The notes under the pieces: model-generated
What the model was told of the DNA's origin: nothing
The model's input: the letters and a program-made list of their open reading frames with translations, nothing else
Databases searched by the model: none
Shown here: positions 1 to 64,000 of the stretch, one piece after another
Layout of the letters: every line of letters begins with the position of its first letter
How positions within the stretch are numbered: position 1 is the first letter of the stretch
Translations under genes and position numbers: made by a program
Source of the DNA: Gluconacetobacter aggeris
GTDB taxonomy: Bacteria > Pseudomonadota > Alphaproteobacteria > Acetobacterales > Acetobacteraceae
Assembly (NCBI RefSeq): GCF_014174395.1
Contig: NZ_JABEQD010000002.1
Span: forward strand, 434,001 to 498,000
Reading direction: 5' to 3'
DNA: 64,000 nt

Positions 1-825
1 CACGGAAAGTACGGCAGTGGGCAAGCGCGGCACCAGGCCAATCTGAAAATAGGTTATCAGAAGCGGTATTGAAAGCAGGACGCCGGATACCATTAACATG
101 GTCCCAGCAATGGAGAAAAACTGCAAGGGCCGCTCCTCCTTCACCAACTTGATGATGGTGCTGAGAATGCGAAGACCATCTGAATAGGTGCGCAGCTTTG
201 AGACGGAGCCGGATGGGCGCTCTCGATACTGTGTGGCCACCTCCGCCAGCGGCATCAGCATATCCAGCGCATGGATGGTGAACTCCGTCTCTGTCTCGAA
301 CCCGGACGCCAGCGCCGGAAAGGTTTTCACGAAACGACGAGAGAAGACACGGTAGCCGGAAAGCATGTCCTTGATCCGATCGCCAAACACAAAGCGCACC
401 ATGCTGGTAAGGACAAGATTGCCGGCGCGGTGCCCACGGCGGTAGGCACCACTACCATCCTCCACCTCGACGCGCTGACCGGTCACCATGTCCAACTGCT
501 CATCCAGCAGACGGCGTACCATCTCCGGCGCGGCAGCAGCATCATAGGTGCCATCCCCATCGACAAGCACATAAGCATCGGCCTCGATGTCAGAGAACAT
601 GCGGCGCACCACATGACCCTTGCCTTGCAATAACTCAGTGCGGACAATGGCGCCTGCCGCTGCAGCAACCTTCTTTGTATAATCCTTGGAGTTGTTGTCG
701 TAGACGTAGATTTTTGCCTGCGGTAGGGCAGATGCAAAATCCTGAACCACTCGGCCGATCGCCACCTCTTCATTATAGCAAGGGATCAAGACCGCGATAT
801 TTGCGGCAAATGCTGTCGAATCCAT
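1..825 (-). CDS. GT2-family glycosyltransferase with C-terminal membrane segments (3' end cut by window)
   Basis: The minus frame is open from an ATG to the window edge (275 codons, no stop). The N-terminus has the GT2 nucleotide-sugar motif IAVLIPCYNEE (residues about 10-20) and a metal-binding DxD-like VLVDGDGTYD near residue 80. A hydrophobic stretch at the end looks like the start of the paired C-terminal membrane helices of DPM1/GtrB-type enzymes. Such enzymes transfer a sugar from UDP or GDP to undecaprenyl phosphate at the inner membrane face. The neighbouring GT-C protein is the kind of partner that would use that lipid-linked sugar. The family call is firm; the sugar is unknown. Confidence 0.85.
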   Translation of the reverse strand, partial: MDSTAFAANIAVLIPCYNEEVAIGRVVQDFASALPQAKIYVYDNNSKDYTKKVAAAAGAIVRTELLQGKGHVVRRMFSDIEADAYVLVDGDGTYDAAAAPEMVRRLLDEQLDMVTGQRVEVEDGSGAYRRGHRAGNLVLTSMVRFVFGDRIKDMLSGYRVFSRRFVKTFPALASGFETETEFTIHALDMLMPLAEVATQYRERPSGSVSKLRTYSDGLRILSTIIKLVKEERPLQFFSIAGTMLMVSGVLLSIPLLITYFQIGLVPRLPTAVLSV

Positions 826-940
826 CTTAATAGTCCGCCTCCAATGTGCATTCAAAAAAAGCAAAGTTCGGAGCCAACACCCTAGATGAGCGGCCTACTC
901 TTTGAAATGGTCCCGGTCATGAGGACCACGAGTGGCCGAA

Positions 941-972
941 TTTAGCCCATCTTATTCACGGGGTTGGTCGGG
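941..972 (+). repeat. Orphan left end of the IS1380-like element (32-bp direct repeat)
   Basis: These 32 bases are identical to 2883-2914, the left end of the IS1380-like element, and include its 19-bp terminal repeat. Past position 972 the two copies diverge, so only the tip of the element remains. The following bases read T-L-A-L-N-H-A-A-R-M-I-V-A-R-F-G-M-L-S-A-stop, possibly the tail of another lost gene. The two copies point the same way and bracket the GT-C gene, suggesting insertion followed by deletion or recombination. Confidence 0.7.
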
Positions 973-1040
973 AGACGCTGGCGCTGAACCACGCCGCCCG
1001 GATGATCGTGGCCCGGTTCGGCATGCTCAGCGCCTGAACC

Positions 1041-2669
1041 TCAGGGGGCGGGGCACAAGCCGGGCGGGCGCTGCGCGGCTTTCCAGCGTTCCACCAACAG
1101 CACAGGTTTATTGTCCCGCTGGGCATAAATCGATGTGGTCACCGGCCAGCCCAAGGCCAAGTTCCATTGTTGCAGCCGCCCGTCCGCCTTGCCGGCCATC
1201 ACCACAAGTTCCGCATCCTGACCGCTGCAGAGCATGGCCTTCGCCTCACCCGGCGAAAAATCCGTTGAATATGGAATGCTGCCCCGGGTCAGCATGGCGA
1301 ATTGCATGAACGCTCCCCAATCCGGGAAGAAGACATGCGTGGCGTCCGTCTCGCGCAGCGCGTCCTCGGCGAAGCGGTCAATGGCGTCCGAGGACAGTCC
1401 CACCCCCCCGGTCGCCTCCAACCGCAGAAACACCGCCTGACGGTCGGAGGCATTGGCGATCAGCAGCGGCACCACAGCGATGACGCAGATCATCACCGCC
1501 ACCCCCGCCGCCCGGGTCGGAACGCAACGCGTCAAACGCTCCAACGCCAAGGCAAGCCCTGCATACAGCACCGGCAAAAGCAAAGCCGCATGATGAAACC
1601 AAAGCCGGTTGCCAAAGACGAGCACCAGCAGCAGAAACCCGGCAAGCAGCCCGGCGATGAACAGCAGTCCGGCAATACGCCTCGGCCGCGCAATGCCGCT
1701 CAGCACCGCCAAAGCCGGAACCAGCAGCAGCAGAACCAGCTTCCAGCCCGGCGCCTCAAGCGGCGTCATCACATGCAGCATCATCAGAGATGGGCCGAAA
1801 TCCAGCAGGCTGCCATGGACAAGATAATCGAAGAAATGCATGCGCTGCAGCAGCGAGAGCTGCGAATGCTGCACCTGCAGGCTCGCCAAATAACCACGCA
1901 TGAACGTCACAAAGCCGCGCAATCCGCCAGTCGCGCTCAGAATGGCGATCACGCCGATCAGATAAGGCGCCACTCCCACGCAAAACCCGACGGGCCATAA
2001 CAGCAAACGAGCCCTGGGCAAATCTCGCCAGCGATACAGGGCCAGCAGCGCCAGGGCGGGCACCAGGAACAGAAAGATGAAATACCCATAGCAGGCCAGC
2101 CCGGCAAACAAGCCCGCGAGACACACAACCAAGCGCGGCGGTGCCTCGCGCCGCGCATCAACCAGCGCAGCCGAGGCAAACACCGCCGCTATCGGCAGCA
2201 GGGTGATGTAAAACTGTGTGCGGAAACTGAACAGAAATTCAGGATCAAGCGCCAGCAGCATCAGGCAGAGCGAGGCGAACAGCAGGCGTACACCCGCCGC
2301 CCGCAGAAACGCCCCCGCCCCCAATATGACCAGGCAGCCAAAGATCATGTTGGTCAGACGAATGCCCTCCACCCCTGTTCCGAACAGGGCATAGAAAGGC
2401 AGCCCCACGTAAAACGGCAGAGCGCCATGATAGATCTGGCCAAGCATCGGCCAGCGGCCGAATAACAATGTACCCGGAAGAAACCAGCTCTCAATCCGGC
2501 TGGCCGGGTTCAGCACCCCAACCACGGCATAATCCGGGTTGACCGCATCCATATAGATCCCCGGCACAGAGATATCCGTCATCGCGCCAATGCAAAAGAG
2601 AAACAGCGGCGGCACGAACAAAATGCATAGACAAGAAAAAGACCATTTGCCTGATTGGCTAGAAAACAT
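1041..2669 (-). CDS. Multi-pass GT-C type membrane glycosyltransferase-like protein
   Basis: This 542-residue protein has about ten to twelve predicted membrane helices. After the first helix comes a polar loop containing an acidic pair (YMDAVNPDYAVV, residues about 39-50), as in PMT/ArnT-like GT-C enzymes that take sugars from polyprenyl-phosphate carriers. A soluble C-terminal part of about 130 residues follows the last helices. It lies downstream of a GT2 gene of the lipid-carrier type, so a role in O-antigen, exopolysaccharide or protein glycosylation is plausible. No signature identifies the acceptor. The gene is bracketed by two copies of an IS left end. Confidence 0.6.
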   Translation of the reverse strand: MFSSQSGKWSFSCLCILFVPPLFLFCIGAMTDISVPGIYMDAVNPDYAVVGVLNPASRIESWFLPGTLLFGRWPMLGQIYHGALPFYVGLPFYALFGTGVEGIRLTNMIFGCLVILGAGAFLRAAGVRLLFASLCLMLLALDPEFLFSFRTQFYITLLPIAAVFASAALVDARREAPPRLVVCLAGLFAGLACYGYFIFLFLVPALALLALYRWRDLPRARLLLWPVGFCVGVAPYLIGVIAILSATGGLRGFVTFMRGYLASLQVQHSQLSLLQRMHFFDYLVHGSLLDFGPSLMMLHVMTPLEAPGWKLVLLLLVPALAVLSGIARPRRIAGLLFIAGLLAGFLLLVLVFGNRLWFHHAALLLPVLYAGLALALERLTRCVPTRAAGVAVMICVIAVVPLLIANASDRQAVFLRLEATGGVGLSSDAIDRFAEDALRETDATHVFFPDWGAFMQFAMLTRGSIPYSTDFSPGEAKAMLCSGQDAELVVMAGKADGRLQQWNLALGWPVTTSIYAQRDNKPVLLVERWKAAQRPPGLCPAP

Positions 2670-2884
2670 ACTTGCCCCGCCACCTAATATCTCTGTTGCT
2701 CCCGCTATGGCTTAATCCGCCTTGGCAGCCACGCCAAGTGGCCCGTCAGCGCGCCCCCCCTTCTCCAAGCCTCCTGTACCTTTTTTGGTGGTTCTTTATT
2801 GATGAACGTCATGGGCTTACGAGAAGTGAGGCGTCACAAAAGTGGAGCAAATTGAGCTGCTGCCAGTTTGGTGGACAGCAAGTT

Positions 2885-2903
2885 TAGCCCATCTTATTCA
2901 CGG
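2885..2903 (+). repeat. Left terminal inverted repeat of the IS1380-like element
   Basis: The 19 bases tagcccatcttattcacgg are the exact reverse complement of those at the right end. They occur a third time at 943, in the orphan end. Confidence 0.85.
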
Positions 2904-3008
2904 GGTTGGTCGGGGCTGGGTGGCGGGTATCGCATAAGCTTTTGATTGGGTTTACGAATTGGGTGTCAAAACCATCCGTTTCTCCGATCGCGCCGAGCCA
3001 CACCCGCC

Positions 3009-4350
3009 ATGTCCGACGATACGAGCCAGCCGTTCCTGTTTCCAGCCATCCGACGCAAGAAAATCACGGCTGATTTTGATGGTGGCCGGATCACCTCGGA
3101 TGGTGGTGTCCTGCTGCTGGCTGCCGCCGAGCGGCGGATCGGCCTGGCTGATCGCCTCGCCCGGCTCATCGCCGATCCACGCAATCCGCGACGGGTGACA
3201 CACGGCGTGGCCGATATTCTGCGCGCCCGCATGCTGGCCATTGCCTGCGGCTACGAGGACGCCGACGACCTCGATCACCTGCGGCGCGATCCGGGTTTCA
3301 AGCTCGCCTGCGGACGACTGCCCGATACGGGGCGGGATCTGTGCTCGCAACCCACGATCTCGCGTTGGGAGAACGCCCCGACTTTGCGCGAGGTCATTCG
3401 CCTGACTTATGCCCTGGTCGATACATGGTGCGACAGCTACGCCCGGCCACCCGTCGCGGTGACGCTCGACATCGACGATACGGTCGATGTGGTGCATGGT
3501 CATCAGCAACTCGCCCTGTTCAACGCGCATCACGACGAGCGGTGTTTTATGCCGATCCATGTTTACGATGCCGCCACGTCGAGGCCGGTTGCCATTGTCA
3601 TCCGCCCAGGCAAGACCCCGTCCGGACAGGAAATTCGTGGTCACCTGCGTCGTCTGATCCGCCGTATTCGCGCCACTGGCCCAATACCCGGCTGACCATG
3701 CGCGGGGATGGTCATTACGGACGTCCCGAAGTCATGGCCTGGTGCGAGGCGCATGACGTCGATTACATCTTCGGCCTTGCGGGCAACAGCGTGCTGCACC
3801 GGCTTCTCGAACCTGCGGCCGATGATATCGGCGTCCGGCGCGCCGAGACGCGGGCGCAATCCCTGCGCGGCCATGCCGAAATCTGCTATGGCGCGAAATC
3901 GTGGAAGCAACAGCGGCGCGTGGCCGCCCGGATCGAAGCCACGACGCTGGGTCTCGACATACGCTGCGTGGTGACCAGCCTGCGAGGCGGCAACGCCGAA
4001 TGGCTCTCCGATGCCCTCTACTGTGCCCGTGGACAGGCCGAAAACCTGATCGAGCTTCACAAGGGCCAACTGGCATCCGACCGCACGAGCTGTCGATCGC
4101 CACTGGCCAACCAGGTCCGCCTGGTCCTGCACACCGCCGCATACTGGCTGATGCTCACCCTGCGGGACGCGATCCCAGCTCCACAGCCGCTCGCCTCGGC
4201 CGAATTCACCACGTTACGAAATCGTCTCCTGAAAATCGCAGGACGCATCCTGGAAACCGCGACCCGTGTCCGTATCGCCTTTGCCGCGCCTGTCCCGAAG
4301 CGGCGCTTTTCCGCAGTCTCGCCATCTCGATGCAGGCTGCCGGCCCGTGA
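3009..4350 (+). pseudogene. IS1380-family transposase, broken by two frameshifts
   Basis: The reading path starts at ATG 3009 (MSDDTSQPFLFP) and shows the family's N-terminal ITADFDGGRITSDGG and the DDE-type catalytic region with VTLDIDDTVDVVHG. Near 3672-3675 one base is missing: the first frame runs to a stop soon after, while the homologous continuation HWPNTRLTMRGDGHYGR is in another frame. A second missing base near 4286-4290 moves the conserved tail (CPEAALFRSLAISMQAAGP) into a third frame, ending at TGA 4350. Restored length would be about 447 residues, normal for the family. Both losses fall in GC-rich runs, so sequencing error cannot be excluded. Confidence 0.85.
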
Positions 4351-4486
4351 CAGACGGGGCTATCGCCCCCGAACCCGCCCCGTCCCCGCAACCCCAGCCG
4401 CAACCATCCACCATTTTAAAATGACGCCGCCTCAACTCGGTGCGATCCCGCGCGCCCAGACCACAAAAGCAGAAAAATACTCAATG

Positions 4487-4505
4487 CCGTGAATAAGATG
4501 GGCTA
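4487..4505 (-). repeat. Right terminal inverted repeat of the IS1380-like element
   Basis: It is the perfect 19-base reverse complement of the left terminal repeat. The next bases (gatg) do not duplicate those before the left end. Confidence 0.85.
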
Positions 4506-4639
4506 GATGCCCGCTCGCCGCGAAGCGGAGGAAACGCGCACAGGACGCGCCGCCAGCACCCATTTCCGGTCAGACTCCGAGATCAGGTGGTTGCCACGCG
4601 CCATATATCTGGCACGATTGCGTGCGCTACTAAGGCGAG

Positions 4640-7600
4640 ATGACTATGAGAGACGAGATGGGCGAGCTGATTCGTCTGGAAACCCCTGAAAATTCAATTG
4701 CGTTCAGCGGGGAACGATTCTCTTCCGCCATAGCAGGACAGATCGAGACGGAACATTACCACCGCTATCTGCTGGCGCGGACCTTGTGTCATGGGAAGGC
4801 GGTGCTCGATGTCGCATCCGGCGAGGGATACGGGTCGGCGCTCCTCGCCCAGGTGGCATCCTCGGTCACGGGCGTGGAAATCGACGCCGCATCCGTCATT
4901 CACGCGACCCGGGAATACCGCCACGCCAATCTTGCCTATCTGCAGGGCGATGCCCTCGCCCTACCGCTGCCCGACGGAAGCATCGACGTCGCGGTTTCCT
5001 TCGAAACGCTGGAACATCTGGCCGATCAGCACCGTTTCCTGGGCGAATTGAAACGGGTGCTGCGCCCCGACGGGCTGCTGGTGATCAGCACGCCCGACCG
5101 GAATGTCTATTCACCGCCGGGGGCCCCACCCAACCCGTACCACGTCGCCGAATTGAGCACGGTCGAATTCAGGCAAATCCTCGCCGGCTATTTCCCGAAC
5201 ATGGCGCTCCTGGCACAAAAGCCGGTCATCGGGTCCGCAATCCTCTCGCAGGAGAGCGGCGTGCCGCTTGTCTTCGAACGACAGGGAAAAACGCATTTCG
5301 CGGCAACGGATCATCTCCCCGCGGCCCCCTACCTCATCGCTTTCGCATCTGCGGGGCCGCTGCCGGATCTACCGAATTCGCTTTATATCGATCGCAGCGA
5401 TCTTGATACCGATCGGGACATGCGGGCCGCAGCCGAAAGCGCGATGGTCCATATGCGCGGGGAGCTGGAAAGCGCGCGGCAGGATCGCGATCGCGCGGTC
5501 GCCGCACAGGCCGACGCCACCCTGCGTGAACGGGCCGAGGCCGATCGGGCACGCACCGCGATAAGGGAAGCCGCCGCGCGCGAACATGCCGCCCAGATGA
5601 CGGCACGGGCGACCATTGCGGAATATGAACATGCACTACGCCACGCGCAGGAAGAACTTTCCCAACTCCGCGCCAACCTGAACCCCTCTGAAAGCCCGTC
5701 CCACCTGGAGGCTGCCGAAGCAGCCCGTGCCAGCCACGAGGCGGAAATCGCTGCACGACAGCGTATCATAGACGATCTCTCCCGATCATTGGCCATGGCC
5801 GAAGGACGGTTGCAGGCGATCGAGAGCAGTTCCATCTGGCGAGGCAGCGCCCCCGTCCGCCATCTGGTCGGCCGCAGCCCCAGATTCGCTCGGGCCACGC
5901 GTATCCTGCTGAAGGCCGCGTGGTGGACGCTCACGGGCCAGTTGGCGGCCCGGCTGCGCGCCTGGCGCCGCCATCGTGCGATGCGTCACCTTTCGGACCA
6001 CAGTGCCGGTCAGGCAAAGGCCCTGCCACTCCTCGCGGCAATGCCCGATTTCCCCATTCGTCTGGTCACCAGCGCAACGCCGCGCGTGTCGGTGATTATC
6101 CCCACCTACGGGCAGGACGATTATACGCTGCGCTGCCTCGCCTCCATCGCCATGCGGCAACCTCGGACATCCATCGAAGTGATCGTGATGGACGATGCCT
6201 ATCCCGCGCGGCAGGACCATTCCTTTTTGCAGGATCGCGTGGAAGGTGCGCACATCATCCGCAATCCGGAAAATCTGGGGTTCCTGAAGACCTGCAACGC
6301 GGCCGCCCGGCAGGCGCGCGGCGATTATCTCTTTTTCCTCAACAACGACACCGAACTCATGCCGGGCGCCATCGATGCGCTGGCCGACCTGCTGGCCCAG
6401 CGGCCCGACATCGGCATGACCGGGTCGAAACTGGTCTATCCCAACGGACAGTTGCAGGAGGCCGGCGGCATCATCTGGCAGGATGCCAGCGGCTGGAACT
6501 GGGGGCGCAACCAGGACCCGTCGCGCCCGGAATATAATTATCGACGGTCTGTCGATTATATCTCCGGCGCCGCCATCATGATCCGCCGCGACCTGTTCGA
6601 AACGCTGGGCGGTTTCGATACCGCATTCTCGCCGGCTTATTACGAGGATACCGATCTGGCCTTCCGCGTGCGCGAAACCGGGGCCAAGGTGGTCTATGAG
6701 CCCCGCTCCGTCGTCGTCCATTATGAAGGCATCTCGCACGGAACGGACATCGCGACAGGGGTAAAGGCGCACCAGGCCGTCAATGCAAAATTGATGCGGA
6801 CCCGCTGGGCATCGGTACTGGACCGCCTGCATTTCCACGATTCAGCCGATCTCCTCCGGGCGTCCGATCAGGCGCATGGCCGCAAGATCATCCTCGTCGT
6901 CGACCATTATGTCCCCGAACCCGATCGCGATGCCGGCTCCCGCACCATCATGGGGGTCCTCTCCAGCCTGGTCGATGCCGGCTGGGTCGTGAAATTCTGG
7001 CCGCAGAATCGATTCTACTCCCCAATCTATACCCCTCTCCTCCAGGATATGGGCATCGAGGTCCTGGACCATCGCTGGCCCGGCGACCTGCGGGCCTGGC
7101 TCGCCGAACGGGGCAATGCGCTCGATTGCGTGCTGGTCAGCCGTCCATCCGTGGCGAATGACCTGCTCCCCATGCTCTTCACGCACAAAAAGGCACGTAT
7201 GTGCTTCTACGGCCACGACCTGCATTTCGAACGGATGCAGCGTGAGGCAGCCCTGACCGGCGATGCCGACCTGATGCGGGCCGCGGAGAGCATGAAGGCG
7301 CAGGAACGCCAGTTATGGCGGATGTTCGACACCAGTATCTACCTTTCGCAGGACGAAGCCCTTACCGCCCGGCAGCTTGAGCCCTATTGTGATTTCCGCG
7401 TCGTCGTCCCCTATTGCTTCCGTGATTTCCGCCGTCGCGAGCGGCCGACCGCAGGCAGTACGATCCTGTTCGTGGCGGGGTTCGCCCATCCACCCAATGT
7501 CGACGCGGCAATCTTCCTGGTCCGCGAGATCCTGCCCCTGATCCTGGCCGAACGACCGGATGCCCGCGTGTTGCTCGTGGGGTCGCATCCCGCGGCCGGG

Positions 7601-7972
7601 GTCAAGGCGCTGGCCGGCCCCGCCGTCACCGTAACGGGCTGGGTCAGCGACGCGCAGCTCCACGAACATTACGATACCAGCCGGGCAGCGGTGGTACCGC
7701 TGCGTTTCGGCGCCGGCGTCAAGGGCAAGGTGGTCGAGGCCCTGTACCAAGGGGTCCCGCTGACCGTCACCCCGATCGGCGCCGAAGGAATCGCGGGGCT
7801 GGCCGATATCCTGCCGATCGTGCGTTCGCCCCGAGAGATCGCGGACGACCTGCTGCACATGCTGAATGACGACACGGCATGGCTGGCGCGCTCACATGCC
7901 CAGACCCGCTTTGCCCAGGATCATTTCTCGGCAAAAGCAATGCAGGATTCCGTCATTGCCGCCCTGGCATGA
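4640..7972 (+). CDS. Three-domain methyltransferase / GT2 / GT4-like glycosyltransferase, 1110 aa
   Basis: Domains in order: a class I SAM methyltransferase (residues about 40-200, with VLDVASGEGYG near 55 and an FETLEHL motif), an alanine/arginine/glutamate-rich coiled coil (about 255-390), a GT2 domain (about 480-730, with VSVIIPTYGQDDYTLRCL, LFFLNNDTEL and the GGFD...YYEDTDLAFRV acceptor-binding motif), and a GT4/GT1-like domain (about 745-1105, with ILFVAGFAHPPNVDAAIF). Such proteins assemble and cap surface polysaccharides, with the coiled coil acting as spacer or ruler. AAGGCGAG sits immediately before ATG 4640; the ATG at 4646 has better spacing and may be the real start. It lies directly downstream of the IS element. 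Confidence 0.85.
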   Translation: MTMRDEMGELIRLETPENSIAFSGERFSSAIAGQIETEHYHRYLLARTLCHGKAVLDVASGEGYGSALLAQVASSVTGVEIDAASVIHATREYRHANLAYLQGDALALPLPDGSIDVAVSFETLEHLADQHRFLGELKRVLRPDGLLVISTPDRNVYSPPGAPPNPYHVAELSTVEFRQILAGYFPNMALLAQKPVIGSAILSQESGVPLVFERQGKTHFAATDHLPAAPYLIAFASAGPLPDLPNSLYIDRSDLDTDRDMRAAAESAMVHMRGELESARQDRDRAVAAQADATLRERAEADRARTAIREAAAREHAAQMTARATIAEYEHALRHAQEELSQLRANLNPSESPSHLEAAEAARASHEAEIAARQRIIDDLSRSLAMAEGRLQAIESSSIWRGSAPVRHLVGRSPRFARATRILLKAAWWTLTGQLAARLRAWRRHRAMRHLSDHSAGQAKALPLLAAMPDFPIRLVTSATPRVSVIIPTYGQDDYTLRCLASIAMRQPRTSIEVIVMDDAYPARQDHSFLQDRVEGAHIIRNPENLGFLKTCNAAARQARGDYLFFLNNDTELMPGAIDALADLLAQRPDIGMTGSKLVYPNGQLQEAGGIIWQDASGWNWGRNQDPSRPEYNYRRSVDYISGAAIMIRRDLFETLGGFDTAFSPAYYEDTDLAFRVRETGAKVVYEPRSVVVHYEGISHGTDIATGVKAHQAVNAKLMRTRWASVLDRLHFHDSADLLRASDQAHGRKIILVVDHYVPEPDRDAGSRTIMGVLSSLVDAGWVVKFWPQNRFYSPIYTPLLQDMGIEVLDHRWPGDLRAWLAERGNALDCVLVSRPSVANDLLPMLFTHKKARMCFYGHDLHFERMQREAALTGDADLMRAAESMKAQERQLWRMFDTSIYLSQDEALTARQLEPYCDFRVVVPYCFRDFRRRERPTAGSTILFVAGFAHPPNVDAAIFLVREILPLILAERPDARVLLVGSHPAAGVKALAGPAVTVTGWVSDAQLHEHYDTSRAAVVPLRFGAGVKGKVVEALYQGVPLTVTPIGAEGIAGLADILPIVRSPREIADDLLHMLNDDTAWLARSHAQTRFAQDHFSAKAMQDSVIAALA

Positions 7973-7999
7973 TGGGCGGCCAGTCCACCTTCGCGACCG

Positions 8000-9217
8000 T
8001 CACGCACGCCCCTGCGGATCGGCCATGACCGCATTCGGGGCGACGAGACGGCTTTTCTCCGATTCACCGGCCCTTCGACCGATACCAACAAGCACGCCGG
8101 CGACGGAAGCGCCTTCCGGAGGGGCCGATTCCACGCGGTTGCGCCCCCGCTGCTTGGCGCAATAGAGGGCAGCATCCGCCAGCGCCATCTGTTCGCCCAG
8201 CGGCCTGTCGGGGATCGTGGCAGGGGCATAACCGATGCTGACGGTCGCCAGCAGATCGTCCGACAGAGGCGTCCGCTCGAAGGCGGCGCGCACGCGCTCG
8301 GCCAGGGCTCCCAATGCGTCGGGTGACAGACCACTGACCGCGACGGCGAATTCCTCGCCGCCGATCCGTCCGAAGACGGCATCGCCCCCCACCACCGCCG
8401 TCGCCACCATGCTGAAATGCCTGATCACGCAGTCGCCCGTGGCGTGACCGAACGTATCGTTGACGCGCTTGAAATGGTCGATGTCGAACAGCAGCACGCC
8501 GCGCACCTGCACGGCCTCCGCCATCTGCCAGAATCCCCGCCGGTTCAGCACACCGGTCATATCGTCCCGCAATGACGCCGCCCGCGCCTCAAGAATGGCC
8601 CGTTCGGCAACCAGCGTCAGCATCAGGCCCGGCCACAGGACAATATAGATCAGCATCTCGAAGGGAATGCTCGCGAGCATCAGCGGCACCCAGCCCGCCA
8701 GCGACGGCAATGCAACCAGGATGCCCCGCCCGACGCAACTGAGGATATGCAGGCCGGAAATGAGGATCAGTATCCGACGCGCGCGGGTTTCACACGGAAG
8801 CCGGATCAATTGACGCCGTGCCAGCACCACGAGGGCGATCGCCATGGCCATCGCGATTTCCACCCGCATGACGAACGAATGCCGGAACAACGGCAACGCG
8901 CAAAAGCCCAGCCATATCAGAACCGGAACCACCAGCCCGATACGGGAAAGCGGCCGGCCATTGAGCTGGCAAGCGGCCTGCCAGAACAGCGCCAGCGAGA
9001 ACATCAGCGCACTGTTGCCCACGGGAACCGCCAGAAAATCCGGGACCGGCGGACGCATCACCACCAGCGGAATCCCCATGGCCGCGCTGACCGTCGCGAT
9101 TTCCAGCAGGCGCAAAGCCGGGTCAGGACGATAGCGACGGGCAACGTGGCAGAGAAAGCCGATCAACAGGCAGACAAGCGCGATGGCGGGACCGGTGGGC
9201 AGCGTGGAAGTGGGCAT
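8000..9217 (-). CDS. Membrane-bound diguanylate cyclase (GGDEF)
   Basis: The enzyme would make cyclic di-GMP from two GTP. The N-terminal half (residues 1-210) has about seven membrane helices, probably a sensor. The C-terminal half is a GGDEF domain with the catalytic sequence FGRIGGEEF, an active-type GGEEF loop, preceded by DDMTGVLNRRGF and FDIDHFKRVND. The usual RxxD inhibitory site is not seen at its expected place before the loop, so product inhibition may be lost. ATG 9217 gives a protein beginning just before the first helix; a GTG at 9280 would add 21 unlikely residues. It neighbours polysaccharide genes, which c-di-GMP often controls. Confidence 0.9.
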   Translation of the reverse strand: MPTSTLPTGPAIALVCLLIGFLCHVARRYRPDPALRLLEIATVSAAMGIPLVVMRPPVPDFLAVPVGNSALMFSLALFWQAACQLNGRPLSRIGLVVPVLIWLGFCALPLFRHSFVMRVEIAMAMAIALVVLARRQLIRLPCETRARRILILISGLHILSCVGRGILVALPSLAGWVPLMLASIPFEMLIYIVLWPGLMLTLVAERAILEARAASLRDDMTGVLNRRGFWQMAEAVQVRGVLLFDIDHFKRVNDTFGHATGDCVIRHFSMVATAVVGGDAVFGRIGGEEFAVAVSGLSPDALGALAERVRAAFERTPLSDDLLATVSIGYAPATIPDRPLGEQMALADAALYCAKQRGRNRVESAPPEGASVAGVLVGIGRRAGESEKSRLVAPNAVMADPQGRA

Positions 9218-9338
9218 AAAAACGGATACCCCGATCCATTTTGAAGCGTCATCATACCGCGATCCGGCCCTGCCTGCCACCCGTCCCGCACCCTGCTCTC
9301 AGGTCACGGAGCCTGCCCGGCGACACGCCGCCCGCGGG

Positions 9339-10658
9339 TCACCGCGTCGGGCGGATATCGTCCAGGCGATCCAGCCGCCGCAGGTCGGGAAACAGGCGCA
9401 TCCACAGCAGCGTGACGGCAATCGTGCCGATCCCGCCCAGTACCACGGCTTCCACCGGGCCGATCAGGCTGGCCAGCATGCCGCTCTCGAACTCGCCCAA
9501 CTGGTTCGACGACCCGATGAACAGCATGTTCACCGCCGACACCCGGCCGCGCATGTCGTCAGGCGTGCGCAACTGCACCAGCGCCCCGCGCACGACCACG
9601 CTGATGACGTCGGCACCCCCCAGCACGGCCAGCGCCACCACCGACAGCACCAGCGAACGTGAAAGACCGAAGATGATCGTCGCCACGCCGAAGACGGCGA
9701 CAGCCGCGAACATCGCCTCTCCGGCCCGGCGCTTCAGCGGCCAGCGGGCGAAGATCACGGCAACCAGCAGCGCCCCCAGCGCCGGCGCCATCCGCAACAC
9801 ACCCAATCCGGTCGGCCCGGCATGCAGGATCGTGTCCGCGTAAAGCGGCAGCATCGCGGTCGCGCCGCCCAGCAGCACGGCAAACAGGTCGAGCGAGATC
9901 GCCCCCATCATCTCGGGATGCGCCCGGATGAAATGGAGCCCACCCATGACCGTTTCCAGCGTCATGGGCCGCCGCACCCGCGTCGGCGCCTCCAGCCGCA
10001 TGCACAGGGTCGCCACCGACGCCAGCCCGAACCCGACCGTGCAGACGCCGTAGCAGATCCCGGCGCCCACGCCGTACAGCAGGCCACCAACCGACGGTCC
10101 CATGATCGAGGCCACCTGGAACAGCGACGAGGACAGGGCCGCCGCACGCGCGAACAGGGCGGGCGGTACCAGCGCGGGCAGGAATGTCTGCTGGCTGGGC
10201 ATTTCGAACGCACGCGCCGTACCGAACAGCGCGACCATGCCATAGATCATGCCAGGGGTCAGCCAGCCGCCCAGCGAGCCGATCGCCATGACCAGCGCCC
10301 CGCAGGATTCCAGCGCCTGGCAGGCCGCCGTGATGAAACGCCGGTCGAAATGATCGGCCACATGCCCCGCGACCAGCGTAAAGCAGAACATCGGCATGAA
10401 CTGCGCCAGCCCCACCCAGCCGAGCGCGCGCGCACTATGGGTCAGCATGTAGATCTGCCACCCCACCGCGACGGCCTGCACCTGCGACGAGAACGAGGAC
10501 AGGGTCCGGGCCGTCAGGAAGACGGCAAAGCCCCGATGGCTGAACAGACGCGCTGGTATCGGTGTCGGGGCGGACCGCTCCCGCATTTCGTCCGCCTGCT
10601 CGGAATGATCTGGCATGATGGGCGGACAATAGCCGGACGGACGTCTTTTACCATCCAT
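9339..10658 (-). CDS. MFS transporter, EntS-like exporter family
   Basis: This 439-residue protein has about twelve predicted membrane helices. The first is followed by AVGWQIYMLTHSARALGWVGL and the loop AGHVADHFDRR, typical of the MFS_3/EntS group of exporters. These use proton motive force to export small molecules such as siderophores. An ATG at 10616 would remove 14 N-terminal residues and is also possible. The gene is divergent from csaA; about 70 bp separate their start codons. The substrate cannot be inferred. Confidence 0.85.
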   Translation of the reverse strand: MDGKRRPSGYCPPIMPDHSEQADEMRERSAPTPIPARLFSHRGFAVFLTARTLSSFSSQVQAVAVGWQIYMLTHSARALGWVGLAQFMPMFCFTLVAGHVADHFDRRFITAACQALESCGALVMAIGSLGGWLTPGMIYGMVALFGTARAFEMPSQQTFLPALVPPALFARAAALSSSLFQVASIMGPSVGGLLYGVGAGICYGVCTVGFGLASVATLCMRLEAPTRVRRPMTLETVMGGLHFIRAHPEMMGAISLDLFAVLLGGATAMLPLYADTILHAGPTGLGVLRMAPALGALLVAVIFARWPLKRRAGEAMFAAVAVFGVATIIFGLSRSLVLSVVALAVLGGADVISVVVRGALVQLRTPDDMRGRVSAVNMLFIGSSNQLGEFESGMLASLIGPVEAVVLGGIGTIAVTLLWMRLFPDLRRLDRLDDIRPTR

Positions 10659-10729
10659 TGTCTCTCGTGTCCGCCATCACGCCCACTGGACCGTTTGCAA
10701 ATCCGCCGCCGCGCGGGCAAAACCGTTCC

Positions 10730-11095
10730 ATGACAGAGACCGTCCCATCCGCGCCGCTTCCCCCCACGGATTTCGAGACCTTCGCACGCCTCGACATCCG
10801 CGTCGGCACGATCGTGGAAGCCCGCCCCTTCCCCGCGGCCCGCAAGCCGGCCTACCAGCTATGGATCGATTTCGGGCCGCAGATCGGCGTCAAGCGTTCG
10901 TCGGCCCAGATCACCGTCCACTACACCCCCGACACGCTGGTCGGGCGGCAGGTCTGCGCGGTGGTCAACTTCCCGGTACGCCAGATCGGCCCGTTCCTGA
11001 GCGAAGTCCTGACCCTGGGCATGCCCGACACGAAGGGCGACGTCGTCCTGATCAGACCCGACCTGACCGTGCCAGATGGAGGAAAGCTGTTCTGA
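10730..11095 (+). CDS. csaA: CsaA-type tRNA-binding-domain chaperone
   Basis: The protein is a single OB-fold tRNA-binding domain of 121 residues, the usual CsaA length. It carries FARLDIRVGTIVEARPFP near the start, YQLWIDFG, and the closing LTLGMPDTKGDVVLIRPDL. CsaA homologues act as export-related chaperones in Bacillus and form dimers. The ATG at 10730 gives the standard N-terminus; an upstream start would add 24 proline-rich residues without homology. Its stop shares one base with the start of the next gene (TGATG), so the two are probably translationally coupled. Confidence 0.9.
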   Translation: MTETVPSAPLPPTDFETFARLDIRVGTIVEARPFPAARKPAYQLWIDFGPQIGVKRSSAQITVHYTPDTLVGRQVCAVVNFPVRQIGPFLSEVLTLGMPDTKGDVVLIRPDLTVPDGGKLF

Positions 11096-11577
11096 TGGCC
11101 ACCAACTACGCAACCGTAACCTGGGACCAGCTTCACCGCGACGCCCGCCAACTGGCTGAAATCCTGATCCCGCGCGGCCCGTTCAAGGGAATCGTGGCGG
11201 TCACCCGCGGCGGCCTGATCCCCGCGGCCATCATCGCCCGCGAAATCGATTGCCGGCTGATCGAAACGGTCTCCGTCGTGACCTATGACGAGGAAGAACA
11301 GGGCCAGCCCATGGTGCTGAAGGCACCCGCCGCCGCCGGCGACGGCGAAGGGTTCCTGATCATCGACGACCTGGTCGATTCCGGCGTCACCGCCCAGATC
11401 GTGCGCCAGCTCCTGCCCAAGGCCGTGTTCGCCTGCCTGTACGCCAAGCCGTCCGGCAAGCCGCTGACCGACCTGTTCGTGGTCGAAGTCCCGCAGGAAA
11501 CCTGGGTGCTGTTCCCGTGGGACACCGCGCCGCTGTTCATCCCGCCCCTGGCCCGCAAGGGCAGCACGGCAGGCTGA
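11095..11577 (+). CDS. gpt: Xanthine phosphoribosyltransferase (Gpt-like)
   Basis: This 160-residue type I phosphoribosyltransferase converts xanthine or guanine with PRPP to the nucleotide for purine salvage. The PRPP-binding motif FLIIDDLVDSGVTA is around residues 85-98, VAVTRGGLIPA forms the pyrophosphate loop, and the C-terminal VLFPWDTAP fits the Gpt family's WVxFPW motif. Length and motifs match bacterial Gpt. The ATG overlaps the csaA stop by one base. Confidence 0.88.
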   Translation: MATNYATVTWDQLHRDARQLAEILIPRGPFKGIVAVTRGGLIPAAIIAREIDCRLIETVSVVTYDEEEQGQPMVLKAPAAAGDGEGFLIIDDLVDSGVTAQIVRQLLPKAVFACLYAKPSGKPLTDLFVVEVPQETWVLFPWDTAPLFIPPLARKGSTAG

Positions 11578-11654
11578 TACGGGCCGGGGCCAAGGAAAAA
11601 TTTCGTGGGGCGCTTGTCAGCGCCCTCAAGGACTCATAGCTTCGCCCCCAGGTT

Positions 11655-11731
11655 CGGGGCGTGGCGCAGCCTGGTAGCGCGCGTGTTTTGGGTACACGAG
11701 GCCCCCGGTTCGAGTCCGGGCGCCCCGACCA
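11655..11731 (+). tRNA. tRNA-Pro (anticodon TGG)
   Basis: The 77-nt cloverleaf has the acceptor pair CGGGGCG/CGCCCCG, anticodon stem CGTGT/ACACG with loop TTTGGGT, and T-loop GGTTCGAGTCC. The terminal CCA is encoded. Confidence 0.97.
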
Positions 11732-11758
11732 GCAGAGAATTAAAGGGAGTTTCGTTCC

Positions 11759-12064
11759 ATGCGGGCCCGAATCTACAGGCAGGCAAAGACGGCGACCCAG
11801 TCCGGCCAGGCGAATACCCATGACTGGATTCTCGAATACGGCCAGACCCAGGCCCGCCAGCAGGACCCGCTGATGGGCTGGACCGGCAGCCGCGATACCC
11901 GCTCGCAGCTCCGCCTGCAGTTCCCCGACCGCGAGAGCGCCGTCGCCTACGCCGACCGGCATGCGGTCCCCTACGATCTGGAACTGCCGGTGGCCCGTGT
12001 GCGCAAGCCGAAACTCTACGCCGACAATTTCCGCCACGACCGGGTCCAGAACTGGACGCACTGA
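11759..12064 (+). CDS. NDUFS4-family complex I accessory protein (ETC complex I subunit region)
   Basis: This 101-residue protein has the features of the NDUFS4/18-kDa family: an N-terminal ARIYRQAKTATQSG, the WILEY core, GWTGSRDTRSQLRLQFPDRESAVAYA, and the end KLYADNFRHDRVQNWTH. In alphaproteobacteria and mitochondria this subunit attaches peripherally to NADH:quinone oxidoreductase. AAAGGGAG lies about ten bases before the ATG. It stands alone between two tRNA genes, far from any nuo operon. Confidence 0.92.
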   Translation: MRARIYRQAKTATQSGQANTHDWILEYGQTQARQQDPLMGWTGSRDTRSQLRLQFPDRESAVAYADRHAVPYDLELPVARVRKPKLYADNFRHDRVQNWTH

Positions 12065-12097
12065 CCGCGCTCTGGCAGAAGAAATGCCACTGCGCAT

Positions 12098-12174
12098 GCG
12101 CCCTTAGCTCAGTTGGATAGAGCAACAGCCTTCTAAGCTGTGGGTCGCTGGTTCGAATCCAGCAGGGCGCGCCA
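12098..12174 (+). tRNA. tRNA-Arg (anticodon TCT)
   Basis: The acceptor GCGCCCT pairs with AGGGCGC, the anticodon stem ACAGC/GCTGT closes loop CTTCTAA, and the T-arm carries GGTTCGAATCC. CCA is encoded. Confidence 0.97.
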
Positions 12175-12316
12175 TTTTCAATAGGTTAGCGCCCAAGAGG
12201 TTTGCAGGTTTGCAAAACGGTTTGCCGATGACTGTGGGTCGTTTCCCGTTCCACATACCCCAGGCGGCCGCACGGCGACGATCGTCTTTTCAAAGGCGCC
12301 GGCCTCCGATCCGGGG

Positions 12317-13552
12317 TCAGAGCCTGATGACGATGTTGCGACGGTAGAGAACCGCAAGGGGCAGGGCCATTGCCACCGTGAAGGCCAGCGCGAAGAGGAA
12401 CGAGGCCAGGTCGGGTGATGGAATCCGGACTGCGAAGAACCGCGCATAGAGCCAGGCATAGGCCGAGCGGTCGGTACCGGAAGGGGCCGGGAAGAGCATC
12501 AGTGTCTTGACGACGAAACCGTTGAGCAGAAAGGCGACGATGGCGTTGGTGCCGAACACGCGCAGGAAGAGCAGCGTGCGGGACGCAACCCGGCTGCCGT
12601 CCTGCACCCGCCGGATGTCGAACGCCCAATCGAATGCCGCCAGCATCAGCAGGGCCGCGCCGGATGTGACCAGCACGAAGGAACTGCTCCACAATGCCTT
12701 GTTGATCGGCAGGACCGTGCCCCAGGCCAGGCCGGCCGCAAGGCTGACGATACCGGCCGCCAGAAACAGCAGAGGCCTGCGTTGCGCGGGCAGGCTGCGG
12801 TTCCGGAATACCTGCCCCGCCAGCACGCCAGCCAGTACCGAGGCACAGGCCGGCAGCGTGCCGAGCAGCCCTTCCGGGTCCCAGGTCTTTTCGTACAGCA
12901 CGCCCGTATGCAGCGTACGCAGCGTCCAGCCCGATACGGTACGATCCAGCCATGCCGCCAGATTGGCCTGGGGGTCGAACAGCGGAACATCGCGCCCCGG
13001 CAGGCCCAGGCCCGGTATGGGAATCGCACAAAGCATCAGCCACCAGCCCAGCAGGATGCCGCAGGTTACGGCAAGCAGCGGCAGGGATTGACGGATCGTC
13101 ATATAGAGCAGCGCCACAAGGCCGTAGCACAGCGCAATGCGCGTCAGAACGCCGAACAGGCGCAGATGGCCGAGATGGAAATGGGGATAGGCGCTGAGCA
13201 GGAGCTTGAGCGCAATCAGCAGCAGAACCCGCCGTGCGATATGCCCGGCCAGCATGGCCCGGCTTTCCCCGGCGGCAAGGCGGCGGTCGAGCGCGAACGG
13301 AATGACGCAGCCCATGAGGAACAGGAAGAACGGAAAGACGAAGTCCGCCGGCCGACAGCCGTTCCAGGGGGCATGTTCCAGGAACGGCCAGACATGGTTC
13401 CAGTCACCGGGCGTATTGACGACGATCATGAACGCGATCGTCGCCCCCCGCATCGCGTCGATCGAGACGATGCGCGGGGCAGCAAGGGACGCTGCGGCAC
13501 CGGTCATGGGCGCCACAAACCGCCGGCCCGCGGACATTCCTGTTTTTACCAT
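12317..13552 (-). CDS. NagX/HGSNAT-like membrane acyltransferase (DUF5009 type)
   Basis: The 411-residue protein has about ten to eleven membrane helices. It begins with the hallmark RIVSIDAMRGATIAFMIVVN, followed by NTPGDWNHVWPFLEHAPWNG and PADFVFPFFLFLMG, the signature of the YeiB/NagX and heparan-alpha-glucosaminide N-acetyltransferase-like families. Members are thought to move acetyl groups across the inner membrane onto amino sugars. A later in-frame ATG (MTGAAAS) could also be the start. No amino-sugar genes adjoin it. Confidence 0.8.
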   Translation of the reverse strand: MVKTGMSAGRRFVAPMTGAAASLAAPRIVSIDAMRGATIAFMIVVNTPGDWNHVWPFLEHAPWNGCRPADFVFPFFLFLMGCVIPFALDRRLAAGESRAMLAGHIARRVLLLIALKLLLSAYPHFHLGHLRLFGVLTRIALCYGLVALLYMTIRQSLPLLAVTCGILLGWWLMLCAIPIPGLGLPGRDVPLFDPQANLAAWLDRTVSGWTLRTLHTGVLYEKTWDPEGLLGTLPACASVLAGVLAGQVFRNRSLPAQRRPLLFLAAGIVSLAAGLAWGTVLPINKALWSSSFVLVTSGAALLMLAAFDWAFDIRRVQDGSRVASRTLLFLRVFGTNAIVAFLLNGFVVKTLMLFPAPSGTDRSAYAWLYARFFAVRIPSPDLASFLFALAFTVAMALPLAVLYRRNIVIRL

Positions 13553-14027
13553 GCCCTGCGTTCCTGGCGACGGGTTGTGTTTCGCGCCGATATTGTCTCT
13601 ATCTCGTATCGAATGCGTCCATTTTTAAAAGATTGTCTCCCCATAACCGCAGGCTAACCACCTGGCTCCCCGACGCGTCGTTCCGAACAGTCTTTCTCCG
13701 CTCTTCGCGCACGCCCGATCCATGCCGAATGACCGGAAATCGGCCGATATGTTCGCGTTTTACCACCAAATCGACATGTCCTCGTACCGCAACCGCACGA
13801 AGACGGATCGGGCCCGCGCCATCGCATGGAAGGCGCCCGGCGGAGACGGCATCCCGGGCGGACATCCGCGAGGCTCACGGAATCCATCCGTCAGCACCTT
13901 GCGGGGCAGAGCTTGACATGCTTGCCAGTGCTGGCACAAAAGTCGGCGCAGGGTATTAAGGTCAGGCAGCGTCTTATTTTTGGAACCATGGCACCAAGCC
14001 ACGGAAATAAAACGCCAATATCCGACC
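13553..14027 (+). other. Non-coding stretch between nagX-like gene and tRNA-Ser
   Basis: No credible gene is visible in these 475 bases. TTGACA at 13913 could be a -35 box for the tRNA-Ser transcript, but the hexamer 17 bases later (acaaaa) is a poor -10. The left part must hold the promoter of the minus-strand acyltransferase gene; an A/T run sits near 13620-13630. Confidence 0.4.
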
Positions 14028-14117
<90 letters not shown>

Positions 14118-14394
14118 CGTTCCTCCCCGGGGCAACGAAGCTCCCGCAGGACAGGTCCCCAGTCATGGCGCGTTCCATCGGTCCCGCCCCGTAACAGGGT
14201 CGCCCGACAGAGAAATTTAACGGAACGCCACCGGGGAAAGACCTTGCCATGAACGCCGCATGATCGTAGCTCTGTCGGTGGCAATGCAGAAATGGACGCA
14301 CTCCGCCGGACCATGGCCTCTGCGAATATTATGGACCTACATTCGTTATAGTGGGTAACCGCCCGGCGCGGCATACCCGGAGGACTATCATCCC

Positions 14395-15183
14395 ATGATG
14401 CGTTCGCTTGATATCGCCAATACGGGCATGCAAGCCCAGACGACGAATGTCGAGACGATTTCCAACAACATTGCCAACATGACCACGACGGGCTACAAGC
14501 GCCGCCGCGCCGAATTCCAGGATCTGATCTATCAGGACCTGCGACGCGCCGGCACCATGAGCTCCGACACCGGCGACCTCGTCCCGGCCGGTGCGCAGAT
14601 CGGCCTGGGCGTCCGCACCGCCGGCATCTACCGCATCAACGAGCAGGGCACGCTGGGGCAGACCGGCAATTCGCTCGACCTCGCCATCGAGGGGCGCGGC
14701 TATTTCCGGGTCACGCTGCCGTCGGGTGAATATGCCTATACGCGCGACGGCACGTTCTCCCTGTCGCAGGACGGCACCATCGTGTCGGCCGACGGCTATC
14801 CGCTGTCGCCCAACATTTCCCTGCCGAACAACGCCGAGAACATCACCATCGACCAGTCCGGCCAGGTCCAGTACACCCTGTCCGGCCAGACGACGGCCCA
14901 GGTCGCGGGCCAGATCCAGCTCGCGACCTTCCAGAACGAAAACGGCCTGGCGGCGATGGGGCAGAACCTGTTCACCGAAACCACGTCGTCGGGCACCGCC
15001 AATCTCAGCACGCCCCAGAGCGAAGGCTATGGATCGGTCAGGCAGGGTTTCGTGGAAGAATCGGCGGTCAACGTGGTGACCGAAATCACCGACCTGATCA
15101 CCGCGCAGCGCGCCTACGAAATGAACAGCAAGGTCATCACCGCTTCCGACGAGATGCTGCAGACGCTGACGAACCTGAGATAA
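14395..15183 (+). CDS. flgG: Flagellar distal rod protein FlgG
   Basis: The 262 residues are the canonical FlgG length. The N-terminal SLDIANTGMQAQTTNVETIS and NNIANMTTTGYKR form the rod-family signature, and the C-terminal AQRAYEMNSKVITASDEMLQ is the matching rod helix. FlgG polymerises as the distal rod through the P and L rings. GGAGG lies 11 bases before the first of two consecutive ATGs. It heads flgG-flgA-flgH. flgF, often upstream, is not in the window. Confidence 0.97.
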   Translation: MMRSLDIANTGMQAQTTNVETISNNIANMTTTGYKRRRAEFQDLIYQDLRRAGTMSSDTGDLVPAGAQIGLGVRTAGIYRINEQGTLGQTGNSLDLAIEGRGYFRVTLPSGEYAYTRDGTFSLSQDGTIVSADGYPLSPNISLPNNAENITIDQSGQVQYTLSGQTTAQVAGQIQLATFQNENGLAAMGQNLFTETTSSGTANLSTPQSEGYGSVRQGFVEESAVNVVTEITDLITAQRAYEMNSKVITASDEMLQTLTNLR

Positions 15184-15184
15184 C

Positions 15185-16207
15185 ATGCCGGCACGCGTGG
15201 CAATTGCGGGAGTGTTCGCGCTCGCCCTCACGGCAGCGGGCGCCACGCATGCCCGGGCGGCGACACTTCGGAGTGCCGCCCTCATTACGTCGGGCACCGT
15301 CAGGCTGTCCGACCTCTTCGCCGATCTCGAGCCGGGCCAGGACCGCCCCCTCGGCCCCGGCCCTGCCCCCGGGGCAAGCATCCAGGTAGGCGGCGCGCAA
15401 TTGATCGCCATCGCCGACGAATATGGCGTCGACTGGCTCGATCAATCGCCGTCGGCCATGGCAACGATCACCCGGGCCAGCCGGATACTGGACCAGGCCT
15501 ATTTCGCCGATCTCATCAGGCAGAACCTGCCGGATCTCGGCAACGGCCCCGTCTCCATCGACCTTCGCGATTTCCATCCCATGATGGTCGCGCCGGACGA
15601 CCCGAAGCCGGTCGTCCTGTCCGACGTCAAATGGGACCAGCGCAGCGGGTGGTTTTCCGCGACAGCCTATCGTGGCCAGCCCACGGGCGATATCACGCGG
15701 GATTCCTTCATGCTGACCGGCGTGATCCACGCGGCGCGCCGGCTGCTCGTCTATGCGCATGCCCTCCCCGCCGGCAGCGTGATTTCGGCCTCCGACGTCC
15801 AGCTCGACGAATCCTATGCCGGACACATTGGCTCCAGGGCATTCACGAACGAAGCCGATATCGACGGCATGACCGTGACGCGCGGCGTGGTCGCCGGCTC
15901 CGCCGTCCTCGACCAGGATCTGCACCGCACGGTACTGATGCATAAGGGAGACCCGGCGATGATCACGTTCGCCGCGCCAGGCGTTCACCTGACGGCGACC
16001 GGCCGCGCACTGGAAGATGGCGGGGCAGGCCAGTACGTGCACATCCTCAACCTGTCGAGCAGCATGATCGTCACAGGCCGGGTGGTCAGCGCATCCGAAA
16101 TCGAAGTCGAAGCCGGGAGCAACCCGGTCCCCTCCGACTCGAATACCCTGCGGCACCTGACGGCATCCTCGCGCGACGCCTCGCGCGCGAACCTGTCCCT
16201 TCGATAG
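15185..16207 (+). CDS. flgA: Flagellar P-ring assembly chaperone FlgA
   Basis: The first 25 residues form a Sec signal peptide ending near HARAA, so the 340-residue protein is periplasmic. The C-terminal half carries the SAF/ChapFlgA fold, including VYAHALPAGSVISASDVQL and an RGVVAGSAVLDQDL hairpin, followed by VHILNLSSSMIVTGRVV. FlgA helps FlgI polymerise into the P ring. The start is one base after the flgG stop, so the genes are co-transcribed. FlgI itself is not encoded in the window. Confidence 0.92.
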   Translation: MPARVAIAGVFALALTAAGATHARAATLRSAALITSGTVRLSDLFADLEPGQDRPLGPGPAPGASIQVGGAQLIAIADEYGVDWLDQSPSAMATITRASRILDQAYFADLIRQNLPDLGNGPVSIDLRDFHPMMVAPDDPKPVVLSDVKWDQRSGWFSATAYRGQPTGDITRDSFMLTGVIHAARRLLVYAHALPAGSVISASDVQLDESYAGHIGSRAFTNEADIDGMTVTRGVVAGSAVLDQDLHRTVLMHKGDPAMITFAAPGVHLTATGRALEDGGAGQYVHILNLSSSMIVTGRVVSASEIEVEAGSNPVPSDSNTLRHLTASSRDASRANLSLR

Positions 16208-16216
16208 CCGCCGCTT

Positions 16217-16960
16217 ATGCGCTGGAGCCTGCCTGCGATGAAACGTCCTCTGTCCCGGGCAACCCTGGCCGGATTGCTGTGCGTGTCCGGATGCACCGGG
16301 CTGGCCGATATGAGCGAGATCGGCCACCCTCCCCGCATGACGAAGACGTCGGACCCGACCCAGGCGCCCGATTACCGCCCGATCACCATGCCCATGCCCC
16401 CGCTCCAGCCCCCGCCGACGGAAGTCGGAAGCCTGTGGCGGTCCGGTAGCCGCGCCTTCTTCAGGGACCAGCGGGCATCGCAGGTCGGCGACCTGCTCAC
16501 GATCAACGTCAATATCGCCGACAATGCGGCCGTGACCAACAATACCAGCGCCGCCGGCAGCGGCTCGCAGACCTTCGGCATCCCGAGCTTCTTCGGCGCC
16601 CAGGGCAAGACCCTGTCCAGTTCGTCGGCCCTCGACACCAGCAGCGCCAGCGCCAACACGGGCACCGGCTCGATCCGGCGCAACGAATCGGTCACGCTTG
16701 CCCTGGCAGGTACAATCACCCAGGTCCTGCCCAACGGCAATTTCGTCGTCGTGGCCCGTCAGGAAGTCCGCGTGAATGGCGAACTGCGCCAATTGATGGT
16801 CAGCGGCGTCGTCCGCCCTCAGGACATTACTGAAGACAATATCGTGACCCACGACAGGATCGCCGAAGCGCGGATTTCCTACGGCGGCCGTGGCCAGCTC
16901 AGCAAGATCCAGACACCGCGCTACGGGCAGCAGATTCTCGATAGCGTCCTGCCGTTCTGA
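16217..16960 (+). CDS. flgH: Flagellar L-ring lipoprotein FlgH
   Basis: A lipoprotein signal ends in the lipobox LCVSGC, placing the mature protein in the outer membrane. The family features are GSLWRSGSRAFFRDQRASQVGDLLTI, the conserved NGNFVVVARQEVRVNGELRQL, and the ending QILDSVLPF. The second ATG (16238, MKRPLSRATLAG) gives a more typical lipoprotein leader and has GGAG upstream, so it may be the real start. It is the last gene of flgGAH; the next gene is convergent. Confidence 0.94.
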   Translation: MRWSLPAMKRPLSRATLAGLLCVSGCTGLADMSEIGHPPRMTKTSDPTQAPDYRPITMPMPPLQPPPTEVGSLWRSGSRAFFRDQRASQVGDLLTINVNIADNAAVTNNTSAAGSGSQTFGIPSFFGAQGKTLSSSSALDTSSASANTGTGSIRRNESVTLALAGTITQVLPNGNFVVVARQEVRVNGELRQLMVSGVVRPQDITEDNIVTHDRIAEARISYGGRGQLSKIQTPRYGQQILDSVLPF

Positions 16961-17032
16961 CCGCCCGCCGCAGCGCGGATCATCGGCGGTGCCCACATGC
17001 CATCCAGGCAATGGCCTCCTGAAGCATCAGGC

Positions 17033-19417
17033 CTAGAATGCGATGCTGACGGTGCCATAATATGTGCGCGGGGAGCCCGCCAGAGCCGACTGATAATCGC
17101 CCGAGAGCGGAAGGCCATTTTCGCCAATCTGGGAAATGTACGATATGTTCGTAAGATTATAGATATTCAGATCGAATTTAAGATCATGCAGTGGGCCGAT
17201 CTTTCCGAATCGGTAGCTTGCCCCCAAAGACGTCAGCCAGTAACCCGGCACCGACATATCGTTGACGTAACTGAAATAACGCTTCGCCATGTAATTGGCA
17301 TTGGCATAAATACTTGCCGGACCCCAATTATAGGAAATATCGGCCTTGTACATCAATTGCGGAAAAGCGACCACCCTCTTGCCCGCCAGCGCATAGGTCA
17401 CGCCTCCCGATATGATATCGTCGTCGTAGGTCGAATGATTATAGCTGATACTATTCGTAATCGAGAGATTCCTGACCGGGCGAAGCGTGAGCGCGGCGTC
17501 GACGCCGTACATGCTGACGCCACCTACGTCTATGGGCGTGGAAACCGGGTCGGTAATCGGGCCCGATGTCAGGTTCTGGATACGATTGGAAAAATCCGCA
17601 TGATACAGGTTGAGCGATCCCCCGACGATCTGTGAAATATAGCGATATCCAACATCATAGACCCAGGCCGTCTCCGGACGCAGGGTATTCCTGATACTGT
17701 CGAACGTTGCCTGATTGGCGAATCCTCCAAAGGTCGATCCCAGCTGATATCCGCCATAACTGTAAGCGCGCATATTGCGGGCGACGTCGAAATAGACTTC
17801 ATGCCCCGGCAGGAAATGCCATACCCCATTGAAATGAGGCAGGAATGCCTTCGCGCTGGTCAGGCTGCCATTCGCAAGCTGCTCCTGCCCGGTATAGGCG
17901 GCGTCATTCGCCGTGGCTCCCCCGACCGTCGTCACCAGCATCGACTTGAACCCGGCCCTGAAGGTCAGGCTGGAAATCGGCCGATAGCTATCCTCGAGGT
18001 GGAACTGAAAACTGTTGGTATTGAAATTCTCACCCCAGTTACGCTGAAACGGCGTACCAAAATTGCCCAGCACACCGCTGACAGGAACCCCCTCACCGGG
18101 CACTGGTTGCTGGAACATATCCTGTACAACATGATAACGGTTGTTTTCGTACCAGACACCCGCATCGATCGTATGTTTCCTGAACTTGTATTCCAGCGCG
18201 GTCGTAAAGCCGAACTTCTGGTTTCCGGAAAAATTGATCTGCTCGGAAAGCGGCACACCATTGGGAGAACTGACATAGGGTGTCGTCCAGGTACCCCACT
18301 GGTTCGCAGCCTGGCCATAGACCACGGAATTCCACGCCAGACGCCGGTTCAGCACCAGATGAGCATTCACGCCACCCAGATAACTCGACGAATGCGTCAC
18401 GCCGTCAAAATAGGATGCATCCAGGGCATCCCCACCTGCCGCGTCGTAAGCCGCCAGGGCACCACTGAATTCCCCGACGGCAGCGAGATAGGCGCGCGTA
18501 TAATCAGGGTAGTAATAATCGTTCCGATGACCAAGCCTGTTCAGCATGTCGATCGTCTGGTCGGCGTAGTTGAACTGGGTGGCATCGTTCCAGTCGAAAA
18601 ACACCTTCACATTGCTGTCCTGCCCGATGGGCTGGACAAGCTTGGCATTCACCTGCTGATCGAACTGCTCGCCATCCCCCTTCCATTTATTGCCGTCGGA
18701 TCGGGCGTAAGACACCGTGAATTTGGTACCCGATGCGTTCAACCTGCCGCTGTCAACGCGTCCAAAAGTACGAAAAGCATTGTAGCTGCCGAACATCTGC
18801 GAAATCCTGCCGCCGAACCTGTCCGCCGGATCGCGCGAGACGATCTGAATCGCACCACCCAGATTCGTCGTGGCAGGCAATGCCACATCGCCACCCCCCT
18901 CGGAGACATCCATGCGCTCGATATTGTCCGACAGGATCGAGAAATTGATGCTCTGGCCGTTATAGGGAAGGTATGCCTGCGCCCCCAGCGGTACGCCATC
19001 CAGCGTGACGCCAAGCTGATCCTGCTGGAACCCGCGCATATACAGGCTGGAACCCCAGGTATCGACCCCCAGCGGATCGTTGGCCACGAAATTGATACCC
19101 GGCTTGCGCGACAGCATCATCATCGGGCTGCTGCCTTGGACGAACCTGTCCATCTCGGTGCGGGTCATGCTTTCCGTCGCCCCGTTGGCATGATGCCGCA
19201 TGGACGTCACCATGAGGTCTTCACCCGCGCGCGAACGGGCGTCCGCATGGCGTGCAGCCGGGCCGGACGCGGGCACATCGCTCTTCGACGCATGACGATG
19301 CCGTGACCCGCCAGCCTTGCCGGCTCCATTCCCCGCCGCGGCCGAAAACGCCGCATCCGGACACGTGACGATGCAGGACGTCAACAAGAGAAAGGACAGG
19401 AATTTTCGCGAGGCCAT
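17033..19417 (-). CDS. TonB-dependent outer-membrane receptor
   Basis: The protein is about 794 residues with signal peptide MASRKFLSFLLLTSCIVTC..., a periplasmic linker, a possible TonB box (EDLMVTSMR), a plug domain (MDRFVQGSSPMMMLSRKPG, SLYMRGFQQDQLGVTLDGVPLG) and a 22-strand-type barrel ending in aromatic YYGTVSIAF. It would import a ligand such as a siderophore or other scarce nutrient with TonB energy. ATG 19417 was chosen because it begins the signal peptide and has AAGGGCGG upstream; 19525 would start inside an upstream palindrome. No iron-uptake genes adjoin it. Confidence 0.9.
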   Translation of the reverse strand: MASRKFLSFLLLTSCIVTCPDAAFSAAAGNGAGKAGGSRHRHASKSDVPASGPAARHADARSRAGEDLMVTSMRHHANGATESMTRTEMDRFVQGSSPMMMLSRKPGINFVANDPLGVDTWGSSLYMRGFQQDQLGVTLDGVPLGAQAYLPYNGQSINFSILSDNIERMDVSEGGGDVALPATTNLGGAIQIVSRDPADRFGGRISQMFGSYNAFRTFGRVDSGRLNASGTKFTVSYARSDGNKWKGDGEQFDQQVNAKLVQPIGQDSNVKVFFDWNDATQFNYADQTIDMLNRLGHRNDYYYPDYTRAYLAAVGEFSGALAAYDAAGGDALDASYFDGVTHSSSYLGGVNAHLVLNRRLAWNSVVYGQAANQWGTWTTPYVSSPNGVPLSEQINFSGNQKFGFTTALEYKFRKHTIDAGVWYENNRYHVVQDMFQQPVPGEGVPVSGVLGNFGTPFQRNWGENFNTNSFQFHLEDSYRPISSLTFRAGFKSMLVTTVGGATANDAAYTGQEQLANGSLTSAKAFLPHFNGVWHFLPGHEVYFDVARNMRAYSYGGYQLGSTFGGFANQATFDSIRNTLRPETAWVYDVGYRYISQIVGGSLNLYHADFSNRIQNLTSGPITDPVSTPIDVGGVSMYGVDAALTLRPVRNLSITNSISYNHSTYDDDIISGGVTYALAGKRVVAFPQLMYKADISYNWGPASIYANANYMAKRYFSYVNDMSVPGYWLTSLGASYRFGKIGPLHDLKFDLNIYNLTNISYISQIGENGLPLSGDYQSALAGSPRTYYGTVSIAF

Positions 19418-19514
19418 GCCGCCCTTCAGCAGACATCTCGGAAGATACGAGGCATGGCTCATTTTGGCTGTCCCATTCTTCAGGCGGCCGGTCCGACGGA
19501 ACCAGACGGAGAGC

Positions 19515-19528
19515 TGAATGTTCATTCA
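19515..19528. promoter_or_regulatory. Perfect palindrome upstream of the TonB receptor gene
   Basis: TGAATGttCATTCA is a perfect inverted repeat about 100 bp before the chosen start of the receptor gene, in an otherwise gene-free stretch (19418-19720). It could be a repressor operator. Its half-site resembles the TTCAAT-type half-sites near betI, but the family of the regulator is not known. The rest of this gap shows nothing recognisable. Confidence 0.3.
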
Positions 19529-19720
19529 ATCATTGCAATTTCGGAATGATGAATCCGTCAGACACTTGAAGAAATGCGACCCACGCCGGAACGGCGCCCG
19601 CCGCGCGACGGCAACCCGCGGGGCCGCGCCCGATATCAGTCCCTGAATTGTCGGAACGGAGGGGTCCGTGATGGTCGCAAGCCTCGACGTGCGGAGAACG
19701 GCCACCGCACCCGACGCGCG

Positions 19721-20905
19721 CTATCCCGCCCGAAAGCGCGCTTCCCCGCACAAGGCCTGAAGAATGTCCGCATCGTCGCACAGGCCGACAAGCCGCCCTT
19801 CGGCTTCGACCAGCACGGGCAGGCCGCTGCGCTGGCGCAGGGCGATGATTTCGCCCAGGCTCAATTGGGCCGGAACCACGCAGAGCGCCCCTTGCGTCCA
19901 CGCGCCATGCGACCGGATGGCCAGGGCCCGATCGGCGATCGTCGCGATCGCGGCGTCCGGCGCTATGGCGATGCGCCCGCCATCCAGCATCCCGTCCGGG
20001 CGGCGCGGCAGGTCCTGGAAGCGCCGCATGACGGCAGCGGCCACAATGGTCGGCAGCGGATTCATGTGCCGGATGAATTCCGCGACATAGTCATCCACCG
20101 GCCGCAAGGCGATATCATCCGGCGTGCCGGTCTGGACGATCCGCCCCTCGCGCATGATCGTGATACGGCTGCCGATCTTCAGCGCCTCGTCGATATCATG
20201 GCTGACGAACAGGATCGTCTTCTTCAGCCGTTTCTGGAGGTCCAGAAGCTCGTCCTGCAATTTCCGGCGGATCAGCGGGTCGAGCGCCGAAAACGGCTCG
20301 TCCATCAGCAGGATGTCGGCGTCGGTCGCAAACGCGCGCGCCAGGCCGACACGCTGCTGCATGCCACCCGACAGTTCATGGACATGGGCATCGGCCCAGT
20401 TCGCCAGACCGACCAACTCCAGCTTTTCGGCAACGATGTCCCGCCGGATCGACGGCGCCATGCCGCGCAGTTCCAGCCCGAATCCCACATTGTCGCGCAC
20501 GGTCCGCCACGGCAGCAGGCCGAACTGCTGAAACACCATCGCGATGCGCGTCTTGCGCAGGGTGCGCAGCGTATCGTCATCACAGCGCGCGATATCCAGC
20601 CACGCCAGGCCGTTGCCGATCCGTACTTCGCCCCGTATCGGCCTGTTCAACCGGTTGGCCGCCCGCAGCAGGGTCGATTTGCCCGAACCGGACAGCCCCA
20701 TCAGCACGCTGATCTCGCCCCGCGCCACCGCGAGGTTGGCCCCCGCCACCCCCACGGTCACCTTCAGGGCACGGCCGATCTCCTCGCGCGTCTCGCCGGC
20801 ATCAAGCCGGGCCAGCGCAGCCTCGATCGCGCCGCGACGATTGCCGCGATCGAACAGGATATCGACATTGCGGAACTCCAGCGCCGCGTTGATCCCTTCG
20901 CTCAC
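19721..20905 (-). CDS. choV: Choline/betaine ABC transporter ATP-binding protein with CBS region
   Basis: The ATPase has Walker A GLSGSGKST, signature LSGGMQQR, Walker B ADILLMDEPFSALDP and switch HDIDEA, in the ProV/ChoV order, with a C-terminal CBS-like region (TQGALCVVPAQLSLGEII...). Length is 394 residues. The start is GTG, overlapping the choW stop by four bases, and the frame reads EGINAALEFRNVDILFDRG. It energises choline import with ChoW and ChoX; the ChoX gene lies about 9 kb away. An upstream extension in the same frame is a shadow of choW and was rejected. Confidence 0.9.
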   Translation of the reverse strand: MSEGINAALEFRNVDILFDRGNRRGAIEAALARLDAGETREEIGRALKVTVGVAGANLAVARGEISVLMGLSGSGKSTLLRAANRLNRPIRGEVRIGNGLAWLDIARCDDDTLRTLRKTRIAMVFQQFGLLPWRTVRDNVGFGLELRGMAPSIRRDIVAEKLELVGLANWADAHVHELSGGMQQRVGLARAFATDADILLMDEPFSALDPLIRRKLQDELLDLQKRLKKTILFVSHDIDEALKIGSRITIMREGRIVQTGTPDDIALRPVDDYVAEFIRHMNPLPTIVAAAVMRRFQDLPRRPDGMLDGGRIAIAPDAAIATIADRALAIRSHGAWTQGALCVVPAQLSLGEIIALRQRSGLPVLVEAEGRLVGLCDDADILQALCGEARFRAG

Positions 20906-21750
20906 GAAGCCGAATCCTTCGGACGACAGACCCGGTCGAGCATGATCGCCAGCAGCACGATGACGAATCCGGACTCGAACCCGGCATCGACCTGCACGGT
21001 ATTCAGCGCCCGCACCACCGGCACCCCCAGCCCCCCGGCCCCGACCAGGGCCGCGATCACCACCATCGACAGGCTGAGCATGATGCATTGCGTCAGCCCC
21101 GCCTGGATCATCGGCAGGGCGGCAGGCAGTTCGATCTTCCACAGGATCTGCCGCCCGGTGGCGCCGAAAGCCTCGCCGGCCTCGATCAGCGACCGGGGCA
21201 CCCGGGCAATCCCCATCTGCGTCATGCGGATCGGCGCGGGAACGGCGAAGATGATGGTGGAGATCATGCCCGGCACGGTGCCCAGGCCGAACAGGATCAG
21301 CGTCGGGATCAGATAGACGAAGGTCGGCAGGGTCTGCATCAGGTCCAGAAGCGGCTGCAACGCCTGCGCCAGCCGCGGACGATGCGCACAGGCGATCCCC
21401 AGCGGAACACCGACCGCCATGCAGAAGACGGTCGAGAACAGGATCAGCGACAGGGTCGCCATCGTCTCGTTCCAGTATCCCTGATTGATGATGAACAGCA
21501 GCCCCAGCGCGACCAGGGCCGCCAGCCCCGCCGAGCGGCGGAGGAACCACGCCCCCGCCATGGCGGCCACCACCAGCAGCAGGGGCGGCAGAGCCAGCAG
21601 CAGCGTGGTCAGGCCATCGGCACAGAAGCCGACGCTATCGGTGATCACGTCGAAGACAGCCAGACCATGCTTCCGGACCACGTCCACCACGGCCGCCATG
21701 ACGGCACCCACCGGTATCTTGTGCTCCGCGATCCATTGTTCCGGCGCCAT
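20902..21750 (-). CDS. choW: Choline/betaine ABC transporter permease
   Basis: The 282-residue ProW-type permease has about six membrane helices and the EAA loop EAGEAFGATGRQILWKIELP (residues about 190-210) that contacts the ATPase. The sequence around LMQTLPTFVYLIPTLILFGLG is typical for the choline/glycine-betaine branch. It is first in choW-choV, transcribed away from betI-betB, so the two units share a promoter region containing a probable BetI operator. Confidence 0.92.
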   Translation of the reverse strand: MAPEQWIAEHKIPVGAVMAAVVDVVRKHGLAVFDVITDSVGFCADGLTTLLLALPPLLLVVAAMAGAWFLRRSAGLAALVALGLLFIINQGYWNETMATLSLILFSTVFCMAVGVPLGIACAHRPRLAQALQPLLDLMQTLPTFVYLIPTLILFGLGTVPGMISTIIFAVPAPIRMTQMGIARVPRSLIEAGEAFGATGRQILWKIELPAALPMIQAGLTQCIMLSLSMVVIAALVGAGGLGVPVVRALNTVQVDAGFESGFVIVLLAIMLDRVCRPKDSAS

Positions 21751-21883
21751 GATCCGCGCAGCTCCCGTCTGTCGGTGTTCGATATCGCGGACGTCGATAC
21801 CTCTGCGAACTGAATGGACATATAACGAAATGAAATCGGAAAGTGATAGAGAGAATTCCGACTTTTACAGGAACGAAATCGAC

Positions 21884-21901
21884 ATTGAATAGTCGTTCAA
21901 T
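21884..21901. promoter_or_regulatory. Probable BetI operator
   Basis: ATTGAA-tagtcg-TTCAAT is an 18-bp inverted repeat centred about 27 bp before the betI-betB start, in the AT-rich divergent gap with choW. Known BetI operators are palindromes built on ATTGA/TTCAAT half-sites, so autoregulation of the fusion gene, and perhaps of choWV, is likely. The half-sites are visible; binding is inference. Confidence 0.6.
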
Positions 21902-21919
21902 TCGTGCCACATTTCGCAC

Positions 21920-24013
21920 ATGAAACAGTCCTTCCCCGCCCTTACGCCGGTCGAGTTGAAGCGTCGCAGGGAACTCGTGGCCGCGACGCGCGACGTGCTG
22001 GTCGATCACGGCTTCGCCGGCGCCACGGTGGCGCGCATCGCCCGTCATGCCGGCGTTTCTCCGCCGCTCCTGGTCCATTATTTCGGCGACAAGGACGCGC
22101 TGCTCGGCCTGGCATTCCGCGGCACCGCCGCCGCCCTGTCGGCCGGCGTCGCGCGCGCGCTCCGCCACGCGCGGGGACCACGGGCCCGGCTGGAGGCCCT
22201 GATCGGCGTCTGCCTGGGGGGCGAACAGTTCACCACCCGCCAGGTCGCCATCTGGCTGGCCCTATGGGGGCAGGCCGTCCATAGCCCGACGCTGGGCCGC
22301 ATCCAGCGCGCCTATCAGGCCCGCATGCTCTCGAACCTGCGGCACGATCTCGGCCACCTGCTGCCCCGGATACGCGCCCATGCCACGGCCGACACGCTGG
22401 CCTCGCTGATCGACGGCACATGGCTGCGCGCGGCCCTGGCCCCACCGGCGGCGTTCGACAGCCGCATGCCCCGCCAGCAGGTCCTCGCCTTTCTCGACAG
22501 CCAGATCGGCGCCGCCCCGTCGCTTTCCCCACCCCCCGCGATCCGGCACGGCCCGCCGGAGGGGCTGTGCACAAGCTGGATCGACGGCCGCCCCGCCACG
22601 GGCGGCGGCCCCCGGTTCGAAACCCGCAATCCGGCAACCAACAAGGAGCTGGCGGAAGTCGAGGAAGCCGGCGAGGCCCTGGTCGCACAGGCCATCGAGG
22701 CCGCGACGCGCGGGCAGGCCGCATGGGCCGCCCACACCGGCGCCGAACGGGCCCGCATCCTGCGCCGCGCGGCCGACCTGCTGCGCCGCGACAACGCGGA
22801 TCTGGCCCGGATCGAAACGCTGGACACGGGCAAGCCGATCGCCGAGACATCCAGCGTCGACGTGCTGTCCGGCGCCGACGCGCTGGAATATTTCGCCGCC
22901 CTTGCCGCGACGATGACGGGCGATTGCGTCGATCTGGGCCCGACGGCCTTCGGCTACACGCGGCGCGAACCGCTGGGCATCGTGGCCGGGATCGGCGCCT
23001 GGAACTACCCGATCCAGATCGCCTGCTGGAAGGCCGCACCGGCCCTGGCCTGCGGCAACGCGATGATCTTCAAACCCGCCGAACTCACCCCGCTCACGGC
23101 CGTGCGCCTGGCGGCCATCTTCCGCGAGGCCGGCCTGCCCGACGGCGTGTTCAACGTCGTGCAGGGCACGCGGCAAACCGGGCAATTGCTGACCCGCGCA
23201 CCGCAGATCCGAAAGATATCCCTCACCGGCGAGGTCGGCACCGGCCGCCGCGTCATGGCGGACGCCGCCGCCACCCTGAAATATGTCACATTGGAACTGG
23301 GCGGAAAATCGCCGCTGATCGTCTTCGACGATGCCGACCTGGACAATGCGGTGTCGGCCGCCCTGCTGGGCAATTTCTATTCGGCCGGCGAGGTCTGTTC
23401 CAACGCAACGCGCGTCTTCGTCCAGTCCGGCATCCGCGACCGGTTCCTCGAGCGGCTGAAGGCACGGGTGCAGGCCATGACGATCGGCGATCCGCTCGAC
23501 CCGAACACCGATGTCGGCGCGCTGATCTCCGACGATCACATGCGCAAGGTCCTGTCCTACATCGCCGCCGGAAAGAAGGAGGGCGCCGAACTCCTGGTCG
23601 GCGGCCGGCGGGCCACGCGCGGCGCCCTGCGTCAGGGCGCCTTCGTCGAGCCGACCGTGTTCGTCAACTGCCATGACGAGATGACGATCGTGCGCGAGGA
23701 AATCTTCGGCCCCGTGATGGCGGTCCTGGATTTCACCGACGAGGACGAAGTGATCGCCCGCGCCAACGCCACCCCGTTCGGCCTGGCCGCCGGCATCTTC
23801 ACCCGCGACCTGGCCCGCGCACACCGGGTCATCGCGCGGCTGGAGGCCGGCACCTGCTGGATCAACCAGTATAACGTCACGCCGATCGAACTCCCCTTCG
23901 GCGGCTACAAGCAATCGGGCCTGGGCCGCGAGAACAGCCGCGCGGCGCTCGATCACTACACCCAGCTCAAGAGCGTCTACGTGGCGCTGGGCGATGTCGA
24001 GGCACCCTATTGA
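21920..24013 (+). CDS. BetI-BetB fusion: TetR-type repressor joined to betaine aldehyde dehydrogenase
   Basis: One 697-residue frame contains two complete proteins. Residues 1 to about 200 are BetI: a TetR helix-turn-helix ([32 protein letters not shown]) and ligand domain (WLALWGQA... and [12 protein letters not shown]). A proline-rich linker (about 205-220) leads to Bet[21 protein letters not shown], the active-site region GIGAWNYP, general base in LELGGKSP, catalytic cysteine in [12 protein letters not shown], and the end [18 protein letters not shown]. BetB oxidises betaine aldehyde to glycine betaine with NAD(P)+. No in-frame ATG or GTG with a good ribosome site lies at the junction; a GGAGG before a CTG is the only weak possibility. 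The stop shares a base with betA. Confidence 0.93.
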
Positions 24014-25680
24014 TGCGGGACTATGATTATATCGTCGTCGGCGCCGGCTCGGCCGGCTGCGTGCTGGCCAACCGCCTGACCGAGGACGGGCGCAGCCGCG
24101 TCCTGCTGCTGGAATTCGGCGGCAGCGACCGCTCGATCATCGTGCAGATGCCCAGCGCCCTGGCCATGCCCATGCATTCCAAACGCTTCAACTGGTTCTA
24201 CGAAAGCGAGCCGGAGCCGCATCTGGACAATCGCCGCATGCACACCCCGCGCGGCAAGGGGCTCGGCGGCTCATCCTCCATCAACGGCATGGTCTATGTG
24301 CGCGGCCACGCGCTGGATTACCAGGAATGGGAGGAAAGCGGTGCTGCCGGCTGGGGCTATCGCCACGTCCTGCCTTATTTCCGCCGCGCCGAGGATTGCG
24401 CCGAGGGCGAGGATTCCTATCGCGGACGCGGCGGCCTGCTGCACACGCAATACGGCACGCTGGACAATCCCCTGCACGACGCCTGGATGAAGGCGGGCGA
24501 ACAGGCCGGCTACGGCCGCACCGGCGATTATAACGGCTTCCGCCAGGAAGGTTTCGACCGGATGAGCATGACGGTGTATCGCGGCCGGCGCTGGAGCACC
24601 GCGAACGCCTATCTGCGCCCGGCGCTCAAGCGCCCCAACCTGTTTCTGGAAACCCATGCCCGCGTCACGCGCCTCCTCTTCGATGGCCGGCGCGCCACCG
24701 GCCTGTCCTATACGCGCCATGGCGTGTCCCATACCGTTCGCGCGACCCGCGAAATCATTCTCTGCGGCGGTCCCATCAACTCCCCGCAGCTTCTCAAACT
24801 ATCGGGAATCGGCCCGGCGGCGGAACTGCGCGATCACGGCATCACGGTCCTGGCCGACCGGCCCGGCGTGGGCGAAAATCTCCAGGATCATCTGGAATTC
24901 TACTTCCAGGTCGCCTGCCGCCAGCCGGTCACGCTCTATTCCGCCATGTCCCCCTGGGCAAAGGCCCGGATCGGCCTGCGCTGGCTGCTGTTCAAGGACG
25001 GGCTGGGCGCCACCAACCATTTCGAAAGCTGCGGCTTCATCCGCAGCCGCGCCGGCATCCGCTATCCCGACATCCAGTTCCATTTCCTGCCCCTAGCCGT
25101 CACCTATGACGGCAAGGGCCTGGCCCAGGGCCATGGCTACCAGGCCCATGTCGGCCCGATGCGCTCGAAAAGCCGGGGCTGGGTCCGCCTGCGCTCGGCC
25201 GACCCGGCGGAAAAGCCGAAGATCCAGTTCAACTACATGAGCCATCCGGACGACTGGACCGACATGCGCGCCTGCGTGCGCCTGACGCGCGAGATCTTCG
25301 CCCAGCCCGCCTTCGACCCGTTCCGGGGCGAGGAACTGCAACCCGGCACCGACTGCACGAGCGACGACCGGATCGACGCCTTCATCCGCCGGAAGGTCGA
25401 AAGCGCGCTGCACCCCTCCTGCACCTGCAGGATGGGGGCCACGGACGACCCGATGGCCGTGGTCGATCCCGAGACCCGCGTGATCGGGGTCGAGGGCCTC
25501 CGCGTGGTCGATTCCTCGATCATGCCACGCGTCACCAACGGCAACCTGAACGGCCCGACCGTCATGATCGCGGAAAAGGCCGCCGATCACATCAGGGGCC
25601 TGCCCCCCCTGCCCGCCTCCAACGCCCCGTTCTTCGAAGCCCCGGACTGGCAGACCCGGCAGCGTCTCGGCAAAGCCTGA
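24013..25680 (+). CDS. betA: Choline dehydrogenase (GMC oxidoreductase)
   Basis: This flavoprotein oxidises choline to betaine aldehyde. The FAD motif [17 protein letters not shown] lies at residues 6-22, the GMC signatures [19 protein letters not shown] and [17 protein letters not shown] follow, and HPSCTCRMG plus the C-terminal [19 protein letters not shown] hold the active-site histidine and asparagine. The 555-residue length is normal for BetA. ATG 24013 overlaps the betB stop (TGATG), so translation is coupled. A 41-bp copy of the segment at 24342-24382 occurs near 29.06 kb. Confidence 0.95.
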
Positions 25681-25768
25681 CCACCGGCGCGCCCTCTGTC
25701 GTTTTCCGCCGTACAGATGGCGCGCGCCTCCTTGTGCCGTGCCGCTGGCGGGCGCACCATCGCCGCCC

Positions 25769-27127
25769 ATGATCAGCCTCTTCGACCTCTTCAAGATCGG
25801 CATCGGCCCCTCCTCGTCCCATACGGTCGGGCCGATGCGCGCCGCCCGGCGCTTTATCGCGCATCTCACCCCCGCGATGCCCGTCGCACGCCTGCGCGTC
25901 ACGCTCTACGGCTCGCTGGCATGGACCGCCAGCGGCCACGCCACCGACAAGGCCGTCATCCTCGGCCTGGCGGGCGAAACGCCGGAAAGCGTCGATCCCG
26001 ACGCCGCCGACGACATCGTGCGCACGATCGGCGCCGATCGCACGGTGCCGGTCCATGGCCGCACCGTCGCCTTCGACCCCGCCCACGACATCGTGCTGGA
26101 CCGCGACACGATTCCGCCCGTCCATCCCAACACAATGCAGTTCCAGGCCCTTTCCGCCGACGGCACGGTGCTGGACACCGCACGCTTCTGTTCGGTCGGC
26201 GGCGGCTTCATCGTGCCCGAGGACGCGACGAAACAGGCCGGCTACGCCCAGCCCGACATGAAGCTGGATTTCACCAGCGGCATCGAACTGCTGGACCGCA
26301 CGCGCGAAAGCGGATTGAGCATCGCAGGAATTGTCCTGGCCAACGAGGCGTGTCTCCGCCCCCATGCCGAGATCACGGCCTATCTGGACCGGATCATCGA
26401 CACCATGATGGCCTGCGTCGAACGCGGCCTGGTCCAGCACGGCACGCTGCCCGGCCGGATCAAGGTCCGCCGCCGCGCGGCCGCCCTGCACGACCGCCTG
26501 CGGGAGCGCGCCCGCCTCAACCAGCGCCCCCCGCACGAGGCGATGGACTGGGTCAGCCTGTTCGCCATTGCCGTCAACGAGGAAAACGCCGCCGGCGGCC
26601 GCGTCGTCACCGCGCCCACCAACGGCGCGGCGGGCGTGATCCCGGCCGTGCTGCGCTATTACCGCGATTTCTGCCCCGACGCCTCGCGCCAGGGCATGCA
26701 TGATTTCCTGCTGACGGCATCGGCGGTCGGCGGATTGTTCAAGCTCAACGCCTCCATCTCGGGCGCCGAGGTCGGCTGCCAGGGCGAGGTCGGGGTGGCC
26801 TCGTCCATGGCGGCGGCGGGCCTGGCGGCGGCACTGGGCGCGACCCCGCTCCAGATCGAGAACGCCGCCGAGATCGGCATGGAACATCATCTGGGCATGA
26901 CCTGCGACCCGGTCGCCGGCCTGGTGCAGATCCCCTGCATCGAACGCAACGCCTTCGGCGCGGTCAAGGCCATCAACGCCGCCTCGCTGGCCATGCATGG
27001 CGACGGCGCCCATCATGTCTCGCTCGATCAGGTCATCCGCACCATGGCGGAAACCGGCCGCGACATGAACCACCGCTACAAGGAAACGGCGCTGGGCGGC
27101 CTCGCGGTCAATTTCCCGGAATGCTGA
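25769..27127 (+). CDS. sdaA: L-serine dehydratase (iron-sulfur, single chain)
   Basis: The enzyme deaminates L-serine to pyruvate and ammonia using a [4Fe-4S] cluster. The N-terminal beta domain starts [22 protein letters not shown]. The C-terminal alpha domain carries [29 protein letters not shown] and [22 protein letters not shown], whose cysteines bind the cluster. At 452 residues it is the one-chain form. ATG 25769 was chosen for the family N-terminus. It follows betA and fits the pathway's end: betaine to glycine, glycine plus a one-carbon unit to serine, then pyruvate. Confidence 0.95.
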
Positions 27128-27154
27128 TCGTCCCCCCGCTGCCCGACGGCCCGC

Positions 27155-27540
27155 TCAACTGCCGATACGGATCGGCGAGACCAGGTCGCGCAGGCAGGCG
27201 ACGATCGACCGAGGGGTCAACTGCCCGCTGCGGGGATTTTCCGCATTGGGCACGATCTCGATCGTCGCGGTAAAGCGCGCGGAATCCGCCTCGACCGTAA
27301 TCGTGTGGATATTGCGATCCACCGCCGGGTCGGCGATGACGCGAACATCCGTGCGCGCGGGCCCCAGCCCGGCCAGCGCCAGGGCGGCGGCGACATTGGT
27401 ATTGGCCGGAAAGGCGATGGCGGCCTCATCCGCCGTGCCGGTAAAAATCACGGTGGGCGCGGTCATGGCATGGATATCGATCGCATTCGCGACGATATGC
27501 GGCGCACCGGCCAGGCTGGCGGGTGATTTGCGGACGTCGA
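27155..27540 (-). pseudogene. C-terminal remnant of L-aspartate dehydrogenase (NadX)
   Basis: The frame shows the NadX C-terminal domain: VRKSPASLAGAPHIV leading to VIFTGTADEAAIAFPANTNV, AALALAGLGPARTDVRVIAD and the conserved NIHTITVEA and NAENPRSGQLTPRSIVACL. The N-terminal NAD-binding half is missing, because at about 27540 the sequence changes to the tail of a cytochrome gene on the other strand. An internal ATG (27466) would give a 103-residue product without the catalytic domain. NadX normally makes iminoaspartate for NAD synthesis. Confidence 0.75.
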
Positions 27541-27544
27541 TAGC

Positions 27545-27699
27545 ATGCCGGCCTTCGCCTGGAAACTGACGGACGCCCAGGTCACCGACGTCACGACCTT
27601 CCTGCGCAACAGTTGGGGCAACCGCGCCGCCCCGTCACCCCGGCCGACGCGGCCCGCGCCCGCCAGGCACTCAACGCCCCACAATCCCTGCCACGCTAA
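27545..27699 (+). pseudogene. C-terminal remnant of a membrane dehydrogenase cytochrome c subunit
   Basis: The frame MPAFAWKLTDAQVTDVTTFL then RNSWGNRAAP matches the last cytochrome domain of the c-type subunits of PQQ/flavin alcohol, sorbitol or gluconate dehydrogenases of acetic-acid bacteria; the methionine before PAF is the distal haem ligand. A one-base shift near 27634 moves the family's usual tail (VTPADAARARQALNAPQSLPR) into another frame, ending at TAA 27699. All CxxCH haem sites are absent. It is a scar, not a working gene. Confidence 0.65.
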
Positions 27700-27865
27700 G
27701 GCTGCTTGCAGAGGCGGCCACCGAAAGATGGTCAGAGAGGGCCGGACGAATTCGGACAGCGTGATAATACCAATTCCGCCTCGTGCAGACTCATGCCGGT
27801 CTTCGCCCCGACACAGGAATCCCCGGTCGGGTGCCGAAATTGGCCGCGCAGCCTATGCCTAGGAT

Positions 27866-28022
27866 GAGAAGACACTGGCCGAATTGCCGCAGCCTTATGA
27901 CATGCATCCGAACCAGATTACGGCCTGGAAGGCGCAACGTCTTTGTCGGGCGGTTGTGGCGATCGGTCAAATACGAGGATGTCTATCTCCGCGCCTATGA
28001 CAGCATTGGCAACGCGCGCGGC
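27866..28022 (+). mobile_element. IS3-family remnant: OrfA piece joined to OrfB piece
   Basis: Bases 27866-27938 read EKTLAELPQPYDMHPNQITA-WKAQ, the OrfA helix-turn-helix of IS3-family transposases. They run straight into NVFVGRLWRSVKYEDVYLRA-YDSIGNARG, the end of the OrfB integrase catalytic domain including the glutamate region. Everything between these parts is deleted and a stop precedes the first piece. The right side runs into the 3' end of the neighbouring minus-strand gene. Confidence 0.7.
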
Positions 28023-28681
28023 TCTTGTGTCTGCTGTGTCCTTGGAGTGGTCTGGATGGCCGCGAAGTATGCCCTCAGGCGATCCCGGTCTATTCGGCTT
28101 ATCCGTGAGCCACTGAGATGAACCGTTCCAATCGCTATACGACCCCACAAGGTTCCCCTGCGGGCAAGCACCCGGCCTTTCTCTCCGTATAGCGACGGCT
28201 CGCCCTGCGTCAGCCAGTCGAACGTTCCCAGACCTATGATAATCAGAAACTCCGGCCGGAGTGCCCGCACAATACGTTCCGCGTTGTGCAGACTGAAAAT
28301 CTCAAGATCGTCTCGCAGTGTTTTCGCTATCCGGTTCCACGCTACGACGCTTGGAGCCCGGAAGAAGATCGCATTAAGCCCGGTGCATCGCGCCACCACT
28401 TCCGCTCCCCATATCGCCCTCACTTGTTTGGCAAGCGGCCAGTCCTCGGTGGCATAGTCGCAGGTCTCCGGCCACGTCTCGTGATGATCGACACAGTCAA
28501 CCGCTCGACCTCCCGGCTGATACCCAAGGAACAGAAACGGCGCATCGACTACCGGCGGCCCATATAAGATGCGAAAGCCCAAGGCATATTCACCAAGAGC
28601 TTCTTCTGACTGGCAATAGTATTTCTTCGTATCCGCGTAGACATTCCGGCATATATCCTCGACGTCTTGGTTGTGCATCAT
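27995..28681 (-). CDS. Hypothetical protein, possibly uracil-DNA-glycosylase-fold; 3' end altered by IS remnant
   Basis: The 228-residue protein has FLFLGYQPGGRAVDC near residue 50, IVRALRPEFLIIIGLGTFDWL near 150 and a late TVHLSGSRISRID. This spacing resembles the uracil-DNA-glycosylase superfamily's GxxPG, strand-turn and HPS-like elements, but the catalytic acid and histidine are not clear, so a DNA-repair role is only a guess. The last seven to nine codons (ending RALPMLS) are antisense to the IS3 OrfB remnant, so the native C-terminus was probably lost. AAGG lies upstream of two consecutive ATGs. Sequence style is less GC-biased than neighbours, suggesting transfer. Confidence 0.5.
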   Translation of the reverse strand: MMHNQDVEDICRNVYADTKKYYCQSEEALGEYALGFRILYGPPVVDAPFLFLGYQPGGRAVDCVDHHETWPETCDYATEDWPLAKQVRAIWGAEVVARCTGLNAIFFRAPSVVAWNRIAKTLRDDLEIFSLHNAERIVRALRPEFLIIIGLGTFDWLTQGEPSLYGEKGRVLARRGTLWGRIAIGTVHLSGSRISRIDRDRLRAYFAAIQTTPRTQQTQEPRALPMLS

Positions 28682-29058
28682 TTTGCCTTTCTGTAGTCAA
28701 AGCCGAGCACCTTCCGATGCGGGGGTCAAGGCGGACGCTACAAGCGCCACAGCAGGCCCCTGGATCAGTCGCGAAGAGGGCCGACTAAGACTCCTCGGAA
28801 GCCTCAGGAGGCTTGCAGTGGTCCACTAGCTGTCAGCTAGTATCCTCCTGCGCTGACACAAACCAAAATAGGCAAGTAAATGTTACCTATTTCGCGTGCG
28901 TACCTCGTGAGTACTTTACGTCACCCCCAGTCCCCCGTTCTCTGCCACGAGCAGACGGCGCCAAACGGGGGTTCCAGGATGGTGGTTGCAGAAGCGCGTA
29001 TTTAAGTCACTGTCAAAGAACTATAGATCTGAAAAATCTGACTTCTACAGTGAAGTGG
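28682..29058. other. Gene-free stretch between UDG-like gene and betA fragment
   Basis: No gene is visible. The stretch is poorer in GC than its surroundings and has three inverted repeats in 95 bp. It may contain the promoter of the minus-strand UDG-like gene. The part from 28980 to 29050 matches nothing I recognise. It belongs to a debris zone reaching from 27.15 to 29.1 kb. Confidence 0.5.
28799..28892. repeat. Cluster of three perfect inverted repeats
   Basis: In order: AAGCCTCAGGAGGCTT (28799-28814), ACTAGCTG-t-CAGCTAGT (28825-28841) and AAATAGG-13 bases-CCTATTT (28866-28892). All arms are perfect. None is followed by a clear T-run, so simple terminators are unlikely. They could be protein-binding sites, remains of a mobile element end or a structured RNA. 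Confidence 0.55.
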
Positions 29059-29100
29059 CGCCGCCGGCTGGGGCTATCGCCACGCCCGGCCCTATTTCCG
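29059..29100 (+). pseudogene. Short betA-like (GMC oxidoreductase) fragment
   Basis: A 41-base stretch matches the intact betA gene at 24342-24382 at 37 positions and reads [14 protein letters not shown] against [14 protein letters not shown]. Both are on the plus strand. Homology ends abruptly on both sides. Mismatches are mostly C/T changes, so this is an old copy or a piece of a related GMC gene. Confidence 0.6.
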
Positions 29101-29124
29101 TATTGTACGGATCAAGTCCAGCCC

Positions 29125-29538
29125 CTAGCCGCCGGTGACCTGCCGCGTCCATTCCGGCAGGTTGTAGTAATTCGAAATCCGCGCGACCTTGCCCTCGCGC
29201 AGGGTAAAGAATGCCCCCGCCGGCAGCACATAGGTCTGGCCGGCGGCCTCCGGCAGCCCCTCGTCGGTACTCAGATAGGTGCCATGGACGACGAATTCCG
29301 CCGCCGCCCGGCTGCCATCGTCATTGACCATCACCACCACGTCGCGGATCTCCTCGCGATAGCAGCGGTCCATGCGCTGCAGAAAGGCGCGGAACGCCGT
29401 CGCCCCGCTCTCGCTGCCGCCCTGGTTGATGTCATGCACGACATCATCGGTCAGCAGGGCCAGAAAGGCCGCGCGGTCGCCGGAATTGAAGATGCGGTAA
29501 TAGCTCTCGATGACCGCGCGCGCGGTGGCAATGGACAT
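29125..29538 (-). CDS. SnoaL/NTF2-like ketosteroid-isomerase-related protein
   Basis: The 137-residue protein has the NTF2-like fold pattern: an N-terminal helix pair (ATARAVIESYYRIFNSGDRA), LLTDDVVHDINQG, then alternating strands with EFVVHGTYLSTDEG and AGAFFTLREGKVARISNYYN. ATG 29538 with GGAG upstream is preferred; a longer start adds a basic stretch unrelated to the family. This small-protein family includes enzymes and binding proteins. It is divergent from choX, which may hint at a role in choline or betaine use, but no substrate can be named. Confidence 0.75.
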   Translation of the reverse strand: MSIATARAVIESYYRIFNSGDRAAFLALLTDDVVHDINQGGSESGATAFRAFLQRMDRCYREEIRDVVVMVNDDGSRAAAEFVVHGTYLSTDEGLPEAAGQTYVLPAGAFFTLREGKVARISNYYNLPEWTRQVTGG

Positions 29539-29764
29539 GACGGGCTCCGATCGGTCAGGCAGGATATCCGACAGTCTGATAAGGCCCTTGCCACGGCGAG
29601 GGAATGTCGGGGCCAGCCTGGCGGCACAAAAAAATCGACCCGATCCGGTTTTCCTGCGTTTCATGTCGGAACCGAACCGTCATCCGACGCGAACATTCGG
29701 GTGACGGGCCGGCAGGCCCGACATGATGGCCGGGAGCCCTGCCGGTCAGAAGGAGAATGTCCGA

Positions 29765-30718
29765 ATGCCCAGCCGTACCGGCCGCCTGCTCGCGATGCTG
29801 GCCCTGCTGGCCTTCCCGACGGCCGGGTCGCGCGCCGCCGCCGATCCGGCCGCCTGCGCGCCGGTCCGCCTGTCCAATGTCGGCTGGACGGATGCCGAGG
29901 CCGTCACCGCCGTCGCCGCCACCCTGTTCGAGGCACTCGGCTACGCGCCCCGCACGCCGATGCTGGCCCTGACCATGACCTACGTGGCCATGCGCGACCG
30001 GCGCGTGGATGCGTTTCTCAGCAATTGGGAACCTTCGGGCAGCACCCCGATCGCGCCGTTCCTGGCCGACGGGTCGGTGGAACGGCTGGCCACCAACCTG
30101 TCGGGCGCGCATTACACGCTGGCGGTGCCCGATTATGTCTGGCAGGCGGGCCTGCGCGACTATCGCGATATCGCGGCATGGGGCTCGCGCCTGGGCTACA
30201 TGATCTTCGGGCTGGAAGCCGGCAATGACGGCAACGCGCTGGTGCTGGACATGATCCGCGCCAACCAGTTCCAGCTTCAACGCTTCCGCCTGGTGGAAAG
30301 CAGCGAACAGGGCATGCTCAGCCAGGTCGACCGCACGATCCAGAGCCACCGCCCGATCGTGTTCCTGGCGTGGGAACCCCATCCCATGAACCTGCGCTTC
30401 GCCCTGCGCTACCTGACCGGCGGCGACAAGGTCTTCGGCCCCGATGGCGGCGCCACCGTCAATACCGTGATCCGGCGCGGCTACCGCACGGACTGCCCCA
30501 ACGCGGCGCGCCTGCTGGCCCGGATCCGCTTCACGATCCCCGACGAGAACATCATGATGCTGGCCATCCAGCGCGACCATATGCCCCCGCCCCAGGTCGC
30601 CCGGCGCTGGCTGCGCGGCCATCCCGACGCCTGGCATGCATGGCTGGACGGCGTGACCACCCGCGACGGCGCGCCGTCCCTGCCCGCCATACGGGCATTT
30701 CTCGCGCCCGGCGGGTAA
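29765..30718 (+). CDS. choX: Choline ABC transporter periplasmic binding protein
   Basis: The mature protein belongs to the ProX/ChoX class (OpuAC fold). The signal peptide MPSRTGRLLAMLALLAFPTA-GSRAAA is followed by VRLSNVGWTDAEAVTAVAATLFEALGY and the ligand-site region FLSNWEPSGS, LAVPDYVWQAG and FLAWEPHPMN, with aromatic residues suited to caging a trimethylammonium group. AAGGAG sits nine bases before ATG 29765. Its partner genes choW and choV lie about 8 kb to the left on the other strand, beyond betA, sdaA and the debris zone. Confidence 0.9.
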   Translation: MPSRTGRLLAMLALLAFPTAGSRAAADPAACAPVRLSNVGWTDAEAVTAVAATLFEALGYAPRTPMLALTMTYVAMRDRRVDAFLSNWEPSGSTPIAPFLADGSVERLATNLSGAHYTLAVPDYVWQAGLRDYRDIAAWGSRLGYMIFGLEAGNDGNALVLDMIRANQFQLQRFRLVESSEQGMLSQVDRTIQSHRPIVFLAWEPHPMNLRFALRYLTGGDKVFGPDGGATVNTVIRRGYRTDCPNAARLLARIRFTIPDENIMMLAIQRDHMPPPQVARRWLRGHPDAWHAWLDGVTTRDGAPSLPAIRAFLAPGG

Positions 30719-30845
30719 ATCCGACGGATCGAATGAAATTTATGTCGTATCGGGACAAGATGTGCCTATTCATGGTTCCGTATCCTCGTTTCGGACAAGC
30801 AATCAAACTGCCCGGCACGGGCCGGCCACGATCGGGAGAATGATC

Positions 30846-31922
30846 ATGTCAGAAGGGGCATCGGCCGGCATCAAGCCGCGCCTGCGCGTCGGCTTCATTC
30901 TCGCCGAGCATTTCACGCTGTCCGCCTTCGCCCTGTTCGTCGACCATCTGCGCCTCGCCGCCGACAAGGACGATCGCAGCCGCCCGATCCACTGTTCCTG
31001 GCAGGTCCTCTCCGCCTCGGTCCATCCGGTGCGCTCCAGTTGCGGCGTGGCCATCGCGCGCGACGCCCCGCTGGGCGATCCCAGGGCCTTCGACCATATC
31101 GTCGTGGTCGGCGGCCTGCTGCACGGGCAGGAGCAGATCGATTACGTCACCACCGCCTGGCTGCGCCGCGCCGCCGCCATGGGCATCACCCTGATCGGCG
31201 TCTGCACCGGCACCTTCGCCCTGTGCCGCGCCGGGCTGATGGACAATCGCCGCGTCTGCGTCAGCTGGTACCACCGCCAGGATTTCCAGGAGGCATTCCC
31301 CACCCACGAGCCGGTCAGCGACCAGATGTTCCTCGACGATGGCGACCGCATCACCTGCTCCGGCGGCGGGGCGGCGGCCGACGTGGCCATGCATCTGATC
31401 GAACGCAGCATCGGCCGCCCGGCGGGGCTCAAGGCCAGCCATATCCTGCTGATGGAACGCGCCGGCACCGCCGGCAACCAGACAAGGCTGCAACCCCAGC
31501 CGCCGACCCTGGCCTCGGCCACCCGCTTCGCCGACCCGCGGGTGCGGCGCGCGGTGTTGCACATGGAACAGAACATGGCGCGCCCGCTGCCGATCGCGCA
31601 GCTCGCCGCCCGGCTGGGGATCTCCAGCCGCCAGCTCGAACGGCTGTTCCAGACCACGCTGGGCCGCAAGCCGCAGGATTTCTATCGCACATTGCGCCTG
31701 CGCCACGCCCGCGCCCTGCTGGAAGCCGGCGAAATGAGCGTGACCGAAATCGCCATCGAGATGGGCTTTTCCGACTGCTCGCATTTCTCCCGTCATTTCA
31801 AGAACATGTTCGGCATCAGCCCCAGCGCCTGCCATCGCACGGCCCTGCCCGACTTCGCCGCCCGCCGCGCCGCGCCGGACGTGCTGTCCCATGCCGGCAT
31901 CAGGCTGTTCTCCGACCGGTAA
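30846..31922 (+). CDS. AraC-family regulator with DJ-1/GATase-like domain (GlxA/GbdR type)
   Basis: The 358-residue protein has an N-terminal DJ-1/PfpI-like ligand domain (HIVVVGGLLHG, GVCTGTFALCRAGLMDNRR, DRITCSGGGAAADVAMHLIE) and a C-terminal AraC double helix-turn-helix (RPLPIAQLAARLGISSRQLER... and MSVTEIAIEMGFSDCSHFSRHFK). GbdR, which activates betaine and dimethylglycine catabolism, has this architecture. ATG 30846 follows GGGAG at good spacing. It is 12 bp upstream of purU and probably co-transcribed. A second regulator of this type lies in the dgc-gbc operon. Confidence 0.88.
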   Translation: MSEGASAGIKPRLRVGFILAEHFTLSAFALFVDHLRLAADKDDRSRPIHCSWQVLSASVHPVRSSCGVAIARDAPLGDPRAFDHIVVVGGLLHGQEQIDYVTTAWLRRAAAMGITLIGVCTGTFALCRAGLMDNRRVCVSWYHRQDFQEAFPTHEPVSDQMFLDDGDRITCSGGGAAADVAMHLIERSIGRPAGLKASHILLMERAGTAGNQTRLQPQPPTLASATRFADPRVRRAVLHMEQNMARPLPIAQLAARLGISSRQLERLFQTTLGRKPQDFYRTLRLRHARALLEAGEMSVTEIAIEMGFSDCSHFSRHFKNMFGISPSACHRTALPDFAARRAAPDVLSHAGIRLFSDR

Positions 31923-31934
31923 GGCCCCCCGAGC

Positions 31935-32786
31935 ATGGCCTATGCCGACGCCCATATCCTCATCGTCACCTGCGCCAGCCAGACCGGTCTGGTCGCCGCC
32001 TGGTCGGGCTGCCTGTTCGACGCGGGCGCGAACATCATCGAGATCCATCAGCATGCGGATCTGGCGGAGGGCCAGTTCTTCATGCGCATCGCCTTCACCG
32101 CCGCCACCCCGCCCGACCGGGCGATCCTGGCCCAGGTGGCCGCACGGTTCGACGCGCACTGGCAGTTCTACCCGGCCGGCGCGCGGCAGCGCGTGCTGAT
32201 CATGGTGTCGAAATTCGACCATTGCCTGGCCGACCTGCTCTATCGCTGGCGCATCGGCGAACTGGCGATGGACCCGGTGGCCATCGTGTCGAACCACCCG
32301 CGCGAGGCCACCCGCGCCGTCGCCACCGACGACATCCCGTTCCACTACCTGCCCGTCACCCCCATGACCAAGGCGGCGCAGGAAGAGCAGCTATGGCGCC
32401 TGGTGACCGAAACCGGGGCCGACCTGGTCGTGCTGGCCCGCTACATGCAGGTATTGTCGAACGAGATGGCGGCGAAACTCTCCGGCCGCTGCATCAACAT
32501 CCACCATTCCTTCCTGCCCAGCTTCAAGGGATCGCGCCCCTATCACCAGGCCCAGGCCCGCGGCGTCAAGCTCATCGGCGCCACCGCCCACTATGTCACG
32601 GCAGACCTCGACGAAGGCCCGATCATCGAACAGGATGTCGAACGCATCTCGCATGCCGACACGCCCGACGACCTGATCCGCAAGGGCCGCGACGTGGAAC
32701 GGCGCGTGCTGTCCAAGGCCGTGCATTACCATCTGCAACGGCGCGTGATCGTCAACGGGCATCGCACGGTGGTGTTTCCGGACTGA
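31935..32786 (+). CDS. purU: Formyltetrahydrofolate deformylase
   Basis: The enzyme hydrolyses 10-formyl-THF to formate and THF. It has an N-terminal ACT domain (ILIVTCASQTGLVAAWSGCL) and a formyltransferase-like catalytic domain with RVLIMVSKFDHCLADLLYRW, VSNHPR, LARYMQVLS, the catalytic INIHHSFLPSFKGSRPYHQA and GATAHYVTADLDEGPIIEQD. The length of 283 is usual. purU is often found with sarcosine-oxidase genes, because demethylation of dimethylglycine and sarcosine loads one-carbon units onto folate. Confidence 0.95.
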   Translation: MAYADAHILIVTCASQTGLVAAWSGCLFDAGANIIEIHQHADLAEGQFFMRIAFTAATPPDRAILAQVAARFDAHWQFYPAGARQRVLIMVSKFDHCLADLLYRWRIGELAMDPVAIVSNHPREATRAVATDDIPFHYLPVTPMTKAAQEEQLWRLVTETGADLVVLARYMQVLSNEMAAKLSGRCINIHHSFLPSFKGSRPYHQAQARGVKLIGATAHYVTADLDEGPIIEQDVERISHADTPDDLIRKGRDVERRVLSKAVHYHLQRRVIVNGHRTVVFPD

Positions 32787-32798
32787 CCGGGCCGGTCA
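32784..32798 (+). terminator. Hairpin overlapping the purU stop, weak terminator candidate
   Basis: TGACCGG-g-CCGGTCA is a perfect 7-bp stem whose left arm begins with the purU stop codon. Only a short, broken T-stretch (tgtctttc) follows, so termination efficiency would be modest. Confidence 0.35.
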
Positions 32799-32861
32799 TG
32801 TCTTTCATCCCCGGGGACGTGTATAGGATCGCGGACATGTCCCGGAAGATGAATCTTTTCG

Positions 32862-33764
32862 ATGAAAAAAGTCATTATCATTACAAATCCGACGGCCGGA
32901 CATCATAGTCGCTCAAGAATTTCCCGCTTCGTACGCCATCTGGAGCAGGCCGGCCCGCGCGCGACAATCGCGCGGACGCAATATCCCGGCCACGCGACCA
33001 TCCTCGCCCGCGACGCCGCCGCCAGCGGGCTCTATTCCCACATCATCGCGGCGGGCGGAGACGGCACGATCGCGGAAGTCGCGGCGGGCATGATCGGCAC
33101 CTCCGCCATCCTGGGCATCCTCCCCCTCGGCTCGGCCAACGTGCTGGCGCACGAGCTGAAGATCCCCTTCAACGAGATCAGGAACGCCGCCCTGATCCAG
33201 GCCGGCCATTTCACGACCATCTGGCCCGGCTATCTCCACACAAAGGCGGGGCGCCAGCTTTTCGTACAGATGGCCAGCATCGGGTTCGACGCCCACATCG
33301 TCCACGGCACCTCGACGCGCCTGAAGGCATGGGTGGGCCGCGCCGCCTACGCCGTCAGCACGCTCTCATCCCTCTTCCGGTTCGAATTGACGGAATTTAC
33401 CGTGCTGATCGACGATATTCCCCATCGGGCCACGACCGTCATTGTCTCGAAAGGCTCGCTCTACGCCGGAAAATACGAGCTGACGCACCATTCCGCACAC
33501 GGGGACAGGAATTTTTCCGTCATCCTGTTCGAAACATCCGGCAAGCTGGCCCTGGTCAGGACCATTCTCTCGCTGTTCCTCGGCAGGATCGGGCAGCAGA
33601 AGGGCACACGGACCCTGACCGCCTCGACCGTCCGGATTCCGTCCCCCGCCGCCATTCCCATCCAGAGCGACGGCGACCGCAAAGGATTTTCCCCGGTTCA
33701 TCTCGATATTTCCGCATCGCCACTGCACGTGGCGACGGGTCCTACCCCTCCGCCGGCAGGGTAA
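32862..33764 (+). CDS. Diacylglycerol-kinase-family lipid kinase
   Basis: The 300-residue protein has the DAGK catalytic fold: IITNPTAGHHSRSR near the start, the nucleotide loop AAGGDGTIAEVAAGM (residues about 63-77), LPLGSANVLAHEL and MASIGFDAHIVHGT. Such kinases phosphorylate diacylglycerol, sphingosine-like or other lipids at the membrane; some are linked to hopanoid or undecaprenol metabolism. The substrate is unknown. Its 3' end overlaps the convergent deacylase gene by 23 bp. A frame tagged by a short upstream gap from purU suggests its own transcription. Confidence 0.85.
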   Translation: MKKVIIITNPTAGHHSRSRISRFVRHLEQAGPRATIARTQYPGHATILARDAAASGLYSHIIAAGGDGTIAEVAAGMIGTSAILGILPLGSANVLAHELKIPFNEIRNAALIQAGHFTTIWPGYLHTKAGRQLFVQMASIGFDAHIVHGTSTRLKAWVGRAAYAVSTLSSLFRFELTEFTVLIDDIPHRATTVIVSKGSLYAGKYELTHHSAHGDRNFSVILFETSGKLALVRTILSLFLGRIGQQKGTRTLTASTVRIPSPAAIPIQSDGDRKGFSPVHLDISASPLHVATGPTPPPAG

Positions 33765-34233
33765 AGACCACCGGTTCCACCCCCAGATCGGCCAGCAGGC
33801 GGGTCAGCACGGCGCGGGGGATCACCCAGGTTTCGGTATTGTCCAGCGGATGACAGGTGATGGCATCGGCCTCCAGCAGCGAGGATTCGATGGCAAAGCG
33901 GACCTGGCGCCGCGTATCGGCCACCAGGCTGAGCGGCCCCAGCGCACCCGGTTCGGTATCAAGCACCGCACGCATCAGCTCCGGGCTGCCGAAGGACAGG
34001 CGCTTGGTCCCGATCAGCCCCGGCAGGGCCTTCATGTCCAGCCGCCGGTCCGCCGGCACGCTCACCAGCACCAGAACGCCCTTTGCATCTTTCAGGAAGG
34101 CATTCTTGGTATGCACCCCATCCAGCCCCGCATAATGCAGATGCGCCTCCTCCACCGTGCGGACGGGCGGATGGCTTATGCCGCGCGGCTGGAAATCCAG
34201 CCGCTCCAGCAGGGCACGCAGATCTTCACGCAT
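33742..34233 (-). CDS. YbaK-domain prolyl-tRNA deacylase (ProXp-ala/PrdX type)
   Basis: This 163-residue freestanding editing protein hydrolyses mischarged aminoacyl-tRNA-Pro. It shows the PrdX features FQPRGISHPPVRTVEEAHLHY, HTKNAFLKDAKGVLVLVSVP with the conserved lysine, LSFGSPELMRAVLDTEPGALGPLSL and the end TWVIPRAVLTRLLADLGVEP. ATG 34233 follows AAGGA; a longer start adds a cysteine-containing stretch not seen in the family. It comes 16 bp after the EtfB-like gene and is probably the last gene of the dimethylglycine operon, although its job is translation quality control. Confidence 0.88.
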   Translation of the reverse strand: MREDLRALLERLDFQPRGISHPPVRTVEEAHLHYAGLDGVHTKNAFLKDAKGVLVLVSVPADRRLDMKALPGLIGTKRLSFGSPELMRAVLDTEPGALGPLSLVADTRRQVRFAIESSLLEADAITCHPLDNTETWVIPRAVLTRLLADLGVEPVVFTLPAEG

Positions 34234-34249
34234 CAATGGATGTTCCTTC

Positions 34250-34957
34250 TCATGCGTCCAGCATGCCGAGCGCCCGCAGATGGTCAAGCAGCACCCGCGC
34301 CGCCTCGGCCGGGTCCGGATTGTCCAGCACCCGCCCTCCGCCGGCCGGCGCGGCCGACCCGATCAGCCGGGGTCGCGCGCGATAGGGTCGCTCCGTCCCT
34401 TCCGGCGGGGCGATGGTCTCCGCATCCGCCACAGCGACCGCATGCATCGCCACCCGCCGCGCGCGGTCGAAGACAAAGGGCGGCGCCGGCGCCGCATCAT
34501 GCGCGCACAGGATGCAGGGCAGCCTGATCCGCGCGTCCTGCCGCGCGCCCAACGGCAGGCCGATCGTCACCGGCAGCCAGCCGTCCGCCACGGTGCCGAT
34601 CGCCACCACGCCGGCAAGCAGCGGCCAGCCAAGCCGCTCGGCCAGCAGATAGGGCAGCATGCCGCTATCCTCACCACCGCAGGCCCGCGACCCCGCCAGC
34701 ACCAGATCGGGCGGCGCGGCAGACAGATGCGCGGCCAGAATCGCGACAGGATCGCCCACCCCCCGCAGACACGCGATCTGTCCCAGCCCATGACCGGCCG
34801 CCTGCCCCAGGGCCGCCGCCGGCAGACCCACATGCACCCCACCGACCGCCCCGCCCGCCGACAGCGCCAGCCCGATCGCCGCAATCTCGCCGCTTGGCGG
34901 AGCCGGACGGCCGGAGACAGGGTCGATCCCGCCCGAGAGCAGCACCACGCTGCGCAT
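34250..34957 (-). CDS. Electron-transfer flavoprotein beta-like subunit of the dimethylglycine pathway
   Basis: The 235-residue protein keeps the ETF beta fold: VVLLSGGIDPVSGR, a DLVLAGSRACGGEDSGMLPYLLAERLGWPLL core and GWLPVTIGLPLGARQDARI. It is less conserved than housekeeping EtfB and belongs to the group encoded beside dgcA and dgcB. With the alpha-like subunit it would carry electrons from dimethylglycine demethylation towards the quinone pool. Its ATG overlaps the stop of the alpha-like gene by one base (TGATG). Confidence 0.8.
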   Translation of the reverse strand: MRSVVLLSGGIDPVSGRPAPPSGEIAAIGLALSAGGAVGGVHVGLPAAALGQAAGHGLGQIACLRGVGDPVAILAAHLSAAPPDLVLAGSRACGGEDSGMLPYLLAERLGWPLLAGVVAIGTVADGWLPVTIGLPLGARQDARIRLPCILCAHDAAPAPPFVFDRARRVAMHAVAVADAETIAPPEGTERPYRARPRLIGSAAPAGGGRVLDNPDPAEAARVLLDHLRALGMLDA

Positions 34958-36033
34958 CACCCTTCCCCCCGCAGCAGGGCGATCAGCGCCGGCATGACCG
35001 CCTGCGCATCGGCAATGATCGACAACCCCGCCCGCGCAACGATCGCCGCATGCAGGTCGGTATTGACCGCCACCACATGCTCCACCTTGCCCAATCCCTG
35101 AAGATGCTGCGGCGCGCCGGCAATGCCGACCGCCAGATAGCAGCGCGCGTCCAGCACCGTGCCCGACGCGCCAACCTGCGCCGCGCGCGGCATCAGCCCG
35201 GCATCGCACACCACACGGCTCGCCCCCTCGGTCGCACCCAAAAGGCGGGACAGGGTATGGAAACTGTCAAAATCCCGCACCCCGTGCCCCGCCGCCATCA
35301 CAAACGGCGCCTCGGCCAGGGGCATGCCGGCGGCCTGCGCCGCGATCACCGGCCCGACCTGTATCCGCGCCGCCATTGCCGGCACGTCCGGCGCCGGGCA
35401 TGGCCGGCCTTCGCGCCGCGTCCCGCCATAGGGCGCGACACGATCGATCGGCAGGGTCAGCAATCGGGCCGGCACGGCCGCCCGCTCGCGCCGCACGCCC
35501 CCAACGGGCCGGATCGCCTGGCGCGCGCTCAGCATTTCGACTCCAGTCTGGATCGGCCACCCCGACCGCGCAGCCAGCCGACGCGCCCAATCCCCCCCCG
35601 CCGGGCTTTCCGCCAGCACCACATGACGCGGCGCAAACGGCGCCAGCGCCGCCAGCATCGCCCCCGGCATCGCGTCCGGGCCAATGGCCGTCTCCAGGCA
35701 CACCACACGGTCCGCACCCGCCTCGCCAACCGCCTCGGCCACGTCTCTCCCAACCAGCAAGGCAACGACGCCACCATCCGTGCCGGCCAGCACGCGCGCG
35801 CTCCCCAGAGTCTGGCGCCCCCAACGGTCCAGCCGACCGTCCGGCGCCTCGACGACCGCCGCAACCCAGAAGGCAGGCGTTTCGAGGCGAATCATCACCG
35901 GTTCACGCGGCCCGGCATCCGGCACAATCGCCATACCGTCCCAGCCGGCGCGCACCAGGCGCGGCCGGGCACCGCCCGGCACCAGACAGCGCGCCCGTTC
36001 AGCACGCGGATCGCGTCTGGGCCGCCCCGTCAT
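34957..36033 (-). CDS. Electron-transfer flavoprotein alpha-like subunit of the dimethylglycine pathway
   Basis: The 358-residue protein has an alpha/beta N-terminal domain and the C-terminal FAD-binding domain of ETF alpha, seen in AAGHGVRDFDSFHTLSRLLG, then VVCDAGLMPRAAQVGASGTV, YLAVGIAGAPQHLQGLG and VVAVNTDLHAAIVARAGLSI. The first 45 residues are a basic extension before VMIRLETPAFWVAAVVE. ATG 36033 overlaps the dgcB stop; a GTG codon just before it is also possible. It pairs with the beta-like protein downstream. Confidence 0.85.
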   Translation of the reverse strand: MTGRPRRDPRAERARCLVPGGARPRLVRAGWDGMAIVPDAGPREPVMIRLETPAFWVAAVVEAPDGRLDRWGRQTLGSARVLAGTDGGVVALLVGRDVAEAVGEAGADRVVCLETAIGPDAMPGAMLAALAPFAPRHVVLAESPAGGDWARRLAARSGWPIQTGVEMLSARQAIRPVGGVRRERAAVPARLLTLPIDRVAPYGGTRREGRPCPAPDVPAMAARIQVGPVIAAQAAGMPLAEAPFVMAAGHGVRDFDSFHTLSRLLGATEGASRVVCDAGLMPRAAQVGASGTVLDARCYLAVGIAGAPQHLQGLGKVEHVVAVNTDLHAAIVARAGLSIIADAQAVMPALIALLRGEG

Positions 36034-37907
36034 CACACCATTGCTCCTGCCACCACCGCCGCCAGCACCAGTTCGGCCACGTCACGGATCTCGGGGCGCG
36101 GGCCGGTCACGCCTTCCAGCATCGCGGTGCAGCCGGGGCAGGCCACCGCCACCAGGCCCGCTCCCGCCGCTCGCGCCTGCTCCATCCGCAGGTCCGGAAT
36201 GCGGGTGACGGCATCGACATCGCTGACCGGACTGCCGCCCCCGCCGCCACAGCACATGGCGCGCATGCCATGACGCGCCATTTCCACCCGGTCGGTGCAG
36301 GCTGCATCCAGCAGGCGGCGGGGCGCATCGATCTCGCCATTATACCGGCCCAGATAGCAGGGATCGTGATAGGCAACGCGCGTACTCTCCCGCCGCTCCA
36401 GGCGCAGCCGCCCGTCGCGCACCAGCTCGTCCAGCAGGCCGGTATGGTGCTGAACCTCCCATCGGCCGCCCAGCGCCGGATATTCGTTGCGCAGCACATG
36501 CAGCGCATGCGGATCGGCGGTAACGATCTTCGTAAAGCGCCGCGCCTTCAGCGCCGAGATGGCTTCCGCCGCCAGAGACTGGAATGTCGCCTCATCCCCC
36601 AGGCGGCGCGCCAGATCCCCGCAATCGACCTCGTCCGCGCCCAAGGTGGCGAAGCGCAATCCGGCCCGGCGCATCAGCGTGACCAGCGCCCGCAATGTGC
36701 GGCCATAGCGCGCGTCGAACGCCCCCTCACCCAGCCACAGCAGGATGTCCGACTCGCCCCCCGGCGGCAGCACCGGCATATCAAGGGCCGCAATCATGTC
36801 CCCCCGCGCCGCCAGATCCCGGCCGCCCGGCTCGGCCCGCTCGCGCGAAGCCCGCAATGCCTGCGCCGCGCCGTCACGCGTGGCCCCCAGCATCAGGGTC
36901 TGTCCCCGACGCAGCGCCACCACCGCGTCGACATGCTCGATCAGCATCGGACACTCCTCGACACAGGCGCGACACGTGGTGCAGGCCCACAGCGTGTCGC
37001 GATGCAACACATTGCCGACGATGGGCTGCCCCATTCCCCCCTTGCCCTGCAACACCGGCACCGATGGCGCCGGCCGCCCCGCATAAGGAGGCGGCACGGC
37101 ACGCATCGCCCCCGACAGGGTCTGGATCAGCGCCTTGGGGTTCAGGCGCTGCCCGGCGGCGAAAGCAGGGCACGCCTCCTCGCACCGCCCGCACTGGATG
37201 CAGGCATCAAAAGCAGCCAGTTCCGGCCCCGAAAAATCGGCAGGCACCAGTACGCCCAGACGCGGCGCCGCAAGATCGAGCGGCCGTAACCCCGTATCGC
37301 GCCCCTTCCCGGTGAAACGGCCCGGCCGCGTATGACCAGCCAGCCATGCCACGCCCGCCAACGCATGGCGCATCGGCCCCAGCGCCACCAACCGCAGCAG
37401 CGCCACCCCGCCCAAGCCGCCCAGCACCACCGACGGGATCACCGGCAATGCCGACGCGCCGATCGCCATGAACAGGGCGGCCAATCCGTTGCCCACACAC
37501 CATGCGGCCAGAGCTGCCGGCAGCCACAGGAAGGCGCCTCCCGACAAGGCGGGCGGCGCCTTCGGCACCCGCCGCCGCCACACCAGCAGCGCACCGATAC
37601 CCCCCATTCCAAAAGCCAGCGCCGCCAGCGCCCAGACGATCCCCCCCGCACCCAGCAGAGCCGCCAGCAGCGCCAGCGCCGCCCCGCCCAACACGCCCCC
37701 GGCCGCCATCGCATGCATCCGCGCCGCCGCCGGACGGCGCGCGACGACATGATGCACATCCACCAGATAGCGCCGGGGCACCTGACGCAGCCCGGCCAGC
37801 CAACCGGTCGCCGGGCGCCCCTTCAGCCAACGCGCCAGCAGCACCAGCCAACCCATCGCCGCCGCCAGCGCAATACCCCCGATCTCCCCCACGATCAGCA
37901 CGCGCAT
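36033..37907 (-). CDS. dgcB: Dimethylglycine catabolism iron-sulfur protein DgcB
   Basis: The 624-residue protein combines five or six membrane helices (residues 1-190), two [4Fe-4S] ferredoxin motifs (CIQCGRCEEACP and CTTCRACVEECP, between about 235 and 330) and a C-terminal heterodisulfide-reductase-like part with a CCG motif (AMCCGGGGGSP) and AYHDPCYLGRYNG. This design passes electrons from the ETF-like pair to the membrane quinone pool. ATG 37907 gives the membrane-anchored start MRVLIVGEIGGIALA, four bases after the dgcA stop. Confidence 0.9.
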   Translation of the reverse strand: MRVLIVGEIGGIALAAAMGWLVLLARWLKGRPATGWLAGLRQVPRRYLVDVHHVVARRPAAARMHAMAAGGVLGGAALALLAALLGAGGIVWALAALAFGMGGIGALLVWRRRVPKAPPALSGGAFLWLPAALAAWCVGNGLAALFMAIGASALPVIPSVVLGGLGGVALLRLVALGPMRHALAGVAWLAGHTRPGRFTGKGRDTGLRPLDLAAPRLGVLVPADFSGPELAAFDACIQCGRCEEACPAFAAGQRLNPKALIQTLSGAMRAVPPPYAGRPAPSVPVLQGKGGMGQPIVGNVLHRDTLWACTTCRACVEECPMLIEHVDAVVALRRGQTLMLGATRDGAAQALRASRERAEPGGRDLAARGDMIAALDMPVLPPGGESDILLWLGEGAFDARYGRTLRALVTLMRRAGLRFATLGADEVDCGDLARRLGDEATFQSLAAEAISALKARRFTKIVTADPHALHVLRNEYPALGGRWEVQHHTGLLDELVRDGRLRLERRESTRVAYHDPCYLGRYNGEIDAPRRLLDAACTDRVEMARHGMRAMCCGGGGGSPVSDVDAVTRIPDLRMEQARAAGAGLVAVACPGCTAMLEGVTGPRPEIRDVAELVLAAVVAGAMV

Positions 37908-37911
37908 CAGG

Positions 37912-39960
37912 CTAGAGATCCTTGCACAGCCGCAGCGCGTCATAGAGCGCGGCATGGACGTTACGCGCCGCCACGGCATCGCCGATACGGAACAGCGCAT
38001 ACTCCCCGACCCTGATCCGTTCCATCACCGGCTGGGGCCGTCCGGCGACCAGCGCGTGCGCGTCGGTCTGCCCTTCATTGACCGAGGCCGCCTTCAACCC
38101 GTCATAAACAATCGTATCCGGCGCCCCGCCGCGATCGACCACGATGTGATCGACCACCCGCTCCTCTTCCGCGCCCGTCATGGTGTTACGCAGCACGGCG
38201 ACCAGCCGGTTGCCCTCGCGCCAGGTCTCGATCAGCTCCATGTTCGGCGTCGTCACAACGTTCAACCGATAGAATTCGCGCAGATGCACCGGCTGATTGG
38301 TGGTACCGACCTCCTGCGCCACCAGCCGATCATGCGTCACCAGTTCGATCAGACACCCCCGCGTGGCCAGCAATTCCGCCACCGAGGACGCATTATGCTG
38401 CCCCATTTCGTCGAAGATCAGCACGCTGCCCGTCGGCGCAACCCGCCCCGCCAGCACGTCCCGCGTCGTATGGTGCAGGTCGCTGCCCGGATCGTCACCC
38501 AGGATCGCATCGCCGCCCGTCGCCACAATCACCACATCCGGCGCACACAGCAGGATATCGGTCGCCGTCGCGTCCTCGCCCAGTCGCAGGTCGACCCCCA
38601 GCTTGCGCACTTGCCCGTCCAGCCAGCGCACAATGCCTGACAGCGCCTCGCGCCACGTCGCGCGGGCCGCCAGGTTCACCTGCCCACCAGTGCGGTCCTC
38701 CCGCTCGAACAGCGTCACATGATGGCCGCGCAGGGCACAGACCCGCGCGGCCTCCAGCCCCGCCACGCCGGCCCCGACAATGACCACGCGCCGCGTCACT
38801 GGCGCCGGCACGATCTCGTGCGGCATCGTTGCCTCGCGGCCCGTCGCCGCATTCTGCAGGCACAGCGCATCGCCACCGACATAAATCCGGTCGATGCAAT
38901 AGCCCGCCCCCACACATTGGCGGATATCGTCCTCGTGCCCGGCCGCCAGTTTCCTGACCAGATGCGGGTCGGCGATATGCGCGCGGGTCATCGCCACCAT
39001 GTCGACATGGCCCTCGGCCACCGCGCGGGCCGCCGTCGCCAGGTCGGTGATGCGCTGGGCGTGAAAAACGGGAATATCCACCGCCCACTTGATCGCGCTG
39101 GCCAAGCCGAGAAAAGGTGCGACGGGAAACGCCATGTTAGGCAGCGAGACCGCATGCGCCATCTCATCACGCGCCTGCCCGCCGATGACATTGACGAAAT
39201 CGATCAATCCTCGACGCGCGTAGTCCTCGGCAATCGCAATACAATCCTCCTGCGTCAGCCCCCCCTTCATCAGTTCATCGCCCGACATGCGCATGCCGAC
39301 CACGTAATCATCCCCGGTCGCCTCACGGATCGCGCTCAGCACCTCGATGCCGAAGCGCATCCGGTGTTCCAAGCTGCCACCATAGGCATCGTGCCGGTGA
39401 TTGACCGATGGGCTCCAGAACTGGTCCAGCAGATGCCCATGCGCCCCCGAGATTTCCAGCCCGTCCAACCCGCCCTCGCGACATCGCCGCGCGGCAGCAC
39501 CAAAGGCACGGACGACACGGGCAATATCCTCCGGCTCCATCTCCTTGGGGATCGACCGCGATGCCGGCTCGCGCCGGACCGAAGGCCCGATCACCGGCAG
39601 CCACGCATCGGTATCCCATCGCGTACGGCGCCCCATATGGGTCAACTGGATCATCAACCGGGCGCCATGGCCATGCACCCGGTCCGCGAACTGGCGGAAA
39701 TACGGAATCACGCTGTCGTCGGAGACCGCGATCTGGCTCCACGGCGTGGCCGGGCTGTCCAGTTCGACCGAGGAGGAGCCACCGAACATGGTCAGCCCGA
39801 TGCCGCCCTTCGCCTTCTCGGCGTGATAAAGCTGGTAGCGTTCCTGCGGTTTGCCATCGACGCCATAGCCCGGTGCATGGCTTGTGCTCATCACCCGGTT
39901 GCGGATGACCATCGACTTGATGCGCAACGGCTTCAGCAGGGCGTCGGCATAGGGGATCAT
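37912..39960 (-). CDS. dgcA: Dimethylglycine demethylase flavoprotein DgcA
   Basis: The 682-residue protein is an old-yellow-enzyme type TIM barrel (residues 1-360) with FMN and 4Fe-4S sites (CVGAGYCIDRIYVGGDALC), fused to an NAD(P)/FAD-binding domain (RRVVIVGAGVAGLEAARVCA). This is the 2,4-dienoyl-CoA-reductase/trimethylamine-dehydrogenase architecture of DgcA, which converts dimethylglycine to sarcosine. ATG 39960 has AAGGA eight bases upstream. It is ten bases after the regulator gene and four before dgcB. Confidence 0.92.
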   Translation of the reverse strand: MIPYADALLKPLRIKSMVIRNRVMSTSHAPGYGVDGKPQERYQLYHAEKAKGGIGLTMFGGSSSVELDSPATPWSQIAVSDDSVIPYFRQFADRVHGHGARLMIQLTHMGRRTRWDTDAWLPVIGPSVRREPASRSIPKEMEPEDIARVVRAFGAAARRCREGGLDGLEISGAHGHLLDQFWSPSVNHRHDAYGGSLEHRMRFGIEVLSAIREATGDDYVVGMRMSGDELMKGGLTQEDCIAIAEDYARRGLIDFVNVIGGQARDEMAHAVSLPNMAFPVAPFLGLASAIKWAVDIPVFHAQRITDLATAARAVAEGHVDMVAMTRAHIADPHLVRKLAAGHEDDIRQCVGAGYCIDRIYVGGDALCLQNAATGREATMPHEIVPAPVTRRVVIVGAGVAGLEAARVCALRGHHVTLFEREDRTGGQVNLAARATWREALSGIVRWLDGQVRKLGVDLRLGEDATATDILLCAPDVVIVATGGDAILGDDPGSDLHHTTRDVLAGRVAPTGSVLIFDEMGQHNASSVAELLATRGCLIELVTHDRLVAQEVGTTNQPVHLREFYRLNVVTTPNMELIETWREGNRLVAVLRNTMTGAEEERVVDHIVVDRGGAPDTIVYDGLKAASVNEGQTDAHALVAGRPQPVMERIRVGEYALFRIGDAVAARNVHAALYDALRLCKDL

Positions 39961-39970
39961 ATTCGTTCCT

Positions 39971-40936
39971 TCAGCCTGCCTGCCGCTGACGTTCCTGGCG
40001 CGGGGCATAGCCGAACCGGTTACGGAAGGCGGTCGAGAAATGGGCCAGGGACATGAAGCCACAGGCAATGCCGATATCCGTGATCGACATGCCGGTCTGC
40101 CGCAGCAGGCGCCGTGCGCGCTCCAGCCGTGTCGCGGCCAGATAAGCGACCGGCGTGGCACCGGTATAGGTGCGGAACAGCCGTTCCAACTGGCGTTCCG
40201 ACAGGCCGGCGGCACGCGCGATCTCACCTATGCTCAGCTTCTGGTCGATACGGCTTTCCATCAGTCGCACGGCGCGGCCCATCGATGGCGGCAAGGGGTC
40301 CAGCGTGGTGACGGGCTGAACCTCGCTCCCCGCCCGGTCGCGCTCCAGCAGGAACTGCGTCGCGATTTCGCGGGCGCGCGCCGGACCGAGATGGGTGGCG
40401 ATGATCCGCAGCATCATATCCAGCGGCACCGCGCCACCCGTGCAGGTGATGCGATCGCGATCGATCACGAACATCTCGTCCAAGATATCGATCTCGGGAA
40501 ATTCCTCCCGGATCGCGCCCAGATTCTCCCAATGGATCGCACAGCGATAACCACGCAGCAGCCCGGCTTCAGCCAGGGCGAAAGTGCCGGTACACAATGC
40601 CCCGATCACGATCCGCTGCCGCGCCAGCCGGCGCAGCGCCACCCGCAGTTCCTGGCTGGTGGCGGCACGGACATCGATCCCCCCGCACACGAACAGCACA
40701 TCCAGCCCCTCAGCGTCCCCCAGCGCTTCGGTTGGATGCAGCGACAATCCGTTGCTGGCGGCAATCGGCGCGCCATCCAGGCTCAGCACCCGCCAGGCAT
40801 AATCCTCGCGCCCGGTCACCCGATTGGCCATGCGCAACGCCTCGATCGCGTTGCTGACAGCGATCAGCGAATAGGTCTTCAGCGTCAGGAACCCGAAACG
40901 GCGCAGGCTGGCGAGGTCGCTGGCGCGTGGGGCCAT
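39971..40936 (-). CDS. gbdR: GbdR-like AraC-family activator of betaine catabolism
   Basis: This 321-residue protein has the DJ-1-like sensor half (FGFLTLKTYSLIAVSNAIEA, LFVCGGIDVRAA, GALCTGTFALAEAGLLRGYR) and AraC DNA-binding half (LSIGEIARAAGLSERQLERL and MSITDIGIACGFMSLAHFST). GbdR binds betaine or dimethylglycine and activates gbc, dgc and sox genes. Its position inside gbcA-gbcB-gbdR-dgcA-dgcB strongly supports that role, though the symbol rests on family and context. Start is four bases after the gbcB stop. Confidence 0.88.
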   Translation of the reverse strand: MAPRASDLASLRRFGFLTLKTYSLIAVSNAIEALRMANRVTGREDYAWRVLSLDGAPIAASNGLSLHPTEALGDAEGLDVLFVCGGIDVRAATSQELRVALRRLARQRIVIGALCTGTFALAEAGLLRGYRCAIHWENLGAIREEFPEIDILDEMFVIDRDRITCTGGAVPLDMMLRIIATHLGPARAREIATQFLLERDRAGSEVQPVTTLDPLPPSMGRAVRLMESRIDQKLSIGEIARAAGLSERQLERLFRTYTGATPVAYLAATRLERARRLLRQTGMSITDIGIACGFMSLAHFSTAFRNRFGYAPRQERQRQAG

Positions 40937-40940
40937 CGCT

Positions 40941-42026
40941 CTAACGCTCGATCACGAGATCGCTGGTGGGGCGCGCGCAGCAGATCAGGATCATGCCCTG
41001 GTCGATCTCACGCTGGCGGATACCACCGTCATGTTTCATCTCCACCGTACCGGATACCAACCTGCATTTGCACGTTCCGCACATGCCCCGCGCGCAGGAG
41101 GCCGGCAGGCGCATCCCGGCAGCCCGCGCGGCGGTCAGAACCGGCGTATCATCGGCACAGGCAATCTCGCGCCGGCTTCGGGTGAAACTGACCGCATATC
41201 GCACGCCGCCGGACACAGCATCCTGCTCGGAATCGTCGGCCTCCCGTGGCACCAGTTCGCCAAAATCGAAACTTTCCTCGTGGAAGCGCTCCATATCCAG
41301 CCCGGCTTGCGTGGCCAACGCCCGCACTGCCTGGCGATAGCCCTCGGGCCCGCAGACGAACCAGCGGCGGGTGAGCAGATCGGGCACCTCGCGCATCAGC
41401 AGTCCCGCGTCGATCCGACCCATCGCACCCGGCCAACGCCGCCAGGGCGTATCGTGCTCGCAGATCATCCGCACCCGCAGCGACGGCGCCTGGCTTTCCA
41501 TCCATGCCAGTTCGCGTTCGAAAATCAGGTCGTTCGGCGAACGGGCGGAATGCAGGAACACGGCATCGACATCGAAGCGCGTATCGACCATGTGCCGCGC
41601 CATCGACATCACGGGCGTGATACCGCTGCCCGCCGACAGAAACACATATCGTTCCGCCGCACCGTCCGGCGGCACATCCAGCACGAAATCCCCCGCCGGG
41701 CCCAGCGCCGCGATCTCCATTCCCGGCCGCAGGTGATCATGCAGCCAGTTCGACACCGGACCGCCGGCCACGCGCTTGACCGTGATCGCCACCGCATCCG
41801 GCCGGCTGGGTGAGGAGGAGAGCGTGTAGCAGCGATGATACGTGACCCCTGCGATCATGACGGTAAAGGTCATGAACTGCCCCGGCCGGTAGCGGAACCG
41901 GCGCGGCGCGGGCGCGGTCAGGATAAAGGTCGCCACATCATGGGTCTGCCGCCGCACGGCACGGCAGACCAGCACTTCGTCGTGTTCCGGGTCCCAGAAG
42001 GGCGGCGAGGTCTCGACGGTCGTCAT
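40941..42026 (-). CDS. gbcB: Glycine betaine monooxygenase reductase subunit GbcB
   Basis: The 361-residue reductase has an FAD domain (RYRPGQFMTFTVMIAGVTYHRCYTLSSSPS), an NAD domain (FLSAGSGITPVMSMARHM, FVCGPEGYRQAV) and a C-terminal plant-type [2Fe-2S] ferredoxin with cysteines in CARGMCGTCKCRL and a last CC near the end. It supplies electrons from NADH to GbcA. ATG 42026 lies eight bases after the gbcA stop; an upstream start would overlap gbcA. Confidence 0.93.
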   Translation of the reverse strand: MTTVETSPPFWDPEHDEVLVCRAVRRQTHDVATFILTAPAPRRFRYRPGQFMTFTVMIAGVTYHRCYTLSSSPSRPDAVAITVKRVAGGPVSNWLHDHLRPGMEIAALGPAGDFVLDVPPDGAAERYVFLSAGSGITPVMSMARHMVDTRFDVDAVFLHSARSPNDLIFERELAWMESQAPSLRVRMICEHDTPWRRWPGAMGRIDAGLLMREVPDLLTRRWFVCGPEGYRQAVRALATQAGLDMERFHEESFDFGELVPREADDSEQDAVSGGVRYAVSFTRSRREIACADDTPVLTAARAAGMRLPASCARGMCGTCKCRLVSGTVEMKHDGGIRQREIDQGMILICCARPTSDLVIER

Positions 42027-42033
42027 GCGGCGG

Positions 42034-43290
42034 TCAGCCCAGATGCGCGCGCAGGCGCGCCAGGTACCAGAGCATGAATTTCTCGACCAACCCCTCAGTG
42101 TAGGGCGAATAGGGGCCGGGCACATAGGCCGGATCAGCGACCCCGCGCTGCGTCATCTCCACCAGATCGGCATCCTGACGGTTGGTCACGTTCCAGACGT
42201 CGGTCAGCTTCTCCAAATCGTAATCCACACCTTCCACGGCATCCTTGTGGACCAGCCATTTGGTACGGACCAGCGTGCGCCCCTCATCCAGCGGCAATGC
42301 AGTGAAGGTCACGACATGGTCGCTCATGAAATGATGCCAGGAATTGGGCTGCGTCCAGAAATGCAACCCCCCGGCTACCTTGTCGCGGATCGCACCCAAC
42401 GGGATTCGGCAGGCCGCCATCGTGTCCATCGTCTGGCTTTCGCCCGCGCCATCCAGCGGCAGGCGTTCGGTGCGAAACCCGGTCGGGCGGTCGTCCAGAT
42501 GCTCGATCAGGCGCGAAGGCAGACCCGCCGCCTCCCACGCCGCATGAGACGATTGGCGCAGCGTTTCGTATCGCGCGGCCTGCTCCTGTCCTTCCGGTGT
42601 CAGTTCCTCGGGGGCGAAGCCGAACCCGTAGGCGAAAAGCGGAATCGTCAGTTCCGGATGATTGGGCGTGCAATGGTAGCATTCGCGATTATTTTCCATC
42701 ACGAGCTTCCAGTTGCCATATTCGATCAGGTCTGCCGAATGCGCGACGCGCGTGTTGCGCAGATCATGCGGTGCCAGATACGGCTCGATCTGCCGCGCCA
42801 GATCGTCGATATCGTCGGGCGGCGTTTCCGCCAGGCATATGAACAGCAACCCGCCGACCGAGCGCATCGCCACCCGGCGCAGCCCGTGACAGGACGGGTC
42901 AAAACCATCCCCCATATGTTCGGCGAATTTCAGGGCGCCATCCAGCGCATAGGTCCAGGCATGGTAAGGACAGACCAGATTGCCGACGATGGACGGCCCC
43001 GACGGCAACAGCCGCGCCCCGCGATGGCGGCAGACATTGTGGAAGGCCCGGATCTGCTCGTCATCGCCCCGAACGATCACGACGGACGAAGCACCGATAT
43101 CCACCGCCAGCGCGTCGCCAGCTTCCGGCACCTCGCATTCCACCGCGACATAGATCCAGTGCTGGTGAAAAATGGCGTCCATATCGGCCTGGAAGATCTC
43201 AGGGTCGGTATAGAACGCGCTTTCCAGCGCATGTCCCGGTCGACGACGGGCGATCAGGGCCCGTACCGCCTCGGCATCGTATTTCGGCAT
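42034..43290 (-). CDS. gbcA: Glycine betaine monooxygenase oxygenase subunit GbcA (Rieske)
   Basis: The 418-residue protein oxidatively demethylates glycine betaine to dimethylglycine, releasing formaldehyde. The Rieske centre is CRHRGARLLP and CPYHAWTYALDG (residues about 90-130). The non-haem iron ligands lie in NRECYHCTPNHPEL and a later acidic residue. ATG 43290 (MPKYDAEAVRALIARRRPG) matches the family; a longer start adds 18 residues. About 130 bp separate it from soxG, the only larger gap in a long same-strand run. That gap has the palindrome ATATCGATAT (43378-43387). Confidence 0.93.
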   Translation of the reverse strand: MPKYDAEAVRALIARRRPGHALESAFYTDPEIFQADMDAIFHQHWIYVAVECEVPEAGDALAVDIGASSVVIVRGDDEQIRAFHNVCRHRGARLLPSGPSIVGNLVCPYHAWTYALDGALKFAEHMGDGFDPSCHGLRRVAMRSVGGLLFICLAETPPDDIDDLARQIEPYLAPHDLRNTRVAHSADLIEYGNWKLVMENNRECYHCTPNHPELTIPLFAYGFGFAPEELTPEGQEQAARYETLRQSSHAAWEAAGLPSRLIEHLDDRPTGFRTERLPLDGAGESQTMDTMAACRIPLGAIRDKVAGGLHFWTQPNSWHHFMSDHVVTFTALPLDEGRTLVRTKWLVHKDAVEGVDYDLEKLTDVWNVTNRQDADLVEMTQRGVADPAYVPGPYSPYTEGLVEKFMLWYLARLRAHLG

Positions 43291-43423
43291 GGCACAACGC
43301 TCTCCATCGGCCGGCGGCCGTCCTGTTGCGAAGGAAACGGGCACGCCCGCCTCCCGATCTCCACCTCGGACATTACGATATCGATATGCTGTTCCTGTTT
43401 TCTTTTTCCGTCATCCGTTTTTT

Positions 43424-43948
43424 TCAGACCGTCAGAAGCGAGAAAGAAATGCCCTTCGCTACCTCGCGCAGTTGCGCCTCGACATAAGGCCCGAACGACC
43501 GCCAGACTTCGACATGAAAAGAGTGCGCGTCTGTCCGCCAGACCATCGCATCCGCTTTGTCCAGCAATGTGCGCGTCACCATCCCGACCGGAAAGGACGA
43601 CAGGGCGAAATCCAGCGGACACAGACCGGCCAGGATATCGGCAGCCCGCGCACCCTCCAGCAGAAAGCCGACATTCCGGTCGCTGACCTCCACCAGGCTG
43701 TGCGGCACCGGAGCCAGAGCGGCGTCCAGCCCCGCGCGCGCCTCCCACGTAGGCAGGATCAGCAATTCGAACGGCCCCAGCCGCAGCGCCGAGCCGCCTA
43801 TACCAGACGCCACGCGCAGCATCGGCGGCGGGGCCTCCAACCCCAGCGACGCGGCGGCGGCATCCAGCGCCGCTACGCGTCCCTGCACCACCAGCCGGAC
43901 CATCGGGGGGAGGCCGGCAAGCGCGCAGCCTTCGGTGATCTCAACCAT
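43424..43948 (-). CDS. soxG: Sarcosine oxidase gamma subunit
   Basis: The 174-residue SoxG subunit is one of four in the heterotetrameric enzyme. It shows the aminomethyltransferase-like tail seen in the family: VEVSDRNVGFLLEG, DILAGLCPLDFALSSFPVGM and TRTLLDKADAMVWRTDAHSF. It overlaps soxA by eight bases, so translation is likely coupled. SoxG completes the folate-binding scaffold. Confidence 0.93.
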   Translation of the reverse strand: MVEITEGCALAGLPPMVRLVVQGRVAALDAAAASLGLEAPPPMLRVASGIGGSALRLGPFELLILPTWEARAGLDAALAPVPHSLVEVSDRNVGFLLEGARAADILAGLCPLDFALSSFPVGMVTRTLLDKADAMVWRTDAHSFHVEVWRSFGPYVEAQLREVAKGISFSLLTV

Positions 43949-46934
43949 TCAGGCGCGCTCCCTCGGGATCGTAGAACACAGGATCAACCAGCATGACCTT
44001 GACCGCCGAGCCGTCCAGGCTCGGCGCATACAGGCTGGTGCCCATCCGGGCACGCCCCCCCTTCACCATCGCAATCGCAATGGAGCGGTCGAGCGCCGGG
44101 CTGAAATAGGACGAGGTCACATGCCCCTCCGCCGAGGTCGGCACCGGGCTATCGGCAGCGGGAACAAGCTGCATACCTTCTTCCAGCACCAATCGTGGAT
44201 CTTCGGTCAGCACGCCCACCATCTGCAACCGGTCCGGCGCATTCAGGGCCGGCAGGGCGAGGGCCCGCTTGCCGATAAAATCAGGCTTGACCTTGCTGAC
44301 CGCCCAGCTACAGCCGACATCGCCGGGGGTCATGGTGCCGTCGGTTTCCTGCCCGACGATCAGGTACCCCTTCTCGGCGCGCAGCACATGCATCGCCTCG
44401 GTACCATAGGGCGTCACGCCGAATGCGGCGCCGGCCTCCCAGACCCGGTCCCAGACCGCCTGCGCCTGACTGGACGGGACGTTGATCTCGTAACCCAGCT
44501 CGCCCGTAAAACTGACGCGGAACAGCCGCATCGGCACGCCGCCAATCGTACCCTCGCGCAACGTCATGTGCGGCATCGCGCCGGCCGAGATATCCAGCCC
44601 GTCCACCAGCGGCGCCAGGATGTCGCGCGCGCGCGGCCCCTGCAGCGCGATCACCGCCCATTGCTCGGTGATCGATGTCAGCCATACATCCAGATCGGGC
44701 CACTCGGTCTGGAGGTAATCCTCCATCATGTTCAGCACCCCCGCCGCCCCGCCGGTGGTGGTGGTGACGTGGAACCGGTCGGCGGCAATTCGTCCGACCA
44801 CCCCGTCATCATAGACAAAGCCGCTATCCCGGCACACCAGCCCGTATCGACATTTGCCAACGCCCAGTTTCGTCCACGCATTGACGTAGAAGCGATTCAT
44901 GAATTCCGCCGCGTCCGGGCCCGCCACCTCGATCTTGCCCAGGGTCGAGGCATCGAAGATCCCGGCCACCGCGCGCACCGCACGGCATTCGCGCGCCACC
45001 GCCACCGCCATGTCCTCGCCCGCGCGGGGAAAATAGCGCGCGCGGCGCCACGGCCCGACATCTTCGAATACCGCCCCTTGCGCGCGCGCCCATGCATCCA
45101 TCGGCGGCAGACGCAGCGGATCGAACTGGTCGCCGCGCGCATGACCGGCAAAGGCGCCGAACGTCACCGGCGTATAAGGCGGCCGATAGGTCGTCAGCCC
45201 GATCTCCTCCGGTCTGCGCCCCAACACGTTGGAGACAATGGCCAGCGCGTTGACGTTGGAGCCCTTGCCCTGGTCAGTCGCCATGCCAGTGGTGGTGTAG
45301 CGCTTGACATGCTCGATGGAGCGGAAACCTTCCCGCACCGCGAGCTTCACGTCCTTGGCCGTGACGTCGTTCTGGAAATCAACAAAGGCCAACGCCAGAT
45401 GGCCAGGGCCACGGCGCGGCAACGCACCCGCGAAGCCCCCCGTTCCCGGCGCATCCTGGCGCATCACCGTCCACGCCGGCCCGATCTCGCCACCCGCCGC
45501 TGCCAGCCCGGCCGCAACCCCATCGCGCAGCACGTCGTCCAGAGCGAAGACACCCCGGCAAGACCCGGCCGACCGCACGCGCTCGATCGATTCGCCTGGA
45601 AGATAGACACCCAGTGCATCGTCGAAACGCAGCGCCCCGCGCGCCTGGCTATGCAGATGCAGACTGGGCGTGAAGCCCCCCGACATCAGCACCAGATCAC
45701 AGGAGACCCTCCATCCTTTCCCGACCGTGCCATCCGCCCCGACCGGTGCCAGTTCGGCTCCCGTCACCCGCAGATGGCCATGGGCACGCTGAATGGTGGT
45801 GGCCGGCAGAACCTCGATTCCCCGAGCCCGCGCCGCCTCGACCAGCGGGCCGCCCGGCGTAGGCCGCAGATCGGCAATCGCCGCGATTTTCACTCCGGCC
45901 TCAGCCAGATCCAACGCAACGCGATAAGCCGCATCGTCCGCCGTCACCACCACGGCCTTACGGCCGCAGGCCACCCCGTAGCGATGCAGATAGGCCCGCG
46001 CGGCACTGGCCAGCATGATGCCCGGTCGATCATTACCTTCGAACACCAGCGCCCGTTCCAGCGCACCCGCCGCCAGCACCACCTCGCAAGCCCGCACCTG
46101 CCAGATCCGCTCGCGCGGCATATCGGCCGGCGGCGTCGCCAGATGGTCGCTCAGGCGCTGGTTCAGCGCCACCATGTTGTGCGGGCCATAATGGAAGGCC
46201 GAACAACGGGTCAGCAGTTGTACATTCGGCAGCCGCTCCAGTTCGGCGACAATGCGCGCCACCCATTCCCCACAGGCCAGGCCATCGATGAGGCTGTACG
46301 TATCGGCCAGCAGGCTGCCGCCGAATTCGGCGTTCTCGTCGCACAGGATGACACGCGCCCCGACCTGCCCCGCCGCCAGCGCCGCCGCCAGACCGGCCGG
46401 GCCGCCGCCCACCACCAGCACGTCACAATGCGCGTAATGCAGCGCGTAATGATCGGGGTCAGGCGCGGTAGGTGCGCGGCCCAGCCCGGCGGCACGACGG
46501 ATCAGCGGTTCGTAAACCTTGTCCCAGAATCTGCGCGGCCACATGAAGGTCTTGTAGTAGAAGCCGGCCGGCAGCAGCGGTGCCGCCAGCGTGTTCAACG
46601 CCCCGATATCGAAGCGCAGGCTGGGCGCGCGATTCTGGCTGACCGCAACCATCCCGTCATGGATCTCGACCTGGGTCGCACGCAGATTGGGCGTGTACCG
46701 CCCTCCCTCGCCCACGCCGATCAGCGCGTTCGGCTCGTCCGACCCGGCGGAAACCGGGCCGCGCGGCCGATGATATTTGAAGGACCGCCCCATCAGATGC
46801 CGGCCCTCAGCCAGCAGGGCGGAAGCCACAGTATCGCCAGCATACCCCCTGACCATTCGCCCGTCGAAGCGGAAGACGACAGGCCGCGTGGTATCGATGC
46901 AACCGCGACCGGCCAGCCGGAAAGCGCCGCTCAT
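43941..46934 (-). CDS. soxA: Sarcosine oxidase alpha subunit
   Basis: The 997-residue subunit carries a 2Fe-2S-ferredoxin-like N-terminal region (VVFRFDGRMVRGYAGDTVAS), an NAD/FAD domain (CDVLVVGGGPAGLAAALAAG), and a C-terminal aminomethyltransferase (GcvT-like) domain (about residues 600-990, SFTGELGYEINVPSSQA) that transfers the methyl carbon of sarcosine to tetrahydrofolate. Length is normal for SoxA. It overlaps both soxD (four bases) and soxG. Confidence 0.96.
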   Translation of the reverse strand: MSGAFRLAGRGCIDTTRPVVFRFDGRMVRGYAGDTVASALLAEGRHLMGRSFKYHRPRGPVSAGSDEPNALIGVGEGGRYTPNLRATQVEIHDGMVAVSQNRAPSLRFDIGALNTLAAPLLPAGFYYKTFMWPRRFWDKVYEPLIRRAAGLGRAPTAPDPDHYALHYAHCDVLVVGGGPAGLAAALAAGQVGARVILCDENAEFGGSLLADTYSLIDGLACGEWVARIVAELERLPNVQLLTRCSAFHYGPHNMVALNQRLSDHLATPPADMPRERIWQVRACEVVLAAGALERALVFEGNDRPGIMLASAARAYLHRYGVACGRKAVVVTADDAAYRVALDLAEAGVKIAAIADLRPTPGGPLVEAARARGIEVLPATTIQRAHGHLRVTGAELAPVGADGTVGKGWRVSCDLVLMSGGFTPSLHLHSQARGALRFDDALGVYLPGESIERVRSAGSCRGVFALDDVLRDGVAAGLAAAGGEIGPAWTVMRQDAPGTGGFAGALPRRGPGHLALAFVDFQNDVTAKDVKLAVREGFRSIEHVKRYTTTGMATDQGKGSNVNALAIVSNVLGRRPEEIGLTTYRPPYTPVTFGAFAGHARGDQFDPLRLPPMDAWARAQGAVFEDVGPWRRARYFPRAGEDMAVAVARECRAVRAVAGIFDASTLGKIEVAGPDAAEFMNRFYVNAWTKLGVGKCRYGLVCRDSGFVYDDGVVGRIAADRFHVTTTTGGAAGVLNMMEDYLQTEWPDLDVWLTSITEQWAVIALQGPRARDILAPLVDGLDISAGAMPHMTLREGTIGGVPMRLFRVSFTGELGYEINVPSSQAQAVWDRVWEAGAAFGVTPYGTEAMHVLRAEKGYLIVGQETDGTMTPGDVGCSWAVSKVKPDFIGKRALALPALNAPDRLQMVGVLTEDPRLVLEEGMQLVPAADSPVPTSAEGHVTSSYFSPALDRSIAIAMVKGGRARMGTSLYAPSLDGSAVKVMLVDPVFYDPEGARLNG

Positions 46935-47212
46935 ACCGCGTCTCTCACATCTGGCCGAGGCATCCCGATTTCATAAAAGGCGTGGAACTGGTCGGTCCGC
47001 GTATCGCGCAGCGCGTTGAAGAAGCGGCCACACCCATGAGAATGGCGCCAGCGCTCGGCCAGAACACCCTTGGTGTTGTCGCGCAGATACAGGAACGCGG
47101 ACCATTCCGCCTCGGACACATCGGCGGCGGGGCGAGCGATATGCGCCTCCCCCCCATAGGCGAATTCGATTTCGGCCCGGGGGCCGCAATAGGGACAGTC
47201 GATCAGAAGCAT
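46931..47212 (-). CDS. soxD: Sarcosine oxidase delta subunit
   Basis: The 93-residue zinc-binding subunit begins MLLIDCPYCGPRAEIEFAYG and ends with WRHSHGCGRFFNALRDTRTD and a final FYEIGMPRP. Cysteines in CPYC with the HSHGC group give the zinc site. It follows soxB by 16 bp and overlaps soxA by four bases. Confidence 0.96.
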   Translation of the reverse strand: MLLIDCPYCGPRAEIEFAYGGEAHIARPAADVSEAEWSAFLYLRDNTKGVLAERWRHSHGCGRFFNALRDTRTDQFHAFYEIGMPRPDVRDAV

Positions 47213-47228
47213 GACAGTCTCCGCCGTT

Positions 47229-48482
47229 TCAGTGCGCGACCGCCGCCGCAGCGGCTTCGTCGATAAGGGTACCGTCGCGAAAGCGCTCGATGGTGAAAGG
47301 CGCGTTGATCGGGTGCGGCTCGTCGCGTGCGATCGTCCAGGCGAACAGGTTCGCCGCCCCAGGCGTCGCCTTGAAACCGCCGGTGCCCCAGCCGCAGTTC
47401 ACATACAGGCCGGGCACCGACGTCTTCGCCGTAATGGGCGAGCGGTCGGGCGTGTTGTCGGTGATCCCGCCCCATGACCGCAGCATCCGCAGCCGGCGGA
47501 AATCCGGCACTAATTCGCAGATCGCCTCCAGCGTGTGGGCGGGAATGTGCAGCCCCCCGCGCTGGGTGTACGACACATAGGAATCGGTGCCGGCGCCGAT
47601 CACCATCTCACCCTTGTCGGACTGGCTGATATAGGCGTGGATGGTGTTGGACATCACCACGCAGGGAAAGGCCGGCTTCACCGGTTCGGACACCAGCGCC
47701 TGCAACGGATTGACCTGCAAGGGCAGGCGGATGCCGGCCATCGCCAGCACCACCGAACTATGGCCCGCCGCCGACACGCCGATCTTGCCCGCACGGATCG
47801 GTCCCCGCGTCGTCTGCACGCCCGCCACCCTGCCAGACGGGTCACGGTCGATGCCCGTGACCTCGCAATTCTCGATGATGTCGACGCCCAGGTCGCTGGC
47901 CGCCCGCGCGAAACCCCAGGCCACCGCATCATGCCTTGCGGTACCGGCGCGGCGTTGCAGCGCGGCCCCCAGGACGGGATAGCGGATGTTGGGCGAGATG
48001 TTCAGCGGCGGACAGAAGGCCTTGGCCTCTTCCGGCGTCAGCCATTCATTATCGATGCCGTTCAACCGGTTGGCATAGACATGCCGCTTGAAGACCTGCA
48101 CGTCATGAACCGTATGCGCCACCATCAGGCAGCCGCGCTGACTGAACATGACGTTGTAGTTCAGTTCTTCCGAGAGGCCTTCCCACAATTTCAACGCATG
48201 TTCGTAATAGGACGAACTCTGCTCGAACAGGTAATTCGACCGGATGATGGTGGTATTGCGCGCGGTATTGCCGCCCGCCAGCCATCCGCGTTCGACCACC
48301 GCGATATTGCGCAGCCCATGCTGCTTGGCCAGGTAATAGGCCGCGCCCAGCCCATGGCCACCGCCACCGACGATGATGATATCATAGCTCGGCTTCGGCG
48401 CGACCGAACGCCACTGAGGTCGCCACCCCAGATGACGTCCCACTGCCTGACGGGCCAGGGAAAACGCGGAAAATTTCTGCAT
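47229..48482 (-). CDS. soxB: Sarcosine oxidase beta subunit
   Basis: The 417-residue flavoprotein oxidises sarcosine to glycine. The dinucleotide motif [20 protein letters not shown] is followed by [20 protein letters not shown] and the flavin-binding [20 protein letters not shown]. SoxB carries noncovalent FAD and covalent FMN in the family. It is first in soxBDAG. GGAGGTGAAG lies upstream at somewhat long spacing. Confidence 0.96.
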
Positions 48483-48617
48483 GGCGATCTGACTTCACCT
48501 CCGCACCGACACGCGCGATCGTGGGCGATGATGGAAGCCGCACCCGGCAAAATCTTTTACAAAAATGACACGCCACTTGCATGTTCGCGACATCATGGCG
48601 ATGCGTGGATCGCCCCG

Positions 48618-49004
48618 TCAGAGGCCGCGACAGACGACGTGCAGCTTGTTGCCCTCCGGATCGCGAACATAGGCGCCAAAATAATCGGGGCCATAATTGG
48701 GGCGCAGTCCCGGCTCACCCTCGTCGCTACCGCCATGAGCCATGGCGGCCTCCCAGACAGCGCGCACCGAATCATGGCTGTCCGCCACCAGCGCGCACAT
48801 CCCTCCATTGCCCAGGGCCGCCGGCCGGCCATCGAACGGGCGGGTGAGGTATAGCTTCGGTCCCACCTCACCCTTGCCCCAGCCGGCAAAGCCACCGTCC
48901 TCGTCGGTCCAGATCCGGGCAATGCCCAGCGGGGCCAGAAATGCGTCATAGAACGGGATCGCGCGGGCAACGTCGTCAACACCGATGGTGACATGGCTGA
49001 ACAT
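48618..49004 (-). CDS. VOC-family (glyoxalase-like) protein
   Basis: The 128-residue protein starts MFSHVTIGVDDVARAIPFYD and ends YFGAYVRDPEGNKLHVVCRG, the vicinal-oxygen-chelate fold with the metal-ligand histidine and final glutamate. These proteins include glyoxalases and glutathione-adduct enzymes. It lies between the GFA gene and soxB on the same strand. A role in handling formaldehyde or its adducts is only suggested by position. Confidence 0.88.
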   Translation of the reverse strand: MFSHVTIGVDDVARAIPFYDAFLAPLGIARIWTDEDGGFAGWGKGEVGPKLYLTRPFDGRPAALGNGGMCALVADSHDSVRAVWEAAMAHGGSDEGEPGLRPNYGPDYFGAYVRDPEGNKLHVVCRGL

Positions 49005-49028
49005 CGATCAAGCGCCCGTCGCCAATGG

Positions 49029-49460
49029 TCAGGTCTCCACGGGCACATCCTCAAGATCGACGCACCAACCTGCCTGCGAGGCGGTGAAGATCTGCCGGCG
49101 CGGCCGTATACCAGGGTCATCGTCCAGCGTGCCGGCCGGAACGATCATCAGATGCCCGTTTCGCGTAGCGTGCGGAACCGGCGTGCCACAGGCACGACAG
49201 ATCGCAGTGGCAAAGCTGCTGGCCGTCGGCAGGTCCCAGCGCATGATCCCATCCGGGCCGCCGGAGATCCAGACCATATCCTTCGGATGGGCAATCAGGT
49301 TGGCGGCGAAAGCCGACCCCGTCGTCTTGCGGCAGCGGCCGCAATGACACAGCACGAAATCCAACGGCGCACCGTCGAGACGATAGACGACCGCGCCGCA
49401 CAGACAGCTTCCGGTCAGGGGGCGGCCAGCGTCCACGCTCCCGTCAGCGGATGACGACAT
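49029..49460 (-). CDS. GFA-family zinc protein (formaldehyde-glutathione type)
   Basis: The 143-residue protein has the GFA/CENP-V zinc pattern: SCLCGAVVYRLDG, CHCGRCRKTTGSAFAANLIA and CRACGTPVPHATR. Family members were named for glutathione-dependent formaldehyde activation, though many have other roles. Its location just upstream of the sarcosine-oxidase operon, beside demethylation genes that release formaldehyde, favours the original role here. Its start overlaps the end of the lipoprotein gene by 17 bases. Confidence 0.88.
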   Translation of the reverse strand: MSSSADGSVDAGRPLTGSCLCGAVVYRLDGAPLDFVLCHCGRCRKTTGSAFAANLIAHPKDMVWISGGPDGIMRWDLPTASSFATAICRACGTPVPHATRNGHLMIVPAGTLDDDPGIRPRRQIFTASQAGWCVDLEDVPVET

Positions 49461-49896
49461 GAATGTCGGTCGTCCAGGACCGTCCCAGCGGCGTTACGAC
49501 CAATATGGAGAAGCGATCCTTTCCAAGCGCGCCGGGGGCGGGATGATAGATAGCCCGCACACCATGCTGAGGCCGCAGATTGCAGGTCCGCCGCTGACTG
49601 CCGACCGCATAGTTGGGATAATACGCACCCGGTTCGATCGTCACCGTGCCATGTGTCGGCGCCTCCTGCACCCGCACCGTGATTTGGCCCTCGACCGAGC
49701 AGTCGGGATTCAACATGAACCATGTATTGATTATGCCGGGCTGCCCAGCAGCCACCGCGAAGTCCCGGACGAAATGGGCATCGGCCGCCGGGCCCGCCAA
49801 GACATCGGACCTGGCGACGATCCCATCGGCACGCCGCTCGACACAACCGGCGAGCATGAGGGATGCAGCAAACAGAAGAGAAATGGCGGCTCTCAT
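49444..49896 (-). CDS. Small putative lipoprotein, unknown function
   Basis: ATG 49896 gives a lipoprotein signal MRAAISLLFAASLMLAGC with lipobox LAGC, then 132 residues rich in strands, including NTWFMLNPDCSVEGQITVRV, YPNYAVGSQRRTCNLRPQHG and VVTPLGRSWTTDIHVVI. Two later cysteines could form a disulfide. I do not recognise the family. GGAG lies upstream. The product would sit in the outer or inner membrane. It is upstream of the GFA gene. Confidence 0.75.
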   Translation of the reverse strand: MRAAISLLFAASLMLAGCVERRADGIVARSDVLAGPAADAHFVRDFAVAAGQPGIINTWFMLNPDCSVEGQITVRVQEAPTHGTVTIEPGAYYPNYAVGSQRRTCNLRPQHGVRAIYHPAPGALGKDRFSILVVTPLGRSWTTDIHVVIR

Positions 49897-50013
49897 CGGC
49901 AACGCTCTCCACCGGGCACGTCCAGGGTGCCAGATTCCCTCCCTGCCGTCAGCCGTTCTCGGCCGCATTTCACGGATTATGAGGGCGATTTTAGAATCGC
50001 CTCCCCCACACCA

Positions 50014-50847
50014 TCAGCGTCGGCGGGTCACCTCATACAGGGCGACCGCCGCGGCATTCGAGACATTCAGGCTTTCCATATCGCCCGGCATCGCCAATCC
50101 AGCGATCTCGTCGCAATGCTCGCGGGTCAGGCGCCGCAACCCGTCTCCCTCGGCCCCAAGGACCAGGGCGGCGCGTCGCTGCCCGAACGTTCCTCCATCC
50201 AGCACGCCCCCGCCGGCATCCAGTCCCACGACCCAGAAATTCCGTTCCTTCAGTAGATCCAAGGTACGGGCCAGATTCACCACGCGCACCAGCGGCACGA
50301 CATCCAGCGCGCCCGAGGCGGCCTTGGCCAAGGCCCCGGTCTCATCGGGTGCATTGCGGTCCATCACCACGACGGCGGCGGCACCGAACGCAGCAGCGGA
50401 ACGCAGGATCGCCCCGACATTGCGCGGATCGGTCACCTGGTCCAGCAACAGCAGCGGACCAGGCCGCTCCACGGCATCCTCGATCGCCAGGGGCGGCAGG
50501 ATATCGGTCAGAATCGCGATGCCCTGATGCACGGCATCACGACCGCACAACGCCTCGAACCGTGCCCGATCGGCCCGCTGGGGCTGCATCGGCAGGGAGG
50601 AGTCCAACCGCTGGCGCAATGCGGCCTCGCCCTCTTCGGTCGTCAGAATCTGGCGGATTCGCCGCTCCGGATTGGCCAGGGCCGCCAGCGCCGGGTGCAG
50701 CCCATACAGCCAGTAGGTTCCGCGCGGCGTGGTCCCGCCACTGCGTCGGGGCGAGCGGAAAGTCTCCCGACCGGCGGTTTCCGCCCGGTTATCGGTCGAA
50801 TGAGAAGCGATTCTGGCGTCCGGACGACGCGGGGGACGGGTGCGCAT
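50014..50847 (-). CDS. rlmB: 23S rRNA (Gm2251) 2'-O-methyltransferase, TrmH/SpoU family
   Basis: The 277-residue SPOUT enzyme methylates ribose 2'-O in RNA. An N-terminal substrate domain (YWLYGLHPALAALANPERRI) precedes the knotted SAM domain with LLLDQVTDPRNVGAILRSAA, VLGAEGDGLRRLTREHCDEI and the final SLNVSNAAAVALYEVTRR. ATG 50847 follows GAGGAA; the upstream extension overlaps tRNA-Tyr and was rejected. The specific site is inferred from the RlmB-like arrangement. Confidence 0.9.
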   Translation of the reverse strand: MRTRPPRRPDARIASHSTDNRAETAGRETFRSPRRSGGTTPRGTYWLYGLHPALAALANPERRIRQILTTEEGEAALRQRLDSSLPMQPQRADRARFEALCGRDAVHQGIAILTDILPPLAIEDAVERPGPLLLLDQVTDPRNVGAILRSAAAFGAAAVVVMDRNAPDETGALAKAASGALDVVPLVRVVNLARTLDLLKERNFWVVGLDAGGGVLDGGTFGQRRAALVLGAEGDGLRRLTREHCDEIAGLAMPGDMESLNVSNAAAVALYEVTRRR

Positions 50848-50956
50848 TTCCTCGATATAGGACGAACCGTTCCCCCCGTCACGACATGCAGCAAGAGAAC
50901 GTACGACAAGACCATTGACACGTCCGGCCGATGGCCTTAACCACCCTCTGCAGCAC

Positions 50957-51042
50957 GGAAGGGTGCCCGAGTGGCTAAAGGGGGCGGACTGTAAATCCGC
51001 TGGCGTGCGCCTACGTTGGTTCGAATCCAACCCCTTCCACCA
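50957..51042 (+). tRNA. tRNA-Tyr (anticodon GTA)
   Basis: The 86-nt class II tRNA has acceptor GGAAGGG/CCCTTCC, anticodon stem GCGGA/TCCGC around CTGTAAA, a long variable arm, T-loop GGTTCGAATCC and an encoded CCA. Confidence 0.97.
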
Positions 51043-51581
51043 TTCTTTCAAAAAAGATGGTAAACAGAATTGTCACAATAAATGCAGAAGAACGTCATCT
51101 TCCTCTGCAATAATCAGACAATCTGCACAGAGCCAAGCCGGGCAGCGCCTTTAAGCCACGCTCCCGCTTACTCGACACAAGCGCACGGCCACTTGGCGGC
51201 TTGAAGCATCTCCCACCAGAAATGCATACTGACATCGCCCCTTGCCTTTTCAAAGGCTACACTTTATCCGGGCTGGGAGAAAATAGGCCGTCGGGCCATG
51301 GTCCGGCTTGACAGAAACCTTCATTCCCAGCATTTTTATTGTACGGTATTAAAAACATGTGATTACGGTTTCCGAATTACAACGTCCGTTGCATTCAATG
51401 CCTCCGGAGACCCTATAACTTGCAGAAACGCAAGACAGTTACATACTTTACGAGAACTCGCAGCGAATAGATCGCAAAAACCCGCGCCGAATTGTCTGTT
51501 TAAATCCAGTTAATTGCCCGCATTTCCGATTTGGGCCAACGTCATGTCATCGACACGAATCCGAAAGCCGATCAGGTTAAG
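51043..51581 (+). other. AT-richer non-coding stretch before motE
   Basis: About 540 bases show no convincing gene; small open frames lack ribosome sites and family features. The sequence is richer in A and T than neighbouring genes, especially from 51300 to 51400. TTGACA at 51308 with A/T-rich sequence after it could be a promoter for the motility genes, but the -10 spacing is poor. Confidence 0.45.
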
Positions 51582-52508
51582 ATGCTGATACCTCGCCTGT
51601 CATTCGGGAAGCTTGTGCATGTTTCGTCAATTCTGATGACTCTGCTGCTGGCGATGAACATGCACGCCCTCGCCGGCCATCTGAAAGGCGACGCTATAGA
51701 GGCCGATGACTCGCCCACGCAGGACACAGTCCTGCAGCCACGCCAGAGCAGATCCGCAGAAAACACAGCCCCCAATCCAAACGCCGAGAGGAATGCCACC
51801 GAAGGATGGATCTCCGCCCTCCCTCCCGATGATCGCAACGCGGGGACGCGCCCCGCAACCGCGCAGGCAACCGTCGCCCGTCACGCCGAAGCATGCGCGG
51901 ACGGCGATTGCCCCGATGTGGCGAAGGCAGCGGTGGCGACAGTAACGCCGAAACAGGGCGCCGATCCCGAAGTCGATAGGGTGGAAACAGATCTGGTCCA
52001 GAATATCCTGGCAAGACAGTCGACCTTCGAGAATGAACAGAAAAACTTGGAAGAGCAGAAACATATCCTCGACGCCGCCCAGGCGGCACTCAATGAAAAG
52101 ATGCGAAACCTGGATAGCTCGATAGCCGCGCTGGCCGAACGGCAGGCCGCGCATCGTGAAACGATGTCGGCCGAGACAGACAGGCTGGTACGGATCTATG
52201 AGGAAATGCCTCCCAAGGAGGCCGCCGCAGTCTTCAACATCATGGACATCCACGTCCTCGTTTCCGTGGCCAACAAGATGGCCCCCCGTAAGATATCGGC
52301 CATCATGGGGTACATGATGCCCGAGCGGGTCAATATCGTTTCGCAATACATGGCGGGGGTGAGGACATTCCGCCCTCTTCGCACATCCTTCGACGGCACG
52401 ACCGGACAGCCCGTGGATTCGGGGACATTGACCTGGTGGTCCAAATCCAAAGCCAACCAGAAGCAATCCGAAGCTGACCAGGACGCACTGAAATTGTCGC
52501 GCCAGTGA
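51582..52508 (+). CDS. MotE-like flagellar motor protein (MgtE-N-like domain)
   Basis: The 308-residue protein has one N-terminal membrane anchor or signal (LVHVSSILMTLLLAMNMHAL), a disordered region, a coiled coil (about residues 140-205, FENEQKNLEEQKHILDAAQA) and an MgtE_N-like domain (RIYEEMPPKEAAAVFNIMDI and VANKMAPRKISAIMGYMMPE). MotE stabilises the MotC stator partner in rhizobia, and its gene often lies near fliF as here. ATG 51582 was preferred over an upstream start because it opens directly into the membrane segment. Confidence 0.8.
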   Translation: MLIPRLSFGKLVHVSSILMTLLLAMNMHALAGHLKGDAIEADDSPTQDTVLQPRQSRSAENTAPNPNAERNATEGWISALPPDDRNAGTRPATAQATVARHAEACADGDCPDVAKAAVATVTPKQGADPEVDRVETDLVQNILARQSTFENEQKNLEEQKHILDAAQAALNEKMRNLDSSIAALAERQAAHRETMSAETDRLVRIYEEMPPKEAAAVFNIMDIHVLVSVANKMAPRKISAIMGYMMPERVNIVSQYMAGVRTFRPLRTSFDGTTGQPVDSGTLTWWSKSKANQKQSEADQDALKLSRQ

Positions 52509-52774
52509 CCGCTTCCTGCGCGGCCTGGCGGCTCCCTAACAGCTCATCCAGATTGGAATAATCATAGCTGAAGCTCAGGACGTATTACTTTCAAGAATTT
52601 CGCGGAAGGGGTTGTTTTCCTTACGAAGGTTTTTCATGGAAAAAATGATGCCACCAGTTGTGAAGGCACACGTGCGCGGGCATATTCCGCGTCATTCATC
52701 CATGCTGTATTTTGGATCGACCAGGCGCCACGCGACCGGAACGCAGTGTTACTGAGGGGCAGGAACTAGCAGTC

Positions 52775-53110
52775 ATGACAATCAAGCGCGGAGCGATGGT
52801 TCTGATGACCGCACTTCTCGCGGGCTGCTCCGCCGACACCGTCACCCAGCATCTCACGGGCCGTGAGTGCAATGCCGGTTATATCCAGGAAGGCGAGGAT
52901 TGGTGCGCGCCGCCGGCAAGACCACCTGTTCCGCAGCCATACTGTACGCAAAGCTGGAATGGCGTAGATTGCTGGGGCCGTCCGGACCAAATGCCAAATG
53001 TCGCGCGGCAGGTAGCCCAAGGACCCACCGGCCTGACTCAAGACCAGAATGCAGACCGACTGAACATGGACGTCAAACAGGCTCCGCCGACCAACGACTA
53101 TCTTCCCTGA
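52775..53110 (+). CDS. Small cysteine-containing lipoprotein
   Basis: The 111-residue protein has a signal with lipobox LLAGC (KRGAMVLMTALLAGCSADTV) and a mature part with five further cysteines (RECNAGYIQEGEDWCAPP, QPYCTQSWNGVDCWGRPDQM). It ends QAPPTNDYLP. No family is recognised. It stands between the motE-like gene and fliF, on the same strand, so a cell-envelope role near the flagellum is possible but unproven. Confidence 0.7.
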   Translation: MTIKRGAMVLMTALLAGCSADTVTQHLTGRECNAGYIQEGEDWCAPPARPPVPQPYCTQSWNGVDCWGRPDQMPNVARQVAQGPTGLTQDQNADRLNMDVKQAPPTNDYLP

Positions 53111-53401
53111 TACAGTGAAACAGAACCTAAGTTTCGGAACGCGCACCCCCGCTCGGCAGATGCACCATCCGTCTGTCGTCTCATGATGAAATCCGGTTTT
53201 TTGGGGTTTTCGTCATGAATTGCCGTTTCTCCCTTCCTGAGAAGACGGGCTGCGCTATGATGGCGGCACAGTGCTTCCGGATCGCCTTGATGCGCCTGAC
53301 AGCGCGATGGCAACGCGAACTGCAGAGATTTCGAATGATCAAACTTCCTGGGGATTGCGTGAAGTCCCGGTCCAGCGCTGTATCAACGTAGCGGTTTCCT
53401 T

Positions 53402-55051
53402 ATGCAGAATTTATTGGCCGGCCTTAAGGGGCTGGGGCGTACACGATTGATGGTGATGGGGGCTGCTGCTGCAGTCCTCCTTGCTGCAATCGGTATCTTT
53501 GCCTCCCGGACCAGCGGCCAGTCGATGGCCCTTCTTTATGGTGGCATCGAGCTCAACGAAGCCGCCCATATGGTCGACGACCTGACCAAAGCCCATATCG
53601 CCACCAGAACGAGCAACGACGGCACAAGCATCTATGTGCCGCAGGACCAGGTTGCCAATGCGCGACTGCTCCTCGCCAAGGACGGCCTGCCGAGCGGTGG
53701 AAGCATCGGATACGAACTGTTTGACAAGAGCGCGACTCTCACCAGTACGCAGTTCGAACAGACGATCAACGAAACGCGGGCCATGGAAGGCGAACTGGAA
53801 CGCTCCATTCGTCTCATCCAGGGGGTGCGCAACGTTCGGGTTCACCTCGTCCTTCCTCATCGCGACCTGTTCTCGACCCAGACCAGCCCGTCCCAGGCCA
53901 GCGTGGTACTCGATATCGGCCGCGCGGGCCGTATCGCGCCGGACGGTATCCAGGCCATCCAGAACCTGGTGGCGGCAGCCGTCCCCGGCCTGCGTCCGCA
54001 GAATATCTCGATCGTCGACACCCGCGGTGACGTCCTGGCCAAGCCTGGCGATCCGGACAGCACGGATGGGCAGGAAGCCTCGCTCGACAAATTCCGTCAC
54101 GCGGAAGAACAGCGCCTTGCACAGGCCGCCGAAGAGATCCTGGTGCCCACGCTGGGCAGCGGCCATGTCCGCGCGCGGGCGGCCGTCACCATCAATACGG
54201 ACGAAATTCGCGAAACGGAGGAAAGCTACGATCCCAATCAGCAGGTCCTGAGATCGCAGCAGACGACATCTGACAAGAGCGTCAATACCGAAGCGACGCC
54301 GAACACCTCAGTCGCGAACAACCTTCCTAATGCCAATGCGAACCAGAACAACCGCACCGGATCCAACGATGACCGCGAGGAAGAGACCGACAATTACGAG
54401 ATCGGCAAGCGGGTCCGGGTCATAAACCAGACTCGACCAAGAGTCTCCAAGATCAGCCTGGCCGTTCTAGTAGACGGCACATACGCCAAGGACAAGAACG
54501 GCAACGATATCTGGAAGCCGCTGGACACCGCCGAGGTCGACAGGCTGACAGCCTTGGTCAGGACGGCTGTCGGCTACGACAAGAGCCGTGGCGACGAAGT
54601 CAGTGTCGTTTCCATGCGCTTCATGTCGGACCAGGAAGGCAGCTTCGCAGCGGACAAATCCAGCCTGTTTAGCCGCGATAACATGCTTTACGTGGCCGAA
54701 TGGGTTGTTCCCATCCTCCTGGCGGTCGGCGCAATCTTTCTGGCGGTCCGGCCCATGCTACGACGCGGCAAGGATCTGCCGGCGCTTCTCGCGACGACGC
54801 ACCTGGAATCCTTGCCGGGCGGGCCACCGGCCGCCGCTGCCGACCTTCCGGGTCAGGGCGCACCTGCCCTGGCCGCCGCCAAGGACGATGAAGACGAGAC
54901 TATCTCTATTGCAGGGATCGAAGGCAAACTGCGGATGGCCGCGCTGGCAAGAGTGTCGGACCGTATAGAGCAGAGCCCCCGCGAGACCCTCTTCATTATC
55001 CGCAACTGGCTGTCGGCTCCCGATATCAAGAAAGGACGCGACCGTGAGTGA
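53402..55051 (+). CDS. fliF: Flagellar MS-ring protein FliF
   Basis: The 549-residue protein has an N-terminal membrane helix (VMGAAAAVLLAAIGIFASRT), ring-building motifs (ALLYGGIELNEAAHMVDDLT, LLAKDGLPSGGSIGYELFDK, RSIRLIQGVRNVRVHLVLP), a second helix (VVPILLAVGAIFLAVRPML) and a cytoplasmic tail ending PRETLFIIRNWL that binds FliG. It forms the base of the basal body. The start of fliG lies inside its last codons (eight-base overlap). Confidence 0.97.
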   Translation: MQNLLAGLKGLGRTRLMVMGAAAAVLLAAIGIFASRTSGQSMALLYGGIELNEAAHMVDDLTKAHIATRTSNDGTSIYVPQDQVANARLLLAKDGLPSGGSIGYELFDKSATLTSTQFEQTINETRAMEGELERSIRLIQGVRNVRVHLVLPHRDLFSTQTSPSQASVVLDIGRAGRIAPDGIQAIQNLVAAAVPGLRPQNISIVDTRGDVLAKPGDPDSTDGQEASLDKFRHAEEQRLAQAAEEILVPTLGSGHVRARAAVTINTDEIRETEESYDPNQQVLRSQQTTSDKSVNTEATPNTSVANNLPNANANQNNRTGSNDDREEETDNYEIGKRVRVINQTRPRVSKISLAVLVDGTYAKDKNGNDIWKPLDTAEVDRLTALVRTAVGYDKSRGDEVSVVSMRFMSDQEGSFAADKSSLFSRDNMLYVAEWVVPILLAVGAIFLAVRPMLRRGKDLPALLATTHLESLPGGPPAAAADLPGQGAPALAAAKDDEDETISIAGIEGKLRMAALARVSDRIEQSPRETLFIIRNWLSAPDIKKGRDRE

Positions 55052-56096
55052 AACCGCGATGGAAGCCACGTCGGGACTCATGGCGCCCTCACCCCCTGTA
55101 CTCCGTCTGTCCGGCAAGCAGAAAGCCGCAGTCCTTATGTTGGCCATCGGACGCGACAAGGCAGCGAATTTGCTGAAACTGCTGCATGAAGACGAAATCC
55201 GCGACATTTCCATTGCGATGGCCAGCCTCGGCATCGTGACGGCTGAAACCGTTGAGAGCGTCTGCCAGGAATTCACGAAGAACTTCGAATCGCCGGACGG
55301 GCTGGTGGGTACATATGAAACCACCGAGGAATTCCTGCGCCGGGCATTACCCCCCGACCAGGTTGAAAAGATCATGGATGAAATCCGTGGCCCCGCTGGC
55401 CGGACGATGTGGGACAAGCTGGGCAACGTGCAGGAAACCGTATTAGCCAGCTACTTGCGCAGCGAATACCCGCAGACCGCCGCGGTTATCCTGACCCGTC
55501 TGCAGCCAGCACACGCCGCCCGCGTCCTGACATTACTACCGGACGATTACGCCACCGATGTCATGATGCGGATACTGCACATGGAGACGGTGCAGCGCGA
55601 AGTTCTGGACAGCGTCGAAGCCACGCTGCGTTCCGAATTCATCTCGACTCTCGGCCGGCCGGCCCGGCGGGATAGCTACGAATTGCTTGCCGAAGTCTTT
55701 AATAATTTCGACCGCAAGACTGAGACCCGCCTGATGGAGGCGATGGACAAGCGCAATCACGACGATATGGAAAAAGTGAAGGCGCTGATGTTCACCTTCG
55801 AAGACATCAAGCGGTTGCCGCGCGACTCGCTCATGCGGATCATCAACGAAATCGACCGAGAGAAATTGCCGCTGGCCCTGAAGGGCGCCTCCGACACCAT
55901 CCGGAAGCTCTTCCTGCAATGCATGTCCAAACGTGCCGGCAGCATCCTCCTCGAAGAGATCGCGTCGCTAGGTCCCGTCCGCGTCAAAGATGTCGAAACG
56001 GCACAGGGCGAAATCGTCGGCATGATCAAGAATCTGGCCAACGCCGGTGAAATCGACCTGACCGAAACCGCCGGCAATGACGAGATCATTCCGTGA
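55044..56096 (+). CDS. fliG: Flagellar motor switch protein FliG
   Basis: The 350-residue protein shows LSGKQKAAVLMLAIGRDKAA, the EHPQT-like SEYPQTAAVILTRLQP armadillo middle domain, and the C-terminal torque region (ALMFTFEDIKRLPRDSLMRI, ALKGASDTIRKLFLQCMSKR). It couples MS ring, C ring and stator. The start is GTG with AAGGACG upstream, inside fliF. Its stop overlaps fliH by four bases. Confidence 0.96.
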   Translation: MSETAMEATSGLMAPSPPVLRLSGKQKAAVLMLAIGRDKAANLLKLLHEDEIRDISIAMASLGIVTAETVESVCQEFTKNFESPDGLVGTYETTEEFLRRALPPDQVEKIMDEIRGPAGRTMWDKLGNVQETVLASYLRSEYPQTAAVILTRLQPAHAARVLTLLPDDYATDVMMRILHMETVQREVLDSVEATLRSEFISTLGRPARRDSYELLAEVFNNFDRKTETRLMEAMDKRNHDDMEKVKALMFTFEDIKRLPRDSLMRIINEIDREKLPLALKGASDTIRKLFLQCMSKRAGSILLEEIASLGPVRVKDVETAQGEIVGMIKNLANAGEIDLTETAGNDEIIP

Positions 56097-56854
56097 CCTC
56101 TCCATTTTCCTCCGGCTGGTCGGATCTGCCTGACATGGGGGAAGAAGGTGCCCGCCCCAAAGCCGCGCGGGCGGCCGACAGTAGGCGCGCGCCCCGTCCA
56201 TTGATCGACCTGGAGGATTTTGGCACGGCCCCGGGGCTCGACCCGGACCGCATCGCGGCAACCGAAATCCCTGCCGCCGAGCCCACACCCGATCCCAACC
56301 TTGTCACGATGCATTGCGACGACCTCGCGTCTCTGCGCGAAGCAGCGTTCCGCGAAGGCCTCGAGCAAGGTGCGAAGGAGAGGGAGGAGGCGCTGCGCAG
56401 CGAATTCGTATCCCGTCTGTCGTCTCTCGCCGCGGCGTTCGAAACCGAGAACGTACGTCGGCATCAGGTCGTCGAGGACGCTACCCGAGCCTTCGTCGCT
56501 GCCGTGGTGGAGATCGTCGGGGGCCTGCTGGCTCTGGACGGCACGATGCTTGTCGGGCTGGAACGCGACCTAGTCGCGGACGCGGCGTGCTTCGCCAGGG
56601 AATGCGAAGGCGATGTCACAATCCGCTGCCGGGAGGCCGATGCGCATTCTCTGGGACCGGTCGCCGGGACAGACGGGCGCATTCGTATAGAAACCGTACC
56701 CGATACCGGACCCGCTGCCATCAGTATCGTTTCGGCAGCGAATAACATTGTCATCGATCCGCAACAGTGGCGAAAATCAATTGCGGAAAAAATTATCACC
56801 GCCGTCACGGCACTGGCCGGACAGCGCGCAGATCAGCCAACACCGAAGGCTTAG
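56093..56854 (+). CDS. fliH: FliH-like flagellar export regulator
   Basis: The 253-residue protein has a variable, proline-rich N-terminus, then a helical region with a FliH/HrpE-like pattern (LREAAFREGLEQGAKEREEA) and a C-terminal domain ending DPQQWRKSIAEKIITAVTAL. FliH regulates the FliI export ATPase. Overall similarity is weak, but position between fliG and fliN and the EGxxQG-type repeat support the call. The start is GTG within the fliG stop. Confidence 0.75.
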   Translation: MTSPFSSGWSDLPDMGEEGARPKAARAADSRRAPRPLIDLEDFGTAPGLDPDRIAATEIPAAEPTPDPNLVTMHCDDLASLREAAFREGLEQGAKEREEALRSEFVSRLSSLAAAFETENVRRHQVVEDATRAFVAAVVEIVGGLLALDGTMLVGLERDLVADAACFARECEGDVTIRCREADAHSLGPVAGTDGRIRIETVPDTGPAAISIVSAANNIVIDPQQWRKSIAEKIITAVTALAGQRADQPTPKA

Positions 56855-56871
56855 ACCAGGCGGAGAGAAAC

Positions 56872-57243
56872 ATGAACTCGGATAGCGGACATATCGGACT
56901 GGAGGATTTCTCCACCAACGCGTCGGCGGCGTCTCCGGCCGCCAGTACACCGGAACAGGGCGACAAGGACGCGAGCACCGTCGGCGCCAGCCAGATGGAG
57001 GCAGTCTACGATATCCCGGTCCGAATCACGGCCGTCATCGGCACGGCAACGATGCCGGTCAGCCAGCTACTGCGGCTGGGCCGCGGCGCGGTCGTGGAAC
57101 TGAACAAGAAACTGGGCGAAGCGGTGGACATCTATGCGAACAACCGCCTGATTGCGCGCGGTGAAGTCGTGGTCGTCGATGATAACCATATCGGCGTGAC
57201 GATGACAGAAATCCTTTCCTCGTCGCCGGCCACGCAGGGCTGA
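56872..57243 (+). CDS. fliN: Flagellar motor switch protein FliN
   Basis: The 123-residue protein has a variable N-terminus and the SPOA/C-ring domain: YDIPVRITAVIGTATMPVSQ, LLRLGRGAVVELNKKLGEAV, IYANNRLIARGEVVVVDDNH. FliN forms the cytoplasmic C ring. GGAGAG lies about seven bases before ATG 56872; an upstream start adds unrelated residues that overlap fliH. Confidence 0.95.
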   Translation: MNSDSGHIGLEDFSTNASAASPAASTPEQGDKDASTVGASQMEAVYDIPVRITAVIGTATMPVSQLLRLGRGAVVELNKKLGEAVDIYANNRLIARGEVVVVDDNHIGVTMTEILSSSPATQG

Positions 57244-57255
57244 AAGGGGCAGAAT

Positions 57256-57627
57256 ATGTCTGGGACAGGCCCTCTTACCACGTCCCAGACGGGATCACTG
57301 GCGTATGGTATCGGGTCGTTCGCATGGCTCGCCTATCTTGCGTCGTTCGCGATCGTCATCGCACTCATTCTCCTCAGCCGCCACGGGCTGAAATATCTGG
57401 AGCCCTATCTGCTGAAAGGGCGCCGGACCCGCACTCTGGCGATCGTCGAAAGCTTGGCCGTCGATCAGCGTCGCCGGCTCAGCATCATACGATGCAATAG
57501 GAAAACGGGACTGATCCTGACCGGTGGCGGAAACGACCTGTTCCTGGGATGGGTGGACGAGCAGGGCGCCTCCCCTCCGCCCATTCTGCCATCGGCCGCC
57601 CAGCCTTCGGATATCCATGCCGGCTGA
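57256..57627 (+). CDS. fliO: FliO-like flagellar biosynthetic protein
   Basis: The 123-residue protein has one membrane helix (FAWLAYLASFAIVIALILLS) followed by a small basic FliO domain (LKGRRTRTLAIVESLAVDQR, RLSIIRCNRKTGLILTGGGN). FliO assists FliP assembly in the export gate. Similarity is modest; position before fliP supports it. Twelve bases separate it from fliN. Confidence 0.8.
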   Translation: MSGTGPLTTSQTGSLAYGIGSFAWLAYLASFAIVIALILLSRHGLKYLEPYLLKGRRTRTLAIVESLAVDQRRRLSIIRCNRKTGLILTGGGNDLFLGWVDEQGASPPPILPSAAQPSDIHAG

Positions 57628-57772
57628 TAGCGTGCCAGCCCGAAGCGCGGAAGCCTGCGTGGTCACCGGCGGGCCACCCTGGGAATGTCTTATGAAATCT
57701 TACCGAACGTCCCTGAATGCGGATTCGGAGCTTCATCGCAATCGAGATGAACAGGGGAGCATGACGCGTTGA
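57617..57772 (+). CDS. Candidate 51-codon small ORF bridging fliO and fliP
   Basis: An ATG inside the last codons of fliO opens a frame of 51 codons (MPADSVPARSAEACVVTGG...) that ends at a TGA overlapping the TTG start of fliP by four bases. Overlap at both ends would give coupled translation. No family is recognised, no strong ribosome site precedes the ATG, and an internal ATG (57691) is an alternative. It may be a chance frame in the otherwise empty 140-bp gap. Confidence 0.25.
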   Translation: MPADSVPARSAEACVVTGGPPWECLMKSYRTSLNADSELHRNRDEQGSMTR

Positions 57773-58548
57773 CAGTCCGACTGCTCACGAGCCGTCCCAC
57801 CGGTTCCGGGGCCATCATCACCGGCATTCTGGCCTTCGTGATGCTAGCTGTCATTCCGGATCTGGCCCAGGCGCAGGCTCTGACCCTCGATCTCGGCAAG
57901 GGGCTCGGAGACGCGGGCACGACGAGTCGCCTCATTCAGTTAACAGCGCTCATCACCGTGCTGTCCCTCGCCCCCAGCCTGCTGGTGATGGTCACCGCGT
58001 TCACACGCATCATCATCGTCCTGTCGCTCCTGCGCGGCGCCATTGGCGCGCAGGGAACACCGCCGAATACAGTGATCATCGGACTCGCGATGTTCCTCAC
58101 CTTCTTTGTCATGCAGCCGGTCCTTGAACAGTCCTGGACCCACGGCATCGTCCCCATGATGGAAGGACAAGTCAGCGAGATCGATGGTCTGAAGGCGACG
58201 GCCGAACCCTTTCGCACCTTCATGCTTGCCAACGCCCGACCGGCCGACATCGCGACCTTCCAGCATCTGGCCAATCTACCGACGCCGAAGACGGCGGCCG
58301 AAACACCCTGGCGGGTCATCATGCCGGCTTTCATGATCGGTGAACTCAGTCGCGGCTTCGAAATGGGTTTCCTGCTTTATCTTCCGTTTCTCGTCATCGA
58401 TATCGTCACCTCGAGCGTGCTGATGAGCCTGGGCATGATGATGCTGCCCCCGGCGACCATCTCGCTGCCGTTCAAGCTCATCTTCTTCGTCATGGTCGAT
58501 GGCTGGCAGATGGTGGCGGGCGGCCTGGTCCGAAGCTTCGGCGGATGA
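57769..58548 (+). CDS. fliP: Flagellar type III export gate protein FliP
   Basis: The 259-residue protein has a signal-like N-terminus (residues 1-35) and four membrane helices. It shows TALITVLSLAPSLLVMVTAF, TRIIIVLSLLRGAIGAQGTP, the FliP signature PAFMIGELSRGFEMGFLLYL and the end VDGWQMVAGGLVRSFG. The start appears to be TTG, 11 bases after GGGGAG; no better start lies upstream in frame, and the first internal ATG would remove the signal. Confidence 0.95.
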   Translation: MTVRLLTSRPTGSGAIITGILAFVMLAVIPDLAQAQALTLDLGKGLGDAGTTSRLIQLTALITVLSLAPSLLVMVTAFTRIIIVLSLLRGAIGAQGTPPNTVIIGLAMFLTFFVMQPVLEQSWTHGIVPMMEGQVSEIDGLKATAEPFRTFMLANARPADIATFQHLANLPTPKTAAETPWRVIMPAFMIGELSRGFEMGFLLYLPFLVIDIVTSSVLMSLGMMMLPPATISLPFKLIFFVMVDGWQMVAGGLVRSFGG

Positions 58549-59141
58549 ACGAATCATGATGGTCCCGCCATGTCGGGGCCGGATGAATGAACGCGTTCCC
58601 GCATCATCCGATTGTTCAACAGGCGGGAAAACATATCCGCTGCGACTCGCAGCCAAAACCCGAATCCGGTAGAAGCGGCACCCCACTCACGATAAGATTT
58701 AACGACTTATTAATTGATTTAGGTCATGCCCGACATCAACACCTGAAGGGTAAAAGAGGTCTTCTCCCTGGCCCTTCTCTCGGGAAATGCTCCGTTCCGG
58801 CGGCGGCAGACAAAGCGGGAATGGCCGACAGGCAATGCAGGCGTTCGAAGTTGGCGAGCAATCTCATGCAAGGATCACGTCCTGCCGTCCGGCTCCAGGC
58901 GGGCCGACCGGGAAAGCCCGCCACGATCCTGCATCGTGCGCCACAGACCGCATCCAAATAAAAACATCTCTTTACAAGCGCCCCCAGGGGCCTTGGAGAA
59001 CAAGCACCAGCCCATTATCCTCGGCGCAGGGCAGTAGGAAGCCGTGAAAAACCATCGGAATCCGGCGTGCCATCGAAGCGAGACCGCGCGTAGCTCCACA
59101 TGACGGCGCCCCGCCAGGTGTGTAAGGAAAGTTAGATCAGC
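58549..59141 (+). other. Non-coding stretch between fliP and the chemoreceptor gene
   Basis: The 593 bases contain no convincing gene; a 124-codon open frame starting at 58587 has no family features or good ribosome site. An AT-rich run (58692-58722, taacgacttattaattgatt) could be promoter DNA for the chemotaxis genes. AAGGAAAG lies before the chemoreceptor start. Confidence 0.45.
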
Positions 59142-60644
59142 ATGTTGAATTGGCTGTATCGGGACGCACCGTTCCGGAGCAAGATCAGAACCGTGATGCT
59201 GGGTCTGGAAGCCTATCTGTTGCTTCAGATCGTTATAGAAGCCTTCGGATATTTCATTCATGAACCGATCCAGCACATGTTCTTCGTGAACATGTGCGCC
59301 CTCGCCTTTGGTGCGGTCGTCGTCCAACTGATCTGGTTCATGCTGACGCGCGTAGTGACGGAGCCGCTTGAGACGCTGACCGATCTCGGCGAACGGCTTG
59401 GGCGTGGCGAAATTTCCGGCAATGTACCGTTTCTTGAAAACCAGGACGGTACCGGGCGCATGGCCCGTGTGATGGTCGAATTCGCCCGCATCGTTCAGGA
59501 GCAGAACGCGGCGCAGGCCCGCCAGGCCGCCATGGCTGCGGAAATTCAGCAATCGCTCGAACGCAGCCAAGCCCGCGACAAGCAGACCCACGAAGTGATC
59601 GACGCCCTCGGTTCCGCCCTGGCGGACATGGCGCGCGGCGATCTGCGGACACGGATCACCTCCACGATTTTCAACGGCGAATTCGCCCCCCTGCGCGACG
59701 CATTTAACAATTCGGCGTCGCACCTGAACGATGCACTGCGCGCCCTGGCCAGCAATTCGGAACTGATCGCGACTGGCGCCACCGAGATTTCGACCGCGTC
59801 CGACGATCTGGCGAAACGAACGGAGAAGCAGGCCGCCAATCTCGGTCAGGCCGCGGCTTCGGTCCGCACCATTACCGATGGTGTCCAGCGCACGGCCAAA
59901 GCCAGCTCCGAAGCCAGTTCCGAAGCGAAACAATCCCTGGACAAGGTGAAGTCGGCCACCGATATCATGACCGAGACGACGCGGGCCATGGATGGCATCA
60001 AGAAATCATCCGACGCGATCGGCGAGATCATTTCGGTTATCGACGGTATTGCCTTCCAGACCAACGTGCTGGCCCTGAACGCAGGCGTCGAGGCCGCCCG
60101 GGCCGGAGATGCCGGGCGAGGCTTCGCCGTGGTCGCGCAGGAAGTCAGGTCCCTTGCCGAAAAATCCGCCAAGTCGGCCAGCGAGATCAAACGCCTGATT
60201 TCCGTCTCGGCGGAGCAGGTCGACAAGGGCGTCGACCTGGTGCAGCAGACCGGACGGTACCTGAGCGAATTCGCCGGCAGCACGCAGAACATTTCGACGC
60301 GGGTAGAAGAGATTTCCGTCTCCACCCGCGATCAGGCCCAGCGCCTGTCCGAAGTCACCGCGTCGATCGGCGACATGGATCAGGTGACTCAGCAGAACGC
60401 CGCGATGGTCGAGGAAACGACAGCCGCCAGCCATAATCTCACGGCGGAAACCAGAACGCTGACCCAGACCATCAGCCGGTTCAAGGTCGGCAACGATCAT
60501 CGGGAAAGCCTGTTCGACGAAAGCGCCTTTACTATTCCCTCGGGACGGGCGCCGGCGTCCAAGCCCCCGCGGTCGACCAATGCCAGCGTGTCAGCCACAC
60601 CGCTGCTGACCACCTCATCCGATCAGGGATGGGAAGATTTCTGA
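59142..60644 (+). CDS. Methyl-accepting chemotaxis protein with C-terminal CheR tether
   Basis: The 500-residue receptor has two N-terminal membrane helices ([15 protein letters not shown] and [20 protein letters not shown]) with only a tiny outside loop, HAMP-like repeats ([20 protein letters not shown] and [20 protein letters not shown]) and a signalling domain whose hairpin tip is [40 protein letters not shown]. With no periplasmic sensor domain it probably senses an internal or membrane state. The last five residues, GWEDF, resemble the NWETF-type tether that binds CheR. Confidence 0.95.
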
Positions 60645-60943
60645 TGATCGCTGAAGACGAAGCAGGCCCCACGCTCTCCATCGCCCCGGTTCCATTGCCA
60701 GAACGCCTGGACACTGCGGCGGTCGAGGCGCTCAAGGATCTTGTCACGCAGGCCGAGGTGACGGGTTCCGCTCTGGACGCCTCAGGCGTTGCGTATATCG
60801 GCGGCCTGTGCCTTCAGGTTCTTCTGGCAAGCGGTCGCCCCCTGGTCGCGCCGTCAGAGAAAGTCAGGGAAGCGTTCGCCCTTTTCGGGGTTAGTGAATG
60901 CCTGTCAGAACCTTCCACTTCCTCCAGCGAGCTTTCAGCATGA
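60644..60943 (+). CDS. STAS-domain protein of the chemotaxis operon
   Basis: The 99-residue protein has the STAS pattern: LPERLDTAAVEALKDLVTQA, the central DASGVAYIGGLCLQVLLASG and VREAFALFGVSECL. Alphaproteobacterial chemotaxis operons often have a small STAS protein beside cheY. Its start shares a base with the receptor's stop and its stop overlaps cheY by four bases, so all three are translationally coupled. The usual serine phosphorylation site is replaced by glycine (YIGG), which may remove anti-sigma-antagonist-style phosphorylation. Confidence 0.85.
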   Translation: MIAEDEAGPTLSIAPVPLPERLDTAAVEALKDLVTQAEVTGSALDASGVAYIGGLCLQVLLASGRPLVAPSEKVREAFALFGVSECLSEPSTSSSELSA

Positions 60944-61323
60944 CGGAAAAAAAGATTTTGCGTGTTCTGACGATTGATGATTCCCGAACCATGCAGGGCA
61001 TGCTGCGCAAGGCGCTGGAAGAAGCCGGCCACGATGTGATTCAGGGTGCGGACGGCGTGGAAGGCATCGAGGTCCTGGAAAGCGCCAGCCCCCCTCCCGA
61101 CGTGATCATTACGGATATCAACATGCCGCGCATGGATGGTTTCGGCGTGATTGAGTCCGTTCGAAAGATGGCCGCGTTCAAGCATCTGCCGATTATCGTC
61201 CTGACCACGGAAAGCGATCCGGAGAAGAAGGCCAGGGCCAGGGCAGCCGGGGCGACGGGATGGATCATCAAACCGTTCAGCTCCGACAGTCTGGTTGCGG
61301 CAATCCGTCGGGTAACGGCCTGA
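60940..61323 (+). CDS. cheY: Chemotaxis response regulator CheY
   Basis: The 127-residue single receiver domain has acidic pocket D13-D14 (RVLTIDDSRTMQGM), phospho-acceptor D59 (IITDINMPRMDGFGV), threonine pair (IIVLTTESD) and lysine switch (GWIIKPFSSDSL). It would carry the signal from CheA to the flagellar motor. ATG 60940 starts inside the STAS gene's end. Confidence 0.95.
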   Translation: MTEKKILRVLTIDDSRTMQGMLRKALEEAGHDVIQGADGVEGIEVLESASPPPDVIITDINMPRMDGFGVIESVRKMAAFKHLPIIVLTTESDPEKKARARAAGATGWIIKPFSSDSLVAAIRRVTA

Positions 61324-61339
61324 AAAAAGCGGGGACGGC

Positions 61340-63634
61340 ATGAGTTCCGATATGGACGATATCCTCCAGATCTTCTTCCAGGAATGTGACGAGCAGCTAC
61401 AGGAGCTCGAACGCGGACTCTCGGCCTTGTCAGACGGCGAGTCCGAGCATGAAACCGTCAACGCTGTCTTTCGCGCCGTGCATTCCATCAAGGGTGGGGC
61501 AGCGTCTTTCGGGCTCGATAACCTTGTGCGGTTTTCGCACGTCTTCGAAAATTCTCTCGATGGCCTGCGTTCGGGGCGTTTCGCGCCGACCCACGACGTC
61601 GTCAAGACCTTCCTCAAGGCGATGGACGTCCTGAGCGATCTGGTCAACGAGGCCCGCGGCGGCGCGGCGGTCGATCCGACGCGCGTCGCCGAGAGCCACG
61701 CCGAACTGGCAGCCATCAACAGCATCGGAGGGGATCATGGCGGCGCCGCCTCGGCAGCGACGACCGAAGACGTCATTCCGGCCGATTTTTCCCCTGTCCC
61801 CATAGATTTCGAACCCGTCGCGGCGGATTTCGAACCGATTCCCTTTGATTTCGACTTCGGGGAAGAGAAACCCGCACCGGCCGCCGCCGCGCTGCGCGTG
61901 ACCTTCCATCCTCATGACACGCTGTACGAACGCGGCGACGATGCACGAAACATCCTGATCGGCCTGGCCGACATAGCCCGGGAATGCGGCGGCGAGATCC
62001 AGACCAGTTGCGACAGGTCGGCACTCCCTCCCCTCGCCGATCTGGTTCCCGACAAATCCTACGTCACCTGGCATATCGTCCTGCCGCCCGAGGTCTCGGA
62101 AGAAAGCGCCAACGCGGTCTTCGACTGGGTCAGCGAAGACTGCGATTTCTCGATCGTCCGCGAATCTGCCGAGGACGAAGTCCCCGCGGAACAGGACGGA
62201 GAACAGGCCGAACCGGCGGAAACGGAAGCCGCAGCCGCCCCCCCTCCCGAGGAAGAACGCACGGCAGAGCCCCCCGCCCCCGAGTCTGCGTTACCGCCTG
62301 CAATCGAGGCACTTCTCCCCATGCCGGTTGCGGCGGCGCTCGATCTCCATGCCGGCAGCGCCACCACGCCCCCTCCGGCCACCGGGGCCGCGCAGGCCGC
62401 CGCCCGCAAGCCCGAGCAGGCATCGATTCGCGTCGACCTGCATCGGATCGACGACCTGATGGATCTGGTCGGCGAACTGGTGATTGCGCAGGCAGCGATC
62501 GAATCCCTCTCCCGCCGGACCGATGCCGCGGGACAGCATGAACTGGTCCAGAGCATCAGCAGCATGCAGTCCCTCACACGAGATATCCAGGATGCCGTCA
62601 TGGCGGTACGGGCCCAGCCCGTCCGCGCCGTCTTCCAGCGCATGCAGCGCGTGGTGCGCGAAGCCTGTTCCATGACCGGCAAGGACATCGTCCTGACGCT
62701 CGAGGGCGAGGATACGGAAGTCGATCGGACTCTGGTCGAAAAGCTGACCGATCCGTTGACTCATATGCTGCGGAATGCCGTGGATCACGGCATTGAAAGC
62801 ACGGAAGCCCGCATCGCCGCCGGCAAGCCGGCGGAAGGCCACATCGTCCTGTCCGCCGAGCACCGGTCGGGTAGGATCCTGATCACCATCAAGGACGACG
62901 GCGCCGGCATCAACCGTCAACGCGTCTTCGAGACGGCGGTCAAACGGGGCATCATCCCGCCCAATGCGGTCCTGTCGGATGACGAGATCAACAACCTGAT
63001 CTTTATGCCGGGCTTTTCGACGGCAGCGACGGTTTCCAACCTCTCCGGCCGCGGCGTCGGCATGGATGTCGTCAAACAGGCCATTCAAAGCCTGGGCGGC
63101 AGAATCACGATCAGCAGCACGCCCGGCAAGGGAACCACATTCGGTTTCAGCCTGCCTCTGACCCTGGCCATTCTCGATGGCATGCTGATCGCCGCCGGCG
63201 GGTCGACCATGGTCATTCCGATCTCGTCGATCATCGAAACCATGATCGTCAAACAGAGCGATATTTATGCCCTGCCCGACGGCAGCAACGTGATTTCCAT
63301 CCGCGGCGACTGCATGCCGCTGATTCCGCTGGCCACGGCGCTGAAACTGTCCGACGCACCGCCACGCGATTCCCTCGATGCGTCGATCATTCTTGTCGTC
63401 GAGAACGAATCCGGTGCCCGCGCCGCCCTCATTGTCGATGAAATCCGGGACCAGACCCAGGTTGTCATCAAGAGCATCGAGAGCAACTACCGGCAGATAT
63501 TCGGCGTATCGGCGGCAACCATTCTCGGTGACGGCAGCGTTTCCCTGATCCTCGATGTCTCGGCGCTGGTGGCCTCCGCCATTGGACATATCGACAGCAA
63601 GCCATCAAACACCCGCCCGGAACTGGCAGCCTAG
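61340..63634 (+). CDS. cheA: Chemotaxis histidine kinase CheA
   Basis: The 764-residue kinase has an Hpt domain with phospho-histidine H48 (AVFRAVHSIKGGAASFG), an acidic, alanine/proline-rich linker with a P2-like part (about residues 150-330), dimerisation domain (VDLHRIDDLMDLVGELVIAQ), HATPase domain (N box in LTHMLRNAVDHGIE, G1 box in IKDDGAGINRQRV, G2 in GRGVGMDVVKQAI) and a CheW-like tail. It phosphorylates CheY. It follows cheY by 16 bp. Confidence 0.97.
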   Translation: MSSDMDDILQIFFQECDEQLQELERGLSALSDGESEHETVNAVFRAVHSIKGGAASFGLDNLVRFSHVFENSLDGLRSGRFAPTHDVVKTFLKAMDVLSDLVNEARGGAAVDPTRVAESHAELAAINSIGGDHGGAASAATTEDVIPADFSPVPIDFEPVAADFEPIPFDFDFGEEKPAPAAAALRVTFHPHDTLYERGDDARNILIGLADIARECGGEIQTSCDRSALPPLADLVPDKSYVTWHIVLPPEVSEESANAVFDWVSEDCDFSIVRESAEDEVPAEQDGEQAEPAETEAAAAPPPEEERTAEPPAPESALPPAIEALLPMPVAAALDLHAGSATTPPPATGAAQAAARKPEQASIRVDLHRIDDLMDLVGELVIAQAAIESLSRRTDAAGQHELVQSISSMQSLTRDIQDAVMAVRAQPVRAVFQRMQRVVREACSMTGKDIVLTLEGEDTEVDRTLVEKLTDPLTHMLRNAVDHGIESTEARIAAGKPAEGHIVLSAEHRSGRILITIKDDGAGINRQRVFETAVKRGIIPPNAVLSDDEINNLIFMPGFSTAATVSNLSGRGVGMDVVKQAIQSLGGRITISSTPGKGTTFGFSLPLTLAILDGMLIAAGGSTMVIPISSIIETMIVKQSDIYALPDGSNVISIRGDCMPLIPLATALKLSDAPPRDSLDASIILVVENESGARAALIVDEIRDQTQVVIKSIESNYRQIFGVSAATILGDGSVSLILDVSALVASAIGHIDSKPSNTRPELAA

Positions 63635-63674
63635 CCGTACCATACGGCAATCGACATTTAAGCAGGGAATCAAG

Positions 63675-64000
63675 ATGACGGAGCAGATCGAACTCAAGAG
63701 GGCCACGGACCCCAGGATCGTCAAGATGATCGTGTTCGCCATCGGTGTGCAGGAATATTGCATTCCGATCCTCAGCGTTCGCGAGATCCGTGGGTTCGAA
63801 AAGACCACGACCCTGCCTTTCGCTCCCCCCTATGTCTGCGGAGCCATCAACCTGCGCGGGATCATCCTGACGGTGATCGACCTCGCGATCTACCTGAACG
63901 TGCCGCCGCAGCCCGACAATCCCCGCCGGGTCGCGGTCATCGTCGAATCGAAGGACGGCGTCGTCTGCGGACTGCTGGTGGATCGCGTCATCGACATGGC
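63675..64000 (+). CDS. cheW: Chemotaxis coupling protein CheW (3' end cut by window)
   Basis: The frame is open from ATG to the window edge, 108 codons. KMIVFAIGVQEYCIPILSVR, EIRGFEKTTTLPFAPPYVCG and INLRGIILTVIDLAIYLNVP form the first CheW lobe. CheW links receptors to CheA. It follows cheA by 40 bp. Confidence 0.94.
   Translation, partial: MTEQIELKRATDPRIVKMIVFAIGVQEYCIPILSVREIRGFEKTTTLPFAPPYVCGAINLRGIILTVIDLAIYLNVPPQPDNPRRVAVIVESKDGVVCGLLVDRVIDM

Follow-up and report, generated by a model that had tools for sequence, protein, structure and literature searches.

The window, defined here as the entire 64-kb (64,000-nucleotide) stretch of Gluconacetobacter aggeris DNA, contains a stop-free frame on the plus strand (21920-24013) that encodes a protein of 697 amino acids. 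This protein is composed of a BetI-type TetR repressor (residues 1-196), a short variable linker, and a betaine-aldehyde dehydrogenase (BADH; residues 220-697). A first-pass annotation had described the gene as a complete TetR-type BetI joined in frame to a complete BADH, and the open frame and the Pfam and NCBIfam matches agree with that description. The features of the locus are listed in Table 1.

Table 1. Features of the fusion locus, in window coordinates.
Feature	Coordinates	Strand	Basis
betI-betB fusion gene, 697 aa	21920..24013	+	single open frame; Pfam; NCBIfam; same frame kept in relatives
TetR_N DNA-binding domain, residues 19-62, with HYFGDK motif	21974..22105	+	Pfam PF00440, E 2.3e-13
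TetR_C_6, BetI-type ligand-binding/dimerisation domain, residues 87-196	22178..22507	+	Pfam PF13977, E 8.4e-23
Interdomain linker, residues 197-219	22508..22576	+	without in-frame ATG, GTG or TTG
Betaine-aldehyde dehydrogenase half, residues 220-697; C493, E459, N362, K385	22577..24010	+	Pfam PF00171; NCBIfam NF009725 and TIGR01804
BetI-type operator TTGAATAGTCGTTCAA (TTGA-N8-TCAA), 19 bp before the start codon	21885..21900	.	pattern search
betA, probable choline dehydrogenase (GMC oxidoreductase)	24013..25680	+	Pfam GMC_oxred_N and C; name from position and annotated relative
Divergent ABC transporter permease, probable choline/betaine uptake	20902..21750	-	Pfam BPD_transp_1
Presumed ABC transporter ATPase, after the permease (start approximate)	19721..20900	-	ORF translation; motifs

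TetR_N, TetR_C_6, and Aldedh are the only domains listed in the Pfam scan of the fusion protein. The first two pass their thresholds at 50.1 bits (threshold 24) and 81.2 bits (threshold 27), and Aldedh covers residues 231-686 with an E-value of 9.2e-176. By sequence, a DNA-binding domain and a catabolic enzyme are present in one chain. The enzyme half passes two NCBIfam BADH equivalog models, NF009725 (784.2 bits, cut-off 593) and TIGR01804 (679.9 bits, cut-off 668.6), and no second close BetB was found in the genome, the next best match being at 44%. The BetI half scores 170.9 bits with the BetI model TIGR03384, which is under the cut-off of 201.3, and is 34% identical to the BetI of E. coli; for these reasons it is called BetI-type here and not a BetI equivalog. 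TIGR03384 is passed by another fusion (G748, 207.6 bits). Among the PDB matches listed (the best 60 of 280 and of 158), no solved chain extends over both halves.

The ATG of betA overlaps the stop codon of the fusion gene (TGATG). On the other side, the divergent permease gene would share the operator with the fusion gene, and two relatives have OpuAC proteins at this divergent position. An L-serine dehydratase gene lies downstream of betA (25739-27127, plus strand), and a TonB-dependent receptor gene lies beyond the transporter (17033-19525, minus strand). A TonB receptor gene also adjoins the fusion of Komagataeibacter.

The first-pass annotation had pointed to 21860-21930 as DNA that the repressor half might bind, and the candidate operator TTGAATAGTCGTTCAA lies within it. 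This is the sole match to TTGA-N8-TCAA in the 64-kb window, where 0.45 are expected by chance, so a lone match would not count by itself. The stricter form TTGAAYRNNYRTTCAA occurs once in the 4.32-Mb genome, at this same position before the fusion gene, and the reversed-pattern control gives 0. TTGA-N8-TCAA is present no more than 350 bp upstream in 83 of 91 distinct fused genes, which are not independent rows because close relatives are among them; one mononucleotide-shuffled set of these regions has no match. Within the coding sequences of the fused genes, 183,459 bases also contain no match. By pattern search, the window locus has a BetI-type operator upstream of its bet operon. The form belongs to BetI and not to the fusion, since it is also found in E. 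coli K-12 (TTGATTGGACGTTCAA, between betI and betT) and at many, though not all, separate betI loci. It was not found in three relatives without an intact BetI half on BetB, G092 (16 kb searched), G096 and G093 (approximately 4.4 kb each).

At least two operators are present at 25 of 90 fused loci (one of the 91 was dropped for too little upstream DNA), with spacings mostly of 97-177 bp. One operator of such a set may serve the divergent gene separately. The idea that a two-by-two particle loops the DNA between paired operators was considered and set aside; the spacings show no helical phasing and the genome of the window has one operator. A box with the N4 spacing of Ruegeria is likewise not the upstream form of the fusions, TTGA-N4-TCAA being present in 6 of 91.

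The residues expected of a repressor are conserved. H53, F55, and K58 are present in all 91 fused proteins and in E. coli BetI, as are W112, W116, D165, W168, and R170. W112 and W116 are a possible choline cage, and in view of its operator the repressor half looks functional. In the enzyme half of the window protein, C493, E459, N362, and K385 are all present, which we take to be the catalytic Cys, the general-base Glu, the oxyanion Asn, and the Lys of the NAD site, respectively; the ligand-pocket and catalytic residues are both retained. The catalytic Cys is present in 88 of the 91 fusions. Two of the exceptions (L129 and L132) are cut short, and the third (L127, Kaistia granuli) is truly without it.

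The two halves and the linker differ in rate of change. Five pairs that include the window gene give dN/dS values of 0.05-0.30 in the BetI half, 0.12-0.24 in the enzyme half, and 0.26-0.86 in the linker; the BetI half of the pair L010/L042 has a value of 0.46. Both halves are under purifying selection. An AlphaFold2 monomer model, built from a shallow alignment of 50 fusions, has two folded domains with a mean pLDDT of 82.2 and a pTM of 0.64. Its pLDDT is below 50 at residues 199-212, in the linker, and also at 1-4, 342-348, 489-492, and 646-683. The very low confidence of the linker is as would be expected of a flexible tether. The linker had been called proline-rich, which holds for the lineage of the window and fails for the fusion family at large.

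The gene had been regarded as a singular oddity, a view that the relatives overturn. Searches of related genomes, a step that the first-pass annotation had proposed, returned fusions in many of them, and the gene is a member of a conserved chimera family. Among 14 genomes of Gluconacetobacter, nine (that of the window and eight others) contain a full-length fusion in one frame. The eight other copies keep the same frame at 97, 96, 92, 89, 85, 72, 71, and 70% identity, and one of them (G160) is in a single-contig assembly. For the BetI half, identity to the window is 97% in G. tumulicola and 96% in G. asukensis. In a tenth genome the contig ends within the enzyme half of the fusion. The best matches in the remaining four are only ALDHs at 43-44%.

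In a sample of 397 genomes of the family, the BetI half is matched at E 1e-20 in 35, and in 25 of these, that of the window included, it lies in an open frame of more than 700 amino acids. In all 25 (L144-L168), the frame was confirmed to continue unchanged into BetB. Named genomes were also scanned; nine fusions supplied the BetI halves used as queries, and of the 236 relatives obtained the best 80 were kept. BetI and BetB share one frame in 76 of the 80, a proportion that gives no frequency because the scan started from a fused query. Within the 76, L129 and L132 end at the locus edge and L078 breaks late in the enzyme half, at unknown bases. The frame is interrupted in two other loci (L094 by a frame break, L118 by a run of unknown bases), and betI and betB are separate genes in the last two (L104, Aquibaculum, and L128). 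The hosts of the fusion include Acetobacter, Ancylobacter, Aureimonas, Azorhizobium, Bosea, Kaistia, Methylobrevis, Rhodomicrobium, and gammaproteobacterial MAGs.

Frequency can be read from broader samples. Of 385 genomes of the class, the fusion profile is strongly matched (E 1e-190) in 49, three of which, including that of the window, are stop-free over both halves; of 398 genomes of the phylum the counts are 111 and three. The two samples overlap, and two of the three stop-free genomes are common to both. A further 5 of the 385 and 12 of the 398 genomes match both halves with at least one stop inside, so that betI and betB are neighbours in a shared frame. Among plasmid records, 49 of 2832 matching ones cover 80% of the protein. 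A relative on a Komagataeibacter plasmid is 676 amino acids in length by its coordinates and is annotated just as betB; among the 30 plasmid matches listed, two Komagataeibacter rows are betB alone and most of the others are separate betB and betI. A phage origin was rejected, since only 2 of 82 matching records of the phage collection cover 80% of the protein, both as two pieces annotated as separate genes.

A tree was constructed from the enzyme half using 64 rows, 46 of them fused (of the 91) and 18 others. It is the product of a quick search with SH-aLRT as the sole support and no inferred root; the sample was drawn with a fused query, and L016, L017, and L179 are on long branches. The 46 fused rows lie in one clade with an SH-aLRT of 98. 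This clade also contains L016 and L017, which are lone BetBs at loci without BetI and whose long branches meet, and G092, whose BetI half is broken. Directly outside it are L104 and L128, with separate genes, and the long-branched L179. The fused label requires 3 changes on the tree, compared with an average of 15.9 for shuffled labels, and the starred branches force at least 2, so relatives without the BetI link do exist.

The enzyme-half tree is compatible with one fusion followed by losses of the BetI half, the direction being an interpretation placed on an unrooted tree. Repeated independent fusion was rejected, as one origin followed by losses fits the tree, which is quick, unrooted, and limited to half of the fused rows. 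A single event probably produced the fusion, when the stop between an adjacent in-frame betI and betB was lost, and it would then have been retained. Stop loss is an easy route, given the class and phylum genomes in which the two genes are adjacent in one frame with stops between them. In G092 (L224 / L015), the BetI half is broken on its N-terminal side, BetB retains its own ATG with a Shine-Dalgarno (SD) sequence, and no operator was found in 16 kb.

A group of Kaistia sequences has departed from this pattern in the enzyme half. Among 14 genomes searched in the genus of K. granuli, seven have a match at E 1e-90, and the fusion is intact in three (L226-L228). L127, L229, L230, and L231 lack the catalytic Cys and the glycine-rich NAD loop, and their oxyanion Asn is replaced by Ser or Gly; L127 and L231 still have a residue aligned with the general-base Glu, and it is Glu. 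The K. granuli fusion with its catalysis-deficient ALDH half is at L127:5971-8010. The BetI half is intact in L127, L229, and L230, which have two operators upstream, and L231 ends at a contig edge before its BetI half. The OpuAC binding protein gene of K. granuli is divergent. These four Kaistia genomes have no BetA orthologue, which elsewhere is at 68-72% (their best match is at 44-47%). The intact G778 has none either (48%), and G785 and G784 have one. In K. granuli the next BetB-like ALDH among the matches listed is at 42%.

All four Kaistia enzyme halves have frames that are open to about the usual C-terminus. In a simple neutral simulation of an enzyme half of 466 codons, run 150 times for each distance and without indels, stop-free copies make up 27% at 0.05 substitutions per site, 2% at 0.3, and 0.7% at 0.4. 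Between L127 and L229, dN and dS are 0.053 and 0.521 for the BetI half and 0.303 and 0.795 for the enzyme half, and the raw ratios of enzyme halves compared with L230 reach 0.70-0.76. Selection on these enzyme halves is relaxed, yet dN/dS is below 1. The predicted tail of K. granuli has an ALDH fold with a TM-score of 0.89 (target length) to the Pseudomonas BADH 6bjp, which is weak evidence because the alignment included active relatives. From these sequences, a BetI half can apparently persist without catalysis, and an enzyme half can be kept in frame without it. The non-catalytic half may be retained because the chain needs it structurally or because it takes part in regulation, and the four Kaistia proteins are possible pseudoenzyme regulators.

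A degenerate tail was also observed in another genus (G659; L223:5246-6739, minus strand). This gene encodes a BetI with an ALDH tail of approximately 300 residues, for a total of 498 amino acids, and is weaker evidence in such GC-rich DNA. OpuAC and permease genes are divergent from it and BetA is kept downstream.

The best explanation, which we consider likely, is that the gene encodes a choline-released autorepressor on a flexible tether to an active BADH, in one chain that arose probably once by loss of a stop. Without choline, dimers of the BetI half would occupy the 21885-21900 operator, which has the divergent uptake genes on one side and the betIB-betA operon on the other, and would keep both low. 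Choline is the effector of other BetIs (PMC12442346). By analogy with these, the window protein would bind choline in its TetR pocket and release the DNA. BetA would then produce betaine aldehyde, and the enzyme half would oxidise it to glycine betaine. Because the repressor and the enzyme are the same molecule, the enzyme level would be autogenously capped and the two activities held at a fixed 1:1 ratio. In the simplest reading the halves work side by side on the tether; the state of the enzyme might also control DNA binding, though this reading does not require it.

The first-pass annotation had also proposed that a dimeric BetI joined to a tetrameric BetB would impose a two-by-two DNA-binding particle. 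By inference from known BetI and BetB, the fusion may assemble through dimers and tetramers into such a particle. Several observations count against the best explanation as a whole. The BetI half is under its curated cut-off, many separate betI loci have the same operator form, 13 of 91 fusions have a start at the junction, and relatives without the BetI link are on the tree.

A reading with somewhat less than an even chance is that the fusion is a frozen accident. Loss of a stop would have joined two co-transcribed genes whose products continue to act separately, and the frame would persist because a truncated enzyme would misfold and drag the repressor down with it. The adjacent in-frame betI and betB of unfused relatives and the probably flexible linker agree with such a history, as does the decay of the Kaistia enzyme half, which with its kept frame, elevated dN, and predicted ALDH-like fold has the appearance of a trapped tail. 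Against it, the chain is kept across many families, and within the tree set the BetI half appears to have been lost just in G092 and in the pair L016 and L017.

The first-pass annotation had suggested a trigger enzyme. In the sense of PutA, this would be a dehydrogenase whose state (NAD or betaine aldehyde bound, or oligomer) controls DNA binding, so that the operon senses flux as well as choline. We regard this as unlikely, even though the repressor and enzyme have been kept as one chain over many families and the Kaistia enzyme half stays in frame after loss of its catalytic parts, as if it were otherwise needed. PutA offers a precedent for an enzyme with a DNA-binding domain (PMC5293562). 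The linker, in contrast, is variable and of very low confidence in the predicted model, the BetI halves retain pocket residues of their own, and relatives without an intact BetI half (G092, G096, and G093) retain the enzyme. Doubtful too is the extension of this idea in which the ALDH half is a working switch part that senses betaine aldehyde or NAD(H) and signals to the BetI half. Part of Kaistia would then have a pseudo-dehydrogenase whose role is regulatory alone, making a TetR regulator whose sensor descends from an enzyme, that remained after BetA and catalysis were lost and the operators, together with the divergent uptake gene in K. granuli, were kept.

It is improbable for the window that the gene in fact yields two proteins, whether translation starts internally at the junction or proteases cleave the linker. 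The first-pass annotation had seen no normal start codon at the junction, and there is in fact no in-frame ATG, GTG, or TTG between residue 183 and residue 315, which is deep in the enzyme. The ATG at residue 183 (22466) is within the BetI fold and has no SD sequence, and 6 of the 9 full-length genus copies do not have it. At 22560-22569, GGAGGGG is followed by a GTG (22567) that is out of frame and leads into no BetB frame. In L009 the same GTG is preceded by GGAGGGT. In favour of two products are rare start codons, of which the in-frame CTG at 22565 is a candidate, the linker, which appears exposed in the predicted model, and the starts found at the junction in some other genera.

These starts were scored in the 91 distinct fusions as an in-frame start in the linker with an SD duplex of -5 kcal/mol or better. 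They are present in 13 of the 91 and in 0 of 18 in the clade of the window (Gluconacetobacter, Acetobacter, and relatives), where the best is a GTG at -4.8 kcal/mol in L068. By group, the counts are 4 of 5 (genus g53), 2 of 3 (g35/g92), 1 of 3 (g68), 4 of 11 (Ancylobacter group), 1 of 10 (Aureimonas), 0 of 4 (Kaistia/Bauldia/Faunimonas), and 1 of 37 (others). The rate of start with SD per codon is lower in the linkers (0.0062) than elsewhere in the same genes (0.0118). With the low count, this rate led us to drop the general claim that such junctions are an ancestral dual-start state. An in-frame ATG with an SD sequence lies at the BetI-BetB junction in L154, L155, L156, L157, L152, and L081, which may produce both the fusion and a free BetB. 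Because such starts have a plausible ribosome site, two products may be made in some other genera, and a dual-start state may hold for single clades; in the clade of the window the protein should be an obligate fusion.

A sequencing or assembly error that deleted a stop or shifted the frame, which the first-pass annotation had feared between the halves, has virtually no chance of being the explanation, because separate assemblies of eight other genomes of the genus keep the same frame at 70-97% identity and both halves are under purifying selection, and the few breaks at related loci (L094, and L118 and L078 near unknown bases) do not touch the window.

A protein of Komagataeibacter saccharivorans with the fusion architecture (WP_254058047.1, one annotated record) is annotated simply as betB. 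Where the fusion is annotated in this way, the regulator can escape regulon surveys and genomes seem to be without betI. Among the literature matches listed, which mostly exclude subscription journals, no description of a BetI-BetB fusion was found, and domain databases may list the architecture without remark. PMC7824335, which matches betI, betB, and 'fused', is not a prior description; in the 12 listed of 17 places, 'fused' there refers to methyltransferases and glucosylglycerol. The BetI-BetB fusion seems to represent a class of chimeric repressor-enzyme that is old and has been overlooked. It comes with natural controls in the unfused sister genes, the forms without an intact repressor half and operator, and the Kaistia chains without a catalytic Cys, and these make the benefit of welding a sensor to its enzyme directly testable.

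Compared with BetI, the choline-sensing TetR repressor of betIBA and betT, the window form is covalently joined to BetB and is below the TIGR03384 cut-off. It shares TetR_N and TetR_C_6, W112/W116, the HYF-DK motif, and the gene order betI-betB-betA with the BetI of E. coli and with Ruegeria BetI1 (PMC12442346). The operator has the form of that in the betI-betT gap of E. coli, and its spacing is unlike that of the Ruegeria BetI1 box (ATTGACG-CGTCAAT). Compared with BetB (P. aeruginosa, PDB 2wme and 6bjp), residues 221-694 of the fusion align at an E-value of about 1e-182. The fusion shares the BADH equivalog scores and the catalytic Cys, Glu, Asn, and Lys, and differs by approximately 220 extra N-terminal residues, which are the repressor.

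MocR/GabR regulators also combine a DNA-binding domain, of the GntR family, with an enzyme-derived domain, an aminotransferase-like sensory one (PMC5320631). The folds are different and the catalytic Cys is kept in 88 of 91 fusions; the Kaistia forms without it resemble the MocR/GabR endpoint.

The P5C dehydrogenase of PutA is a member of the ALDH superfamily. PutA, which contains ribbon-helix-helix (RHH), proline dehydrogenase, and P5C dehydrogenase domains, is likewise an autogenous repressor fused to a catabolic enzyme (PMC5293562). The parts of the chimera are known, and PutA is the precedent for a repressor-enzyme fusion. The fusion has a TetR domain and not an RHH domain, and its Pfam scan contains no RHH or proline dehydrogenase/flavin domain, so it does not belong to the PutA family. 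Its BetI half has a ligand domain of its own, and the fusion would thus be a parallel to PutA in which the repressor and the enzyme have separate ligands in one pathway.
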